Positions 1 through 64,000 of a stretch of 64,000 nt of DNA are shown piece by piece. The notes beneath the pieces are model-generated. The model ran no database searches, was not told the DNA's origin, and worked only from the letters and a program-made list of their open reading frames with translations. This DNA is from Neofusicoccum parvum. Its lineage: Eukaryota; Ascomycota; Dothideomycetes; Botryosphaeriales; Botryosphaeriaceae. The DNA lies in NCBI GenBank assembly GCA_020912385.1, contig CP087217.1:930001-994000 (forward strand). The letters are read 5' to 3'. Position 1 is the stretch's first letter. Every line of letters starts with the position of its first letter. The position numbers were made by a program, and so were the translations under genes.

Positions 1-1010
1 CTCCTCCTCCTGCTCCACATCTCCACACATCAACCCGACGCCCCTCGGCAGGAAGGCAGTACATCGGACGAATTTCCGGGTCTCGCCATGCGGTGCCGAC
101 CTCAAGACGCAATTTAGACGCGGCCCTTCCGCCAACTTCAAACGCAGCTGTGGTGAGCCAGCCTGTTCCCCACGCCCAGAAGAAAGAACCCTTTCCGACA
201 GGACGCCAGAAACCCGAGGATCCGGGCCGCAGCAACAGCGCATGCCTGCTCACGACGGCCCGTCTCCAGGTCCCCCGTGGCTGCGGAGACTCGGAATTTC
301 CGCGGCCGAAGAGCGCGGGAGGGGGCGCGGGGACGGCGGCTGGAAGTGTGCGCGGTGCACAGTGACATCGTTGTTGGGGGGAGGAGGGAAGCATGAGCGA
401 GGGGAGGGGGGGGCTTTACTTCGGTGACCTGGCTTCAATGCCGCACAGGGGCCAGGCGGCATGCCGTCATACGACATCTGGTGCAAAAGCCAGTGCGGCA
501 AGGCGTGCTGCGAGGCTGTCGTGCAAAGAAGCGTATCAGGTTCTGCCGCAATCACCTCGCCATGGCAGCATCAACGACATCGTCAAGACCCCCTTCGCAT
601 TTGTACAAAGAGATAAGAAGTTCGGTCGAGACGGAGAATCCGTTGCAGCATGCGAAGGAGCTCCCCAGGTTTTGGCAAGGTGCGTGTGGAGGAGAGGTGT
701 TTCACACGGCGCCAGGGATGTGAGTGATCCCCCCGGCGGTTCGCCAAAAGGTTGAGAAAGAAAGTTTGGGGAGTGACGCATCACCCGCAGATCCGACATA
801 ACCGATCCCGCAAAAAGCAAGACTTCCCGGAAGAGATATAAGATTGCTAAAATTAAGTTTTGTTACATAACGTTCGTGCCGAGGCTTGGATTGTTAGCCG
901 AAACCTTTTTGTGTTTATGCTTGGGAGGTCCCTTCCATCCAGTTCTAAATGTATGCATGTATTTGTACAGATCGCGCGCGCGCAGGGAGGACGGATTTTT
1001 TTTTTTTTTT
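1..1010. other. Left-edge intergenic stretch
   Basis: I see no supportable gene here. The open frames lack family resemblance and codon bias. Near 860 there is an AT-rich patch, and a T run at about 996-1012 directly abuts the stop codon of the FUN14-family gene, so it belongs to that gene's 3' end. Confidence 0.5.
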
Positions 1011-1981
1011 TTAGAATTCGGCGAAGGCAGCCAGTGTGAACGTCGTTCCGAGAGACAGCTTGAAGGCGACGTTGTCCTGCAGGGCGGACCGGACGTCGAT
1101 ACCCTTAAAGTACTTCTGGATCCTGTTGTATGGAACGATGTGGATGCCGCGGGACTCGAGGAACTGGGATTGCGAATCGGGTCAGAAAATTCACAAATAT
1201 GATCCATCACAGCGGAAACCGGGCGACTACCTGCGTGCCCAATATTATTAATCCCACAAGCAGGGCCAATGGTTTGGAGAAGGTGCTGACGGCCAGCCCA
1301 CCGATAAGACCTGTACCGCGTTCGCCAAGCGTTAGCATTCTGGGTTCTTGCTGCACCTCCTCCCCTCTCTCGCCCGTCCCGCAATTCTTGTATTGCCCCG
1401 CGTTTAGACTTAAGCTGGTCGGGGCGTCTCATGACCGTGTGAGAAAAGGGAAGTGCCACCCTTGCATGCACCCGCGGGAGCAAGCACGCTCTCCCGTCCC
1501 CGGTGCCAGGTTCTCGGTTGCTCTCCCGCCGGCTTCATCCAGCAGCTTTGAGCAATCCCCGAAGAAGCTCGCAATCGAGACCGCCACTGCACCATCCAGC
1601 CAGTCTTAAACCCGCCTTGCCATTGGCCTCCGCTTTCTCTCACAACATCCACAGCCAGTGCTTCGCGGCTGGCGAATCAAGACGGGGGAGAAAGCGGAGT
1701 CAACGCTCCGGGCGCTCCCGACGCAACCACATACCTATTATGCTCCCGGAGCTGACCTGGCGCCAGATCCTGGGGTTGATCCCGCTCTTCCGCGTGCCAC
1801 GGGTGGTGTTGCGGGCGTTGTCGTGTGAGAAGGACCAGTCGCGTGCCGAGACGGGCGAGCTGCCGGCGGAGCTGTCGCAGTAGACGCGGAGCGAGGACGG
1901 ACGGGCGAGGAGCGGGGCGGCGAGCACGGCGGACGCGGTGAGGCCGACGGCGAGCGGGCGGAGCAGGCGGAGGGAAGCCAT
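1011..1981 (-). CDS. FUN14-family mitochondrial membrane protein
   Basis: Three exons on the minus strand (1735-1981, 1231-1310, 1011-1163) join in frame to about 159 residues. The start at 1981 begins a basic, Leu/Ala/Ser/Arg-rich N-terminus typical of a mitochondrial presequence. Exon 2 encodes the small-residue hydrophobic segment around GGLAVSTFSKPLALLVGL, and exon 3 the FLESRGIHIVPYNRIQ region and the C-terminal NVAFKLSLGTTFTLAAFAEF, both hallmarks of FUN14 proteins. The family (human FUNDC1) sits in the outer mitochondrial membrane and acts in mitophagy and contact sites; that role is inferred here. The first intron (1311-1734) is long for this genome. The gene is divergent from PDX1. 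The three-exon structure hides it from simple open-frame scans. Confidence 0.88.
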
Positions 1982-2649
1982 GGCTGCTTGCTGGGGGGTG
2001 CGTGGATGCGTGCGGCGGCGGGCGGGTGGAGGGGGGCGTGGTGCGGACGGGCAAGTCACGGCGGCGGGCGGGAAAGCGACGGGAAACGAGCAGGCAGGCA
2101 GGACGCGGAGACGGAGAAGGGACGGCGGCCGGCGAATTGGCAGGCTGCCAATTGGACGGAGCTGGGCTGGCGGACCGCGGGCTGCGAGGGCTGCGGCGAG
2201 GACGAGGCCGGGCGGAGTCGGCGGGGCGGGTGTGGTGAGTGGTGCACGTCATGGCGGTCGGGCCGTGGCTGCTGTGCGGCCCCTGCAGCAGCTGCCCCTC
2301 CCCCAAGCTTCGGTGCTTGGCTGTCCCGCTGACAAGACATGGCCGCATCTGGCCTCCCCCAGCCGCGAGTGCACGGCAAGCACATCCGGCGGTCCCCTGC
2401 CAGATCGCCTCCGCGACTCTGCTAGTGCATGCGGCCCCCGCTATCGCTGCGCCCTTTGGCTTGTCGAACGACAATTTTCTGTCGCCGTTGACGCCGCGGG
2501 TAGCCGCATGCTAGTGACTCACTATTCCGGCCATTTCTCTTGCCAACACCACCTTCGCTCCTAATATATTCCAGCCGCCTGCTGCTCTGCGTGCCCTCAC
2601 TTCCCCCGCCTTCGACGAATTTCCTCTCGCCGCCACATCCAATTGCACA
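1982..2649. promoter_or_regulatory. Shared divergent promoter region of FUN14-family gene and PDX1
   Basis: This 668-base interval separates the two divergent start codons and must hold both promoters. The left half is very G+C-rich; the right half, next to PDX1, is C/T-rich, as is common before fungal housekeeping starts. I could not identify a specific binding site. Confidence 0.4.
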
Positions 2650-3986
2650 ATGGCCTCCGAGCTCCCCACCACCAACGGCAACGGCGCCGCTGCCGACGGC
2701 CAGGCCAACAACTTCCAGGTCAAGGCCGGCCTGGCCCGCATGCTGAAGGGCGGAGTCATCATGGACGTCGTGAACGCCGAGCAGGTCCGCAGCCCCCAAT
2801 TGCTCCTCCCAACAGACAGCAGTCGCTGACGCGCGAGCTCTCTCGCAGGCGCGCATCGCAGAGGAAGCCGGTGCAGCAGCCGTCATGGCGCTCGAGAGAG
2901 TGCCGGCCGACATCCGCGTCGAGGGCGGCGTCGCCCGCATGTCCGACCCCAAGATGATCAAGGAGATCATGGACACTGTCACCATTCCCGTCATGGCAAA
3001 GGCCCGCATCGGCCACTTTGTCGAGTGCCAGGTACGACACGCCACCATCGCCGCCCCTCCTCCGTCTCGCCCGCTCCCGCTCCCGCCTCCGGGTTCCGCT
3101 TTTTTTTCCCCCCAGAATGCGCCCTCCGATCCCCCGCACCTACAACCGCACAAGAGCCACTGTAGAGGCATTGGCTTGTTTCGGCGCAAAAGCCGGGCGA
3201 AGGTTTGGAAGTTTTTCGTGTGTGGCGGGGATGAGCCTCCGACGGCCATGCAGGCGTGGAAAAAAGTCCCCGGCTGCCACTAAAAAAAACCTCCGCCAAG
3301 CTCCCCTCCCTTCCGATACCGCAGCGCCAATCGAAGCTACCGTCCCGGTTGCTAACGTGTGTCAACCCATTTAGATCCTCGAAGCCATCGGCGTCGACTA
3401 CATCGACGAGTCCGAAGTCCTGACGCCCGCCGACAACGTGCACCACGTCGAGAAGCACGCCTACCGCGTGCCCTTCGTGTGCGGCTGCCGCAACCTCGGC
3501 GAGGCGCTGCGCCGCATCAGCGAGGGCGCCGCCATGATCCGCACCAAGGGCGAGGCCGGCACGGGCGACGTCGTCGAGGCCGTCAAGCATATGCGCACCG
3601 TCAACGCCGAGATCGCAAAGGCCGCGAACATGTCGGACGAGGAGCTGCGCATCCTGGCCAAGGAGATCGGCGCGCCGTTCGACCTGCTCAAGCAGACGGC
3701 CCAGCTGAAGAGGCTGCCTGTCGTCAACTTCGCCGCCGGCGGCGTGGCCACGCCCGCCGATGCCGCGCTCATGATGCAGCTGGGGTGCGATGGTGTGTTT
3801 GTCGGCAGCGGCATCTTCAAGAGCGGAGACGCGAAGAAGAGGGCGAAGGCCATCGTGCAGGCTGTCACGCACTTCCGCGACCCCAAGGTCCTTGCGGAGG
3901 TGAGCATGGATCTCGGCGAGGCGATGGTCGGGCTGAACGTGGAGAAGATGCCTGAGGGCGAGAGGATGGCCAAGAGGGGCTGGTAG
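2650..3986 (+). CDS. pdx1: Pyridoxal 5'-phosphate synthase, synthase subunit PDX1 (SNZ family)
   Basis: Exons 2650-2784, 2849-3031 and 3375-3986 join in frame to 309 residues, the usual PDX1 length. The enzyme is the (beta/alpha)8 synthase of the DXP-independent vitamin B6 pathway; it builds PLP from ribose 5-phosphate, glyceraldehyde 3-phosphate and ammonia supplied by the glutaminase PDX2. Visible signatures are GGVIMDV after the short N-terminal tail, [11 protein letters not shown] (first catalytic lysine region), [11 protein letters not shown], the phosphate-binding [11 protein letters not shown] with the second lysine, and [19 protein letters not shown]. The second intron (343 nt) is longer than average. 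The partner PDX2 is not in the window. The family assignment is near certain. Confidence 0.97.
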
Positions 3987-4238
3987 AGATGCGTATGTTT
4001 GGTTAGTAAAAAGGTAAAAAAAAAGGCTGGGTAATAGAACTCCCCACGTTGAGGCTGGAAAATTACGATATGAACGTTCTTGCATATTGCGAATCTGCGT
4101 CTGGTAAATCAAAGCATCTATCGATACGTGATCTCTTTCTCTCGTTGAACACGCCTGTGGCATACATCTTCAAAGCAAACAGATACTACTACATCCAAGC
4201 ATTGCACCGCCGTTCTTACCCACAACACTCCTGCACAC

Positions 4239-6868
4239 TCAATCTCTTCCAAACCCAATCCTGTTCATCAACTTACCCGCCCTGCTCGACTCAACCACAC
4301 TCTGGCCCTGCGTGACCTTCTCCAGCAAGATAGCACCATGCTCCCTGTCAACCCTTCCGTACTTCTTGTTCCGCTGGCTCACATCGAAGAACTCCAGCGG
4401 TTCTTCCGCCTCCATGAGCGTGACCGTCTGGATCAGCTCGTCGAGGTTCTCGTGGAGGATGGGGTTGTTGAGGGTGTCGACGAAGCTGGACAGGAACTCG
4501 ACGTCCTGGGCGAGCGTCTTGATCGACGCCGGCGAGATGCGCTTGACCGAGTCGTCGAGCGGCAGCGACAGGATCATGGCGCCGGCGTGCGAGAGCGCGT
4601 CGAAGTAGATGAGCTCCTTGATCTCCGCGGGCAGGCCGAGCAGGACCGAGTTCATGATGTTGGAGAGGTAGCGCGTCAGCTCTTGCATGTAGTTGCTGAC
4701 CTCGGGCGCGGGCCTGGTCGATTCCCTGCGGGTTGTGTTAGCAGATTTTCGCGGCAGCATGTTGGCCTGGGCAGATGGAGACTCACCAGTCGTACTCTGC
4801 CGTCTCGATCAGATCGTCGATCTTGCTGTTCACGAGCTCGAAGATTCGCTTCTCCGCCGTCTTCTTGCCGGCGCGGAAGGCCTCCGTCGCGTTGAGCACG
4901 ATGGGACCTGCGGCTGCGCTCGACGAGCGCGCTTCGAACAGGAGGACTTCAAGCTCCTTGCAGGCGGTTTCGAAGTGTTCCAGGTTCGTGAGAATCTGGA
5001 CAATCTGGCCTGGGTATTGCGAACTAAGGCGGTCAACGAGCATCTGGCACACCTTCTCGCACAGCAATTCGTCCAAAGACTAATTCATAGTTAGCAAAGG
5101 AGTCCTTGGGCGGAGTCTTAGATCTATATACCTTCTTCAGGGTCTCGTCAATGACCGTGGAGCGTTGGAAATTATCATCGGAGAAGAGGTACATCTGATT
5201 GAGGAAATTGCGAATGTCGATACAGCAGAGCGGATACATCTGCGAAAAGGGAAGTACGCAAGGGAAGCTGCACCTGTGTTAGTGATAGTCCTCCATGGGC
5301 GCGTAGGTATGCGTACGTGAGTTCCTCTTGTGGTTTGTCCGATGAGTACCAGCTGACGTTCACAACCTTGTCATACTCGTCCGGAGTTTGGATCGGCATA
5401 GGCATGTAGTCGTCGGTGGAAACAATCTCCTGGAAGTCCTCGCTGAAGCGCTTCTTGAGAAGTTGGGAGTACTTGTCAAACAGCGCGAGCAGCAAAGCGT
5501 TGATGCTTGTTACGGAGTACTCCCAGCTCTAGAATGGGGTCAGCGTCCCAATTCGCACCAGTCACCCCAGGATAAGCCTACCTCCATCGTCTGCAGGAAC
5601 AAAGCGATTCTTCCCTTGATCCTCAGTAACTTTTCGTCGCTATCGATAGTGTGGAGAGCGTTGGTTATTAACGCAATAGCGCTCTGGCACATTGAGTCCC
5701 ACAGCTCGTCAACCTGGTGAAACAGTCAGTGCATGCTCTACTCCCGACACAGCCTCAACGCTTACATCGACTGTTGTTCGTAAATTTTCGGTCTTCCTCA
5801 TAGTTGTTCTCTCCACAATTGCAAATCCCGCAATACTCTCCAGAAAGCTGCTCAAATCGCCGTCTTCTTCGTCCAAGAGATTCAACGAGCTTGGAATAAG
5901 CAGTTCCTTCTGTCTTCGTCTTGTCGCCGCGTACTCGGCCCGGAACTCGTCACTGCGGCCCAGGGTCTCGTAGATGTGCATAGCTTCGAACAACGGGGAA
6001 AAGTCGACCTTGATTTCCGTCTCATCGTCGTTGAGAATGTCAAACTCGTCGCTTTCATCGGCAACGAGTTCTATGGCAGAGTTTAACCGGAATTTGCCGA
6101 GATATTCCTCCTCCTTGATGCGCTCCTCGTGTCGTGTGCGGCGCATGTCGGTATGGTAGAAGGCGACCTCGCCCATGTACTGGGATGCTTCTCTGATGCG
6201 GTACAGCCAGGTATTGAGATCTGTCATGACGGCCTCGGCGATGAGTCTCTGCGTTGCAGGGACAGACGTCTCGATCATCTCGGCAATCTTGTAACGGGAA
6301 ACCTCGCGCAGATGGACGTTCTGCAGCTCGTCCAGCGCCCGCAAAGCGGCATAATGGCTCTTCTTGGCGAGGAGATCATGCACCTGGTTGGCCAAACGCA
6401 AAACCTCCAGACAGGCATTGAGTACCTTGGTAGCTTCGTCGACATTTTGGCGCACGCCCCTCGAGTCGACGAGGGCTTTCTTCTGCTCGGCAAGCTTCTC
6501 GGTGCTGGCTTGGATAGACTGGCTCAGGTTGAGAATCTCGGCAGTCAAGTCAACGGTGCCTTCTCGCACGCGCAGCAGCTGGTTGACGGAGTTGACGAAT
6601 TCCTGATGGTTCGAGTTGCACATGCGCTCGATATCAGCCTCACGAGCAGCCGACACATGGTTCAGGGACTGGATGACGTGGCCTGCACGGTTGCCATCGT
6701 AGCGCGCATCCCTCAGCAGCGGCGCAAGCTGGTCGATGTAGTCTGCATCGGAGGAGGAAAGCGTAATCTGGCATGGTGAGCATGGCGATCAACTGCATTT
6801 TAAGGGGGGCTGCGGACCTGCTGGACGGCGGTGGCAAGGTCGTCGGCGGAGTCTATGGCGGCCGGCAT
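4239..6868 (-). CDS. sec15: Exocyst complex subunit Sec15
   Basis: Seven exons (6818-6868, 5766-6767, 5582-5713, 5317-5528, 5132-5267, 4787-5079, 4239-4725) join in frame to about 770 residues. Sec15 binds the Rab GTPase Sec4 on secretory vesicles and helps tether them at sites of polarised growth such as the hyphal tip. The N-terminal half is helical, including the ADIERMCNSNHQEFVNSVN stretch and heptad-like segments. The C-terminal helical bundle contains MYPLCCIDIRNFLNQMY, well conserved in Sec15, and an ending of the type EFFDVSQRNKKYGRVDREHG. The first exon is only 17 codons, starting MPAAIDSADDLATAVQQ. The gene converges with PDX1, with 252 bases between stop codons. Confidence 0.93.
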
Positions 6869-8622
6869 GGCGGGCGTGGGGGGCGCGGCGGGCTACGGGG
6901 CAGGGTGCACACCAGGAGAGTGGTGTCCGAGGGACCGTCTGGCAGGCTGCAGCACCCTCGGGGCGGGGCGTGGGCGCGCGGTTTTCTCTGGCCACAAGAT
7001 CCACTGGGGTCTGTTGCTCAGGTCACGTGCATAATCGACGGAGGGCACTCTGCGCAGTCCAGCACGGAAGCTCTGCGAAGCGGGAGGCGGGAGGGTTCTT
7101 TCAGCAGCAGGCCGGGCGGTGATGATGCGGCGGTTCGGAGGTTGGGCGGGCGCGCTGAAGACGGCGCTCCTCGGCCGTTGCGCCCGGGCCATGTTTCAGC
7201 CCTACGCTGCTGCAGCCCGCCAGCCAGCCGCCAGCCTGCACCGGAGGATCCCTGTCGCCGCTCGCGCCTGCTCAACCTCACCCAATCTTCCGCTTTTTAC
7301 GCGCACACCACCCACGCAGCCACAAGCTTTCAAAATTTTCGGATTGCGCGAGGAGTCTCGCCCTGAGCTACTGGCATGGGCTGTCCACTTTCTTCGGTGT
7401 CTCTGCCCCGTTTAAGCCTGGAGGGGACTATTCCTGCTGTTGACCTGCCTTCTGCAGCATAAGTTCGAGAACCTCCCAAACTGTGCGCGTTGGGCGGTTC
7501 TTTCTACGTACTGTCATGAAAGTGCTGTGTCTAAGCAATCTCATCCAATGCGTCGGCGCGATCTACTCCCGCACTTCCTCGATTTGCGACGCAATGAGTA
7601 GGAGCGCCAGCGACGTGAACGCTCCGCTCACTTTGCCGGCCTGTGCTGTTTCCCAGTGTTTCTGTCCAAAATACGTCGCTATGCACAGGAAGAACTTGGC
7701 AAAATGCTGCGTTCAATTCACTTCATGTGCAACTCACTGGACGCACTGGTGGTCGCTGAGAGCTCCGGTGATAAGGCAGCCGCCGCTCGACACTTCCCGC
7801 AACGCCATCGGTTGGTACGACAGCGCCGCGTAACTTTCTGCAAGCTTTCTGCTTATGAGTCCATCCTGAACGAGCCTTTTCAGACGCGAGCCTGCAGCGA
7901 TATATGCCTGCTGCCGCGTCGGCGGGAGCGCCTTCTTGGGAGTATTGCAATGCCCGCCTGGCTAGCTATCTTGCCAGTGAATGTGTAACGATTGGGAGTT
8001 TTTGCGCGCCAATATTGCTGCGTTGATTTCAGAAGGCGTGAACACGTGCCAAAGACGTGCTGTCTCGTTGCGTGGCTGCCACTTCGCGTTGCGTGACTGA
8101 AGGCGAGGCCTCACCTCTGCTTTCCGCCACTCAATGTAGTGTCAACTTGCGGCTTTGCAGCTCTTCGACAAAGGCTCGCGATTGCATGCAAGCCTCGCAG
8201 CTCGATTTCTCATGTCTGCTTGCTCATGTCAGCCGGTAATTGGCCTCGCAGCCCAATTTGACGGGCCGCAGCCATGTTGCGAGCATCCCGTCACTTCACT
8301 TTCTGTCCAGAGCGCTACCTCACCTGCAATTGCCCGTTTGCACCCACCAAAAGCGGCTTAGATGGCCCACAACTTGCCGTTGAGTCAGCAAAATCGGCCA
8401 ATCGCCGGCAAGGATTGCCTTCGGAGGCTCAGCTGCCACTTTTGGACCTCCCCCTCCGCCCACTTACTTAAACCCCGACACCCCCAACCTCCAAGCCTTC
8501 TTTTCCTCTTCAACGATCCTTCCCTCTTTGCATCCTCAAGTGCAGCGACCGTTCGTTGGCCACCAGTCTTTCTTTCGTACCGTCACTCTTCCTTCTGTAC
8601 CACCACCTGTACGCGTCCAACC
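6869..8622. other. Intergenic region between sec15 and the Mei2-like gene
   Basis: This stretch holds the sec15 promoter and the long leader of the Mei2-like gene; the last roughly 200 bases are C/T-rich. An open frame at 7119-7415 (+) has a presequence-like Arg/Ala-rich start but no family match or downstream exon. Nothing else is supportable. Confidence 0.4.
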
Positions 8623-10587
8623 ATGTCTTCGTCGTCCCTTCCCGTCACGGGCTCCAGCCCTCCTCACCTTCATTCCGACCATGAATCGACCATGACATCG
8701 GCTCTTGGTGCTCTCAGCCTTGAGGATGTCGCCGCTTTCTTGCACAGCGACTCTCCGGAACCCCTTCACCCTCGCCCGGCTTTCGGCGGTGGAGCCTCTG
8801 CGGCGAACTCGCCATCGATCGAGAACGCGCAGTTCTCCACCGACAGTGGAGTCACTCGCTATGTCAAGCTGGAGCTCAAGAGTGCCGACGCTCTGCGCGC
8901 TCGTAACGTCAGCGACTTCGCCACCTGGGTCAAGGTAAGCTGGCTCACTTCACCTCAAATGTTTCTTTACTTCACTCTATTCCACCTCACCTACCTCACT
9001 TCACTTCATGTGTTTTTTCTTCCCTTCAACTGTTTCGCTTTTTGCTTGTTCTTTCCACCGAATTCTCTTCAGTCTAACAGTCGGCAGTCGTCCGCTTTCC
9101 GTGAGGCTGAGCATGTCTATCAAACCTCGCCTACCACCATCATCGCAAAGTTCAGCATGCTCAGCCAGGCGGAGCGCGCCGTGTTCCAGCGGGAGGAGCT
9201 CGCTGGATATGGTACACCTTCGTTCTTGAGCATCGAGGAGTTCGTTCTCCTGACGAATGGCATGTACCAGTCTAGCCAGCTGATCAACCGCTACGAAGGC
9301 CAGATCTGTGTGGAGATCACTTCTTCCAGCACATTCAGCCATCCGGCTCTGAATGATGCCTGGGAGGCTCTTCTCGTCTGGATGGACGAGTGGCTTGGAA
9401 GGGGTTCCAAGCGTGCGGTTCAGCTTGTGGAGAAGAATGGTCGCCTGGCCATGGCCAATGCCCTGGGTGCCGGCTTCCAGTTCCGGATTGAGCTGGACAC
9501 TCGCGATATGGCCGATGTCTTGATCAAGGTCCAGGGCTATGGACGCCCCATTGAGGTATGCTGTCTCCAAAAGCTTGTTGTCTGGCATGGCGACTAAGTG
9601 AAACGCAGGGAACCAACTTTTCGGCTACGGTTCTCCCTTTCATGCCTGCCGACTACCGTCCGGTCTCCATTCAGGCCGCCGCTCCCTACGGCGCGATGGA
9701 GCGTCGTGCAAGCCAGTCCAACTTCCAGACTGGTGGTCCTGTCCAGCCGCACCACTCCCGTGGGTACAGCGGCCCTCGCCGTTCGTCTTTCGGCCGTCAC
9801 CGCGATGACCAGAGCAACGCCATTGACGTGGACCGCATCAAGCGTGGACAGGATGTCAGGACTACGGTCATGCTCCGTAACATCCCGAACCAGATGACGA
9901 CAGTGAGTAACATTCTTTACCCCCATTGAGAAACGTTTTAACCCTTATCAGTACGACCTCGAAGGCCTTTTGAAGGGCTGGGCCTTCGGCATGTATGACT
10001 TTCTGTACCTCCGCATCGACTTTGCCAACATGTGTAACGTCGGCTACGCGTTTGTCAACTTCGACTCGCCGATGACCATTGTGAGAGTCAAGGAGCAGCT
10101 TGACAAGGAGGGCTGGCCTGGCCACCTGAGCTCGAACAAGAAGGCCGCCATGTCATACGCCACGGTCCAGGGCGTCGAGTCACTCATCGAGAAGTTCCGG
10201 AACTCTTCCGTGATGCTGGAGGCGCCTCGGTGCCGTCCTAGGGTAAGTCGACAGTAGCACCCTCCACCTCAACGTGAACATTGCTGACTGAAGTAGTTGT
10301 TTTACACCTGGCAGGACGTCTACCCCTACCCGGATCAGTGGGGCCTTCAGGCCACCGAGAAGCCTTTCCCCGACCCCAACAACGAAGCGAAGCTGGCTCG
10401 CTCTCGTCAGAATGCTGAGACCCAGGGTATGTTCGAATCGATGGTCCCACATGCCATTCGCCTGCTAAATCTCACCACAGGCCTCTTCCCCGCCCATTCT
10501 CGGGACGAGCACCGTCGTGCCCAGCACTCGAGCCACTTTGACCGTGGCAACCCGAACGCCTTCTACGGCTACCTCGGTTATTACTAA
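8623..10587 (+). CDS. Mei2-like RNA-binding protein with C-terminal Mei2-type RRM
   Basis: Exons 8623-8934, 9073-9555, 9609-9902, 9952-10242, 10297-10426 and 10481-10587 join in frame to about 538 residues. A divergent RRM-like region lies near residues 75-150 (TRYVKLELKS onward). The C-terminal RRM begins around residue 347 with RTTVMLRNIPNQMT and continues GYAFVNFDSP, the signature of the Mei2/TEL-type RRM (RNA recognition motif 2 family). Mei2 of fission yeast binds meiRNA and commits cells to meiosis; in filamentous ascomycetes the role is unclear. I chose the ATG at 8623 because it follows a C/T-rich leader and opens the Ser-rich start. An in-frame ATG at 8362 would add 87 residues with no coding character. 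The last intron (10427-10480) is 54 nt and stop-free. Confidence 0.88.
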
Positions 10588-12710
10588 CACCCCAGCATCA
10601 ATACTCTTGTTTCCTATCGTTGGTGTTTCCTTTGGAGACTCTTGATAGGTACAAGTCCTGGATGATGTTGGTGGTGTTGGTTGATGGATATGGTCCCTTT
10701 CTGTTTTAAACTTTGCTACTACTTGCTGATTTCTGTTCTGTTTTCTTGCGTCTCAACCTAAGGAAGGACGAAGGGATGTGGTGGGCAAGTCTTCTTCAAT
10801 GTCTTTCCAATTTCCTTTTTTACTTTTCTCATCGGCCAGCGCAGCAGAAAAGCCTCTGAGATTTGCGGCCTTTATTCTGCACGCTTACATAGACGACTGG
10901 AAGTATACAGTGTGCGATGGATCGGAATAGTAGCCAGAGAAGGCAGCTTCATTGCCCATTACTTCATGAATGGAAGGTCCATGGTACGAAAGTCAAGGTG
11001 AAGCGCGTGATCGTCTTGCGAGCTTGAGATTCGTTGTCTTGCGGAAACCTTCGGCATTATGTAGCGGATCCTATGGTGGACTCTAAAGGAAGAAGTAGTA
11101 ACGACAGGCCAGAAGGATCCCGCATGTTGTTGCGGCGGATAGGCGGCAGTGATGGGCGAATGGCCGGATGGTCATGTGCGCGGACAGACAGGCAGGTAGT
11201 CAGGCAGCAGGCTAAGTGCCATGTGGCCATACGCTAGGATGAGGAGCGGTAAGTCCCTTTGGCTGGCAGATATAGCGAGGCTTGAACGGCAACGGGGTTG
11301 TTTGAGCAGGCGCGGGAGCGCTTGAGAGGCCGTGGTGGTGGAGGAGATCGGAGTATCCGAGAGGCATTGAAGAGCGTGGGTCGGATGGCCAGCCAGAAGA
11401 GTACAGATCCAGATCCAAAAAGGATAAGTGTCTAAGGTTGAGCCGGGGTTGGTCCAGGGGTGCTGTCCGCTGGGTTGAAAGTCCGGTAGATATGGAAGAA
11501 GAAATGAAAAAGTAATGAAAGAAATCAGACAGAAAGAAAGAAATAGAGAGACAGAGAGACAGAGAGACAGAGAGACAGAGAGACAGAGAGACAGAAAGAT
11601 AGAGAGAACTGAAAAGGCGCTTAGCAAAGTGTTAACGGAGAAGGAAGATCTGGGAGAAGATGAGGGAAAGAAGATCTTGACAGGCGCGCATTGGAAAAGG
11701 TTGACGTTAGGAAAGGGCAATCGAGAAAATGAGAGAAAAAAGAACACCAACAGGACTTTAAGGCGGAAGCATGGCGCGCAGGGACAATAGTACAATAGAG
11801 CAATAGGAGACAATAGAAGACAATAGCAAGGTGACCACGTGCAACGAGAGATTAGTGTGACCCAACCCGCAGGATGTGGTGAATGTCCGTAGATGGTTTC
11901 AGATACAGGGGGGCTGGAATCTCATTGTTGCCTAAGCGTGCGTCGAGGAAGGTTGGTCTCTGGTCAGAATAGCTGTTTGGGAGTGGGTTTGCGGCGGCGA
12001 GAGTGGCAGACTGTCTGATGGGACGCAAGGTGTCCACGATGTGCTCTGCTGGATGTCGGGGAGATCTGATCAGCGTAGCAAGTATGTTGCCATCGCCGCT
12101 GCGGTAGCTCTGCTATAGTAGATGCTTATTTGTTATGAAAAGTCGTCAAGGAAGATCTCGATGCAGATCTTCGGGCAACACGCCGTTTGTTGCTTTGATA
12201 GCTGTCCAGCGTGAAATTTTGTAGAGAGAGCTTAAATTGGATTCGAAGGCACCCAGGGGCATGTCGGAGCCGTTTGATGTAGGAGCCGTGGTGGGATCTG
12301 GAGGTGTCGTGGATGTAAACAAAATCGCGCGTGTTGTTGTGGGCGGGAGGTGCGGATAAGGTGGAGTGTCCAAGCATTGGGCCACGGCCAGGGCCAAGGG
12401 ACGCGTAGCCGAGGGCCCACCGCGTTGCAAATCTCTCCTGCTCCCGCCCTGCCGTGCGCTCAGCTGCATGCGCCCCATCACCAACGCTCTTCTGGGCCGT
12501 CCGGAGACATGACCGAATGCCGTTTCAGACCGACGCGAGTGCCGTGAGGCGGACGCAAGTTCGGCGTGACGACTCCACGACAGACCTCGGCGTTTGGCGC
12601 ACATCCTGGTTCAAGAGCGTCACCACCATCACGATATTCCAACAATTTTGTCTATCTGGCATTTCAATCCCGGATCCTTCCCGCAGCACCGCAAAAGAAC
12701 ATCCCCCACC
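10588..12710. other. Long intergenic region with a GA-rich tandem repeat
   Basis: The first part is the 3'UTR of the Mei2-like gene. The rest has no convincing coding frame. Apparent hydrophobic frames on the minus strand near 11.6 kb come from the purine-rich repeat at 11545-11597. The final few hundred bases are the promoter and leader of rmp1. Confidence 0.45.
11545..11597. repeat. Short tandem repeat, 8-nt unit AGAGAGAC
   Basis: An eight-base unit (AGAGAGAC) is repeated about six to seven times with almost no variation, flanked by further GA-rich sequence (agaaagaaag upstream, agaaagatag downstream). The opposite strand is a pure C/T tract. It is a minisatellite-like, probably length-polymorphic locus in non-coding DNA. 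Confidence 0.85.
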
Positions 12711-13716
12711 ATGCCGTCCAGCACAGCACCCACCGCACCGCCGCGCCTCAAGCCGCACGAGCTCGCCGACCTCACCGCCTACAGCGACATGCTGCACCTG
12801 ATCCACCACCGCAACCTGAACCAGCACCGCCACAGCATCTGGTGGCGCAGCTTCTCCGTCTTCCGCCGCGAGCTCTCGCACTTCCTCTCCGAGTACACCA
12901 CCTACCAACCGCCCGCCGCCGCCGCCACCACCACCACCACCACGCCTGTCTCCAAGCCCTCCGCCAAGGCCTCGAAGGCGGCGGCGAGGCGCGCGGCGGC
13001 GAGGCTGGAGGCGTGGAAGAAGGATGCGGTGCCGAGGTGGTACCTGTGCGTGCTCTCCGCCGTGCCCCCTTGCTTTGCGGCTCGCCCCCGTTGGAAGCGC
13101 GTTGGCTGATGTTGAAGGCAGTGCGTTTGCGGAGGTCGTCGCGTCGACCCAGTTCTCGGCCATCGGGCTGGTGCTGCTGGCTGTCTTGGCCCGCGTGGCG
13201 CACGTGACGGGGATCACGGCCGCGTATGAGGCAGAGGCGGAGCGAGCGATGCAGGCGATGCTGCGGGAGTTTGCAGAGAAGGATGCGAGGGAGCTGTTTG
13301 GTGGGGTTGAGGCGGGCCAAGCTGGGGCAAGGAAAGGAGCAATGGAAATGGAGGACTTGGGTGAGGTGGTTGGGAGGAGAGAGGACTTTGGGGAAGTTCT
13401 TACGAGGGACGACGATGTGGGCGAGGCTGTCAGGAGCGGCGTAGAGGAGAAGAGTGGTGTTGGGGATAAGAAGGTGGGGAAGAAGAAAAAAGAGCGGCAG
13501 AGGGGAGATGAATCCAAGGTGTCAACGCCAGCGACTGATGCAGAACTGGTTGCGAGAGTCGACACGAAGGAAGTCGCAGTGAGAAAGAAGAAAAAGAAGG
13601 AGAAGAGGGTGGCCGAGCCCAGTCCGGAGCCAGAGCCCGAGATCACAGAACCCCCGAAGAAAAAGAAGAAGACGAAGAAGGCCAGCGCGATTGATGACTT
13701 GTTTGCAGGGTTGTAG
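12711..13716 (+). CDS. rmp1: RNase MRP protein subunit Rmp1
   Basis: Two exons (12711-13045, 13122-13716) join in frame to 309 residues. The N-terminal half matches the Rmp1 domain: DMLHLIHHRNLNQHRHSIWW followed by FSVFRREL, then RWYLAFAEVVASTQFSAIGL and VLLAVLARVAHVTGI. The intron falls within the WYLAFAE segment, and its removal is needed to restore the domain. Rmp1 is specific to RNase MRP, which cleaves pre-rRNA at site A3 in the nucleolus. The C-terminal half is an acidic/basic low-complexity tail with four lysine-rich clusters and ends in SAIDDLFAGL, a short C-terminal motif seen in many nucleolar proteins. The Thr/Ala run near residue 75 is low complexity. The poorly conserved tail would make homology search weak outside the first 150 residues. 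Confidence 0.85.
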
Positions 13717-14033
13717 GACAAAGGCATTGAATATACCCATTTTAGTACTGATTGAGAAGAGGGCGAAGGAGGGTGCGCACGGTCAGAGTGAATGGATTAT
13801 TGCGTGTGTTCCGTATCAAGGCAGGCTTGCTCGACGTCCCTACATCAACACAGGCTCGGCAAACCCCGCCGTGGCCTACATAAGATCCCCCACAGGACAT
13901 CGCCGCCTCTTTGACAAATCCTCTCTACTTCTACCTTCGTAAACCCACTTCCGTCGCCTAAGGGTATATCTTCCACCAACCACGTCCAACTTCCATGCCT
14001 GTAGCTAACGCAGCCGTACAGCACCCTCTCAAG
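13717..14033 (+). promoter_or_regulatory. Promoter and leader of the 14 kb secreted cysteine-rich gene, with 5'UTR intron
   Basis: A TATA-like ACATAAGA lies near 13879. A 5'UTR intron is well supported at 13964-14021 (58 nt): donor GTATAT, branch site GCTAAC at 14004-14009, acceptor ACAG. It removes the ATG at 13995, leaving 14034 as the first ATG, 12 nt after the acceptor. Confidence 0.55.
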
Positions 14034-14432
14034 ATGAAGTCCACGATGACGCGGCTCCTCAAGCTCCTCTTCCTGCTCCTCATCACGCACTACGGCATCC
14101 GCTTCGTTCTCGATCTCGTCGTCGACCACTTCTGCGCTCGCATCATCCCTGCCGTTCACGCCGCGCCTCTCGACAACCCTGATCCCGCCATCTACACCTC
14201 ACACATGCCGGTCATCACTGGCGGCTTCGCCACCACCGCAAGCGATGTTGCCACTGCCACCAGCGCTGTCCTCGAGACCGCTCAGGCCAAGTCCAACGAG
14301 CCCCAGCTGGACCACCGTCACCAGATCTCGGATGACTGCGCTGCGTACTGCAGGAAAGGCTGCGAGGGCAGCACCAACGGCATCTGCTACGAGTGGTGCG
14401 TCTACTTCTGCGCGCGTCGGCCGCCCGCGTAG
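14034..14432 (+). CDS. Small secreted cysteine-rich protein, single six-cysteine unit
   Basis: Single coding exon, 132 residues. Residues 5-44 are a strongly hydrophobic N-terminus (RLLKLLFLLLITHYGIRFVL) ending near VHAAP, best read as a long signal peptide or anchor. A Thr/Ala-rich linker follows. The C-terminal unit has cysteines at 102, 106, 110, 118, 122 and 126, spacing C-x3-C-x3-C-x7-C-x3-C-x3-C, then ARRPPA. This is the same symmetrical spacing found six times in the protein at 38.5-39.7 kb. The start at 14034 is preferred because the 5'UTR intron removes the upstream ATG. I know no named family with this spacing; a secreted effector-like or cell-surface role is inference only. Confidence 0.75.
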   Translation: MKSTMTRLLKLLFLLLITHYGIRFVLDLVVDHFCARIIPAVHAAPLDNPDPAIYTSHMPVITGGFATTASDVATATSAVLETAQAKSNEPQLDHRHQISDDCAAYCRKGCEGSTNGICYEWCVYFCARRPPA

Positions 14433-14684
14433 ACTGGGCTAGGCGGATAAACGGCGTCTTCGATGGCAAGGGCACAAAGACGATAGAGAACAGGGCATTT
14501 GGAAACATGAACACATGGAAAACCGGCTCGATAGCTTATCTCTATTCTGGCGATACGCTCAAGCAGAGAGCGTGAAACACCCCCGCCCGTGCTGATTGTG
14601 TTGTGCATAATAGGCCGTCCCAGTGAATCTTGTTTCGTGGAAGGGGGTTCGGATATCCAAAAATGCTATTCCGCGAGCGGCGCT

Positions 14685-17600
14685 TCACGCGCCCATCTTC
14701 CCCCTCTTCCGGTCCCTCGCCGCCGCTTTCTGCTGCCGCATCCTCCTCTCCTTCCGCCTCCTCTCCTTGCGCGTGAACTCCGTCGCGGCCTTGAACTCCC
14801 TGCCCTCCCTCGTCCGCTGCGCCAGCTGCGCCACCTCGCCCGCCGCCAGCTCGCGGAAAACCAAAAGGTACCTGACCCTGTTTTCGTAATACAGGCCCGC
14901 CTCCTTGAGGGCGTCCGGATTGACCAGACGCCTGTCGAGTTTGGTCCAGCGCGTCGCGCCGTCAGGGTCCTCTGGGGCGCCGGCGGGCGCGTCGATGATC
15001 TTGTAGCCAGACGCGACGTCCGGATCGACATCGGCGTCGTCGTCGGCATCGCTCGCAGCGTCGCCGTCGTCGCCGCCGCCGATGACGGAACCGGTGGGGG
15101 AGAGGGACGGCGAGTCGAGGCCGATGGTCGGGAAGCCGTAACGGCTGGCGCGCGCCTCGGCCTCCTCCCACAGCGCGTCCTCGGCGGTCGCGACGCTGTC
15201 GAGCTCGACGCGGAACAGGTAGATCGGCTTGCCGTCGTCGTTTTCGCCGAGCCCCAGCACGTCGCCGCTCCGGACGATGTAGCCGCGCGAGTCGTGCGGC
15301 GGCAGTGTGTGGGAGTCGTAGTCGTCCGGGTCGGGCAGCCGCACAAGGCGCCGGCCGTTGAGGAACGTGGTGCCCGAGCTGCGGTTGATCTCGAGCATCC
15401 ACAGCTGCTGCTCGGCTTCGATGTAGAAGTCGCAGTGGTTGGCGGTGACGAAGGGCTCAGGCAGGAAGATAGGGGCGCCAGCGGGCCGGTCTTGCTTGCT
15501 GAATGTTGGGTCGGAGCCGATCCTGATTGTCAGGAGGGAGCTCATAGCGTTGGGGTGGGTTCGTGTTTTGATTATGGAGGGCAGATTCCGGCGGTGGCGG
15601 CGCGAGTGCTCGAAGAGCATTCGTGTCTGCTCTTCACTGAGCTCGCGTTGGATGATGATGTGGTCGTGGTCGTCCTGGGACTTTGTTAGCAGAAGCTCTC
15701 TATCTGAGCATGCGACTTGGTGACTCACGTTGTCGAATTCGAATGGAAGGTCGTAGTAGAACAGGGTGTCCAAAGAGAGATGTTTGCGATGAGCCTTGAC
15801 ATAAGTCGGCTTGTAATTCCGCGTTGGGCTATTCGGCCGTGACCTGACTGATCCTCTGGCCTGATTTTCTTGGCCTATCAGGTCCCTCCGGTCAAGCGAG
15901 GTCAGCCCGCTTTCATCGGAATTCTCCAACATGTTGGATGATGGATGGAGGTACACGAGGAAGAGGTTCGGTGCTTTGTCGTTGACGCTCTCCCCTTCAC
16001 AGGTGCTGCAGAGCTCGTGGTAGCAGACAAGACAGTTCGGAGTCTCCATCGGCCTGGCGCGGCATCTGCAGCAAGCCCAAAGCGAAGGTCCGCCGGTCAG
16101 ACGGCTGAGGCTTTCAACTGAGCTGTTCAATCGTGCTGGAGATGGCCTGGTTGGTTTACTGGGTCCTGCGGCGCCAAGTTCCAGGTCGAAAATGCCCTCA
16201 TCTGCCCCTTCATTGGGAGTGCCAACATCGTCATAGCTATCTGGAGATTCCTCTCGGACCTCTCTCTGCGCTTGGAATCCAAGATGGGCCTTGCTGGGAG
16301 GGAAAATCTGCGGAATCAGTGCCTTGTACACAGCCTGATCCTTATCTTTATAGACGCAAAACACGACCTTCTCCAACGTGTCACCTTCTCCTGATTCCAA
16401 GAAGGTACGTGTGGTCTTGAGTGCAATCTCCGCAGCTTCACGGCTAGGAAAGCCGAAGCCACCTGCACTCAAACATGGGAATGCGATACTCTTCAATCCG
16501 CTCTCAGTCGCAAGCTTGAGGCAACTACGATAACAGCTCGCCAGTAGATCCTCCTGGCCGGTAAAAGTAGCGGCTTGGAAGTAGTGTGGCCGGACGGTGT
16601 GGATTATCTTCCGGCACGGAAGGTTGTGTGCATTGGTCATAACTGCCTTTCCCATCTCGCATAGATCGAGCCCTTGGCACTCCTGTAGGAGTCTCGGTCC
16701 AGCGGCTTGGTGAATCCAATAGCTTATCGAGTCTGAAGCACCAGCGTTCAAGCCTGGGGTTGTCCCATTGACGATGGCATCCACGGCAAGCATTGTGATA
16801 TCGTGCTGCAACATCGAAATCTTCTGGTTGATCTCCTCTTTCGGTAACGGCGGGTCAGAGTCCACAATACCAGGGGTTGGGTTTTGCAGCCAGCCATTCA
16901 AGTACAACTCCGAAATACTTAGGATGTCGGAGGTGGTCTTGAGAGCGTAACTAGATCTGGTCTCCTTGAAGAAAACCCTGTCGACTGCACCACTGACATT
17001 CTTGATCTGGCTCACGAGTGGCTGACCCTTTGTTTCCTCAAATCGTACCCTTAGCTTGGTGAAAAACGGTATGCGGCTTCTGAGGACGTTGTTCCCGCGC
17101 CGGAAGTGCTGATGGAACCAGGTGCTGGTTCGTTTTACTTCCAAAGAGCCTTCACTCAGCCTGAACTGCTGGTCGAATTGCTGGCGGAACCCGCATGTAA
17201 TCAAACGCTCTTTAAATGAGGAGAAGGTCTCCAGCGCGAAAAGCGGGAGAACCTCTGTTGCGAACGCTTCTTCGTCGAGGATTTGGAACATGTTTCCATT
17301 TTCGGTCCAAGTGATTATGTCTTTGTGTTCTGGTTTCCCAAGACTCCTGCACAAATCGAGTGAGAAAATGTTCACGAGAGTATCGGAGTATGAAAACAAA
17401 CCTGTTCAGAACTTCCAGAAACCTCTCAACATCGAATCCAACGAGCTGGTCGCTTCGAGATTGAACAGTCTTGCCTGTTTGGTCCTCCTCACCGTTTTCT
17501 ATCTCGAGCCTGAGACCAGGGTGCTGCGACGTGTCGAATGCCGACAAGACGCGTTGTGCATCCTCCAGAGACTTGAATCTTGCATGTCCACGAGATTCAT

Positions 17601-20352
17601 CTTCAGGATCCAAATGAAAGCCTTGATGTACTAATGCGGAAAGCAATGCGGCAGACCTTTTCGTTCCATTGGCCTCGGTCGGCAGATTGGACACTCGTAC
17701 CGTATACGGTCTATCTGATATATCCTCTCTGTCTGAGAATGGCTCTTTCTCCAGCGTTTCTGTTGGCAGGTCGACTGAATATATTTCGAATGTATTTAAA
17801 CCTGCCTCAGGGGGAGCGTCGGCAACACCCAAGTCTGGAGGCGGTCCTCCACCGTGCGTGTTCTCGAAGCGTTCCAGTTCGACTTTGCTTGCATCAGTTA
17901 TGGACTGTAAATCATCTGCTGGGAGCCCAGGCTGTTGTGTGTCTCCACTTCCTTGGCTCGTTTTCACATTCGCGATGAGAGCGTCGATCCTCCAGATCCA
18001 CACTGCAAGCTTTTTGCTGAGAAATTGGGCAGGCTTCTCTTCCATCAGATTAGTTTTATACAGTTCCATCTGAATCTCTATCAGAGCATCCGTGGCTCCC
18101 TGCATGGCCTGCGACACATTTTCGGCAAGGGTGCTGCCGTTGGGGTCGGAAGTGTGAGCGAGAATCGATAGGTTCGAATAAATAGTGAAGACATCATCTC
18201 GCAAGCGCGTAGAAGATCCAGATAGATCCTGACAGAGGAGGTATGTCGCCCAAGCCTCGGTTCGAGCTGTGCCAATCTGAGGGTATAACGATCCGAGAGT
18301 TACTCCTCCCCGCCGGGACTGCCTGAGTTGTTCTGAGACTGACGGGTGCTCAGAAATGGAGGGCAACGATGTGTAGAAGGCAGCGCATACAGTTTCAAGG
18401 TCGATGTGACCACCTTTGGAATGGCGGAACATATCGTTTAGGACGGTGAAGACTTGTGATACCTCTGGTTGAGGGAAAGATGAGCGCAAGTCTGGACGGA
18501 TTTTGAGCCAGTCTTCCTGAGACAACGATCCGTGTTCACTGGAGCGCTCAATATTGTCTAGTAGGGATATTAAGCGGTTTATCATTTCATATGCCGTGGA
18601 AGCAAAATTGAAATTAGCCGAACTGGGATCTGGTCTCCCGCTGTCGTCGTTGTTGGTTGCCGTGTCCAAGGACCAGTGTGAGCTTGCTGCTTGTGATCTC
18701 TCCGACGAGCTACCTGTACCGTTGGATGCAGCAACACTGGCACCAGACTTACTGTCATCCGGGCCAGCAAACTTGGGCAGTGCAAATGAGGCAAACCTTT
18801 CCAGATGGTTGGCGATGTGGTTGTGGAGATTCCCTGCCACGCCCGGGGCTTTGGCATTGACAAAGCAAATTGGACAATACTCCCGAAGGTCGATGGCCGA
18901 CGTCTCGGAGACGCTGATCAATCGTGTTATTTGCATCTCGGTGATATCATTGCCGTGAAAATCTTGCAGGTGATGCCTGATTCCGTCCTGGGAGGAATAT
19001 ACGGAATTCGGGTGGCTGGGGCACCGCCAAACCTTCCTGTGTGCGGAGCTTTCATGCTCAAGCCATTCCCGGCGGCTGCGGAAAAGTTGGTTTGCATCAT
19101 GGCAGTCTTTGTATGTACACACATATGGCTGCAAGTCCTGCAATAGATGGGTCCTGGAACACGGTGAGCCGGAGCGTTTCTCGTGCAAAGGATGTTTCTT
19201 ACTTCCAAGAGCGTGCTCTGCTGTATCGGGCTGGGCAGATCACAAAGCAGTATGGGCACTCAAAGTCTTTCTCCCCATCTGCGGAGGTTGGTGGAGGGGG
19301 AAGGTCGATGCCGTGACCGCCAAGATCAACGGCTGTTGTAGCAACAGATGTGACCGATTGGCTATCAACAGCGTCATCCAGGGTTCTGTGATGTGCGGTT
19401 GCTTCAGTGCCTGAAAGAAGCGTCCTCGGCTGCATCTCACTTGGCGGTGCTCTGAGGTTGATCTTGACGGCGTCTGATACGTGTATCGGGTTCTCGAGGG
19501 GTACTGCAGATGGCTGCTGCTGAGGCCCGTCGTCATTGCCGGTAGGTGAGGTCATTCCTTCTGATATTGACGAGTTTGCAAGCTTGTCCCGATGCTTCTT
19601 CCAGTACTTGAACTGCTGGCGTCTTCTGGTAATGGCTTTGCTGAGTCGTTCAACAAGGAAGGAAACGTCTTCGTCTTTCCGCGTAGGTAGTCCGGTCCTG
19701 AGCTGGGCAAGAGCATCTTCGGTATATCTCTTATCGTAATCCGCATACTGAGTGAAGACATCAACTCCGGTGTCGGGATCGATTTGCCGGTAGGCGGCGG
19801 CCTTCAAGGAGCGCGTCCTCGTGGTCGGACTGCGGATCCGGATGGATAGCCGATAGAGGTTGTTGATGACGTCTATGACTTCGAATAGTCTCTGTTGAAG
19901 CTCGTATCTCGGCCGCTCCTCTTCGCTACTGTTGTCATCTTCAGAATCTTCCGAGGCGCTGTCATCGCTGAAATCCTCCGAACCCGCTTGCTGTTCATAG
20001 GAAAGCCTAGCTCCAGAAACAACCGCCAGAGCTTTAAAACGAGTCAATAATGGGACAGCCGCTCGATTTGCACTCCCGTCGTACCTTCATTGATGTTAGT
20101 TTCGAGCTCCTGCAATAGCTTCAGCACGTTGGACTGCAGCAGTGGGCTGTCTCGGAGGCGGTAGTCAAGCGAGCTGTGCCCCTTTTGCTGAGCGCCGAGA
20201 TTGCCGCTCCAAACTCTGAACCGGCCATATTCGTCCTCGAGGCTCGCTGGAGCGATCAGATCCCGATGTGCGGCATCGCCGCCTTCCAGAGCTGCGGCCA
20301 GAAGACGAAAGCTGCGAGTGCACGCAATCGTGGCGTTCCTGATTGCGGTCAT
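14685..20352 (-). CDS. Giant multidomain protein: C2H2 fingers, RRM-like, HSF-type DNA-binding, macro and FHA domains
   Basis: Five exons (20085-20352, 19203-20031, 17402-19153, 15729-17346, 14685-15680) join in frame to about 1,820 residues. Domains in order: acidic/helical N-terminus of the fungal acuF-like C2H2 type (1-360), with RFRVWSGNLGA and SLDYRLRDSP; C2H2-type zinc-binding region (about 370-495), starting at PYVCTYKDC and ending with a CPICF finger; helical region (about 520-730); RRM-like fold (847-920); HSF-type DNA-binding domain (about 938-1041), with DIITWTENGNMFQI, EVLPLF, FSSFKERL, GFRQ and WFHQHFRRG; macro domain (about 1122-1298), with VDAIVNG, IHQAAGPRL and LSAGGFGFP; zinc cluster C-C-x-C-x9-C-x2-C-x4-C-x2-C (about 1374-1399); FHA domain (about 1538-1649) around NRSSGTTFLNGRRL; and a DUF8035-like WTKLDRRLVNP tail ending in a basic stretch. 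Macro domains bind ADP-ribose and FHA domains bind phosphothreonine, so a nuclear DNA/RNA-linked signalling role is inferred. Intron 15681-15728 is 48 nt and stop-free. Divergent from a DUF7580-like gene. Confidence 0.8.
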
Positions 20353-20880
20353 GGCGCTGGGCGACGTTCCTGGGCCCGAGGAACACGGCCGGGGCACAGC
20401 CTCGAGTCACGGCGGGTATGGTGTTGAGGGCTCAGACGTGCAGATTGAGTGCTGCAAGGCTGGCGGCACTTGTTGTGGCACGATCTACAGTGCCCCGCCC
20501 CCAAAACCGGTAAGCGCTTAGCTCTCCCCCCGGCCCATTTCTGCGGCTGAGCACCGCCATTTCTAATCCTCCAGGCCCCATCTCCACAGCCAGACGGCAG
20601 CTCTCCATCCCCTCCCGCCGCCTCTGCCATGTCTGCCGCTTGTACGCACGCCTCGGTGCCTTGAGGTCCAGCAGAGCCCACATCGCGCACCTCTGCACAG
20701 ACCGCCACTGTGAGAGGCATCGCCGGGACTTCGCAGTGGGGGCCAGAGGAGCCATTCGTCATTTCCTGGTCTTCTACTCAGTCCTCTCTTGATGTTACAA
20801 AAGCGACCCCAACACGTGGAGCTGGACATCGATCTGCGTTGTTGCATTTGACTGCCTGACGGGCCGCCCAATTCAACAAG
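20353..20880. promoter_or_regulatory. Shared divergent promoter of the macro/HSF/FHA gene and the DUF7580-like gene
   Basis: This 528-base interval separates the two divergent start codons (20352 on minus, 20881 on plus). Open frames inside it show no family resemblance. The arrangement would allow co-regulation of the two genes. I could not identify individual elements. Confidence 0.4.
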
Positions 20881-22584
20881 ATGAGCGGCGTAGAACTGGC
20901 AGGCCTGGTCCTGGCCGTACTACCCTTAGTCATCTCGGCACTGGAGGACTACAACGACAGCCTGGATCCAGTGAAAGCATTCGTAAAGTGGGAAAACTAC
21001 CTGCCCCAATACATTCGGAAGCTGCGAAACCAGCACGTCCATTACGAACAAACCCTGCGTCTGCTGCTTGCTCCAATCACCACCGAGTACGAGCTAGCAG
21101 ACATGATCGCAGAACCCCACGGAGAGCTTTGGAAAGACCCGGAAATGGCCCAGAAGCTCAAATACAAGCTGGACGAATCATACGACGCCTATCACCAAAC
21201 GATCAAAGATATCGAGAGGATCATGAAGACTATTGCGGAGAAATTGGATCTCGAACGGGCCACGAATGTCACTCGAAACGAACTCGAGGCCATGCTTGTC
21301 GCAAACGGAAGACCAAAATCCTCTCAGAAGTTTGAGTTCAGGAAACGTGTGAAGTTTTCTATGAGAAGAAAGAAAGTGAAGGGATTACTCGAAGAGCTGG
21401 ACGAATGCAACAAGGAATTGGAACGCTTTACGGAGAAGTCGGAAAAGCTGGAGCCCTACCGGAAGACTTCGAAGCCCTCAATTGCTCAAAAACTGCAAAA
21501 GATTCAAACCTACGCCCGGGTCCTACATTACACCCTTGTGGAAGCTTTTAGCTGCTCCTGCAGAGCTTCGCATTTCACAAACCTCCATCTGGAGCGCCGA
21601 GACCTCAATCCTAGCTCTGGTGGGAGGAGACAAACCTGTGAGCCAGGAACAATTTTCACCGTTTCATTTACAGACAGATCCTCCTCTTGGCTAGTCAAGG
21701 AAGCGCAGATCTGTTTCTCAGAGGACGATGAAGATCTTTCAGCAAGTATGAGCAGTCTCCAAGTGCATCCTCGGCGCAGCGTCAGCTTCTCGCCAACTAC
21801 GCCGCCTCCTTCACCAAAGCCTTCACACTCGCCTATGCGGGCTGACAGTGAAAACCCTCATTACAAAGAAGTGAAGGATCTCTGTTCCGTGGTGCAGACC
21901 TTCAACGATGGGGAAAAGAATTGTATCGGATTCTCCATGGAAAATGGCAAGCTACGAGGAGCATATCCTGTTCCCGTCAATGGTCTCAGGTTCTCGCGCA
22001 AGGCGGAGACGGTCACACTCGAAGACTTGCTGAAAGACAGCGGGAAGACACGGTTGAGCAAGAAAGAGCGCTATACACTTGCTGTCACTGTTGCGTCTTC
22101 AGTCCTGCAGCTGCACTCCTCGCCTTGGATAAGTGACCAATGGACCAAGCAAGACATTATGTTTTACCAAACCGTATCCCAACATCGCTCGATTGACGTA
22201 GACCACCCACATGTCGCACCAAAGCTCATAACACCGTCTGCCGGAACCAATCCCAAAGGCTTCAGCAGCAAGAATGCCACACTCCTTGCTCTCGGCATCA
22301 TACTTTTGGAGCTCTACTTCGGAACGCCTTGTGAGCAGCATATGCCCGAAAATCTATACATGGGCCACGACAAATCCCTGGCGATGCTTTGCACCGCGCA
22401 CCAATGGTACGAGTCCGAACAAGAGGACCTGTCCGCCGCTTTCCAGAATGCCATCGCGCACTGTCTGAGATGCTTTGCAGACCCGAGCGGGAGCCTCCAG
22501 GATTCGGATTTTCTGCAAGCAGCTATCGAGCAGATTGTGCTGCCACTACAAGATGAGCTGTCTCAATTTCTGGGTACAAGATAA
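20881..22584 (+). CDS. DUF7580-like fungal protein with HeLo-like N-terminus and pseudokinase-like C-terminus
   Basis: Single exon, 567 residues. It starts with a hydrophobic helical signature, MSGVELAGLVLAVLPLVIS, of the type found in fungal HeLo-like and STAND N-terminal domains, followed by a coiled, charged helical region to about residue 220. A Ser/Pro-rich linker lies near 300-325. The C-terminal half (about 340-560) resembles the DUF7580 region of fungal proteins, with a kinase-like fold pattern: LEDLLKDS, a helix ending in LHSSPW, then LLALGIILLELYFGTPCEQ. No catalytic HRD or DFG motif is visible, so kinase activity is unlikely. HeLo-like domains can act in membrane-targeting cell death in fungi; that role is inference here. 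The start at 20881 has an AAG-ATG context. Confidence 0.7.
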   Translation: MSGVELAGLVLAVLPLVISALEDYNDSLDPVKAFVKWENYLPQYIRKLRNQHVHYEQTLRLLLAPITTEYELADMIAEPHGELWKDPEMAQKLKYKLDESYDAYHQTIKDIERIMKTIAEKLDLERATNVTRNELEAMLVANGRPKSSQKFEFRKRVKFSMRRKKVKGLLEELDECNKELERFTEKSEKLEPYRKTSKPSIAQKLQKIQTYARVLHYTLVEAFSCSCRASHFTNLHLERRDLNPSSGGRRQTCEPGTIFTVSFTDRSSSWLVKEAQICFSEDDEDLSASMSSLQVHPRRSVSFSPTTPPPSPKPSHSPMRADSENPHYKEVKDLCSVVQTFNDGEKNCIGFSMENGKLRGAYPVPVNGLRFSRKAETVTLEDLLKDSGKTRLSKKERYTLAVTVASSVLQLHSSPWISDQWTKQDIMFYQTVSQHRSIDVDHPHVAPKLITPSAGTNPKGFSSKNATLLALGIILLELYFGTPCEQHMPENLYMGHDKSLAMLCTAHQWYESEQEDLSAAFQNAIAHCLRCFADPSGSLQDSDFLQAAIEQIVLPLQDELSQFLGTR

Positions 22585-24217
22585 TGTCTCCCAACACATG
22601 TGGGATTGAAGTGTCTCCCCAGACGCAAAGGTGCGGCAAACCATACACCAAAGTTGCCCTGCCAAACGCTTCAATTCTTTCTGAAGCTCTCCACGAGGGA
22701 CACATGCCTTCCGCTCCTGTCTCTGTCAACCTTGGTCAATACATCCACTGGGTTCCGCAAGGCTGACCCGGAACGCTCATCGTTGCCCCTCCAACAAATC
22801 TCAAACACACAACAGCACCGTCCCCGCGGTCTGGCGCTCCTCCAAACGCAAGCTCTCTGTGGAGCCGGCCCCAAATGCCCCCGCTTACGCAAGTGTCGTA
22901 CCACACACAGAACCAAATGCTTCAAAAGATCAGCCCTCTCCCCTCCGGATGACGCCCTAGCGTGCATCCTTCTCCACTCCAGCACGGCAACATGCCATTC
23001 CGCGACAACCCTGCCGCATCGCAAGTCCGTAGGCTATTGTCGCAACAAACGCACAACGCAAGACGCGAGGCGACAAGGCTGCCACATCCAGCAAGCGATG
23101 GGCGAGTTGGTCGCAAACCTACCCGAAACGGCGGCCACCTACCCGAAACAGGCAACTACCAGACCCAACCGAACGACGGGTAGGGAGCCCATCTGACGGG
23201 AGCGCGGCCGCAACGCAACCTGGAACGCGGAACGTCGTAACACACTTCGCGTTTTGCGCGACCAAGACACAACAGAGCTTACCCACCTGCACAGCCCTCT
23301 GCATCGTCGGCTTTTTGTCCCCGGTCGCCACGGTGGTGGCTGACGATGCCACGACACTCGCCAAACGTCACTCGCTCGCGTGCTTTGGCGCAACCGGCCG
23401 ATGGTTTGTGCAGCGTGCACGCAGCAGCAGCGTGGCAGCACGCCGCGAGGAAAACGTGGGCGCAAGGACCAAAGAGGAGGGGGCAGCTTTTCTTTTCCTG
23501 TGCGCGCGCGTCCCTGTGCCTGTGTCTTGATGACGCAGTTCGCTCATCCCATCCCCCTTTAATGCATGCATACGCTAGAGTACGCCCGCCAGCCAGGAGA
23601 AATGCAGACGCAGCCCCAGCAGCAAGCGCCACAAGCCGACCCCTATACCCATCCCCGATCTATTCTTGGTCGCGTCGGAACACGCACAACACAGAGAAGA
23701 GGAAATGACACCCGCCACGGTGCGACAATATTGGGTGGAAATATAAATACGTTCCATTGTTCTAAGATCTTCCCTTCTCTACGCGAAATTGCGGGATGCG
23801 CGCCGCGCCGCCGACAGCTGTTCACCGCTCTGTCCGGCCGCCGGCAATCTCCCCTTTGTTGCGTGCGCGCGCGCTTTGGGGCCGGGGCGCGCGGCGAGCA
23901 GCTGGCGGCCCAAAGTCGGTCCTGCTGCTAGCGCTACCGCCGATGCTCCTGCGAGACCTCTGCATTTCCGACCATTTGGTCGAACCACTTTTGTTTCGAC
24001 GTCAGACAAAAGGCGATGTGGAAAGGGACGCAGGGAGCGTGAGATGAGGCTCTGAGGGAACATGTCTCACCCGCTCTATCTGTAAATGACCACATCGTCG
24101 CCATGCCATGACACAGCCTGAAATTAATCTGACCGGTTCTTTCGTCAAAAGACTCAGACGCCGCGATATTTTTGCGTGCCAGACACGGATGCTGCAATAT
24201 CCGCGTGGTTCGTCATT
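22585..24217. other. Intergenic region with no recognised gene
   Basis: Both neighbouring genes end here (convergent). The interval has many short open frames on both strands, none with family resemblance or intron-joined continuity. An AT-rich AATATAAATA near 23740 resembles a TATA element but has no gene downstream that I can support. Confidence 0.4.
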
Positions 24218-26116
24218 TTACTCGACTCCCCAAACGCCGAGGACATCTCTTTTCCCTTCAACGGCATTTCTGCCGTTCTTCTGCAGCTTCTTGACCCTTC
24301 TGACTAATAAGCCGACGCTTAATGGTCCGATGATTGTGCACAGCATGATCGCCCATGTGACAACCAGAAAGATCTCGTCTGCACCGTTCGACGCAGTAGA
24401 TGTGGAGGAGAAAATACCCTTGCTCTCCGCGAGCGACGATATTAAGAATCCTATCTCGCCACGCGCGACCATCGCACTTCCAAGGATGGAGGCCGGGTAC
24501 AGAGATATGGGCTTCTTGGGATCAGGCGAAGTCTGCCGCACGGCGGGAGTAGAATTGTCAGTGTCCGCGTCCTGTGCGGACGGCGAACCGTGTTGAACAG
24601 CCGTCTCATTTTCGGTTTCTGCCGGTGTCTGGGCTTTGGAGATCTGCTGCTCTGCACGCTGAGGTTGGGGAACGTCCGCGTGGCTGTGCTCCCGGTTTTG
24701 GTCTTTCTTCCGCCCGGCGTTGGAGTCCTTCTTGGACGACGCACCCCAGAGGTGGGGCATCGACGGCAAGCGGAGCTTACGGAGTTTAAGACGCTCGGGG
24801 ATGCACGGCGAAACGGAGAAGCGGACGAGCAGGAGACCACATACCAATTTACCGAATATCATTAAAATCGTGTAGACAATACCTCGCCAGACCACGGAGC
24901 CGGTGAACATCTGGGATATGGGGATGGAAAAGCCGATAGAAGCCTGTGTGCAATTATCAGAAAATGCAGGTCCGACGTGCGGAAATGACTTACGAAGAAA
25001 AGCGGCTTCAAGATCTTCTCTACAGGCTGCCGGTAATATCGCTCGTAAATTGCAAGGCCAGAGCAGTGGGCTGACGAGAAGCTTCTGGCCCTCTCGGCAT
25101 CGCCATTCGCCTGGGAATCACTGTTGTTCGGCGCCATGACAGTGGAAGATCGTGTTCCATCTTGCCTCACGTCCGTGCTCTTAGACTTTTCGACTGGCAA
25201 ATGAGGAAGCTCAGCATCCCACCAGCTAATGCATGCACCGGCAAGATAGGCTGTGAAGAGATTGGAAGTCCCCGCAAATGAGCCACCAGCGACGAACCCC
25301 AGAAGGATGGCTATGTGGATGGCAAAAGTTGTCTGATGCTTAGACAGAAGCTTCTGCAGCAGACAGGTTGGGTTTGCTTCACGCTGCTTGTTGAGGAAGA
25401 GAGTGACCGGCTTTGCAATCAGACGGCAAATAAGCGGGACCAACACAGCAAATGCCAGAGACACGAATACAGGCCTAATGACAGTGGTTGCACTGAATGA
25501 TGAGGCCGATCCACCGAGGTTAGAAATAACCTGGACCATGACCAGCCCGACCACATCGTCCATCATGGCAGCGCTGGTAAGGACTACTCCAAGACGGGAC
25601 TTGGTAAGGCCGCTAGTAGCAAGCACGGTGAAGGTTGTTCCCAAGCTGGTCGAACAGAGCGCCGCACCCGCAGCAAAAGCCTGCAGGGGTGTCGCGCCAA
25701 TGAGGGTTTGCAGCGTAAAAGAGAGACCAATGGGAACACTGATGCCCGTGATGGCCACGGCGACAGAGAGGAGCAAGTTGGCCTTCAGAGACGCGAAGGA
25801 CGTCGAAAGACCGCCTAGTACAATTCAGAGGCATTCAATAGTAAGGGGTGGTGGCAGACGGACCTTCGTATACGAGCAGAATCAAGCCGAGATACCCAAG
25901 CTGGACAATTGCCTCTTCGGTCGACTCCGTAAGCCATTTCGCCCCTGGCGTTCCCCAAGCCACACCGACGAAGATCTGGCCGAGGAGGCCACAGTAGACA
26001 GTATTGTCTAGGATGGCATTGACAGCATTGAGGATGGCGAGAAAGGACGACTGGATGAGGATAGTGGTGATGCCTGGCTCGTGGTACGGCAGCGAGGCGG
26101 GGCTGGTGGTGGCCAT
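24218..26116 (-). CDS. Monovalent cation/H+ antiporter (CPA family, Na+/H+ exchanger domain)
   Basis: Exons 25864-26116, 24994-25814 and 24218-24943 join in frame to 599 residues. The protein is a 10-13 span membrane transporter: QSSFLAILNAVNAILDN at the N-terminus, LLVYEGGLSTS, then ALCSTSLGTTFTVLATSGL and SAAMMDDVVGLVMVQVISNL. The paired MMDDVVGL motif matches the ion-binding aspartates of the CPA2/NapA-type exchangers. Two hydrophilic loops interrupt the core, one near residue 290-330 and one highly charged near 425-500. The late segment ASILGSAMVARGEIGFLISS carries the conserved arginine-glutamate pair. Substrate (Na+ or K+) and membrane (plasma, Golgi or vacuolar) cannot be read from sequence; a Kha1-like role is possible. 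The start at 26116 was chosen over an in-frame ATG at 26149 for its better context. Confidence 0.87.
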
Positions 26117-26602
26117 AGTGATGAGTTTGGCGCTCGCGCGCGCTTCCACGGACGGGGCAACCGGAAGGCAGAATCGCTCGCCGCTGGCCGCTCAGGATGC
26201 GCGCGCAGATAAAGGACAGGAGCACGGCAGGCAGCCGTCAAAACCCTCGAGCCTGCGTGATCGGTGAGGTCTGCCCAGCGCGCTGGCTCTGTGGGCAGGC
26301 TTGGCACTGTCCGGCTGGGCTGGCCGGGGCAGGCAGGCGGCAGGCGGGCTCGCGGCCAGAAGCCGCAGGAACTCAGGGATCGGCGCAGTCGCGGTGCGCC
26401 CGTTCCGCACGCGCCTCCCTGCCCGGCGCTGCGCATCAGCCAACGGGAATCCACCGCCCGACTCTTGCGTTGCCGCTCCGGACAGGGTCCCATGCCGCAG
26501 TATTGTTGTCGCTGTCAACACACCAACACCACCGCTCCCACAGCCCCTGCGCCGACCTGAACTGCTGACGCCTCGCGCTGCTTCCAATGCGGCGCATGCA
26601 CC
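26117..26602. promoter_or_regulatory. Shared divergent promoter of the antiporter and alpha-actinin genes
   Basis: This 486-base interval lies between two divergent start codons. It is G+C-rich throughout. No specific factor site was identified. Confidence 0.4.
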
Positions 26603-28748
26603 ATGGCTCCCCTTGAGCAGCAGTGGGTCATCGTCCAGCAGAAGACGTTCACGAAATGGTGAGTCGCTCCCCCCCACTTGCTCTCCGCCCTCCGCACTCG
26701 CGCCCTGCCTCTGACGCGACTCCGCCTGCAGGCTTAATAGTAAACTTTCCACTCGCGGCCTGGTCATCAAGGACCTGTGCACCGACCTCTCCGATGGCAC
26801 GCTCCTCATCCACCTCCTCGAGATCCTCTCCCAAGAGTCCCTCGGCAAGTACGCCTCGAAGCCCAAGCTGCGCGTCCAGAAATTCGAAAATGTCAACAAG
26901 GCGCTGGACTTTGTCAAGAGCAGGAGCATTCAGCTGGTCAACATGGGTGCGGAGGATGTCGTCGACGGCAATCGGAAGATCATCCTGGGTCTGATCTGGA
27001 CCCTCATTCTCCGCTTTACCATCAGCGACATCTCCGACCAAGGCTTGAGTGCGAAGGAGGGCCTGCTGCTGTGGTGTCAGCGGAAGACGGCATGCTACGA
27101 CGAGGTCAACGTTCGAGACTTCTCGTCCAGCTGGAACGACGGTTTGGCTTTGTGCGTCCGCCAAGTGCTGCATACAATGGACTCTATTGAAACTAACGAA
27201 GCCTCGCAGCTGCGCCCTGCTCGACATCCACCGCCCTGACCTCATCGACTTCGACGCTCTTGACAAGAACGACCATGCGGGCAACATGAAGCTTGCCTTC
27301 GAGATCGCGAGCAACGAAATCGGTATTCCGGATCTTCTTGACGTCGAGGACGTGTGCGACGTTGCAAAGCCTGACGAACGCTCTCTGATGACCTATATCG
27401 CCTACTGGTTCCACGCTTTTTCGCAGATGGAGAAAGTCGAGAATGCCGGTCGCCGTGTTGAGAAGTTCGTGCAGAGCATGCAGGGAGCTTGGGAGATGCA
27501 GAACTCGTACGAGCGTCGGATGAGGGAACTGTTGCGCCAGATTACGGAGCAGAAGAAAGCATGGGACGAGGCCGTATTTGACGGCACTTATGCAGATGCA
27601 AAGAACCAGGCAGCGCTGTTCACGACCTACAGAAGAAGTAAGAAGCGGGAGTGGGTTGCGGAAAAGTCTGAACTGAGTAGCCTTTTGGGGAACATCAAAA
27701 CGAAACTCGCTACTTACCGCTTGCGACCATACACGCCTCCACCTGAGCTGACCACCGAGGCACTCGACCAGGCTTGGGCTGGGCTGATGACAGCGGAGCG
27801 TACAAGGAGCTCAGTCATCAACGAGACGATCAGAGAGTAAGCTGCCCAATCCGAACTTGCCAAGCGCGACTAACAACAATTTTAGCATTAAGAACGCCCT
27901 TCGCCGCTCATTCGCCGACAAAGCGAACGACCTGGCGCTTGCGCTTAACACCTTGTCCGTTTCTTTGTCAGGTCTCGAGGGTGATGTGGAAGATCAGCGG
28001 CAGCACACCCAGAAGCTCAGCGAAAACCTGCAGCCATTGGATCAGTTCTTGGACATAATTTCCGGGATCGACTTGCAATGTCAAGAAGCCAACATTGAGG
28101 AAAATGACTTCACAACATACACTTACGACGAGCTGGAATACGAACTCAGCTTGGTCAAATCCAGTGTGTCGAAGAAGCTTGCTTTCCTCGAGAACCAAAT
28201 GGTCGCACGTAACATGACCAACCTCACGCCCATACAGCTCGAGGAATTCGAGTCCGTCTTCAGGCATTTCGACCGTGACATGAGTAACTCGTTAACGGAG
28301 CTGGAATTCTCGGCTGCGCTCGCCAGTCTGGGCCTGGTGTACGACGAAGAAGAAATGCACGAGCGGTTCATGGAGACGAGCGAAGGGAGCAATTATGTGT
28401 CGTTCGAGCAATTTATTCGATTCATGGTCAACGAGACTGAGGACCAAAACAACGCGGAGCAGGTGTTCGAGAGCTTCAGGGAGGTTGCGGACGGCAAGGT
28501 ACGTTCCATGGGCTCTGCAGAGAGGAGAATGAAAAACTGACCTAAAGCAGCCGTACGTCACGGAGCTGGACCTTCGCCACTCCCTGGTGCCGGACGAGAT
28601 CATCGAGGATCTGATCAAGCAGATGCCGGAGCACAAAGGCCCTGACCTGCAGGAGGACCGCGATCTGCCGAAGTACGACTACGTGACTTACATGAACAAC
28701 TTCATTGCGGGCCAAAGCAGTGGAGGGGCTAATGGAGATGCATCTTAA
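26603..28748 (+). CDS. acnA: Alpha-actinin
   Basis: Exons 26603-26658, 26732-27151, 27210-27836, 27886-28498 and 28551-28748 join in frame to 637 residues, the size of fungal alpha-actinins (shorter than animal forms because there are fewer spectrin repeats). Tandem calponin-homology domains fill about residues 8-230, with QQKTFTKWLNSKL, LGLIWTLILRFTI and FSSSWNDGLAFCALLDIHRP. A spectrin-repeat rod follows, starting near YWFHAFSQMEKVENAGRRVE. C-terminal EF-hands begin near residue 480; the loop DRDMSNSLTELE has acidic ligand positions. The protein cross-links actin filaments in the septal ring. The exon 2/3 junction restores the FCALL motif of CH2, confirming the splice. The gene is divergent from the antiporter. 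Confidence 0.96.
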
Positions 28749-29931
28749 GTTGAGACATGGTAATAGCGGGCTTGGAAGCTTGGTGTACATTCGCGGAGGG
28801 AGGCGTTTTTTGTAATGGGCGACGGGTGCATTGGATCGGCGTGGTGGGGGTTCTTCGCCTTACGCCCTGATGCCATTGGGTTACTCACAGCTTTTGGAGA
28901 GGCATTGTGGAGCCGGAACGGTCTGTAATTAGCAACAGCAGCAGCAGCACGCAGCAGCACGCAGCAGCGATAAAGCTTCCCGCCGCCCCGGCGTGACGGC
29001 GGGAGTTGTAGAAATTTATGTGCGGACGGGATGCTCTGGCGGCGCCCATGGCGCAGGTGCTATATTCGCGACGAAGTATTTCTGAAACGCGTCGCGGCGG
29101 CTGTGCGCCTTTGCGTCGCAGGCTGATGGAGGCGGGCGACCGCTGCGCGCGCGCGATAGGAGGCAGGGGCTTGGCGTAACGCAGCAAGCTTCATTTGCTG
29201 GCGCATCGGCGGTGGGAGGGCGAGCCGGCTCGACGCTGCGGGCGGCGGCGGCGCTGAGGCGGAGATCGCAATGGCGCGTGGGCTGCCCTTCTGGAAATTC
29301 TAGCACCGGCGGCTGTGCGATCGTCGCTGGGCCCCGAGCTGGTGCGGCGGCTATCCCGTGTCGCTCCCAAGCAGCGGCGGCGGCATTCAGTTCACGGCTG
29401 CGGCCAGCGCGCCAGCCTGCAAGTCTGCAACCACCGCTCCAGGGATGCCGCCCACGCCTCGGCGACCCTGTCAAAACTTGAGCCACGCCCGCGCCGCCGC
29501 CCGCCTCCACTGTTCGTGCACTCGCTCGCCCTGCTCGATTCTGCTCGCTCGCTCCGCCCTCGCGCCACAGCCAACGCTGCCCAAGCCTGCGTCCAAGGTC
29601 CCCCGCCGGATCAGCAGCCCGCAGCATTGACTCGGTGCGAACAGCCGCCGTCGCGCGCATGAGCCTCACCGTACTTCGCGCTCTCTAAAAGTCGCCTCCC
29701 CCCGCCCCTATACCGCTCCTCCTCGCCGGCATACGATCCTGCCACCGCACCCAGCCGTCCGCTTACGGCCAGCCCGCGCTGCCGCTTCACAGACCGGGCT
29801 CGCTCAAGCGGTCGAGTCAGACTGTCCAGCGAACCGCGGCCTGAGCGACCCCTCGACGTCGGGCAGATACCGCGCTCCTCCTGACCGTAAACAACACCAC
29901 GCCTCCCTCGCGCCCGTAGCTGACGGCCATA
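28749..29931. other. Intergenic region: actinin 3' end and cla4 promoter/leader
   Basis: The interval includes a short CAG-rich tract at about 28930-28970 (cagcagcag and cagcagcacg units). The right half, before cla4, is C-rich. No gene recognised. Confidence 0.4.
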
Positions 29932-32794
29932 ATGGCGTCTCACTCACAGCCGTAAGTTGCGCCCGCCCAGACCCCCTGTTCCGCCTCGAATTGCGGCCGT
30001 TGCCCGCCTCGCTGCCCGCACCGGCGCCGTCACCTGCGGGCGGGCCTCCGCCCACTTCACATCTCTTGACCTGTGCACGCCGAGCACGCGTGCACGACAC
30101 GTCCTTTCCAGCAAAGACTCCTGGGAAGATCTGCTGCGCTGACACCCTCGCTTCGCAGTATGTACTCCCGTGATCAGTTTATGAACCCCGGCCCCGCACC
30201 CAAACCCCCAGGCGACCGTCCGCGTCTTGCTCTCACTCCATCCACCCAAGGTCTACCTGGCAACATGTCTCAGATGAGCCTGAACTCCCCTGGCCTCAAT
30301 GGAGCCACTCCTATCCAACGCCAGCACACAGGAAGCTCGAACGGCGGCAAGGACAACATAATCAAAGATGGCTGGGCGAAGGTCAAGGAAGACGGCATGC
30401 TGAAAGGAATGTTCTGGAGTGAGAAGTACCTCGTTCTGAGAGAGTATCAGCTCGACTTCCTGAAGAGCAACAACTCGCCCAAGGTCTCGTTCACCATCTA
30501 TCTTCGCGACGTCACCAACATCCAGCGATCCGAAGACTACCCGTACTCCTTCGAGATCATCAGAACCGCCGCCACCGCTAACAACGGCCAATCACCGCCG
30601 CGCGATGGCCCCACGAAGCAGCTGATCTGTAAGGTTGAGACAGACGACGAGGTTTACGCATGGATTGATTCCATCTACCAGCGCTGCCCCAGCATGGGCG
30701 GTGTCAGCAACCCCACAAACTTCACTCACCGCGTCCACGTCGGTTTCGACCCCACAAGCGGTGCTTTCGTCGGTCTGCCACAGGAATGGGAGAGACTTCT
30801 CACAGCATCTGCCATCACCAAGGACGACTACCAGAAGAACCCCAAGGCCGTCCTCGAGGTCCTTGAGTTCTACACCGAGAAGCTGGTCAAGCGCGCCGAG
30901 GACCCCGCCCAGTTCTCCAGCCTCACCCCTACCCCCGGTGGCGAGCCTAACAAGCAACTCGGCGGCTACTCGTCGAGCGGCGCTTCCGTCGCTGGTCCCC
31001 GTCCTGGTCCTCCGAACGGCTTCCAGCGTCAAGACAGCTACAACACGGTCAAGTCGCAAGCCAGCGGCAACAGCCAACAATCTTACCAGCAAGCGCAGGC
31101 TGACGCTCGCCTTGAAGAGGAGAGGCGCCGGAGGAAGGATGAAGAGCGGAGGCAGCGTGAACGTGAGGAGCAGCGCCGTGAGGCGGAGAGGAGGGAACGC
31201 GAGGAACTTGCTGCCTACAATGCCTCCATTCCTCAGAAGTCGGTGCCAATGGCGAAGCAGGAGATCGGTGGTGGTGGTGGCTACGACAGCAGAGACGGCA
31301 GCCCTGCCCGTCCCCAGCAAGACCGCTACAATCCCTCTCGTGCCGCGCCGCCCGCCCCGACCGCGAACAAGGACAAACAGCCTCCTGGATCGCTCCGCCA
31401 GATGGCTGCCCAGCGCCCCGCTCCGTCGGCCCCGAAGACCCAGAACGGTTACCAGGGCAGCGCCCAGTCGAAGATTCCCGCGAAGCCCCAGCAATCTTCC
31501 CAGCAGAGGTACCCCCCGGGACAAGGTCCAGGTCACACGCGTAGTCCTAACGGTGCCAGTGCTAGTAGTTCGACGCGTATTCCCGCCGCTCCCAAGCCGC
31601 TCAACATCGCGACCAAGCAGCCGACCGGTGCTCCGAAGAACGATGCCGTCAAGGCCGCCGAAGCCGCCCTTACGAAGAAGGAGGATCCTCCTAGCCGCAA
31701 GGAGGTCCGCATGTCCGCCATGTCCGAGAGTGAGGTCATGGCCAAGCTGCGCGAGGTTGTCTCCAAGGAGAAGCCGCTCGAATCGTACAACAAGCAGAAG
31801 AAGATTGGCCAGGGTGCCTCCGGTTCCGTCTACGTTGCCAGAATTCGGGAGAGCGCTCCTTCGCCCACCGCTCGCAGGGTGCTCGCCGAGAACGGACCCA
31901 GGGCCCAGGTTGCCATCAAGCAAATGGATCTCCGCAACCAGCCTCGCAAGGAGCTGATTGTTAACGAAATCATCGTCATGAAGGATTCCGTTCACCCCAA
32001 CATTGTCAACTTCTTGGACGCCTTCCTACAGGAGGAGGCTTCGGAGCTGTGGGTTGTCATGGAGTTTATGGAGGGTGGTGCGCTGACGGACGTCATCGAC
32101 AACAACCCCTCTATCAGCGAGGATCAGATTGCTACCATCTGTCTCGAGGTGAGAACCCAGGAATACGCATTTTTGCGGTGATGCAGACATCTTGACCAAC
32201 ATTGTACTGACAATCGCGTTTTCTAGACATGCAAGGGTCTTGAGCACCTTCACAACCAGAACATTATCCACCGTGACATCAAGAGTGACAACGTCCTTCT
32301 CGATGGCCGTGGCAATGTCAAGATTAGTAAGTCATCCAGTCCGCTGCGAAAGAAATATTTATTATACTTACCTCATCACAGCCGATTTCGGTTTCTGTGC
32401 TAAGCTCACCGAGCAGCGCAGCAAGCGTGCTACCATGGTCGGCACACCCTACTGGATGGCACCAGAAGTTGTCAAGCAGAAGGAGTACGGCAGCAAGGTT
32501 GACATCTGGTCTCTCGGCATCATGGCCATTGAGATGATTGAATCCGAACCCCCGTATCTCAACGAGGAGCCGCTCAAGGCTCTTTACCTGATCGCCACCA
32601 ATGGAACGCCTCGTCTCAAGAAGCCCGAGAAGCTCTCCAAGGAGCTCAAGGCATTCCTGAGCGTCTGTCTCTGCGTGGACGTTCGCTCTCGTGCCACGGC
32701 TTCTGAGCTGCTCAGCCACGAGTTCCTGAAGAATGGCTGTGGCCTCTCCAGCCTCGCCTCGCTGCTTTCATTCCGCAAGGGCAGCACCCACTAG
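29932..32794 (+). CDS. cla4: p21-activated protein kinase Cla4 (PH-CRIB-kinase)
   Basis: Exons 29932-29951, 30159-32148, 32227-32326 and 32382-32794 join in frame to about 840 residues. A PH domain spans about residues 75-185 ([14 protein letters not shown] onward). The CRIB/p21-binding domain begins near 189 with [15 protein letters not shown] and binds Cdc42/Rac. A long Gln/Pro/Ser-rich linker with a charged [14 protein letters not shown] coiled region follows. The kinase domain (about 550-825) shows [10 protein letters not shown], the ATP lysine in [19 protein letters not shown] and [10 protein letters not shown]. The presence of both PH and CRIB distinguishes Cla4 from Ste20. It acts in polarised growth, septation and septin control. 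The first exon is 20 nt; if that intron is in the leader instead, translation would begin at MYSRDQF (30160). Confidence 0.95.
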
Positions 32795-34117
32795 ATGGTC
32801 CTGATTTAATGTTTTCTGGTTCCTATTTGACTACCGTACTCTCGTTTAGGTGACCAGTCCCAGTCGTTTCGAGGCAAGCAAGGTCGTTCGCACGTGTAAG
32901 CAGCGCGAACCCAGGACGGGTTCGGCTGAGGCCGTGTTTGCGCAAACCTGGCCAGCATCGACGACGGGCGCGTCACCCGGGAGTACAGTCTTCTTTTCTC
33001 TCCAGAAAGTCGGAAAAAGGATGAAAGATACCCAGTTGCGACAACATTTCGCCTCTTCTTTGCGCGCGTCGTCAGTCAGAGATTCTCAGCCGTCAGCAAG
33101 CGCGAAGCCAAGTACGAATTCACTCTTCTCGAGCATTGCCATCATCCGTTCCCGAGCGTGCGTGCGTGCATGCGTTCGAGCAAGCTGGCTATAAAGATTC
33201 TCCCAATTGTTTGTGCTTTCTGGCGATGGCGGTCCTGTTTCTTGGACGGGTCGGCTCGTGTGCTTTTCATTCCCTCCCTTTGATTTGCGATGCTGCATTT
33301 TCGTCACGGGGTTCAAGTGGGCCATGCATTTTGATATCAAGGGGCGTGAGGCAAGAGGTGTCGGCGGGGATGGTTGAGCTGGGCGGATTTTACTTTCTCT
33401 TTTCCTGCAAGTCTCTTTCATACTCTCGGGCGCTGCTGGCTTGGAGCGGCCCAACGGATGATCACCTGCGGCTTTGCTTGTTTGCGTTTGTTTTCCGGTC
33501 GTTCCACTTGTCCCATCGCCCGCCTCTTGATTCGTGGCTTGGGCCAGATGCGTGCAGTCGATTGTTTCTGGGGAGGGTTGGCGTGGGGAAACGACTGCAT
33601 GAAAGGCACCAGGGCTATGCTCTGCTACACTCACCCCGCCGCTCGGACTCATCTGGCATGTTCGGCTGGCCGGAGACAACGGTGTAGCGAGGGTAGCGTT
33701 CGAGGGTGGGGCTGGCGGAAAGCGGCTCCTGCGATGGTCGGGACACGATAGACATGAATTTACGGGAGTTTGAGAATGGGAACTAATGCATTTGGTTGAT
33801 CGCCTGCATGCAGGTGTGATTGAGCAAGCTGTCGTGAATTTTGACAGCGGCGAAGTGCAAGGGCGCATGCGAGGTGGCTGCTCGCCGGGCGGGCTTCGAG
33901 CGCGGCCGGAGGCGGAGCTGCCGAGGCGTGCAGGGGCAGCTCGCGTCAGGAACGGTGACGTTGCTCGAGCTCCAGGCAGCGCTGAGATCCAGAGCCACGT
34001 CCTCCGCCGGCCTCCAGCATCCTTATCCGCTCCGTGCTCCCTCCGCGAATGCCCCGCGCCCCTCCCGATCCTCTTCTACGCCTTGGACTGTGAGCCCAGA
34101 GCGCGCGTCCCCTCGCA
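32795..34117. other. Intergenic region: cla4 3' end and sec12 promoter
   Basis: The interval contains a GTGC-type short repeat at about 33160-33180. A 260-codon minus-strand open frame (33086-33868) lacks family resemblance, hydrophobic core pattern or C-ending codon bias and is treated as chance. Nothing else is supportable. Confidence 0.4.
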
Positions 34118-36181
34118 ATGGCGCCCACCGTCAGCTACACCAAGATCACCCTGCCGTACCCGGTCTACGCCGCAGACTTCGACCCCTACAACCGCGGATA
34201 CCTAGTCGTCGGCGGAGGCGGAGGCGAGGGTCGCAGCGGAGTCCCGAACCAGATCACCCTGCTCGATGTGTCGTCGCGCGCGTCCATCGAGGTGGCCGCC
34301 GAGGTCGACCTGACCCGCGACGAGGACGCCGTCATGACCCTCGCCAACCTCGCCTCCCGCGACGGCCTCATCACCTTCGCCGGCATCAACTCGTCCGAGA
34401 AGGAGCGCGTCGCGGACCAGAACAAGCACCTGAGGTCGTTCAAGATCGACTACCCGCCGAGGAAGAAGGCGGCGGCGCAAGAAGGAGGGCAGGGAGAGAA
34501 GAAGGCGGAGAAGGGCAGGGTCGCGTTTTTGGGCAAGACGCAGCTTTTCAGGCCCCCGGAGGCGGCAGCTGTGAAGAAGGAAAACTACCAGCGCGTCCTC
34601 CGCCTGTCCCCGGCGCAGCGGCGCGAGTCTGGGAACAAGCGCATCGGCGCGGTAGCAACGGGCTTGAATCCAGTGTCGGAGTTGGTCATTTTCGACGCAA
34701 CGACTGCGGTGCCGTCAGATTGGGATGTGATACAAAGGATACACCCGAAGGAAGGGAAGGAGGTCAATGATGTGGACATTTGCGAGACCTCCGAGGGCAA
34801 CTTCTCTGTCGCGTACTGCACCGATCACCAGGTCTTCGTCGCGCGCGTCACCTATGACTTTGAAAAGAAGAAGGCTACCTCGATATCGTCGGCGGAGGAT
34901 CCGATTCCTGCTTATACACTCCCTTTCCCGGATGTCTTCAAGAAAGGCGCCAGACGACCAACCATCAAGTACCTCCGCTACCTCACGCCGCACCATATCC
35001 TACTTTGCTGCAACCACGCAGGGCGTCAGGGCGCCGAGCTTATGATCCTCCGCAAGCTTCCGGATACGCCAGGGGAAGTCATTCTACAAAAGAAACTGCC
35101 AGGACGCATGAAGGCCGGCGGTGCTCTCGACGTCTGCGCGCTGAATGCCGACCCAGCAACCGGCGCGCAGCAAATCGTGGTTGCGGTGGCTGGTCACGAC
35201 ATCTCAATCGAGCTCTACACACTCGAATACTCGGGCAAAACCGACACGCTCAGCCGCTTCAGCAGCTACACGACCCTAAAGGACGTCCACCCCATCCAGA
35301 TGACCAAGCTCGCCTTCGCCCCCTTCCACTCGCCCTGGCAATCGTCTTCCCCGGACAAGCCCCCCAAGACCCCCGGACCGCAGTACCTCCGCCTCGCCTC
35401 CACTTCTCTCGCCAACACCGTCGTCATCGACACCTTCACCCTCACACCCCTTGCCCCCAAAAAGCACGGCAGCCGCTACGTGCTCAAGGGCGGCCCGTCA
35501 GTCCTCCTCGACCGCAGCCTGCCAGCGCTGGTGATAGGCTTCTGCCTGCTGGTGACGCTCTTCTGCCTGCAGCAGTACCTCAACTTCATGGCCGCGCGGT
35601 CTGGCCAAGAGCCCTTCATCCTGATCGCCGTCCCGCAGGGGCTGCAGGACTACCTCGCCGCCGTCCGCGGCGGCCAGTCGCTGCTCCCACCTGGTGCGCG
35701 GCGGTTCCTCGACTCCGCGGCCGAGTCGGCCGCGCCGGCCGCCAACGTGGCCAAGGAGAAGGCGGAGAACGCGTACGCAGAGGCGGCGCGGGCGGCGGAG
35801 GACGTGGTGCGCAAGGCCAGCACTCTACACCTACGCACGCTACTCGAGGCGTACGCGCCCGGGTACCTGAAGCGCTCGGAGGGCGGGCCGGACGCGTCGG
35901 ACCGGGCGGTCGTCATCCGCGCGGGCCCGACGGAGGAGGACGCCGAGGCCGGGGAGCTGAGCACCGAGGTGCACGGCAGCTGGGCCGGCGCGCAGAGCGC
36001 GGACCCGCACGCGAAGACGTGGGAGCAGCTGAGCGAGGGGCAGAGGGCGGTGTGGAGGCAGCGGCTCGTGAGGGCGGGGGCGTGGGCGGTGGAGGAGGGG
36101 GAGAGGGTGCTCAGGGGGGTGCTGTTCAGCGAGTACGCGGGGTTCGTGGGGAGGGTCGCTGCGGAGGCGATGGAGAGGTGA
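34118..36181 (+). CDS. sec12: Sec12-type guanine nucleotide exchange factor for Sar1
   Basis: Single exon, 687 residues. The N-terminal cytosolic part (about 1-460) has the irregular WD40-like beta-propeller of Sec12, starting with a strand that reads YPVYAADFDPYNRGYLVVGG, followed by a Gly-rich loop. In Sec12 proteins this N-terminal loop binds the K+ ion needed for Sar1 exchange. One transmembrane segment follows at about 467-490 (LPALVIGFCLLVTLFCLQQY), then a luminal tail of roughly 195 residues rich in Ala, Glu and Arg. The protein sits in the ER membrane and starts COPII coat assembly by loading GTP on Sar1. Topology (type II, C-terminus luminal) matches the family. There are no introns, unlike most neighbours. 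Confidence 0.92.
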   Translation: MAPTVSYTKITLPYPVYAADFDPYNRGYLVVGGGGGEGRSGVPNQITLLDVSSRASIEVAAEVDLTRDEDAVMTLANLASRDGLITFAGINSSEKERVADQNKHLRSFKIDYPPRKKAAAQEGGQGEKKAEKGRVAFLGKTQLFRPPEAAAVKKENYQRVLRLSPAQRRESGNKRIGAVATGLNPVSELVIFDATTAVPSDWDVIQRIHPKEGKEVNDVDICETSEGNFSVAYCTDHQVFVARVTYDFEKKKATSISSAEDPIPAYTLPFPDVFKKGARRPTIKYLRYLTPHHILLCCNHAGRQGAELMILRKLPDTPGEVILQKKLPGRMKAGGALDVCALNADPATGAQQIVVAVAGHDISIELYTLEYSGKTDTLSRFSSYTTLKDVHPIQMTKLAFAPFHSPWQSSSPDKPPKTPGPQYLRLASTSLANTVVIDTFTLTPLAPKKHGSRYVLKGGPSVLLDRSLPALVIGFCLLVTLFCLQQYLNFMAARSGQEPFILIAVPQGLQDYLAAVRGGQSLLPPGARRFLDSAAESAAPAANVAKEKAENAYAEAARAAEDVVRKASTLHLRTLLEAYAPGYLKRSEGGPDASDRAVVIRAGPTEEDAEAGELSTEVHGSWAGAQSADPHAKTWEQLSEGQRAVWRQRLVRAGAWAVEEGERVLRGVLFSEYAGFVGRVAAEAMER

Positions 36182-36688
36182 GAGGCGGTTGGGGATAGAG
36201 GGCTCCGGGGTGTAGATAAGGCGGGTTGTCTCGCGTGTATGTATTTATGTAGGTTCATGAGTGGTAATGGCATTGCTTCCTTCTTCTCTTTGCTTTCGGC
36301 AGGCGAGGTTTGTGTCTCGTTCAGACGCTACATTTGATCAGTAGGGGAGGGACATTGACGCGCGGTCTTTCGCGGTATCCGGAAAAGATTGAAATGTTTG
36401 CAGTGGTGGAGCAGGCATTCTCGGTCTGATGCTCGAAGAGGCTCTGGATTGGGAGGATAGAACCTGGTCTGTGAGGAACAGCTCAGACACATCGGCCGTA
36501 GATACGCAGCGAAAAAGTTGCCGGATCAATGCTTTTTTTTCTTGGCCTGTCCAAGAAGGCATGCTTGGATCTCTACCTCCCTACCTGCAGTCCATCTCAA
36601 CCCAATGAAGCACCAAGTCTCAAGTTCTGTTTACCCAACCAAACGGCACGGATGTCCTACTTCGCCCTCCGGTGCATCATCCCCAGTA
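36182..36688. other. Intergenic region between sec12 and the first cysteine-rich gene
   Basis: Convergent 3' ends meet here. No coding frame is supportable; the interval is 507 bases. Confidence 0.4.
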
Positions 36689-37166
36689 TTATCCCCCCTT
36701 TGCGCCGCCGCCGCCGCCATAGCAGTAACGTTGTCTCAAACTCCCGCTGTCGTCGTCCATCCCTTCCCGACAGCCCAGGTAGGTGACGTAGCGGTGCGCG
36801 TCATGGCAGCGGACGTCGTGGCAGCAGGCATCGTAGCGGGGGGCGTCGTGGTGGCCGGGGTAGCAGCGGCAGCAGCAGTGACGGTAGCAGATTGTAGAGC
36901 GAGCCTCCTGCGCCCTGTTAATCTTGAAGACTTTGCCGATGAGAGAGAGGTGTCTTTTTTGCGCGCCCGCGCAGGGGGGCTACTTGCCTTTTCAAGGTCG
37001 GAAGCACGCACCACTCCGGCGTGAGGTATCCCTCTGGGCGGTTGACCAGATGGTAGTAGTCGATGGGGGGCTGAAGGGGCGCGACGGCCGCGAGGACGGG
37101 GGCGGCGGTGAGGAGGCCGAGGGTGAGGAGGATCTGGATGAGGGCGGTGGTCGTGCGGAGCTGCAT
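36689..37166 (-). CDS. Small secreted His/Tyr/Cys-rich protein with a GC-AG intron
   Basis: Two coding exons (36988-37166, 36689-36914) join to 134 residues if the intron is 36915-36987 with a GC donor (AG|GCAAGT). The signal peptide is clear: hydrophobic residues 9-27 ending in APVLA. The second exon reads in a frame whose third positions are almost all C, and encodes a Cys/His/Tyr/Asp-rich tail including ICYRHCCCRY, DACCHD and VRCHDAHRY, ending with a five-glycine run. The alternative GT donor four bases downstream gives a Leu/Pro-rich frame with poor codon bias. A 48-nt 5'UTR intron (37170-37217, GTACGT, branch CTAAC, CTTCAG) ends 3 nt before the ATG. The clustered Cys/His suggests metal binding or disulfides; function unknown. 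Confidence 0.6.
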
Positions 37167-37709
37167 TGTCTGAAGGGGGGTTAGACTGACGGTGGAGGCG
37201 GGGGAAGGCGGACGTACTGCTGGATTTTGCGAGCTTGGATTCAGATGGAGGGTCGTGGTGGGTCGAAACGAGTGTGTGGGAGGAGGTGTTTGGAGGCGGC
37301 TGCGGCGGCGGTTGAGTTTTTATGAAGGTCGGAGGGCAGAGCTGAGGCGAGGCGAGTGAAACTGGAGCTTGGGTCAATTACCTTTATGGAATGAAAGCTG
37401 CCTCACATGGAAGCGGTCGTGAGCCTGATGGCTTGTGAGGGGAGGAAGGTGATTGATATTCCAAAAATAGAACAGCCCGTTGTGCTGGTCGTCACTTCAC
37501 ATTGACCTGGCTGGTGAGCCGCTTCAGTGATTTTTCTAAAGGGTTTTTGCAATTTTCTGTCAACCTGTCCGCCAGTGAGGCCATGAATATGTTGTCCAGC
37601 TAGTTAACTTTCCGCCTGTCTCGTTGATTGACATTCAATCTTGTTTCCAGATGCTGCCTTCACTGATATGTTCCATGTTGAACGCGAAGTGAGCCGAGTG
37701 TTGGCTTGC
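37167..37709. other. Intergenic region between two cysteine-rich genes, with a 5'UTR intron
   Basis: The left end holds the 5'UTR intron (37170-37217) and a TATA-like CATAAAAA (minus strand, about 37316-37325) of the 36.7-37.2 kb gene. The rest is moderately AT-rich with no gene seen. Confidence 0.4.
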
Positions 37710-38067
37710 TCAGGTGATAAGACAGCACAGGTGGCAGTAGCACCGGCCAGTCGAGCCAGCAGGCGGGTCAATAGTAGGGTCAAGCTCCTCGGAGTCGCAG
37801 TAGGCAAGGCATGTCACCTTGTCCTGGAACATGGCGGCGCATTGGCGCTTGCAGAGAGTCTATTGTATGACATCAGCTTGCTTGACTGCGCTTTTTTCTG
37901 TGGAATGACTGGCTCACCATGTCGCGGAAAATGTCATCCATGCGGCACGAGGCTTCGATGGAAAAGCCAGGCTCGTAGCAGTCCGAACCCAAGTCATCGC
38001 GAGCACGTCCGGCAGTGACGCTGGCGATGAAGCCGAAAGAGAGGAGAGCGAGGTTGAGAATGCGCAT
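37710..38067 (-). CDS. Small secreted cysteine-rich protein
   Basis: Two coding exons (37918-38067, 37710-37859) join in frame to 99 residues. The signal peptide is MRILNLALLSFGFIASVTAG. The mature part has cysteines in ASCRMDD, then exon 2 gives C-x3-C-x8-C-x3-C (from LCKRQC) and a terminal GRCYCHLCC. The same C-x3-C-x8-C and GRCYC pattern occurs in the fragment at 40.5 kb, so the two are paralogues. I chose the ATG at 38067 because a 53-nt 5'UTR intron (38068-38120: GTGAGG donor, GATGAC branch, CTGCAG acceptor) ends immediately before it; the ATG at 38082 would lie inside that intron. A TATA-like GGTATATTA lies about 130 bases upstream. Role unknown; secreted effector-like by size and cysteine content. 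Confidence 0.7.
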
Positions 38068-38488
38068 CTGCAGAACTGTCATCGGGGGAATAGCATACCG
38101 AAGACTGGGGCTCTCCTCACTGTTGAAGAGTATGGCTGAAACGTTGATTGAGAGATGGATGCTCCGAAGAGGAGCCAGGAAGGGCCGAACTAATATACCC
38201 TGGATTTCAATTAGGAAAGAACGAATTCAGTTGCACGCTGGAAGCCAATGACTTCCTTTGGTGAACGAAAACTGACATCGATATGAAGCTAGCGGAATTA
38301 GCCACCTTCACACTTGGGTCACGTCCAGCAAGCTGATGGCTCATGTAACTTGTATCTATCTGCAATTACCTCATCTTTTCCAGGCTATCCAGCCATTATC
38401 CTTCTTCCATTGAAACTCCAGATTTTGATCATGATCCTCCCATGACTTGCACGACCAGTCAAACTGGTCCTCTATGTAGAGCATACAT
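38068..38488. other. Intergenic region with leader of the 37.7-38.1 kb gene
   Basis: The stretch contains the 5'UTR intron 38068-38120 and the TATA-like element near 38190 of the gene to the left, and the 3' end of the six-unit cysteine-rich gene to the right. Confidence 0.4.
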
Positions 38489-39661
38489 CTACATACCAGG
38501 GTCGCAGTCCTCCTCCTCGCAATTGAACCGGCCGTTCTCGTACTCGGCCATGCACTGTGGGACGCAAGTGTCCATGCAATCCGGGATGGACTCGCCACAG
38601 GTTTCGTCCAGGCACTGTTTCTCACACTGCACAAGAGCGTAGTCCTGGCGGTGGACGGCAGTAACCTTGCTTGGCGGGGCGGACTCGCAGTTTGCGATGC
38701 AAGAGGGCATGCACTCGGGACTGTTGCCGCAAATGTACCTGCAATGGATTGAGCAGCCGGTCGACACATCACCGCCACTGATAGCACCAGTGATATCGAG
38801 AGAAGCATCATCGGTGGCTTTGTTGGGTTGGGCGGGTTCGCAGTTGGCGATGCAGGAAGGCAAGCACTCGGGACTGTTGCCACAGACGTACTTGCAATGG
38901 ACTGAACAAGCGGCCGACACATCACCACGGCGGACGATACTAGCGACGTTGGAAGAAGCATCGACAACGACCTTGTTGGGCGGGGCGCGGGACTCGCAAT
39001 CGGCAATGCAGGAAGGAATGCACTCCGGGCTGTTTCCGCAGATGTATTTGCAGTGGATCGAGCAGTCGGCGAGCAGATCCCGACGGCCAATCACATCACC
39101 TGTAGGACCGAGGCCCTGGGAGGCGGTGGTAGGAGTGAAGTCCAGAGGGGTGGTGCTGATCCTGTCCTTGAATCCGGGAGTTGGGACCACAGAGGCGGCC
39201 TCGGTGGCGACGACGCGCTGGGCGACATCGGTGAACTGGGTGAAGCCGCAGTTCTGCTCGACACAGGGGCCCTCGCATTCGTCGTAGGGCTTGTTCTTGC
39301 AATAGTAGTGACAGAGGTCATCGCACGAATCGATCTGGCGGCGGGCCGGCGAGGCAAAGGTCTCGGTGGGGAGCTCCCACAGACAGTTGCTGTCGATGCA
39401 GGGATCGATGCACTGGCCGTACATGTCTGTGCCATGGTAGTCACCACAGACACCGTGTATGCACCAGTCCTTGCATGCGTCGAATGCGTCGGTCTGACAG
39501 TCAACGAGCTGGACGGGAACGGTGGGCAGGGAGCCGGAGGTGCTGGCGAGAGTGTCGGTGGCGATGGACTTGATGGTGCTGGCGACGAGGCCGAAAGCCG
39601 GGGAGGCAGCAGCCAAGCTGATGATCGAGAGGAGGAGGGTGAGCAGCATGTTGAACTGCAT
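38489..39661 (-). CDS. Secreted protein with six tandem six-cysteine units and dibasic processing sites
   Basis: Single coding exon, 390 residues. The signal peptide is residues 1-19 (LLTLLLSIISLAAA core). Six units share the spacing C-x3-C-x3/4-C-loop-C-x3-C-x3/4-C: residues 63-93, 113-138, 200-222, 252-274, 303-325 and 346-370, with loops of 11, 7, 5, 5, 5 and 6 residues. Units 3-5 are near-identical (core CGNSPEC) and separated by about 50-residue Ser/Ala/Pro-rich spacers. Dibasic Arg-Arg sites precede unit 2 (107-108), unit 3 (193-194) and unit 4 (244-245), as expected for kexin cleavage. The region before unit 5 has Gly-Gly instead. The start at 39661 follows a 58-nt 5'UTR intron (39684-39741, branch GCTGAC); the reading frame upstream has only a GTG at 39703, inside the intron. 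No family name known to me. Confidence 0.8.
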   Translation of the reverse strand: MQFNMLLTLLLSIISLAAASPAFGLVASTIKSIATDTLASTSGSLPTVPVQLVDCQTDAFDACKDWCIHGVCGDYHGTDMYGQCIDPCIDSNCLWELPTETFASPARRQIDSCDDLCHYYCKNKPYDECEGPCVEQNCGFTQFTDVAQRVVATEAASVVPTPGFKDRISTTPLDFTPTTASQGLGPTGDVIGRRDLLADCSIHCKYICGNSPECIPSCIADCESRAPPNKVVVDASSNVASIVRRGDVSAACSVHCKYVCGNSPECLPSCIANCEPAQPNKATDDASLDITGAISGGDVSTGCSIHCRYICGNSPECMPSCIANCESAPPSKVTAVHRQDYALVQCEKQCLDETCGESIPDCMDTCVPQCMAEYENGRFNCEEEDCDPGM

Positions 39662-40459
39662 CTTCAGGGCAAGCGAGAGGGCTCTGTGCGTGGTGTCAGC
39701 CACTGGCGCAGGAAAGTGAGGCAGTGGTGAAGAGATAGTACCGTAAGGTAGAGAGGTTGTATAAAGTCCTTTGACTGTTGGCAGTCGAAGGGTTGGAGGA
39801 AGAAGGAAGTGGAAGTGTGGAGAGGAAAAGGTTGGGTGCTCCAGGAGCAGAAGAATTTGTATTCGTGCCGGACGCCTTCAAGCGAGACGGGCCGCCTGCT
39901 TCTACCGCGCGTGACAGTGGATTGTTTTTGGAGGCACATGGCCAAAAGGGACCAATGTCACGGGCGAGGCGGCGGCCGCTTTCTTCTGCGAAATTCAATC
40001 ACGTACCATCAACGTAATCTGGTACTGCCAAGACCTGCCGAACCGCCTTGCACTTGATCATACACAGCTGTTTGGTTGAGCTCAGCAAAAGCAGTACTTG
40101 GCATGGTGTTGAACCAGCTATGGCGGCTATCGCCACGGAAAGGAAGGGCAAAGAAAAGCGTCAAACCCATCTCAAATGTAGCCGGCAGCTTGCGCGGCAC
40201 TCCCGCCGCGTTTCTATGGGAACAATCACATTATGTCACTTCCACGCATGAAGAGCTGCTACAGTCGTGTCTTCCAAGTCCAGGCATGCAGTAGACAAGC
40301 TCACCGAAGCCAGAAAGGCCCCCCTCACTTGACCTCCACCTCTCTTTCCACCCACCAGATCTTCGTCTTCGTTCGAAAAACCTTCCAGCCCACGCTCTGA
40401 AGCAGTAGGATCCGCATACCTTGACGTTGTGCTTGCCCTTACTGACATGACCAAAGAAG
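39662..40459. other. Intergenic region between divergent cysteine-rich loci
   Basis: It holds the 5'UTR intron (39684-39741) and promoter of the six-unit gene, and, on the plus strand, a predicted 52-nt 5'UTR intron (40405-40456; GTAGGA donor, TACTGAC branch, AAAG acceptor) in front of the fragment at 40.5 kb. No other gene seen. Confidence 0.4.
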
Positions 40460-40680
40460 ATGCATCTCCCAAAGCTCACCCTCTTCTCCATCGCAGGAAG
40501 ACACGATATACTCACTGGTGTGCTGAATTATAGTGCCTGGGCACTCGTAAGTGCGTCGAGGAATGCATTAAGGCCTACGGCGAGACCACCTGCCTCCAGT
40601 CGCGCTGCTACGATCACGGCGACTCTGATCCGAGCATGGGTCGTTGCTACTGCACCTGCGGCTTTCCTCCGAAGGATTAA
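40460..40680 (+). pseudogene. Probable broken paralogue of the 37.7 kb cysteine-rich gene
   Basis: The ATG at 40460 opens a signal-like start (MHLPKLTLFSIAG) directly after a predicted 5'UTR intron. The cysteine-rich exon at 40534-40680 begins right after an acceptor-like TTATAG with a CTGAAT branch, and encodes C-x3-C-x8-C-x4-C, then GRCYCTCGF and a stop. The two lie in different frames and no GT donor exists between them. The region that should carry the rest of exon 1 is missing. The only in-phase join is a 41-nt GC-AG intron (40493-40533), which would leave an 11-residue signal peptide, too short to work. The exon keeps strong C-ending codon bias, so decay would be recent. A functional gene with an unusual splice is the alternative. 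Confidence 0.45.
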
Positions 40681-42992
40681 GAGCTCTGCGCATTCAGCCT
40701 CCTTCCTGCGGCTCGGCCACCTTCGCTTTCTCTTCAACTTGGCAGCTCCCAATAGTGCGGAAAGTGATAACACACCCTGAACATAGGCACAAGGTAGAAT
40801 TTGGGTAAATATTCGAAGGGTTGTTGATGGACTGTAGGTGATCAGGCAAACAATCAAACAAGACAGTTACAGTCCCCAAGTTGCTGTGCCAACACTGATA
40901 ATAACTCTGGCTGCGACGCGTGCAAAGCTCAGAGCGTTACTCCCATATATGATGTTCGCAACATACATATGCGCTATACCCCATACCTGGAGAAGTACAA
41001 GTGAGGCTGGCGTAGAGCCATCAAGGCCAGTGGCTCTGCAGGGCATCCTCCTTTGCCATGTTTATACCCACATCTTGGAGTTTCAACCCAGTCTTCCGCG
41101 ATTGCTTGCTACTCTTTTCCGAATTATTGACTCATACCAGATGGACAATAGAGACGAAGTCATCCCGAAAAGATCCATTGGCTCCTGCACTATGGGTTGG
41201 CTATGAGGCATTGTGGTATTGTGCTCTCATTGATGGTCTGCTCACCACAGAGCTCGTCTGAGGCTTCCCGAAGTGCCTCAGGCTTCTTGAGGAATCAAGC
41301 AACTCAGACCTGCGTTTCTGAAATGTTTACTCTATATTTTTTGAGATCAAACATCCAAGTATCGCCGGCGTTACTGCTGGCTTAGCCCAGTGGTACGCCG
41401 GCGATCGTCGAATTCCTCCTCTCTGAGGAGTAGAGTTCAAACCCTGCCTGTCTCACTTCACTGAATTCGCAAAAAATCCCTGAGGACTCAACGGAAACAG
41501 TCTGAGGATGGGATTTCTGCGGGCCCCCGTCCGGGGGGACCTGTAGTTTTGCTCTTTTTTGCTACGCTTTTGGGCATCATAACTTTGTCCTTCGTGTCGC
41601 CTTGTTCCCTTTTTCGAATCCTTTTTTGCCTTCTTTTCCCCTTAACGAAATTATGCGTGGGTTCATCGGTGTGGTACCGAGAAGGTATTTGAGAACTTCG
41701 TTGGTGGTAGCGAGGTGTGGGGCCGCGGTTGTATTATCCGTGCTGCGCGATGCCAGAAAACAAAGAGTAGATACAGAAAACTTGCTCTAAGAGCAAGCAT
41801 GCAGCATGTTTGATGACAAACAGCTCGTGCTGATTACCTCACATTTCTCAAAAATGCTCCCTACGCGGAACCCCTTTTCGACAAACCTTTTCCTTGACCA
41901 GATCCGGTCCTAAACCATCACAGAAGAAACGTCCGCCATGAAGATACCGCTCCTTCGCTACAGCATCTTCGCCAAGGCTACTGATCATTGACCATAGATG
42001 TACATCTAACCGCTTCGATTTCAGCCTTTCTCCGGAATTTTCAGACAGCGGGAGAGGCCGCAGCTACCGTCGTTCATGGGCCCGTTTTGATGCAGCCGTT
42101 GACGCAGAAGTCTTTTGGTTTTGGTAGACATTTGCAGAAAATGGAATGTGTGTTGTAAGGTATGTACATATATAGGGTGTGATTCACCTTGTTACCGCTG
42201 ATGTATATGCAGTCGGCGTTGATTGCGGTGAGCTACTGCGTGTTGCTTTGGATCTCGTTAGAGGTTTCTTCGTATAGCCCCTGTGGAGGTAGTCTACGGT
42301 AATTGACAAATGGATAGTGACTAGACCCTTCTGCCTCTTCCACAATTAATCTTTTGCACGCGACTTAACAGCACTTGCATTGACGCTAGTATTTCAAACA
42401 CTATGCCTTGTCATGGCTTTCTCCCAGATCTATTTGGAAGCATGGTAAGGTAGTCAGCTTTATTCCTTGCACGAATACAAACTCTACTCTAGCTACTCCC
42501 CTCCCTCTGAACAGCAAAGCTGGTTGCTCATTGACGCTCTTCCATCATTTGATATCCTCACCAGAATACGACCAAAAGCCACATCAGAGTTTCCCTCCCG
42601 CGGATACGAACCATCCCGAGTAAATAACGACGAGTAGCAAGAACATGTATAGACCAGCAGCCAAATTCATCATCGTTTGTGTTATTCGTGTTGCGGGAGA
42701 GAGCTCAACTCTGATGTCATCTGCTTTCTCGTTACTTGCACGAAGTCACGTCAATTGAACGAACTGCAAATGTAATCGAGGAGCCACATCTTCATAGCAA
42801 AACTCTATCCGGCGTTGACTTCATTTCGAACGTGATTCCTCAACTACCCAAAAAGTTCCCTAAGAATGCCTCCGGGAAAGTCAATCGACCATTGAACTCC
42901 AGAACTTTTACCGCCATGCTCCCTTTTTTCTCCATAACTCCGTCATGATGCTATAGACCCGCACGATGCTCCAACACATGCAAAACGACACA
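40681..42992. other. Gene-poor, relatively AT-rich interval
   Basis: Over 2.3 kb there is no supportable coding frame. It contains the structured Pol III-like candidate at 41361-41560. The base composition is lower in G+C than in flanking genes, which may reflect old repeat remnants, but I recognise no transposase or reverse transcriptase motif. Confidence 0.45.
41361..41560 (+). ncRNA. Candidate Pol III-type element (tRNA-like/SINE-like)
   Basis: An 11-bp perfect inverted repeat (41361-41371 with 41395-41405) encloses TGGCTTAGCCCAGTGG, close to a tRNA A box with extra bases. About 40 bases on, AGTTCAAACCC resembles a B box. Two further hairpins follow: CTCCTC/GAGGAG at 41417-41430 and CCCCCG/CGGGGG near 41525-41536. 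A run of six T at 41555-41560 could terminate Pol III. The T-arm does not pair well, so this is not an intact tRNA. A tRNA-derived SINE is the most likely reading; chance resemblance is possible. Confidence 0.35.
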
Positions 42993-44273
42993 TTACTCCT
43001 TCTTCAGCTCCGGCCCCCAGAATTCGTCCGCCTGCTTCTGGCTCTGCTCCCTCTCCAGCTTCCGCCTCTTCGCGATGCCCTCTTCGAGCGTCCCGTCAAC
43101 CGCGCCGCCCCGCTTCTGCGCCGCATGCAGGCCGATGAGATCGGCCTTCTCGGGGTCGCTGCACATGTCACGCTTGCGGGCGATGCGCTTGCAGTCCTCC
43201 GCCAGCTCCGGGCCCTCAAGCTCCCTGCGCTGATCCTCCAGGACCTTCGCGCACGCGCGCAGCGTCGCGACGAGCTTGTTCCGCAGCTGCGCGGCGGGCC
43301 CGTTGTCCTGGGGCGCCGAGTTCGGGAACTTGGTGTCGACGTAGAAGAGCGCCAGCGGCTCGTCGGCGAGCAGCAAGGCAGCCAGCCAGATCTGGGCCGG
43401 GGTGTAGAAGAAGTAGGCGTCGGAGATGGGCGCCACGCTCTTGAGCGTGTTGCGCGCCGTGTTGTAGGCCATGCCGATGCGGTTCGTCATGGTGCGCTCG
43501 TCGTTGCTGGTCGGCGGCCCGTTGGGCTTGTCCGGCAGCTTCAGCATCTCGGCCTGCGCTTCTTGCGGCGTCCGGCCTGAGCCAGGGAGCAGCACGTTCT
43601 CGCCCTTGGCTAGGGCGATGAGCTCCATGTGGCCGCCATTGAGACCGCGGTACGGGTGTCTTATGTCGAAGGTGAAGCGGAGGGCTTGGGCGACGAGGTA
43701 CTCGGGGGCGAGGATGTCATCGGCGGTCATGCCCTTGCCCATCAGCGGGGCGAGTTCGCCGGCAGGGGTCCAGTGGATCTCGGTCTTGGTCGCGAGGAAG
43801 AGGCAGGTGGGCATGATCTTCTTCGGGTCGTAGACCATGATGGAGTTGAAGAGGTAGAAGCGCTTCACATACTGGACTGCGGTGGCCTTGGCGCAGCTTG
43901 GGGTCAGCGGCGGGGACAGATCTGGGGGTCGGGGTGGAGGGCTTACGACAACGTTGGTGGGGAAGTTGAACTTGGTGTTCTTTTTGGCAAAATCAGCGAA
44001 GTCGACGCAGGTCTTGCAGATGCGGGTGACCAGCTTCAGCTCCTCGTCCGGGGAGAGTGGGTCTATGTCGAGGCCGTCGGCGCCATTACTGGCGCCGTTC
44101 TGGGCGGCATCGTCGGCCGACTTGGCCTGTCTGAAGCGCTTGATGTTGGCCTTGACGCGTTCGGCGGCGTTGGCGTTGGTCGACTCGCGCAGAGAGCGCA
44201 GGCGCTCGGGCGTGAAGGACCACAGGCGGTACTGGGTGGACGAGCGGTAGACCTCGTCCTCGGTGAGGTGCAT
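42993..44273 (-). CDS. ccl1: Cyclin Ccl1 (cyclin H homologue of TFIIH kinase module)
   Basis: Exons 43947-44273 and 42993-43886 join in frame to 406 residues. The N-terminus TEDEVYRSSTQYRLWSFTPE is the conserved cyclin H/Ccl1 start. The cyclin box spans about residues 80-190, with RICKTCVDFA, YVKRFYLFNSIM, IMPTCLFLATKTE and the second fold near APISDAYFFYTPAQIWLAAL. The C-terminus is basic and helical (IAKRRKLEREQ). Ccl1 pairs with the kinase Kin28/CDK7 in TFIIK, which phosphorylates the RNA polymerase II C-terminal domain, and supports nucleotide excision repair. An insertion of roughly 35 residues between cyclin folds (ENVLLPGSGRTPQEAQAEML) is a fungal feature. The 60-nt intron (43887-43946) is stop-free and in frame. 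The start at 44273 was chosen by homology. Confidence 0.92.
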   Translation of the reverse strand: MHLTEDEVYRSSTQYRLWSFTPERLRSLRESTNANAAERVKANIKRFRQAKSADDAAQNGASNGADGLDIDPLSPDEELKLVTRICKTCVDFADFAKKNTKFNFPTNVVVSPPPRPPDLSPPLTPSCAKATAVQYVKRFYLFNSIMVYDPKKIMPTCLFLATKTEIHWTPAGELAPLMGKGMTADDILAPEYLVAQALRFTFDIRHPYRGLNGGHMELIALAKGENVLLPGSGRTPQEAQAEMLKLPDKPNGPPTSNDERTMTNRIGMAYNTARNTLKSVAPISDAYFFYTPAQIWLAALLLADEPLALFYVDTKFPNSAPQDNGPAAQLRNKLVATLRACAKVLEDQRRELEGPELAEDCKRIARKRDMCSDPEKADLIGLHAAQKRGGAVDGTLEEGIAKRRKLEREQSQKQADEFWGPELKKE

Positions 44274-45088
44274 GGCGGCGGAGGTGCGGGCGGCGGGCGG
44301 CGGCGGCGGAGGTGACGGCGCAGGGTGCAGGCAGGCGTTGAGGCGGCGCGTCCAGTCGCACTCGGGTGCAGCTGCCCCGGCCTGGGCCTGGCCGCCCGAG
44401 CGCGCTGCCCACGGCGCCCAAGCCCAAGCCCGCCCAAGACCCACCGCGCCTCCACAAGCTTGGCGTGTCTTGTCGCGTGCACGCTCGCCGTTCCCCGGAA
44501 ATGCTTGTCCCACCCTAAGCATTCCCCAGCTCTTCAGCTGCGCACTTCGCGGAGGCTTGTCGCCCACGCCCGCAACCCGCGCGCGCACACCCGACCACAT
44601 TTCATGCCATGCACGGCCCGACCAAGGCCCGCCGGCCATGCATGCTGCGCGGGCTGCCTGGGGCGACCGGTCGGGTGCCGCAGCCGCACCCAGATCCCGC
44701 TTTGCCGCACGCCACCCCCGGATCTGACTGGCTGCTACCCCAGACCCGGACGTCGGTCTCCATCTGGCCTGATTGTCCCAACACACCCCGGCGCCTGTTT
44801 TGGCTGCGGCCCTGAGGCGAACGATGACATGCGGGGAATTGCTAGTTGCCGATAGGATTGTCAATGCTGTGCCTTCTTCGTGACACCACGGCACGCCTAC
44901 TTATTTCTGCGGCTGCTCCCTCGCCTCGCTGCTGTGTTCGTGGTTCAGACCGCTCTTCTCTCTCCGCTGTGCCGTCCCCGCCGCCGCTTCCCCCGTCGCG
45001 TGCCGCCTCGCTCGCTGAGCCCGTCCTGGCCTCCTCATTCCCGCACCTCAACGTCCACCTCTAAACGCCCTGTCCGCACAGCTGCATC
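44274..45088. promoter_or_regulatory. Divergent promoter region of ccl1 and the permease gene
   Basis: The two start codons face away from each other across 815 bases. The half near the permease ends in a C/T-rich leader. Long open frames here are composition artefacts of G+C-rich DNA. Confidence 0.4.
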
Positions 45089-46801
45089 ATGTCGGAATCT
45101 CCTCCAATCGCCGACACGGTGGAGAAGAAGAACGAGGTGCACCTGGAGAAGTTCAATTCCACCTGGGAGGATCAAGTGGCCATCGACCCTGAGCTGGAGA
45201 AGCGCGTCACGCGCAAGTTCGACAAACACATTGTCCCATGGCTTTTTGGCCTCTGGCTTCTCGCCTTCATTGACCGCAGCAATATTGGCAATGCGAGAAT
45301 CGATGGCCTGGAGGAGGATCTCGAACTGAACGCCGACAAGTTCAATATCGCTCTCGCCATCTTCTACGTCCCCTACATCCTCTACGACGTTCCCAGCAAT
45401 CTCGTCCTCAAACGCCTCAAAGCCGGCTACTATCTGCCTGGGCTCGTGACCATATGGGGCTTGATCAGCACTCTCATGGGCCTCGTCAAGTCATATGGGG
45501 GGCTTCTCGCTGCCAGATTCTTCCTTGGTCTCGCAGAGGGCGGTCTCCTCGGAGGCATGATCATTTACCTTGCCATGTTCTACCGCCGCCATCAGCTCCT
45601 GTATCGGGTTGGAATGTTCTACTGCGCCGCGCCCCTGAGCGGCGCTTTTGGTGGTCTGCTTGCCACCGGTTTGGCTAGGATCAAGACTGACGGATACAAT
45701 GGCTGGCCTTTCATTTTCTTTGTGGAAGGTAGGAATTGTCGAGCCTAATTCTTAACCCCTCACTGATGTGTGCGATAACAGGTGCGATAACCGTGCTCTT
45801 CGGTATCACAACAATGTTCTTCCTTCCACACACTCCCGCTGAATCGAAGTTCTTGACCGAGGAAGAACGCAACGCAGCTGTCGTGCGCATGCGTATGGAT
45901 GCTCACGGCGCTACAACAACCGGTGATGTTGAAGGGGAGACGTTCAACTGGTTTTGGGTGAAGCGCGCCATCCTGAACTGGCAAACGCTCTTGCTCTCTC
46001 TCAACTTCTTTGCCATCATTACGCCAATCTACTCCTTCTCTCTGTTTCTCCCGACCATCATCAAGACCCTCGGTTACACTTCCGTCAAAGCCCAGCTCCT
46101 AACAGTACCGCCGAACATCGCTGGCTTCTGCAGCGTGCTCATTGTCGGCTTCTTCTCCGACAAACTCAGAGTTCGTGGGCCTTTGATGATCGGCCTCGCA
46201 ACTCTCGCCATCATCGGCTACATCATGCAAATCGCCAGCGCTCGCCCGCTGACACGATACGGTGGCACATTCTTTGTCGCTGTGGGCGTCTTTCCGTGCT
46301 CACCGCTGGTCATGGGCTGGCTGGCGAACAACCTGGCTCCCCACTACGTCCGAGCGACAGGCACCGGATTCCAAATCATGATTGCGAACATGGCCGCATT
46401 CATCGCAACATTCACTTATCTGCAGAAAGATGCGTAAGTACAGCTCAGTCTTGGCCAATCTGACGTGCATCATTATCAATGACGAAGCACTTCCATCAAC
46501 TTTCCTCGGCGCCAAAATTGGCGCCGAGCGGGGTGGCTTTGCTTGGAACTCGGGCTTAGCTCCACAGAAGGATGAAGATCCCTGCTGACATTTTTCGTGC
46601 TCCGTTAGGCCTCGCTACACTACCGGCCATGCGATCAACATCGGCGTCCTCTGCCTTTCACTCCTTCTCAGCACCACGAACATCCTTTACTGCTTGTGGG
46701 AGAACCGGAAGCGCGCCACCGGGAAGAGAGATCACAGGTTGCAGGAGGGCGATGAGGGCATGCTTGGCTACAGGCATCCGGAGTTCAAGTACACGATTTG
46801 A
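45089..46801 (+). CDS. MFS permease of the anion:cation symporter (Dal5/Tna1) family
   Basis: Exons 45089-45728, 45782-46433 and 46609-46801 join in frame to 494 residues. After a roughly 50-residue cytosolic N-terminus comes the family signature KFDKHIVPWLFGLWLLAFID, then RSNIGNARIDGLEEDLEL. Further on are AARFFLGLAEGGLLGGMIIY and the central loop beginning LPHTPAESKFLTEEER. Twelve membrane segments are expected. In fungi this family takes up allantoate, nicotinate, pantothenate, biotin or similar organic anions by proton symport at the plasma membrane; the substrate cannot be read here. The third intron (46434-46608) is 175 nt, longer than usual, and the last exon supplies the twelfth segment and a cytosolic tail ending HPEFKYTI. 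Confidence 0.9.
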
Positions 46802-49190
46802 TTCGCCGCGTTTGTTGGTTGAGGCGGTCTTGGTGCTACCCGAACTGCTTGATTATTGGTAGGGTGTTAATCGTCGGACGCGATGTTTATTGGGGGCTTC
46901 TAGCTAGATATCTCTGAGACTCTTGGTGAAGAGGAGAAAAGTCTGGGACTTTGTACTGTTCGCGTCCAACTCATGTCGAACGTGATTTTGGATGTATCGA
47001 ATTATTTAGACGTCTTGAGGACTGTGCTCCCGCCAACGTCCCTGATCTACCTCTCTTACTTTGTACCGCATACCTATCTCTTCCCGTAGAATATTCCTTC
47101 CCCCACAGACGCAGATACAGTTCACTTCTTTTTCCATACGACATACTTCTCCAAGCCGCTAAATCCTTACCCTCACTTCCGCCCACCACCATCACGCCCT
47201 CCATCTGACGCCCGATTCACGTACTCTCCTTTCCACAAGGAGCCCGGGAAGTGGCACAAGAAGCAATGATGTCGCACTAACCGCCTCGTTGCGTAGAACA
47301 AAGAGCTCGTCGCATCGTATTCGGTTATAATTGGCGCTATATGTGCCTGGCGGCGGACGTGTGCTACCTCACGCGGGACGGCATCTACATTACCAAGGGC
47401 GTGAGACAGTGCTACGTGTACTAATTATTCCATTGGAGTGGAGATACCACTGATTGGTAGGTGTTCCGAGGCCTTGGTCATGGAAGGCGTGCCGGTGATG
47501 GTGGCGGTTGCGCTGCTGTGGTATCCGTAATTAGTTCAAAGCACACTGGAAGGTTGGCGGGTGCACATAGAAGAACGTGACTTTAGCCCAGTAACAGAAG
47601 TAAACACCGGTAGGCATCAGTAAAGGCGTGATAAAGAATTGCGGACCCGCGCTTGAAATAAAGCCCCCTTTCTCCTTTTCAGCAAGCTCTTTGTGCCCTC
47701 GCCGAGGCGAAGGCTTTCCGATCTCTTCATCCTTTCGTAGAATGCAACAAAAGCGTGAAAATCAAAGCCCACTCCCGGTTTCGGTTGTGCTTCTCCTCTT
47801 CTTCCATGATTATCAATAACTCGGAAGGATCTAGCTCGGAACTCTCCCGATGACGGCGATGAGACTGAGTTACAGGCACCACAGAAGGATCCCCCGTCCA
47901 GCGATCTACGTCAGCTCTTGCAAGCTCGGAAAAAAAGATACAGGAAAAAGTGCTCAAGTACAATACGAAGAATAAATAGTCGTTACATATGACGACGTCC
48001 TGTCAATTTTCATTAACGGGCCATCGTTAGATGGAGAGAAAGCCATACAGTAGAGCAGAAGACGAAAGTTGTTTTTATGCTTTCCAGATCAGGATGATTC
48101 TCAGTTGCCTTAATCGTCAAACTCAGGTTGATTGGCGTTTACCTAATCACTGATGCTTGATCAATTTTCAGAAAGCTAGTCTCCTCGCAGACCTATCCAT
48201 CAATTCCTCAGGTTCCTAGCGTATGACTAATGCTTGTGGGAATATCTTCAATGGAAGGAAACGACGATGATACACACCAATGGAGAAGTAGACAGTTCTT
48301 GAATTAGAAAGCGAATAGAGCCGAGCTATCTTTACACCTCATGCTTTACCCCAGAAAGCAATCTGAATTCATCTGCAACGTGTTTATCAACATGTGGCTG
48401 ACGCCCAGCGAGTAGATAATACGGCTGGTATCCTGGCTGTATGTAGATAGATGGTATCATGAAAAGCAAAAATGTTCGAGAGGTTCTCTTGCGCCCCGTC
48501 CACACCGCCCGAAGACGGAGAGATGGAGATTCTCTGAACGAGACGCCTTCTATTCCCGAGTCTCAACATCCCCCTTGAAAAGGAACGAAGAGATGAATTA
48601 TTCTACCAACGCTCCGTTAGGGACCTCAAGCTTTGCGAGCGAGGTAGGCCCCTGCAGAACCCGAAGTCCTGCATCGCTGGGTGTATGTGTTGATGATAGG
48701 TTCAGAGAAAAAGAGCAAAATGGAGACAAAAGAGAAAGGTGACTGCCAGGGAATCTCATCATCTCGAAGTAGTTCCAAACCGACGCGAGTCCGTTTGCTT
48801 CTGATGTCAAAATACTGGACGTTCGCAATCGGCCTTCGTTCTGTATCTATTTCACACATTAGTAGTTCCCGAGAAATCCACGAGGAGGATCAAGGTCGGC
48901 GCAAGTCTGAGAATGTAGCCATCCAGAATGCCTAAGAAAACGGGTTGGATTGGAAATTGTTTCGATTCGAGTATGCGCAAAGGAGTCAAACCCCCCGAAT
49001 CCGAGCCAATTCCCCAGCTCGTTGTTCATAATCCAGCCATTTGCTCTTTGTATTTTGCACATGCGCCGATGATGGAAAAACTCCTTTCTCATCCCAACCC
49101 AAGAGAGAAAAAAATGCTCCTCCTCGGACACTTATTTCCCCTTTATCCCCTGACCATTTTCAAACCCTTTTCCCTGGCGAGATGAAGAAT
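46802..49190. other. Gene-poor, AT-rich interval with an orphan exon
   Basis: About 2.4 kb between the permease and eL28 genes. Apart from a coding-like exon at 47297-47424, I see no gene. The segment 47.9-48.6 kb is distinctly AT-rich. No transposon motif recognised. Confidence 0.45.
47297..47424 (+). pseudogene. Orphan coding exon, possibly the relic of a small cysteine-containing gene
   Basis: A textbook 3' splice signature (branch CTAAC at 47277-47281, acceptor GTAG ending at 47296) precedes a 128-base frame ending in a stop at 47422-47424. Its end reads MCLAADVCYLTRDGIYITKG then VRQCYVY, with codons ending mostly in G or C inside an AT-rich neighbourhood. No upstream exon with an ATG could be joined. 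It may be a gene relic or the last exon of a gene I failed to assemble. Confidence 0.3.
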
Positions 49191-49903
49191 TTACTCGGAC
49201 TTGGCGGCGGCGGCGAGGGCCTTCTTGCCCCTGGGCTTGGAGGCCTTCTGGACCTTGACGGGCTTCTGGGACTTCTTGATGGCGCTGGCACGGGCGACGG
49301 CCTCCTTCTGGAGGTCAGCGCGGTAGTGGCGCTTGACGGTCGAGTTGATGATGTTCTTGTAGACCCTAGCGCACACTGTCAACGGAACATTCCCTCTTAC
49401 ATTGCCTAGCAATGATCACAATCTCGCCAAACGCGCGTACGAGTCGCTTCGGGTATCCTGGATGGCGGGGTACGTACTTGCGGGACGAGGTAGAGGGGCC
49501 GAAGGTGGTCTTCTGGAGGGAGGCGGCGGGCTTGTTGTACTTGTTGGCCTTCTTGATGGTGAAGTCGACGCCACCGTTCGCAGAGGGCTGGATGCCGTAG
49601 GCCTTCAATCGCACGGAAAGTCCGCGTTAGCTGGCTGTTTTCCCGTAGGCGTCGCTCATTGCCCGGAATTGGAAATACCTTGTCGTTGACGAAGCCCTCG
49701 TACTACACACAATTCAAATCAGCCAGACTGCACGGGAAGATGTGGCGCGGGACGAGCAAGCGGACCTTCCTGGCGTGCTTGTTGGTCAGGTTCAGCGGGT
49801 CGCGCGAGAACTGGACACCACCGGCCTCCCTGCGCTTGAGGAGGAAAGCGCTGGTGTTGCGGGTAACCTCCCAGATGAGGTCGGCAGAAACGTTCTGAAC
49901 CAT
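49191..49903 (-). CDS. rpl28: 60S ribosomal protein eL28
   Basis: Exons 49766-49903, 49679-49702, 49478-49602 and 49191-49365 join in frame to 153 residues. The N-terminus, SADLIWEVTRNTSAFLLKRR then GGVQFSRDPLNLTNKHARKY, is the eL28 signature (Ribosomal L28e/Mak16 fold). The 24-nt second exon encodes just YEGFVNDK. The rest is basic, with RKVYKNIINSTVKRHYRADL and a Lys/Ala tail typical of the family. The eL28 protein is absent from baker's yeast but present in most fungi. The gene is divergent from the DUF2015 gene, 609 bases apart. Confidence 0.95.
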
Positions 49904-50512
49904 TGTGGCGGATGGGGGGGTTGTTGGGGATGTTCGGTGTGTCGGGGCGGCCGTCTCTCACTTGCTGCTGTCCTGCACTGGTGTGGTGTGGTGGTGGGCG
50001 CTTCCAAAATCCCGTCGCCAAACCACCCCCATGCGGCCTAGCGCGCCGCGCCCTGCGCCGCGTGGATGAACAGAAACGCCGAACTTCCGATGCGCGGCCG
50101 GCCGGGGAGGCGCAGCTGAGCGCTGACGACAGGTGATCGCCGGGGAGAGTCGCCGGCTGGCCCCTGCAGCCTGAGCACCCGCGGCGCATTGCCTCTCAAC
50201 CACCTGCTTCGTAAATGAGACAGACCTCCACGCTCAGCTTCATGCTCCGCAGGGCCATGCTGGGATAGCTCGCCTTCCGCTTGCGTCGCCCCGCCAAACA
50301 CCAACACGACCTCCGCCGCGTACGCGCGCTGCCGCTCTCTCCATTCCGTCTCGTTCCGTTCGTCTTTCACATTTCGTCACCCGGTCTCCGCACCCAGCCG
50401 CGCAATCCGAGTACCGCCAGGTATCCTGCGTACCTGCTTCCAACACCACCTTCATCTTTCCACCACACGATACCGCCACCCATCGGGCCCTCGCAGCCCA
50501 CCCGCCGCCATC
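49904..50512. promoter_or_regulatory. Divergent promoter region of eL28 and the DUF2015 gene
   Basis: The 609-base interval separates two divergent start codons. The part next to the DUF2015 gene is C-rich with little purine. I could not assign a specific ribosomal-protein promoter motif. Confidence 0.4.
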
Positions 50513-50987
50513 ATGTTCGTCGACAACTACCTCGTCTACTCCATCGTCTTCTCCATCCTCATCATCGCAACCGGTACGTCCACTCCCCAAGCCAAGCCAA
50601 GCCACCCCCCATTCCAACCCCCGAACCCACCGCTAACACTTCGCTCCCGCAGCCCTCTACTTCACACGCGCCCGCTGGACCTCGCATCTCCCGCACCTTC
50701 CCTTCAGCCGGTGGTTCTACACGCGCCTCGGCGGCTCGAACACGTTCGCCGACGACATGGAGGCCGGCTTCAGCAGCGCGCACTTCGACCTGGCCGGCAA
50801 CGTCGCGGGCGGCGACTCGCGCGCGGGCCTGGACGACCGGGCCAAGGCCGAGGTGCGCCGCATCATGCAGCAGCGCCGGTGCACCTTCGACGAGGCCCGT
50901 CGCGTCTACATGCAGGAGCGCTTCGCCAAGAACGGCATCGGCCCAGATGGCCGGCCGAGGGATCCCAAGTTCGTGTCGTTCTCGTGA
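50513..50987 (+). CDS. DUF2015 fungal membrane protein
   Basis: Two exons (50513-50573, 50653-50987) join in frame to 131 residues. A transmembrane segment fills the N-terminus (YLVYSIVFSILIIATALYF), followed by the DUF2015 core: FSRWFYTRLGGSNTFADDME, GFSSAHFDLAGN, then GDSRAGLDDRAKAEVRRIMQ, FDEARRVYMQERFAKN and GRPRDPKFVSFS. The family is confined to fungi and has no assigned function. Length and motif order match it. The first exon ends one base into the alanine codon; joining restores the membrane segment. Confidence 0.9.
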
Positions 50988-51705
50988 GTGGGGATGCGGT
51001 GAACGAGAGAGTTCGGGGACTATCTGGAGGGGGAAGGGAAAAGAGAACAATTACAAACATTCGAGGAAATCGTGGTAGGGAAACTGCAAGGTGTTTTGAA
51101 CAGGGGAGTTTGGATGTCCGAGTTGGGAGGAATATTATCGGTGCTTGGATCACTTCCTTATCTTCGAGCGAGCGCGGGCGTTTGGCTGGGAGCGATTTGG
51201 CTTTTCTCTCTTTTTCTTTTGTGCTGCTACGGGAGTTACCTCCACATCTCCTTGCTTATCTCTCATACTCTCCTGACTCCGGATTTGTTTTCCGGTCGTC
51301 CTTATCACTCTCATTGGGAGCTGTGGTTTTCACGTGGATCGCTGTTCAGCATCTGATGCCTCACATCTCAGGCTTTTGGAGTCCTCTAACTCCCCATCAA
51401 ATCACTAGCAATCGTGCGTCACTCAGCAGCAATTCCTCTCTCACCACTAATCTTAGCTGAATCGTTCGGATTGCTGTTCATCTACATTACTGACTGATCC
51501 ACCTGGAATAGCAGCATTGACTACTTACATCCGTGCCCGTAGGCAATGTAAAGACCATATACGCCGTCCTTTTTCCTTGAGAGAGAGCTAGGCCCACCTG
51601 TAACTTTTCATATCCGCTGAATGCTTAAGGGTATTCCACACCACCGATAATGCTCCACTTTGAGCGAACTTGAAAGGGTATTGAGAAGCGCAGAACAGTC
51701 CAAGC
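50988..51705. other. Intergenic region between convergent genes
   Basis: It carries the 3'UTRs of the DUF2015 gene (plus) and the SF3B4 gene (minus). T/C-rich and moderately AT-rich; no gene seen. Confidence 0.45.
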
Positions 51706-52917
51706 TCAGCGCCTGCCATAGCCCTGCTGCTGGAAGCCCGGAGGCATGCCCGGCGGCATACCCGGCGGCGGGGGGCCCTGGCCGGGCGGAGGAGCGAAGC
51801 CAGGTGCGAAGTTCGGCGGTGGCGCGAAGCCGGGCGGCGGCGCGCCAGCTGGAGGGAACTGGCCGGGAGCCGGGGGCGGAGCGGAGAAGCCTGGTGGCGC
51901 GTATCCGGCAGGACCACCGTAGCCGGCCTGCGACGGCGGAGGGCGCGCAGGGAGACCGGCGGGCGGGGGCGGAAGCGGGTTGTTCTGGACCGGAGTGCGG
52001 CTCTGCTGGTGCGGCGGGGGCACGTTCTGGTAGTTGGGCGGCGGAGCGAAGCCAGCGGGAGCCGGAGGCGGCGGGGTCGGGTTGGCGCCGTTGAGCATGG
52101 CGGCCGGTGCGCTGGGGGCGGGGATGGAGGGCTGCTGGAAGAGCTGGGGTGGGAGGGGCTGCGTAGCGGGCTGAACACCATGCTTGCGGGCCTGTTCCGC
52201 GAGAGCACGCTCGGCAGCGTCACCGTGACGCTCACCCTTGCCGTCTTTCTTGTAGGCATACTGAACACTGATCTCCTTGTTCATTAGGTACTGGCCGTTC
52301 ATGTTGAGTATAGCATCGTCGGAGGATTCGAAGGTGGAGAATGAGACGAAGCCGTAGCCCTTGGAAAGGTTGTTCTCGTCGCGGGCGACCTGGAGGGAGT
52401 CAAATTAGACTTGCGCGGTAGAAGATGTGAGCGGGAGCGCATACCTTTGGAGCAGAAACTAGGCTGCCGAATCTCGAGAAGCAGTCGAACAGGACCTTCT
52501 CGTCGACCATGGGGTCCAGGTTGCCAACGAAGAGCTCTGCGCCGACCTCAACGGTCTTCTGCTTGTCGGCGCTGGCCTTGTTGACGCGGATGGGCTTGCC
52601 ATAGAGGCGGATCTGGTTCATGATCTTGGCGGCATAGTCGGCCTCCTCTTCGCTCTGGAACTCGACGAAGCCGTAGCCTTGGTGGGTCTGGGTGACGCGA
52701 TCCTTGGGCAGGTGGACGTTCTGGATGCGACCAGCCTGGAGCATGAGCTCCCAGACTAATCTGTCGGTGACGCGCTCATCGAGGTTGCCGACGTACACGG
52801 TCGCCTCCTTGTCCTGTTCCCTGTAGAGATAGAAATTCCTTAGCCAAACGCAACTTCTCTGGCGGATGCTGCCTGGGATGGAAAGTGGACTTACCAGTGA
52901 CGGCCGGGGGCAGACAT
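51706..52917 (-). CDS. hsh49: Splicing factor 3b subunit 4 (Hsh49/SF3B4)
   Basis: Exons 52895-52917, 52445-52820 and 51706-52389 join in frame to 360 residues. The first exon is 23 nt (MSAPGRH plus a split Trp codon). RRM1 begins [20 protein letters not shown] with RNP1 [11 protein letters not shown]2 begins [20 protein letters not shown] with RNP1 KGYGFVSF, and ends near [20 protein letters not shown], the segment that in SF3B4 follows the second RRM. The C-terminal 150 residues are Pro/Gly-rich (repeated GFAPPP and PPGM), as in animal SF3B4 and unlike the short yeast Hsh49. The protein is part of the U2 snRNP SF3b complex and contacts the branch-site region. It is divergent from tom7. Confidence 0.95.
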
Positions 52918-53242
52918 GGTTGCGGCAGATGGGCGGGGATCTCAATGCAACGCACGGGTGCTGGGGGCAGGAGCAGCTCGTGGGCTGACGGAGGGTGGCA
53001 GCTGCTGGAGCGGGAGAGCAAGCAATGGTGTCGCAGCTTCAGAGCTTCCCTGCGGCGGCGGCGGAGCGGCGACGCGCGCGGGCCCAGGAAACGTTAAACG
53101 TCAGGTTTTAGCCGCGGTTCCGCCGGCGCATCGACTTTTCGACCTCAGCCGTCCATGACGACGCTGCGAGCCACCCTCCACGCACCATCGCCTATTTCCC
53201 AGCATCTTGCCCTTCGATTCCACTCGACCTGCAGCAGCCAAG
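52918..53242. promoter_or_regulatory. Divergent promoter of the SF3B4 and tom7 genes
   Basis: A 325-base interval between the two divergent start codons. No specific site identified. Confidence 0.4.
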
Positions 53243-53620
53243 ATGTTCACTCTGTCCGAGGAGTCCAAGGTATTTCCACGCCATCGGGCTCGATATCCTT
53301 CGCATTCGCTGACGCAACCGTAGGAGCGCATCTCCAAGCTCATTGACGTTTCCCGTGTCGCCATCCACTAGTACGCTTGCCATGCTACCCCTCCCGGCTG
53401 TTTGAAATCTGACAACCATCAAGTGGCTACCTGCCGTTGATTCTCTACTTTGGTAAGCTCTGGACTTGAAGCCATCATCCAGGCCGCATCACTGACGTAC
53501 ATTAGGCTGGTCGCAAAGCACGCCGAAGCCCTCCATCATCAGGTGCGAACCGGATTGATTCTCGTGGCATGCCCGAATCCACTATCTGACCACATCAGGC
53601 TCTTCTCTCCCCTCGCGTAA
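53243..53620 (+). CDS. tom7: Mitochondrial import receptor subunit Tom7
   Basis: Five tiny exons (53243-53269, 53324-53370, 53424-53452, 53506-53542, 53599-53620; 27, 47, 29, 37 and 22 nt) join in frame to 53 residues. The product starts MFTLSEESKERISKLIDVSR, has one membrane span with GYLPLILYFGW, and ends PKPSIIRLFSPLA, the conserved Tom7 layout. Tom7 is a tail-anchored regulator of the TOM complex in the outer mitochondrial membrane. No exon is longer than 47 nt, so the gene cannot be found as an open frame. All four introns are 53-56 nt with good GT and AG ends. The C-terminal SIIRLFSPLA is nearly invariant in the family and confirms the last two junctions. Confidence 0.94.
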
Positions 53621-54031
53621 AAGCATTCACGGGCACTGGCGAATACCCATCTCTTCCTAGCAACACTGTAGAAACACCTTGCGGCATTAGGGACATTCAG
53701 CGAAATCACGGGCGGGAATGTCAAAGCTGCGCGGCAGAAAGCGGCTTCTTCTTCGGACTAGGCTGATCGGATCGAGACCCGAAGCGTTGAAATACCTCGG
53801 GACGACGGCTTGACGGATGTACGACTAGAAATTTTAGACGGATATTTTTTTCTCTTCACTCCCTTTTCATTTCATGCTCCGATCAAAACGCTCAAGATTA
53901 TAGCTTTGATATCTCGTGATCTAGGCTTCCTCCAACTATCAACCAGAACGCCGCTTTCGAAATCCCGACAACCTCCTATGGTATCCCAACGTCCGACCGA
54001 TCCGGGCCTATTCTCGAAGTCCTGCGAAAGC
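53621..54031. other. Intergenic region between convergent tom7 and the STAND-N-domain gene
   Basis: Holds the 3' ends of both genes. A T-rich patch occurs near 53840. No gene recognised. Confidence 0.45.
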
Positions 54032-56485
54032 TCATACGTCCGGCAGCAGGATCATTGTCTGCTGCACTTCCTTGACCTTCTCCAAAAACAGGAATTTCTC
54101 GACGTCTCCCGCGAACTCCACCTTTGCGCCGGTGATCCATTTTTTACCCTCGCCTCTTCCCACTTCGCTGCCTCTCCTGCCGCCGACGCCCGCCCTGTAC
54201 CTGTCCAATGGGATCTTCAGTCCCTTTATCTTGATCTCCTTCCCGCCCTCATCCTTTACACGGACTGGGCATGCACTTGAGTTAAGATAGAATGCGAGGT
54301 ATCCCGGCCGGAAGTGTGCGCTGAAATGGATCATGGCCAAGATGCCGCCGTTCTCCGGGTCTTCCCAAAGTCTGAGATTTTCCATGCCGCACATCTGCTC
54401 CTGGTAGGCCAGGACTCCAGATAGTCCTTCGTGGATTCTCAAAGTCTTCTCGGTTTTGAATACTCCCACCAAAGTCTTTCCCATGAGTTCGTTCTGGAAG
54501 AGCGTTGCGCCTGAAGTTTGGAAGTCAGCACTAGCCGAGCCGAGGAAAAGCAGTAAAGGCCTTACTCTTGACATCCTCAAAGACGTAATTAATCCAGGTT
54601 GTTTTCTCAACTTTGAGGGGTTTGGCGCCGTATGTTGTGTCATGGAACTTCAGTTCCGTCACGAGAGGGAGAGAAATCTTTTCGGGAACGAAGTATGAAG
54701 CATGCGGAACGATTTCCACACCATCTGCCACTATAGAATTACGCGGTCAGTACCAATCTCCGATGCGAGTACTTTTCAAAGAGAACCATACGCTTCTGTT
54801 GCAGCCGTACGGTCCCATCATCGTTCAGAGACCAAATGCTCGTTACCATCCGAACCGATCCATCAGGTCTGGCATCTCTTTTTCTAACAATGCAGATTCG
54901 GCACGCCTCCATTGCGTCCCCCATCTCCACCTCCAGCGGCAGCGTCTCATCCTTGGGAGGCTGCAGATACTCGACCTTCTTACCGCGTCTGCTCATTCGT
55001 AAGCTTCTCAAGATACATAATCTCGAAACTCTGGTGAAACTCACAATTCACACAAGATCGCCGATTCCCTGAACGCCGCTTTTTCGAATGCATCCTGCTG
55101 ACTCCTTGTCGTTGTCGACCGTTCCAGCAGAATCTTGTCCGAGTCCGCCGCAGCCGACCCGAGCGAAAGCTTCCGTAAACCCAATTCTGGATCTGGATCA
55201 GGCGGGATAGCGGGCGAAGGAAGAATGGGCGACGGGAAAGAAAGGCGCCAATCCGTGCGCCGCTCGCGCGGTGGCGACTGCGGTGACACCTGCTCTTCAA
55301 CCTCGTTCTCATCCCGCACGGTCGGCAGGTCCGCCGCCTCTTCGATCCGCCATCTCGTCGTCGACGGCCGCCGCGTCGAACCTGGCGAGCCGGGAGTCAC
55401 CCGCGCTACAGTAGCCGTCGAAAAGGCGCCACCGCTGGAGCGCCGGTCCGAGGCCTCGGAGAGAGAGGGCGCGGTGCTGATGTCGGACTCGCGGCGCGAG
55501 TAGCGGCGCCGCGGATAGCTAATGCCATTCATGCTATCCAGGGGCACGATCTCGGGCGAGCGCTGCGGCGATATGGTGCTGCGTGAGTGGTAGCTCGCGC
55601 GCAGCGACTCGGGCATGGGCTCCATCAGCGGGCTATCCCACAGGGGCAGGTCGGACGCGCGGCTGTCGCGGGGGTTGAGACGCGGCGAGGCGCCGGCGAT
55701 GGCCATGACGATGGCGTGGACTTCTTGGATCTTGTCGCTGAGGTCGCCCGTCACGGCGCTGTGGATCTCGTCGACCTTCTCGGCCATTGGGTGCACGATT
55801 TCCTCGAGGCGGGCGAGGGATTTGCTTTGAAAAGGATGTCAGTGCGCAGGAAGCAAAAGGCCAAAAGCCAAGGGGCTTTCACTCACCTCTGCAACGCCAA
55901 CATGGTCAACGAGATGGTTGACGTGTGCATGTGCAGCATATTTCTCAACTCCTGGATGTTCCCCCCTTCGGTAGTCCTTCATTCACAGCATCGTCAGCTT
56001 CCCACTTCATTCTAAGATGAACATACCGCACCGGAAACTACGTACCACAGCATCTTCTTATACGACGACAGCACCAGATCGCTCCAATTCCTCTCAATGC
56101 TGAAGCCGCCGCTCGTCCGGTGCTTGCGGATGACCTGATACTGCTCGACCAAGCTCTCCAGATCCTTCAGCGTGCGCTGGCACGAGATCAATATCACCTC
56201 CACGCCGCCCCGCGTCTCGGCGCTCGCCTGCCCCAGAATGCCGCCCATCCCATCGCCACTCTTCCCCCGGCCACCGCCTCCAGCGTCTCCGTTTTCTTCG
56301 TAGATGTTCTCCGCGAACAGCGTCTCGGCAAGCAGCTTGAGCGCCTTGGCCAGCCCGCTCACCTCCGCCTCGACCGACACGAACTCGGCCGGCGCGCCCT
56401 TGCGCCCCGCCGTGAAGGCCCGCCCGATCTTCCACGCCAGCTGCGACAGCATCAGGACGTCGCCGATGTTGAGGATGCCAGCCAT
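54032..56485 (-). CDS. Protein with STAND-type fungal N-terminal domain, no NTPase
   Basis: Exons 56046-56485, 55887-55976, 55045-55824, 54792-54988, 54566-54730 and 54032-54510 join in frame to 716 residues. The N-terminus (MAGILNIGDVLMLSQLAWKI then RAFTAGRKGAPAEF) resembles the helical N-terminal domain found on fungal STAND/NLR-like proteins, with EVSGLAKALKLLAETL. The middle (residues about 210-440) is Ser/Arg/Pro-rich and probably disordered. The C-terminal part contains RGKKVEYLQPPKDETLPLEV, a well-ordered alpha/beta region through LPLVTELKFHDTTYGAKPL, and a final stretch ending EEVQQTMIL-like helices (KVKEVQQTMILLPDV). No Walker motif or repeat sensor is visible, so it is not a complete NLR. 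Function unknown. I chose the ATG at 56485 because it starts the conserved helix. Confidence 0.6.
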
Positions 56486-58870
56486 TTTTTTTTCTGGGGT
56501 GGGCGGCGCGCCCAGTCGTTCCTCTGGGTTTCGCGTAGATTGAGGGTTGCTTTTTTGGGGGGAGATACGATATGCGCGGCGTGCGGCGGGTAGGGCTGGG
56601 GAAGAAGCGCCGATGTTGGAGGTCGGCGTTTGTGTTACCTGCGACACCCTTGTCAGCTCTCGCGAGGTTGGGCCAGGTGGCTCGTGGGAGGATATGCTTG
56701 TGTTGCTTGTATAGTGAGGATTGCGCGTGGAAGTGTGAATGCGCGTAGCTCAAGCTTCGATGTGTGTCAAGCTTCCCGAGCTGCGCGTCACCGTACCTTG
56801 CTAGCCAGGCTTTGTATGTAAGGCACGAGAAAAGCTGGCGAGGCGAGCAAGCGGGAAGATGGAGCCACCACGTGGCGACGATCCGGTGCAGATCAGTATG
56901 GAGTCAGGCGTTTGCAATGTGTGAGTAGACGGCTCTGCTGGAAAGGGACGGGAGCCAAGGAGCACAAGAGAGGGAGGGACGAGAGAGAATGATAGGAACA
57001 AGCTTCAGCTTGAGAGACGGGCTGCGAAGCATATTGCATTGCCTAGATCCTTTCGCCTCCCGCCGGCGCAGGAGGCCCCCATGGCCGTGGCTGGCACCCG
57101 GGCATCGGCGCGGGAAAGCAGGCGCAGAGGGCGAGAAGAATGGACGCAGCAGGCATCAGTCAGTCACAGCCCATTTTCTCCATTCCGCCTGCAGCCGGCG
57201 ATGGCGTCAAAAGAAAAGGCAGTACCTAGATTCTGGGCGTCACAAGCGTGATAGGGCGCTCTTGCCGGGCCTTCTTGGTGACCAGATTGAGCGCCGCTCC
57301 CAATCAATCAACCAGGCACGCCGGTCTGCGGCTGCTGGCTGCACGTTGAGCTGCGGGGCGCGTCCTTTGCTTTCCTCCTCCCGTCCTTCACAACGCTTTC
57401 CTCTGCTGCCCCATCAATCAAATCACGACCACCCATTCACCAACCGCAGCTTGTCCCTCGCAGCTCGCCCTAGTCCAGCCCCTCGCTTCGGCAAGCAGAC
57501 GGCGATTGCCCTGCCCCATCCCTAGCCCGGGCCCTGACGCGGCGTCAAGCGGTAGTGCCCCCCCCAAAACCGGAGCGCTCGAGATAAATGATAAATGATG
57601 GTGGGGCGGAGAGCCAACGGCGCGCCGTCGCTGGCCCCACGTGCGCGAGCTCTTGGACCCCGCCGCCCTGCCGCACATCATCGGCCCCAGCCAGGCGGGT
57701 CCGCTCCCAAGCAGCCGACAGTTGGCAGATGAGCAAGCGGGAAACCAGGGTCTTGGGGCCACGCGCGCGTGCATGCCGATGTTTTATCGCGTCCCAGCCG
57801 TCCCAAAAGCCGAACCGTTGATCAGGGTGCCCGCCCGCGTCTGCAACTCGCTTGCGCAGCTCTACCTACTCCCTCCGCCTTCTCTGTCTGCCGGACGATA
57901 ACGGCAGAAGCGTCTCGGTCAAGGCCAGCTGGTCGGGAGGTCTCAAACGGGCCCTGTCGTGTCGCCTTTCGTGCTCCGTCTGTGACTGCGGCGTGCTGCT
58001 CCATTCCCGCTCACCGGGCCTCTTGGCCACGTCTTGCATGTCGCGGTGACGACTGCAGTAAAGTTCGACTGCGCAATCCTACGCCTCAGCCACGTCGTAT
58101 GCATGCAGTGTTTATGCGCAGATTGAAGCTGTGATAGCCTCACATCTCCTCGTTGCCTCAGCCTTCTGTTGCCTGGTGTACTACATGTGCCACAAGACAC
58201 TTCAGCCTTGATGCTCCCCACCGCTCTAAAGATAGGCCGGGAGCCTCGTGCCGATGCATGAAACGGCGATCATGTCTCAGAGAAGATCGGGGCATGCAGT
58301 CATCCGTTGCCTGCGGGATCCTTTGCTAGCTTGGGATCTGGAAGGTCAGCCAATACAAAAACCATTATTTCTCACATCACGAGGAACACATTTTGAGCAA
58401 AACTAGCTTGACCATCTACTGAACCTGCCTTGTCCATCTACTCATCCGCTTGTATGGTGTCTCGTAACCTAAGGTAACCTCCAGGGTATAGTAAGAGCGC
58501 TGAAAGCAAAGTATCGCTAAAATCCATATGCACGCCCGTAGCTTTTCGAAAGCGAGAGCAGAGTTTTGGTGGGGAGCTTTTTTCTTTTCTTTTTGTCTTT
58601 CTTTTAGAAACTGCATGCCGATGCAAGCAAAAACTTTGAAGCTGAAGAGCCGGTTCTTCCGAAGATTTCCGCTGCAATGAAGACGAGAGACCGAGCACCA
58701 CCAACTGCTGCGAAAGCGCAGGCCTACTGGGATATGCGAGGGCACAAGGTTACTTCTGCGTGGACACGCAATCCGAAGCGCAAGGTGCTGATGAAGCATG
58801 GTGTAAGAGAGAGAGGAATTCCCTGAGGTATTGGTTGGTTGATGGCGAGGTGACACAAGCATCTAGTCGC
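56486..58870. other. Long intergenic region with no recognised gene
   Basis: About 2.4 kb between the STAND-N-domain gene promoter and the 3' end of rad16. Open frames on both strands lack family resemblance and intron continuity. The part near 58.3-58.6 kb is AT-rich, as expected of a 3' region. Confidence 0.4.
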
Positions 58871-61800
58871 TCAGGTACCGCGGAATAGGAACTGCATATC
58901 CTCGGGGGTGAGTTTTTCGATCGCAACCTGCAAGTTTGGTTATTATTATAGCTGCTTATTGATGGCACATTACAACTCACGGTGTCTTTATTGACGGTTC
59001 CATTGATCATGGCCGCCTTCTTCTCCTGCAGCATGACGATGCGAGATTCGACAGAATCCTCGATGACCAGACGAGTGATGACACAGGGACGCTTCTGTCC
59101 GATACGGTGGCAGCGATCAGCGCTCTGCCACTCAGCAGCTGGGTTCCACCACGGATCGACGATGAAGACGCGGGATGCCTCTGTCAAGTTCAAAGCGACG
59201 CCTCCAGCCTTGAGTGAAACCAAGAACACCTCAACATCAGCGTTCTTCATGAAGTACTCAATCGACCTTTGACGTTGAATGGGACTCATGCTTCCGTCAA
59301 GCATGACAGTGTTGAAGCCGGCGCGGCGGAGGCGCCACTCAATGAGCTGCAGCATTGACGTGAACTGCGAGAAGACTATCGACTTCAACGTCTGCTTCTT
59401 GCTGCGGAGCTTGTAGAGGTCGTAGATAAGCATCTCAATCTTCGTCGATGAAGTCCATTCCTCCATTTTGATGCGGTTGATGATTGAGTTCTTCTTGACA
59501 AGCTCCTCATCCTGTTCAATATCTGGCTGTTCCCAATCAATCGAGAGGGGAATGTGGCAACGGGGGCAGTCAGCGTCGGCGTCCGAAGCCTCACAGGTCT
59601 GGACGTAGCTCTTCACACAGGCCCGGCAGAACTCATGGTGGCAGCGAGACCGTATGGCTTCTTCGGCGGGCTCATCACAGATATTGCAGACCAGAACGTT
59701 CTGACCACCTTCATTCTTCTTCTTGAGAATCAAATCCGGGTGGTCTGCAACCTGGCGCATTTGCATGATCAAACCGAAGATGTTTGCATAGTTGTTGAGC
59801 ATGACACCTCGCGAGACGTACGTGTCGAACGTACGGTGTGTATTGGACATAATGCTTGATGAAAAGTCGCGCTCGACTTCGCCGAAGAACTCGTTGTGGA
59901 TCCTGACCTCCTTAGGCGGGAGCTCCATGGAGCTTGTATGGTCGCGCTTCATCCGCCTCAACATGATGCGTGAAGTAATCATGTGTAGCTTGTCCAGGGC
60001 CTGCCTGCGCAGCTGGGCATTCTCGCCGGTAATAGGATTGAGAAGCTCCTGGTTGAAGACCGACAAATGCTGGGCACCAGCGTGGCGGCATTTTGAGCAT
60101 TTGTAGTCCTTATCCAGTGTCCAGTGCAGCTGTGCACAGCTGCATTGCTTGCAGAAGTAGTCCGCGAAGGGACGGACTTCCAGAAACCGGAGTAACGAGA
60201 AGAACTCGCCAATACGGTTTTGGACAGGCGTACCAGACAAACACCACTTGTACTTGCCCTTGAGAGCAAAGCACGCCTTGGCAACACCAGTAGTACGCTG
60301 CTTGATGCAATGGGCCTCGTCCAAGATCAAACGATGGTACTCTATTGCGTGGATTGGCGAAGCTTCCTTGACGATCTCTTCCTGACGGTTCCAGCCCTTG
60401 GTCTGCTTGCGATGAAGAGACTCCAGACTGTTGTACGAGATCATGATGACATCGTACTTTTTGAGTTCGCCGACGGTAAGCTTCTTTGACTTAGCGTTGG
60501 AGCCGTGGTAAACCAGAACCTTGAGTTTGCCGTCAGTGTAGTCGTTGATCTCGTTAGACCACTGCATCAAAGCCACAGGAGGGACGAGGACCAGAGTCGG
60601 GGCCTTTGCGGGATAGTCTGACATGATGAGAGAGACGGCTTGGATGGTTTTACCCATGCCCATCTCGTCGCCGAGCAAACCGCCCTTGTAGCGGGTCTTC
60701 TCTTGCTTGATCATCCAGTCAAGGCCCTCGAGCTGGAAGGACTTCAACTTGCGGCTGATAGAGGCTGGCTGGGGTGCAGGCTTTGGCTCGATGATAGGAA
60801 TCTTCTCGAGATCCTTCCACATGGTCTTGAGCTCAGGGTGCGCACGTTCGAAGTTGTCACGATGACGACGCTTTCTGCGGGCTCTGACATCGGACATGTT
60901 GGCATACACCGCATTGAGGTCATCTCTCTCTTCCTGTGTGAGAACAGCACGGGCGAAGCTGTTTGGATCGGCAGTAGACGCTTGAGTAGCCGAGGAGCGC
61001 TGGTTGATGATGGGAATATCTTCCGAGTCTTCGGCTTCGGTGTCTTCTTCCAAGATTTCGGACTCGACAAAGTCATCTTCCGAGTCGCCAATTGAGAAGG
61101 CAGCATCCTCGCTATCGGAGTCCAGGACCATCTGCTTTCCGCTTGCACGTGCGGACCGGGTGCGGGTTGGAAGAGATTTCCGAGGTTGGGCTTTGCCTTT
61201 ACCTTTCGACGTTGCGGCGAGTGGCAAGTAATCCTCAGCCGAGATATCAGAAGGGGCGGAGGAGAGTTCTCCATCGTCACTGTCCTTGATCTCACGCTTG
61301 AAAGGATTCCAACCTTGGTCATCCTCCTCGTTCTCTTCGTTACTGTCATCGACTTCCAGTCTTGTCTTCTTGAAACTTCCGCCGCCATACTCTTTCTCCT
61401 GCAGAGTGCGAGCTAGCTCTTCATCGTTGGCGGTGGAATCTTGAACAGTGTTCGCCTGCGAGAGCCTGGAGCTTCTCTTGCGCTTCGTGGTTGTTGAGGG
61501 AGCAGGCGTAGTGGAGTGGCTAGTCGCTGGGGTATCGACCTCAGCAGAGTTATCGCGGCTGGTGGAGTCAAGCGAAGACTCGGTGGGCGCGGCTTTCTTT
61601 GCCGATGAGCGTGTCGATCGACTTGCAGACATGATCGCGACCTCCTTCAGCCTGCCGGTCTTCTGCGAGACGTTGATGTTGCCAAGGTCGTCGTCGTCGT
61701 CTACGTCGGAGCTGTTCTGAACGAAAGTGCGGCTCTTGGCCGATCTGGTGCGGCTGTTCGCCAGTGTTGAAGCTGTGGTCGCAGGTGCGCGAGGTGAAGG

Positions 61801-61934
61801 GGCTTTGGAAGCGAATTAGCCTTGCTCTTGAAGGTCAGGCGGCAAACATTGTGCTCGCAGGTGAATGGCAGGTGCCATCCGCGCTTACCGGAGGACCTGG
61901 CCGCAGCCGCAGCCCTAGGTCTGCCTCGTGCCAT
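58871..61934 (-). CDS. rad16: DNA repair ATPase/E3 ligase Rad16 (SWI2/SNF2 family with RING)
   Basis: Exons 61889-61934, 58981-61772 and 58871-58927 join in frame to 964 residues. The first exon (MARGRPRAAAAARSS) and the acidic region it joins (NSSDVDDDDDLGNI) lie upstream of the first ATG of the long frame; in-frame coding continuity supports the upstream start. The acidic, Ser-rich N-terminus precedes the SNF2 ATPase: Walker A LLGDEMGMGKTIQA (about 384), DEAH box in LILDEAHCIK (about 498), motif III in CLSGTPVQNR, a C4-like insertion (CKQCSCAQLHW), the RING-type zinc finger CNICDEPAEE through CPRCH (about 709-754), and helicase C motifs VSLKAGGVALNL and HRIGQKRP. The last exon gives LTPEDMQFLFRG. 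Rad16 with Rad7 surveys silent DNA for lesions in global-genome nucleotide excision repair. Confidence 0.95.
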
Positions 61935-62824
61935 GATAGGTCTTTGGGCGACGGAATTGACGGAGCTGACAGAGGAGACAAAGTGAGCCAAGAGCCCCAG
62001 ACCAAATGAAAGACGAAGTGTGGCAATGAGGCAGGAAAGAGGGTGCAGGGTGAAGCAGATTGTCTTACAAGTTAGCGGCTCTTAGCTGTTCCTACTTTTG
62101 CCACAGGGGAAAAGTGGATGGCGGCTGTCCCGTTGCGCGATCCGATCGCCCCGCAGTCAAAGGAGGACTGAAAGAACAGCCCCGAGCCGCGGTGAGGGTC
62201 TTGGAAAGGCGCGGTGTTTGCTCGATCAACAAGGTGGAATCGACCGGTGCTGAATCGATGCACGTCCCTCGCCGGCTGTGGAGTTGCCGCCTGGCGCTCT
62301 TATCGCCGCCGTGAATCGCCAGAAACTCGCGAGGGGCCGCACGCGAATCCACGTGATTGACGCGCCCGCCTTAATTGCGTCCTTTCCACCAATCACAAAG
62401 CGCACATCAGTGCACGTCACCATTGAAGAACGGTAGCGCTTGTCTGCTCGTGCGGCAGCTTGAAAGGCAGTTATCTCAGAGGAACCCGTCGCTCTCATGA
62501 AGCAGTGTCATCAAATTACCCTTCTGCACGTCGCCGTCCTCGCGCGGCAAGCCGCACCGCAGATCTTTCCCTTGCATTGCATTCAAGCACTGCAGACCGT
62601 CACAGCTCCGGCTGCATCCATCAATTGGTCACCCTCTTCCGCTTCTCCGCTGCAGTGGAACGCGGGCAACACCATCCACATCCGCGAACCGCGAAAGTCG
62701 ACAAGAAAACAAGCAAACATCATTGGCACGTTGATCCGCAGATATGGAAGCCCCGCTGGCGCTCGTGAAGTATTCGTACATCGCGCATTTGAACAGTAAA
62801 TTACAGCTAGGTGAAACAAGCCTT
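61935..62824. other. Intergenic region: rad16 promoter and Mrpl7 3' end
   Basis: About 890 bases without supportable coding sequence on either strand. The half nearest rad16 is its promoter. Confidence 0.4.
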
Positions 62825-64000
62825 CTAGTTCCGGATCTTGCCGTAGAATGGAATGCCAAGAGTCCTGAGCAGCAGCCTTGCCTCTCTGTCGCTATCCGCG
62901 GAGGTTTTCACCATAACGTGGCATCCCGGTATCATCTTGGGAGGGTACCTGAATCGAAGTCAGTGGGAAGGTTACTGCGCCCAAAGTAGACGCTACTCAC
63001 ATGTCATAGTTGACCTCGATCTCTGGGTACATGGCCACGGCGTCCGCAGGCAGGCCGAAAGCAATGTTGCCACTGCTGTCGCCTGATGTGCCCTTGGCTC
63101 CCTTCCACTCCTTGATTCTCGGCATGATCAAGTCGATGGTTTTTCCCAAAAAATCGTACATAGCCTCGCCGGTGAGCTCTGCCTTGACAGAGACGTACTT
63201 CCCTTCGCGCAACCCCCACTGCGCCACACTCTGCCTGGCCTTGTGCGCAGTGACCCGAACGTTTGTTATTGCCTGCACCACCATGCCAGCAACATGCAGA
63301 TGTGCCGAATCATCTCCGGCTTCGGGGACCATGGAGTGTACTGTGATTCCCTCAAGCTTCGGAACATTCCTGAAGGTGATGGGCTTCCGTAGGAGGCGCA
63401 GGGTGTCTCCGCCACGGGGCCCTCTGAGAGGACGGTTTTTGAAATAGGGCGAATCGCCAACCCATTCTCGTAGTCGTTGTGCCTTGGGTGGCGCACGGTA
63501 GCCGGGGGGTTGATGGTGGTAGGCGAGCGTCATGAGATCGGACTTAATTGTGCTGTCATACGTTTGCTCCAAGCGCGGCAGAGTAAACGGCCCGGGAATG
63601 AAGAGACGGGAAGCAGGATCGGACACTGGTGGAGGCTGGTGGGGGTGCAAAGGGCCGCGGTAGTATTTGGGCGAGCGGAATTTGTATCTGTCATAAATGT
63701 ATTAGTGAAGCCTGCGTCGGAGGCGTGCGGCGCTGCGATGCAAGCTGCCAGCACGTCAATTGCGATGCCACACACCTGCTGGCCGGCAGAGGTCTTGCCC
63801 GGCCCTTGTGCCGAGCTACTGGGTCCCATGTCTTGATGATTTCTCCATCGGGCGGCGGCGCGGAGAACGACGAAGACTCTAGATCGGCAACGGGGTCCGC
63901 GGCGGGCGTGGAGGAGGCATTGCGGCGGGCGGCGGGTCGGGCAGCATTGAGGCAAGGGCGCGCGTCGCTCCGGACGGCGCGGCCCAGACGGGCGCCGAGC
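62825..64000 (-). CDS. mrpl7: Mitochondrial large-subunit ribosomal protein uL5m (Mrpl7), truncated by window edge
   Basis: Exons 63776 to beyond 64000, 63001-63687 and 62825-62948 are in frame; at least 342 residues are visible. The first visible part is Arg/Ala-rich with NASSTPAADPVADLESSSFS, a mitochondrial presequence region; no ATG lies in frame before the edge, so the gene continues outside the window. The uL5 core shows KPITFRNVPKLEGITVHSMV, DLIMPRIKEWKG and FPEIEVNYDM-like residues (YPEIEVNYDM). The small last exon gives YPPKMIPGCHVMVKTSAD and FYGKIRN, typical of fungal Mrpl7. It belongs to the central protuberance of the mitoribosome. Without the last exon the protein would stop at YDM. 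Confidence 0.93.

Follow-up and report, generated by a model that had tools for sequence, protein, structure and literature searches.

A macro-domain protein of Neofusicoccum parvum as a candidate ADP-ribose-reading scaffold with altered HSF-type and FHA contact residues

The window, a stretch of 64,000 nucleotides from Neofusicoccum parvum, carries on its minus strand (to which all coordinates below refer) a five-exon gene at 14685..20352. Its 1,818-residue product joins an acuF-type front and C2H2 zinc-finger block to RRM-like, HSF-type, macro and FHA folds. The preferred reading, to which we give an even chance, is that this protein represents, in Botryosphaeriaceae, an acuF-front/C2H2/MacroD scaffold family that spans Dothideomycetes, and serves as a non-catalytic scaffold that reads ADP-ribose.

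Gene structure and domain order

The acuF-type front has an N-terminal helical region whose beginning lies in exon 1 (20085..20352); exon 2 (19203..20031) encodes the remainder of the front and the start of the C2H2 block. Exon 3 (17402..19153) continues with the C2H2 block, a helical insert, the RRM-like fold and the beginning of the HSF-type domain. The rest of the HSF-type domain, the macro domain, a zinc ribbon and most of a fungal piece designated A are encoded by exon 4 (15729..17346), while exon 5 (14685..15674) supplies the end of piece A, the FHA domain, an acidic stretch, a piece B, a basic tail and the stop codon. The four introns are all GT-AG and measure 53 bp (intron 1, 20032..20084), 49 bp (intron 2, 19154..19202), 55 bp (intron 3, 17347..17401) and 54 bp (intron 4, 15675..15728). 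Intron 4 is in frame and free of stop codons, and a retained-intron isoform is possible. All four exon junctions agree with the orthologs, lying in gap-free alignment with their proteins.

An earlier note had read a single chain of 1,820 residues from five in-phase exons; the chain is borne out at a length of 1,818. Its domain order (C2H2, RRM-like, HSF, macro, FHA) is also correct and recurs in the ortholog proteins. The HSF, macro and FHA folds that it proposed looking for in the joined protein are all recovered. Support is certain for the macro and HSF folds and good for FHA, and for the RRM-like fold it comes chiefly through relatives. That two neighbouring genes have been wrongly joined is very improbable. 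The gene model here was built from the sequence rather than from transcripts, but one open exon runs from the second turn of the HSF-type domain through piece A, and another runs from the end of the C2H2 block into the start of the HSF-type domain. In addition, RRM, HSF, macro and FHA lie on one chain in four annotated proteins of other species, two of which also have the full C2H2 block. A fusion artefact was rejected on the basis of the ortholog models and the exon-junction alignment.

The front (residues 1-240) is 78-81% identical to four relatives. The C2H2 block spans residues 340-495 (18766..19282) and is split by intron 2; its finger cysteines and histidines are invariant across four aligned sequences. 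Both regions belong to the acuF-type C2H2 family (PF26082) according to our own profiles and the precomputed PF26082 matches of relatives, while the Pfam copy run on the window protein gave no match over this part.

The helical insert at residues 549-772 (17935..18606) is present in a single copy in the genome, is absent from the ortholog models and has no Pfam match at E 10. A piece of relative P0095 at the same place resembles it weakly (25.6% identity across 82 columns, E 0.002 when the two are compared directly, profile probability 18.9%), and that piece has no match in the PDB. If the insert folded as a four-helix bundle of the kind found in plant CC or MLKL executioner domains, the protein might be a self/non-self or cell-death scaffold. 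This explanation is unlikely; the helical-bundle matches of the insert are of low confidence and fall below trust level. It also cites the adjoining gene, a divergently transcribed DUF7580 gene.

Relatives and uneven conservation

Relatives were collected as a set of 123 proteins chosen by similarity. The zinc-finger block occurs in 118 of these and a macro domain in 116, with two macro domains in 101. HSF is detected in seven, every one from Botryosphaeriaceae or metagenomic kin. The earlier note did not recognise the architecture. The notion that it is unique was rejected, since relatives throughout Dothideomycetes share most of the core. A search for the same order in other fungi, as the note had suggested, finds it in full within one annotated protein of Diplodia corticola (P0002), and in one annotated protein of Lasiodiplodia whose model lacks the zinc ribbon.

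Outside this lineage, profile alignment of linker regions from nine relatives in other Dothideomycetes placed no HSF above 1% probability. By profile, most relatives examined have neither HSF nor FHA. An FHA-related domain is supported in the distant Aulographum (95.2% profile probability; shuffled controls 0.1-0.5%) and is unsupported in Glonium (10.8%; shuffles 0.1-1.5%). Among the matches listed, many Pleosporales relatives carry PH_24 and some RPA_C, near the C-terminus where checked. The literature searched contained no paper on this architecture or on the named Dothideomycetes macro proteins.

Conservation along the chain is uneven. Identity to orthologs is higher in the front (78-81%), the C2H2 block (64-78%), the macro domain (70-72%) and the Cys-rich zinc ribbon (WACCRC..CLVCYHELCSTC; residues 1368-1402, 15990..16094; 77-83%), and lower in RRM (36-40%), HSF (46-54%) and FHA (47-55%). 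The latter three are close to the level of the linkers (30-57%). Such low identity, and the absence by profile of HSF and FHA from most relatives examined, would suit a history in which a formerly functional fusion now carries its reader domains along in decay, with no present role for them. However, open frames are maintained in several species, the HSF recognition helix is more conserved between species (62-81%) than the whole domain, and the FHA-related domain is found in Aulographum too; we regard decay as improbable.

Ligand-contact residues of the four folds

The MacroD-derived macro domain spans residues 1115-1300 (16296..16853), scores 105.3 bits with Pfam and has MACROD1 (2x47) as its nearest solved structure (E 5.9e-41). 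Its residues were counted in nine Botryosphaeriaceae-type rows, which represent only about five lineages because they include near-copies: P0007 nearly duplicates the window's own protein, and P0003/P0009 and P0008/P0010 form pairs. All nine rows keep the adenine Asp, the first Asn of NAAN, the His, the Ser/Gly/Gly of the diphosphate loop and the active-site arene in that loop (Phe in seven, Tyr in two), with the Thr of the loop changed to Ala throughout. The catalytic loop is rewritten. The fourth Asn of NAAN is replaced in 9/9 (Thr in four, Ser in three, Gly in two), and the Gly loop and catalytic Asp survive in none, leaving no copy of GGGxDx3H, the MacroD catalytic motif according to the excerpted text of PMC11490716. 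The loop is also two residues longer than in MACROD1. In the window protein the loop sequence has no Cys, and the Cx4HxC zinc loop of Zn-macro (SirTM-linked) domains is not found.

From these replacements the macro domain is very probably without catalysis, while binding of ADP-ribose is somewhat more likely retained than lost. Residue loss does not in itself prove lost catalysis, because single mutants of bacterial MacroD at equivalent active-site residues retain reduced activity in the portion of PMC5413906 consulted. Those mutants, together with the MACROD1 match and the automatic names of some relatives, speak for an active ADP-ribose or O-acetyl-ADP-ribose hydrolase. Against this stand the longer catalytic loop and the joint loss of the fourth Asn, Gly loop and catalytic Asp in all nine rows, and we consider an active enzyme quite unlikely.

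Across the family, the GGxDx3H motif is intact in one of 217 macro rows (the first domain of P0024). Outside Botryosphaeriaceae, the arene position holds Phe in 3/101 first domains, most often being Cys, and Leu in 86/100 second domains; the fourth Asn is present in 65/101 first domains, and the Asp register in 94/100 second domains, where the His is lost. As the arene is mostly lost elsewhere, the proposal of an ADP-ribose reader would be strongest for the Botryosphaeriaceae lineage, which is narrower than the whole family. The same genome contains a PARP-domain match (46.7 bits, covering part of the domain) and three other macro-domain genes; the C15 gene has a macro half by Pfam and a sirtuin half by eye. 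A canonical MacroD is encoded on contig C7.

The RRM-like fold occupies residues 845-925 (17476..17718), and RRM_1 exceeds the Pfam cut-off in two relatives. The RNP1 and RNP2 motifs of RRMs carry aromatic residues. Over six rows these are missing at RNP2 (0/6) and at RNP1 position 5 (0/6), with Tyr at RNP1 position 3 in four.

The HSF-type winged helix (residues 938-1045, 17061..17439, split by intron 3) reaches 48.8 bits with Pfam against a cut-off of 22. Excerpts of PMC8379338 and PMC12251660 describe Arg71 of HSF1 as invariant and as reading the G of GAA. This recognition-helix Arg is Glu in the window protein, and across eight sequences the position is Glu in two and Asp in six; the recognition-helix Asn position is Ile, Val or Leu in 8/8. 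The genome has five HSF matches: this gene, a fragment outside the reading and three other HSF-type frames that were read, all of which keep FVRQLN. It is highly likely that the HSF-type domain does not read heat-shock elements.

The FHA domain (residues 1524-1662, 15156..15572) has the FHA fold and falls 0.9 bits short of the Pfam cut-off when scored in the whole protein. Taking residue roles from the part of PMC4037201 available, the structural Gly and His are kept in 6/6 sequences, whereas among the phosphopeptide contacts Arg and Asn are each kept in 0/6 and Ser is Thr in three and Ala in three. Canonical phosphothreonine reading is thus probably lost. Over 56 aa, fungal piece A (residues 1460-1522, 15576..15818, split by intron 4) shares 57% identity with a paralog's tail on contig C1; over 52 aa, piece B (residues 1716-1800, 14742..14996) shares 52% identity with that of an acuF-type paralog on contig C6. 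The idea that A and B are one duplicated domain was dropped given the weak statistics between them. The basic C-terminal tail (14694..14768), conserved in 5/5 relatives compared, is a candidate nuclear localisation signal, and the balance leans towards a nuclear location.

Proposed role and comparison with known systems

The earlier note proposed that the protein could couple DNA or RNA to signalling by ADP-ribose or phosphorylation. Of this, the ADP-ribose side is plausible given the macro ligand site, while the base- and phosphopeptide-reading residues of HSF and FHA are gone, as are most RNP aromatics on the RNA side. In its fullest form the proposal makes a single chain the true reader of four signals, ADP-ribose, phosphothreonine, DNA and RNA, which it would integrate in, for instance, a DNA-damage response. 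This is favored by the presence of the folds, by the candidate nuclear localisation tail and by the genome's PARP-domain match and further macro genes. It is nevertheless improbable: the canonical HSF and FHA contacts are replaced in every covering sequence, the three folds diverge nearly at linker pace, and HSF reaches so few relatives. A counterpoint is that a folded domain can read its ligand through new contacts.

In the preferred scaffold reading, the adenine Asp, diphosphate loop and arene that survive in the macro domain would let it bind mono-ADP-ribose, or a free ADP-ribose metabolite, without hydrolysis. Partners would be recruited by the well-conserved parts, namely the front, the C2H2 block and the zinc ribbon, a role for and against which we judge the chances equal. 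The RRM-like, HSF-type and FHA folds would lend structure or dock proteins, and would not read RNA, heat-shock elements or phosphothreonine. A more elaborate version, possible but doubtful, is an undescribed Dothideomycetes family of ADP-ribose-reader scaffolds convergent with vertebrate PARP9/PARP14, in which Botryosphaeriaceae captured an HSF fold whose recognition helix changed, through the acidic-for-Arg swap, from reading DNA to forming a new protein-docking surface beside an FHA domain stripped of its phosphopeptide contacts.

Filamentous fungi possess enzymes that write and erase ADP-ribose, and the literature searched held no dedicated ADP-ribose reader scaffold for them. That gap becomes testable with a family that spans Dothideomycetes and whose macro domain is probably non-catalytic. 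Annotation by the domain names HSF, FHA and macro would mislead: automatic names of relatives include O-acetyl-ADP-ribose deacetylase MACROD1, ADP-ribose phosphatase and kinase, despite the loss of key residues.

The front, C2H2 block and macro domain are common to the window protein and other Dothideomycetes macro proteins, including those of D. corticola (P0002), Lasiodiplodia hormozganensis (P0003), Glonium, Alternaria and Parastagonospora. P0002 and P0003 also share HSF and FHA, placed in matching order, while HSF was detected in no named member outside Botryosphaeriaceae, and two macro domains are the usual number in the wider set. MacroD-type hydrolases (MACROD1/2) are the closest solved structures and share the adenine Asp, most of the diphosphate loop and the arene, but their complete NAAN and GGGxDx3H motifs are lost here. 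GDAP2-like macrodomains have likewise lost catalytic residues, although GDAP2 reportedly lacks the arene kept here (excerpts of PMC11490716). The HSF-type domain belongs to the winged-helix family of Hsf1 and Skn7 and differs in having Asp or Glu for the invariant base-reading Arg. Vertebrate PARP9/PARP14 are similar in manner of working only, with macro readers, and in related PARPs also RRM-type folds, within one large protein (excerpts of PMC4245714). The window protein has no PARP catalytic domain and does not share their domain order; its best similarity match outside the fungal family is a PARP14-like protein.

Gene structure and domain order

The window protein is encoded by five minus-strand exons (20352-20085, 20031-19203, 19153-17402, 17346-15729 and 15674-14685), separated by four GT-AG introns of 49-55 bp, and the spliced product comprises 1,818 codons and a stop. 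Junctions 1, 3 and 4 align without gaps to all four annotated Diplodia and Lasiodiplodia proteins (P0002-P0005), as does junction 2 to the two models covering it, which bears out the earlier note's claim that the exons join in phase into one protein. Intron 4 is open and in frame, and a metagenomic frame 97% identical to the window protein (P0007) runs through it, so a longer isoform retaining this intron is possible. A piece-A paralog tail (L049, 1151..2854) has an intron-like stretch, also in frame, at the corresponding position, a hint that intron 4 may be common to both genes. The gene lies on contig C12 of the 44 Mb N. parvum genome, and no second full copy of the HSF-macro part was found in a search of its 18 contigs.

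The protein begins with an N-terminal helical region (the front, residues 1-240) and an acuF-type C2H2 block (340-495), followed by a helical insert (549-772), an RRM-like part (845-925), an HSF-type winged helix (938-1045), a macro domain (1115-1300), a Cys-rich zinc ribbon (1368-1402), fungal piece A (1460-1522), an FHA domain (1524-1662), an acidic stretch, fungal piece B (1716-1800) and a basic C-terminal tail. The macro and HSF domains score above Pfam cut-offs; the FHA domain falls 0.9 bits below its cut-off in the whole protein and exceeds it in the genome scan. A sequence search of solved structures gives no significant hit for the FHA domain, and FHA domains head the structural matches of the predicted exon 5 model (mean pLDDT 49.5, about 67-79 across most of the FHA core). 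The predicted exon 3 model is poor overall (pLDDT 49.1) and reaches about 60-78 across the RRM-like part. Its Foldseek list is headed by RRM domains (E 0.02) with other ferredoxin-like folds interspersed, and two relatives reach the Pfam RRM cut-off at the matching place; the RRM call is therefore reasonable at family level and no more than suggestive for the window protein taken by itself. Overall, the original observation of C2H2, RRM-like, HSF, macro and FHA parts in one chain is confirmed.

The helical insert (17935-18606, minus strand) adds 224 residues in frame, is single copy in the genome and occurs in none of the ortholog models. Among the helical bundles that its low-confidence model resembles are those of the CC/MLKL four-helix type.

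Relatives and spread of the family

The first protein search returned proteins of Diplodia corticola, Lasiodiplodia hormozganensis, D. intermedia and D. seriata that are 48-52% identical and carry HSF and macro domains, along with one vertebrate PARP14-like protein. The architecture, which the earlier note did not recognise, is not unique in databases. Diplodia and Lasiodiplodia are Botryosphaeriaceae, and Alternaria and Parastagonospora are Pleosporales. Most of the C2H2 block is missing from two of the four Diplodia and Lasiodiplodia models, and the zinc ribbon from three, which may be due to gene prediction, since a metagenomic frame closely similar to the Lasiodiplodia protein (P0009) has the ribbon. 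The partial Macrophomina phaseolina model P0010 has the front, C2H2, RRM-like and macro parts without HSF; metagenomic P0008, closely similar to P0010 across the shared part, has HSF and macro within one frame. Full-text literature searches listed no paper on this domain architecture, judged from the listings and from passages of PMC4245714, PMC7050489 and PMC11490716.

The third protein search matched 271 proteins, of which 120 were among the matches listed. Profiles cut from the same family were applied to 123 relatives (115 new and 8 earlier, fragments included), and the resulting counts are biased frequencies because the relatives were picked for resembling residues 1-500 of the query: C2H2 block 118, macro 116, both together 111, two macro domains 101, front 100, RRM-like 63 (mostly weak), piece B 61, HSF 7, FHA 5 and helical insert 0. 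Taxonomy was checked for four named members, and all belong to the Dothideomycetes (Botryosphaeriales, Gloniales, Aulographales and Coniosporium). PH_24 (EVH1-like) matches near the C-terminus of P0025 and P0041, and RPA_C-type winged-helix matches near that of P0041 and P0074, sit at the end where Botryosphaeriaceae carry FHA. Repeated domain swapping is suggested at this end of the family proteins.

Ligand and contact residues

The window protein is most likely a non-catalytic ADP-ribose-reading scaffold. The MacroD1/2 signature combines NAAN, GGGxDx3H and an arene (PMC11490716). All nine Botryosphaeriaceae-type rows, near-copies included, keep the first Asn of NAAN, the His, the adenine Asp, the arene and the Ser/Gly/Gly of the diphosphate loop (Thr replaced by Ala), and all lose the fourth Asn of NAAN, the Gly loop and the catalytic-motif Asp. 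The N30A and D40A mutants of a bacterial MacroD keep partial activity (PMC5413906), a caution against over-reading these losses. Tandem proteins keep the adenine Asp in 98/101 first and 97/100 second macro domains, and mostly lose the arene; the fourth Asn is kept in 65/101 first domains. Of the second domains, 94/100 keep the Asp register, there without the His. These patterns count against extending the macro claim to the whole family.

Of the 217 family macro rows, a single one has the GGxDx3H motif: the first domain of Aulographum hederae P0024 (NAANETLLGGGGLDGRIH), which has the diphosphate loop without the arene. In a 60-row macro-domain tree this domain groups with canonical MacroD domains (98/90), and the Botryosphaeriaceae domain clusters with those of three metagenomic relatives (97/88), in the part of the tree that holds the first rather than the second tandem-protein domains. 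The simplest history would be capture of an active MacroD domain with later loss of catalysis. In one of the three metagenomic relatives, P0095, inspection by eye shows two RRM-like stretches and the profile detects no HSF, from which we infer what looks like a later HSF capture in the lineage. FHA is older in the family, a related domain being present in Aulographum too.

In human HSF1/2 an invariant Arg contacts the G of GAA bidentately, assisted by a conserved Asn (PMC8379338), and in maize Arg-to-Ala abolishes binding (PMC12251660). All eight sequences covering these positions have Glu (two) or Asp (six) for the Arg and Ile, Val or Leu for the Asn. The phosphopeptide contacts of FHA domains come from Arg, Ser and Asn, and Gly and His are structural (PMC4037201). 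Of the six sequences compared, all keep Gly and His and none keeps Arg or Asn, and the Ser position holds Thr in three and Ala in three; this is the softest of the losses because Thr could still serve. RRM domains carry an RNP1/RNP2 aromatic motif. The RNP2 aromatic and the RNP1 position-5 aromatic are absent from 6/6 sequences, and RNP1 position 3 is Tyr in 4/6. The earlier interpretation is partly supported: the domains do share one chain, though not in a unique architecture, and the proposal that the chain links ADP-ribose or phosphorylation signals to DNA or RNA is weakened, the canonical HSF and FHA contacts being replaced in all sequences that cover them.

Identity to the two to five orthologs with enough coverage of each segment is 78-81% for the front, 64-78% for the C2H2 block, 70-72% for macro, 77-83% for the zinc ribbon, 73-84% for piece A and 73-75% for piece B; it is 36-40% for RRM, 46-54% for HSF, 47-55% for FHA and 30-57% for two linkers. 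The 62-81% identity of the HSF recognition helix may reflect constraint by a new partner.

Genome context

Eleven other loci in the genome match the front or C2H2 block. In one of them, on C6, an acidic linker of roughly 200 residues separates front and C2H2 from piece B, an arrangement suggesting that the reader folds were inserted between front and tail. A divergently transcribed DUF7580 neighbour (20881-22584, plus strand), whose N-terminus we take by eye to be HeLo-like, lies about 530 bp from the window gene start. The small open frame at 13962-14432 (plus strand) has a hydrophobic stretch at its N-terminus and is rich in Cys at its C-terminus, and may encode a small protein that is secreted or anchored.

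The genome also has a partial PARP-domain match within a long frame and three further macro-domain genes, one of canonical MacroD type on C7, one of a third type on C5 and one on C15 (L010, 2588..5041) whose macro domain has the Cx4HxC loop of Zn-macros, so ADP-ribose signals for the window protein to read probably exist in the organism. After the C15 macro domain the same frame continues into what by eye is a SirTM sirtuin-like half; Pfam matches the macro part only. A fused Zn-macro and SirTM sirtuin form is described in PMC11490716, and the C15 gene appears to have the same layout.
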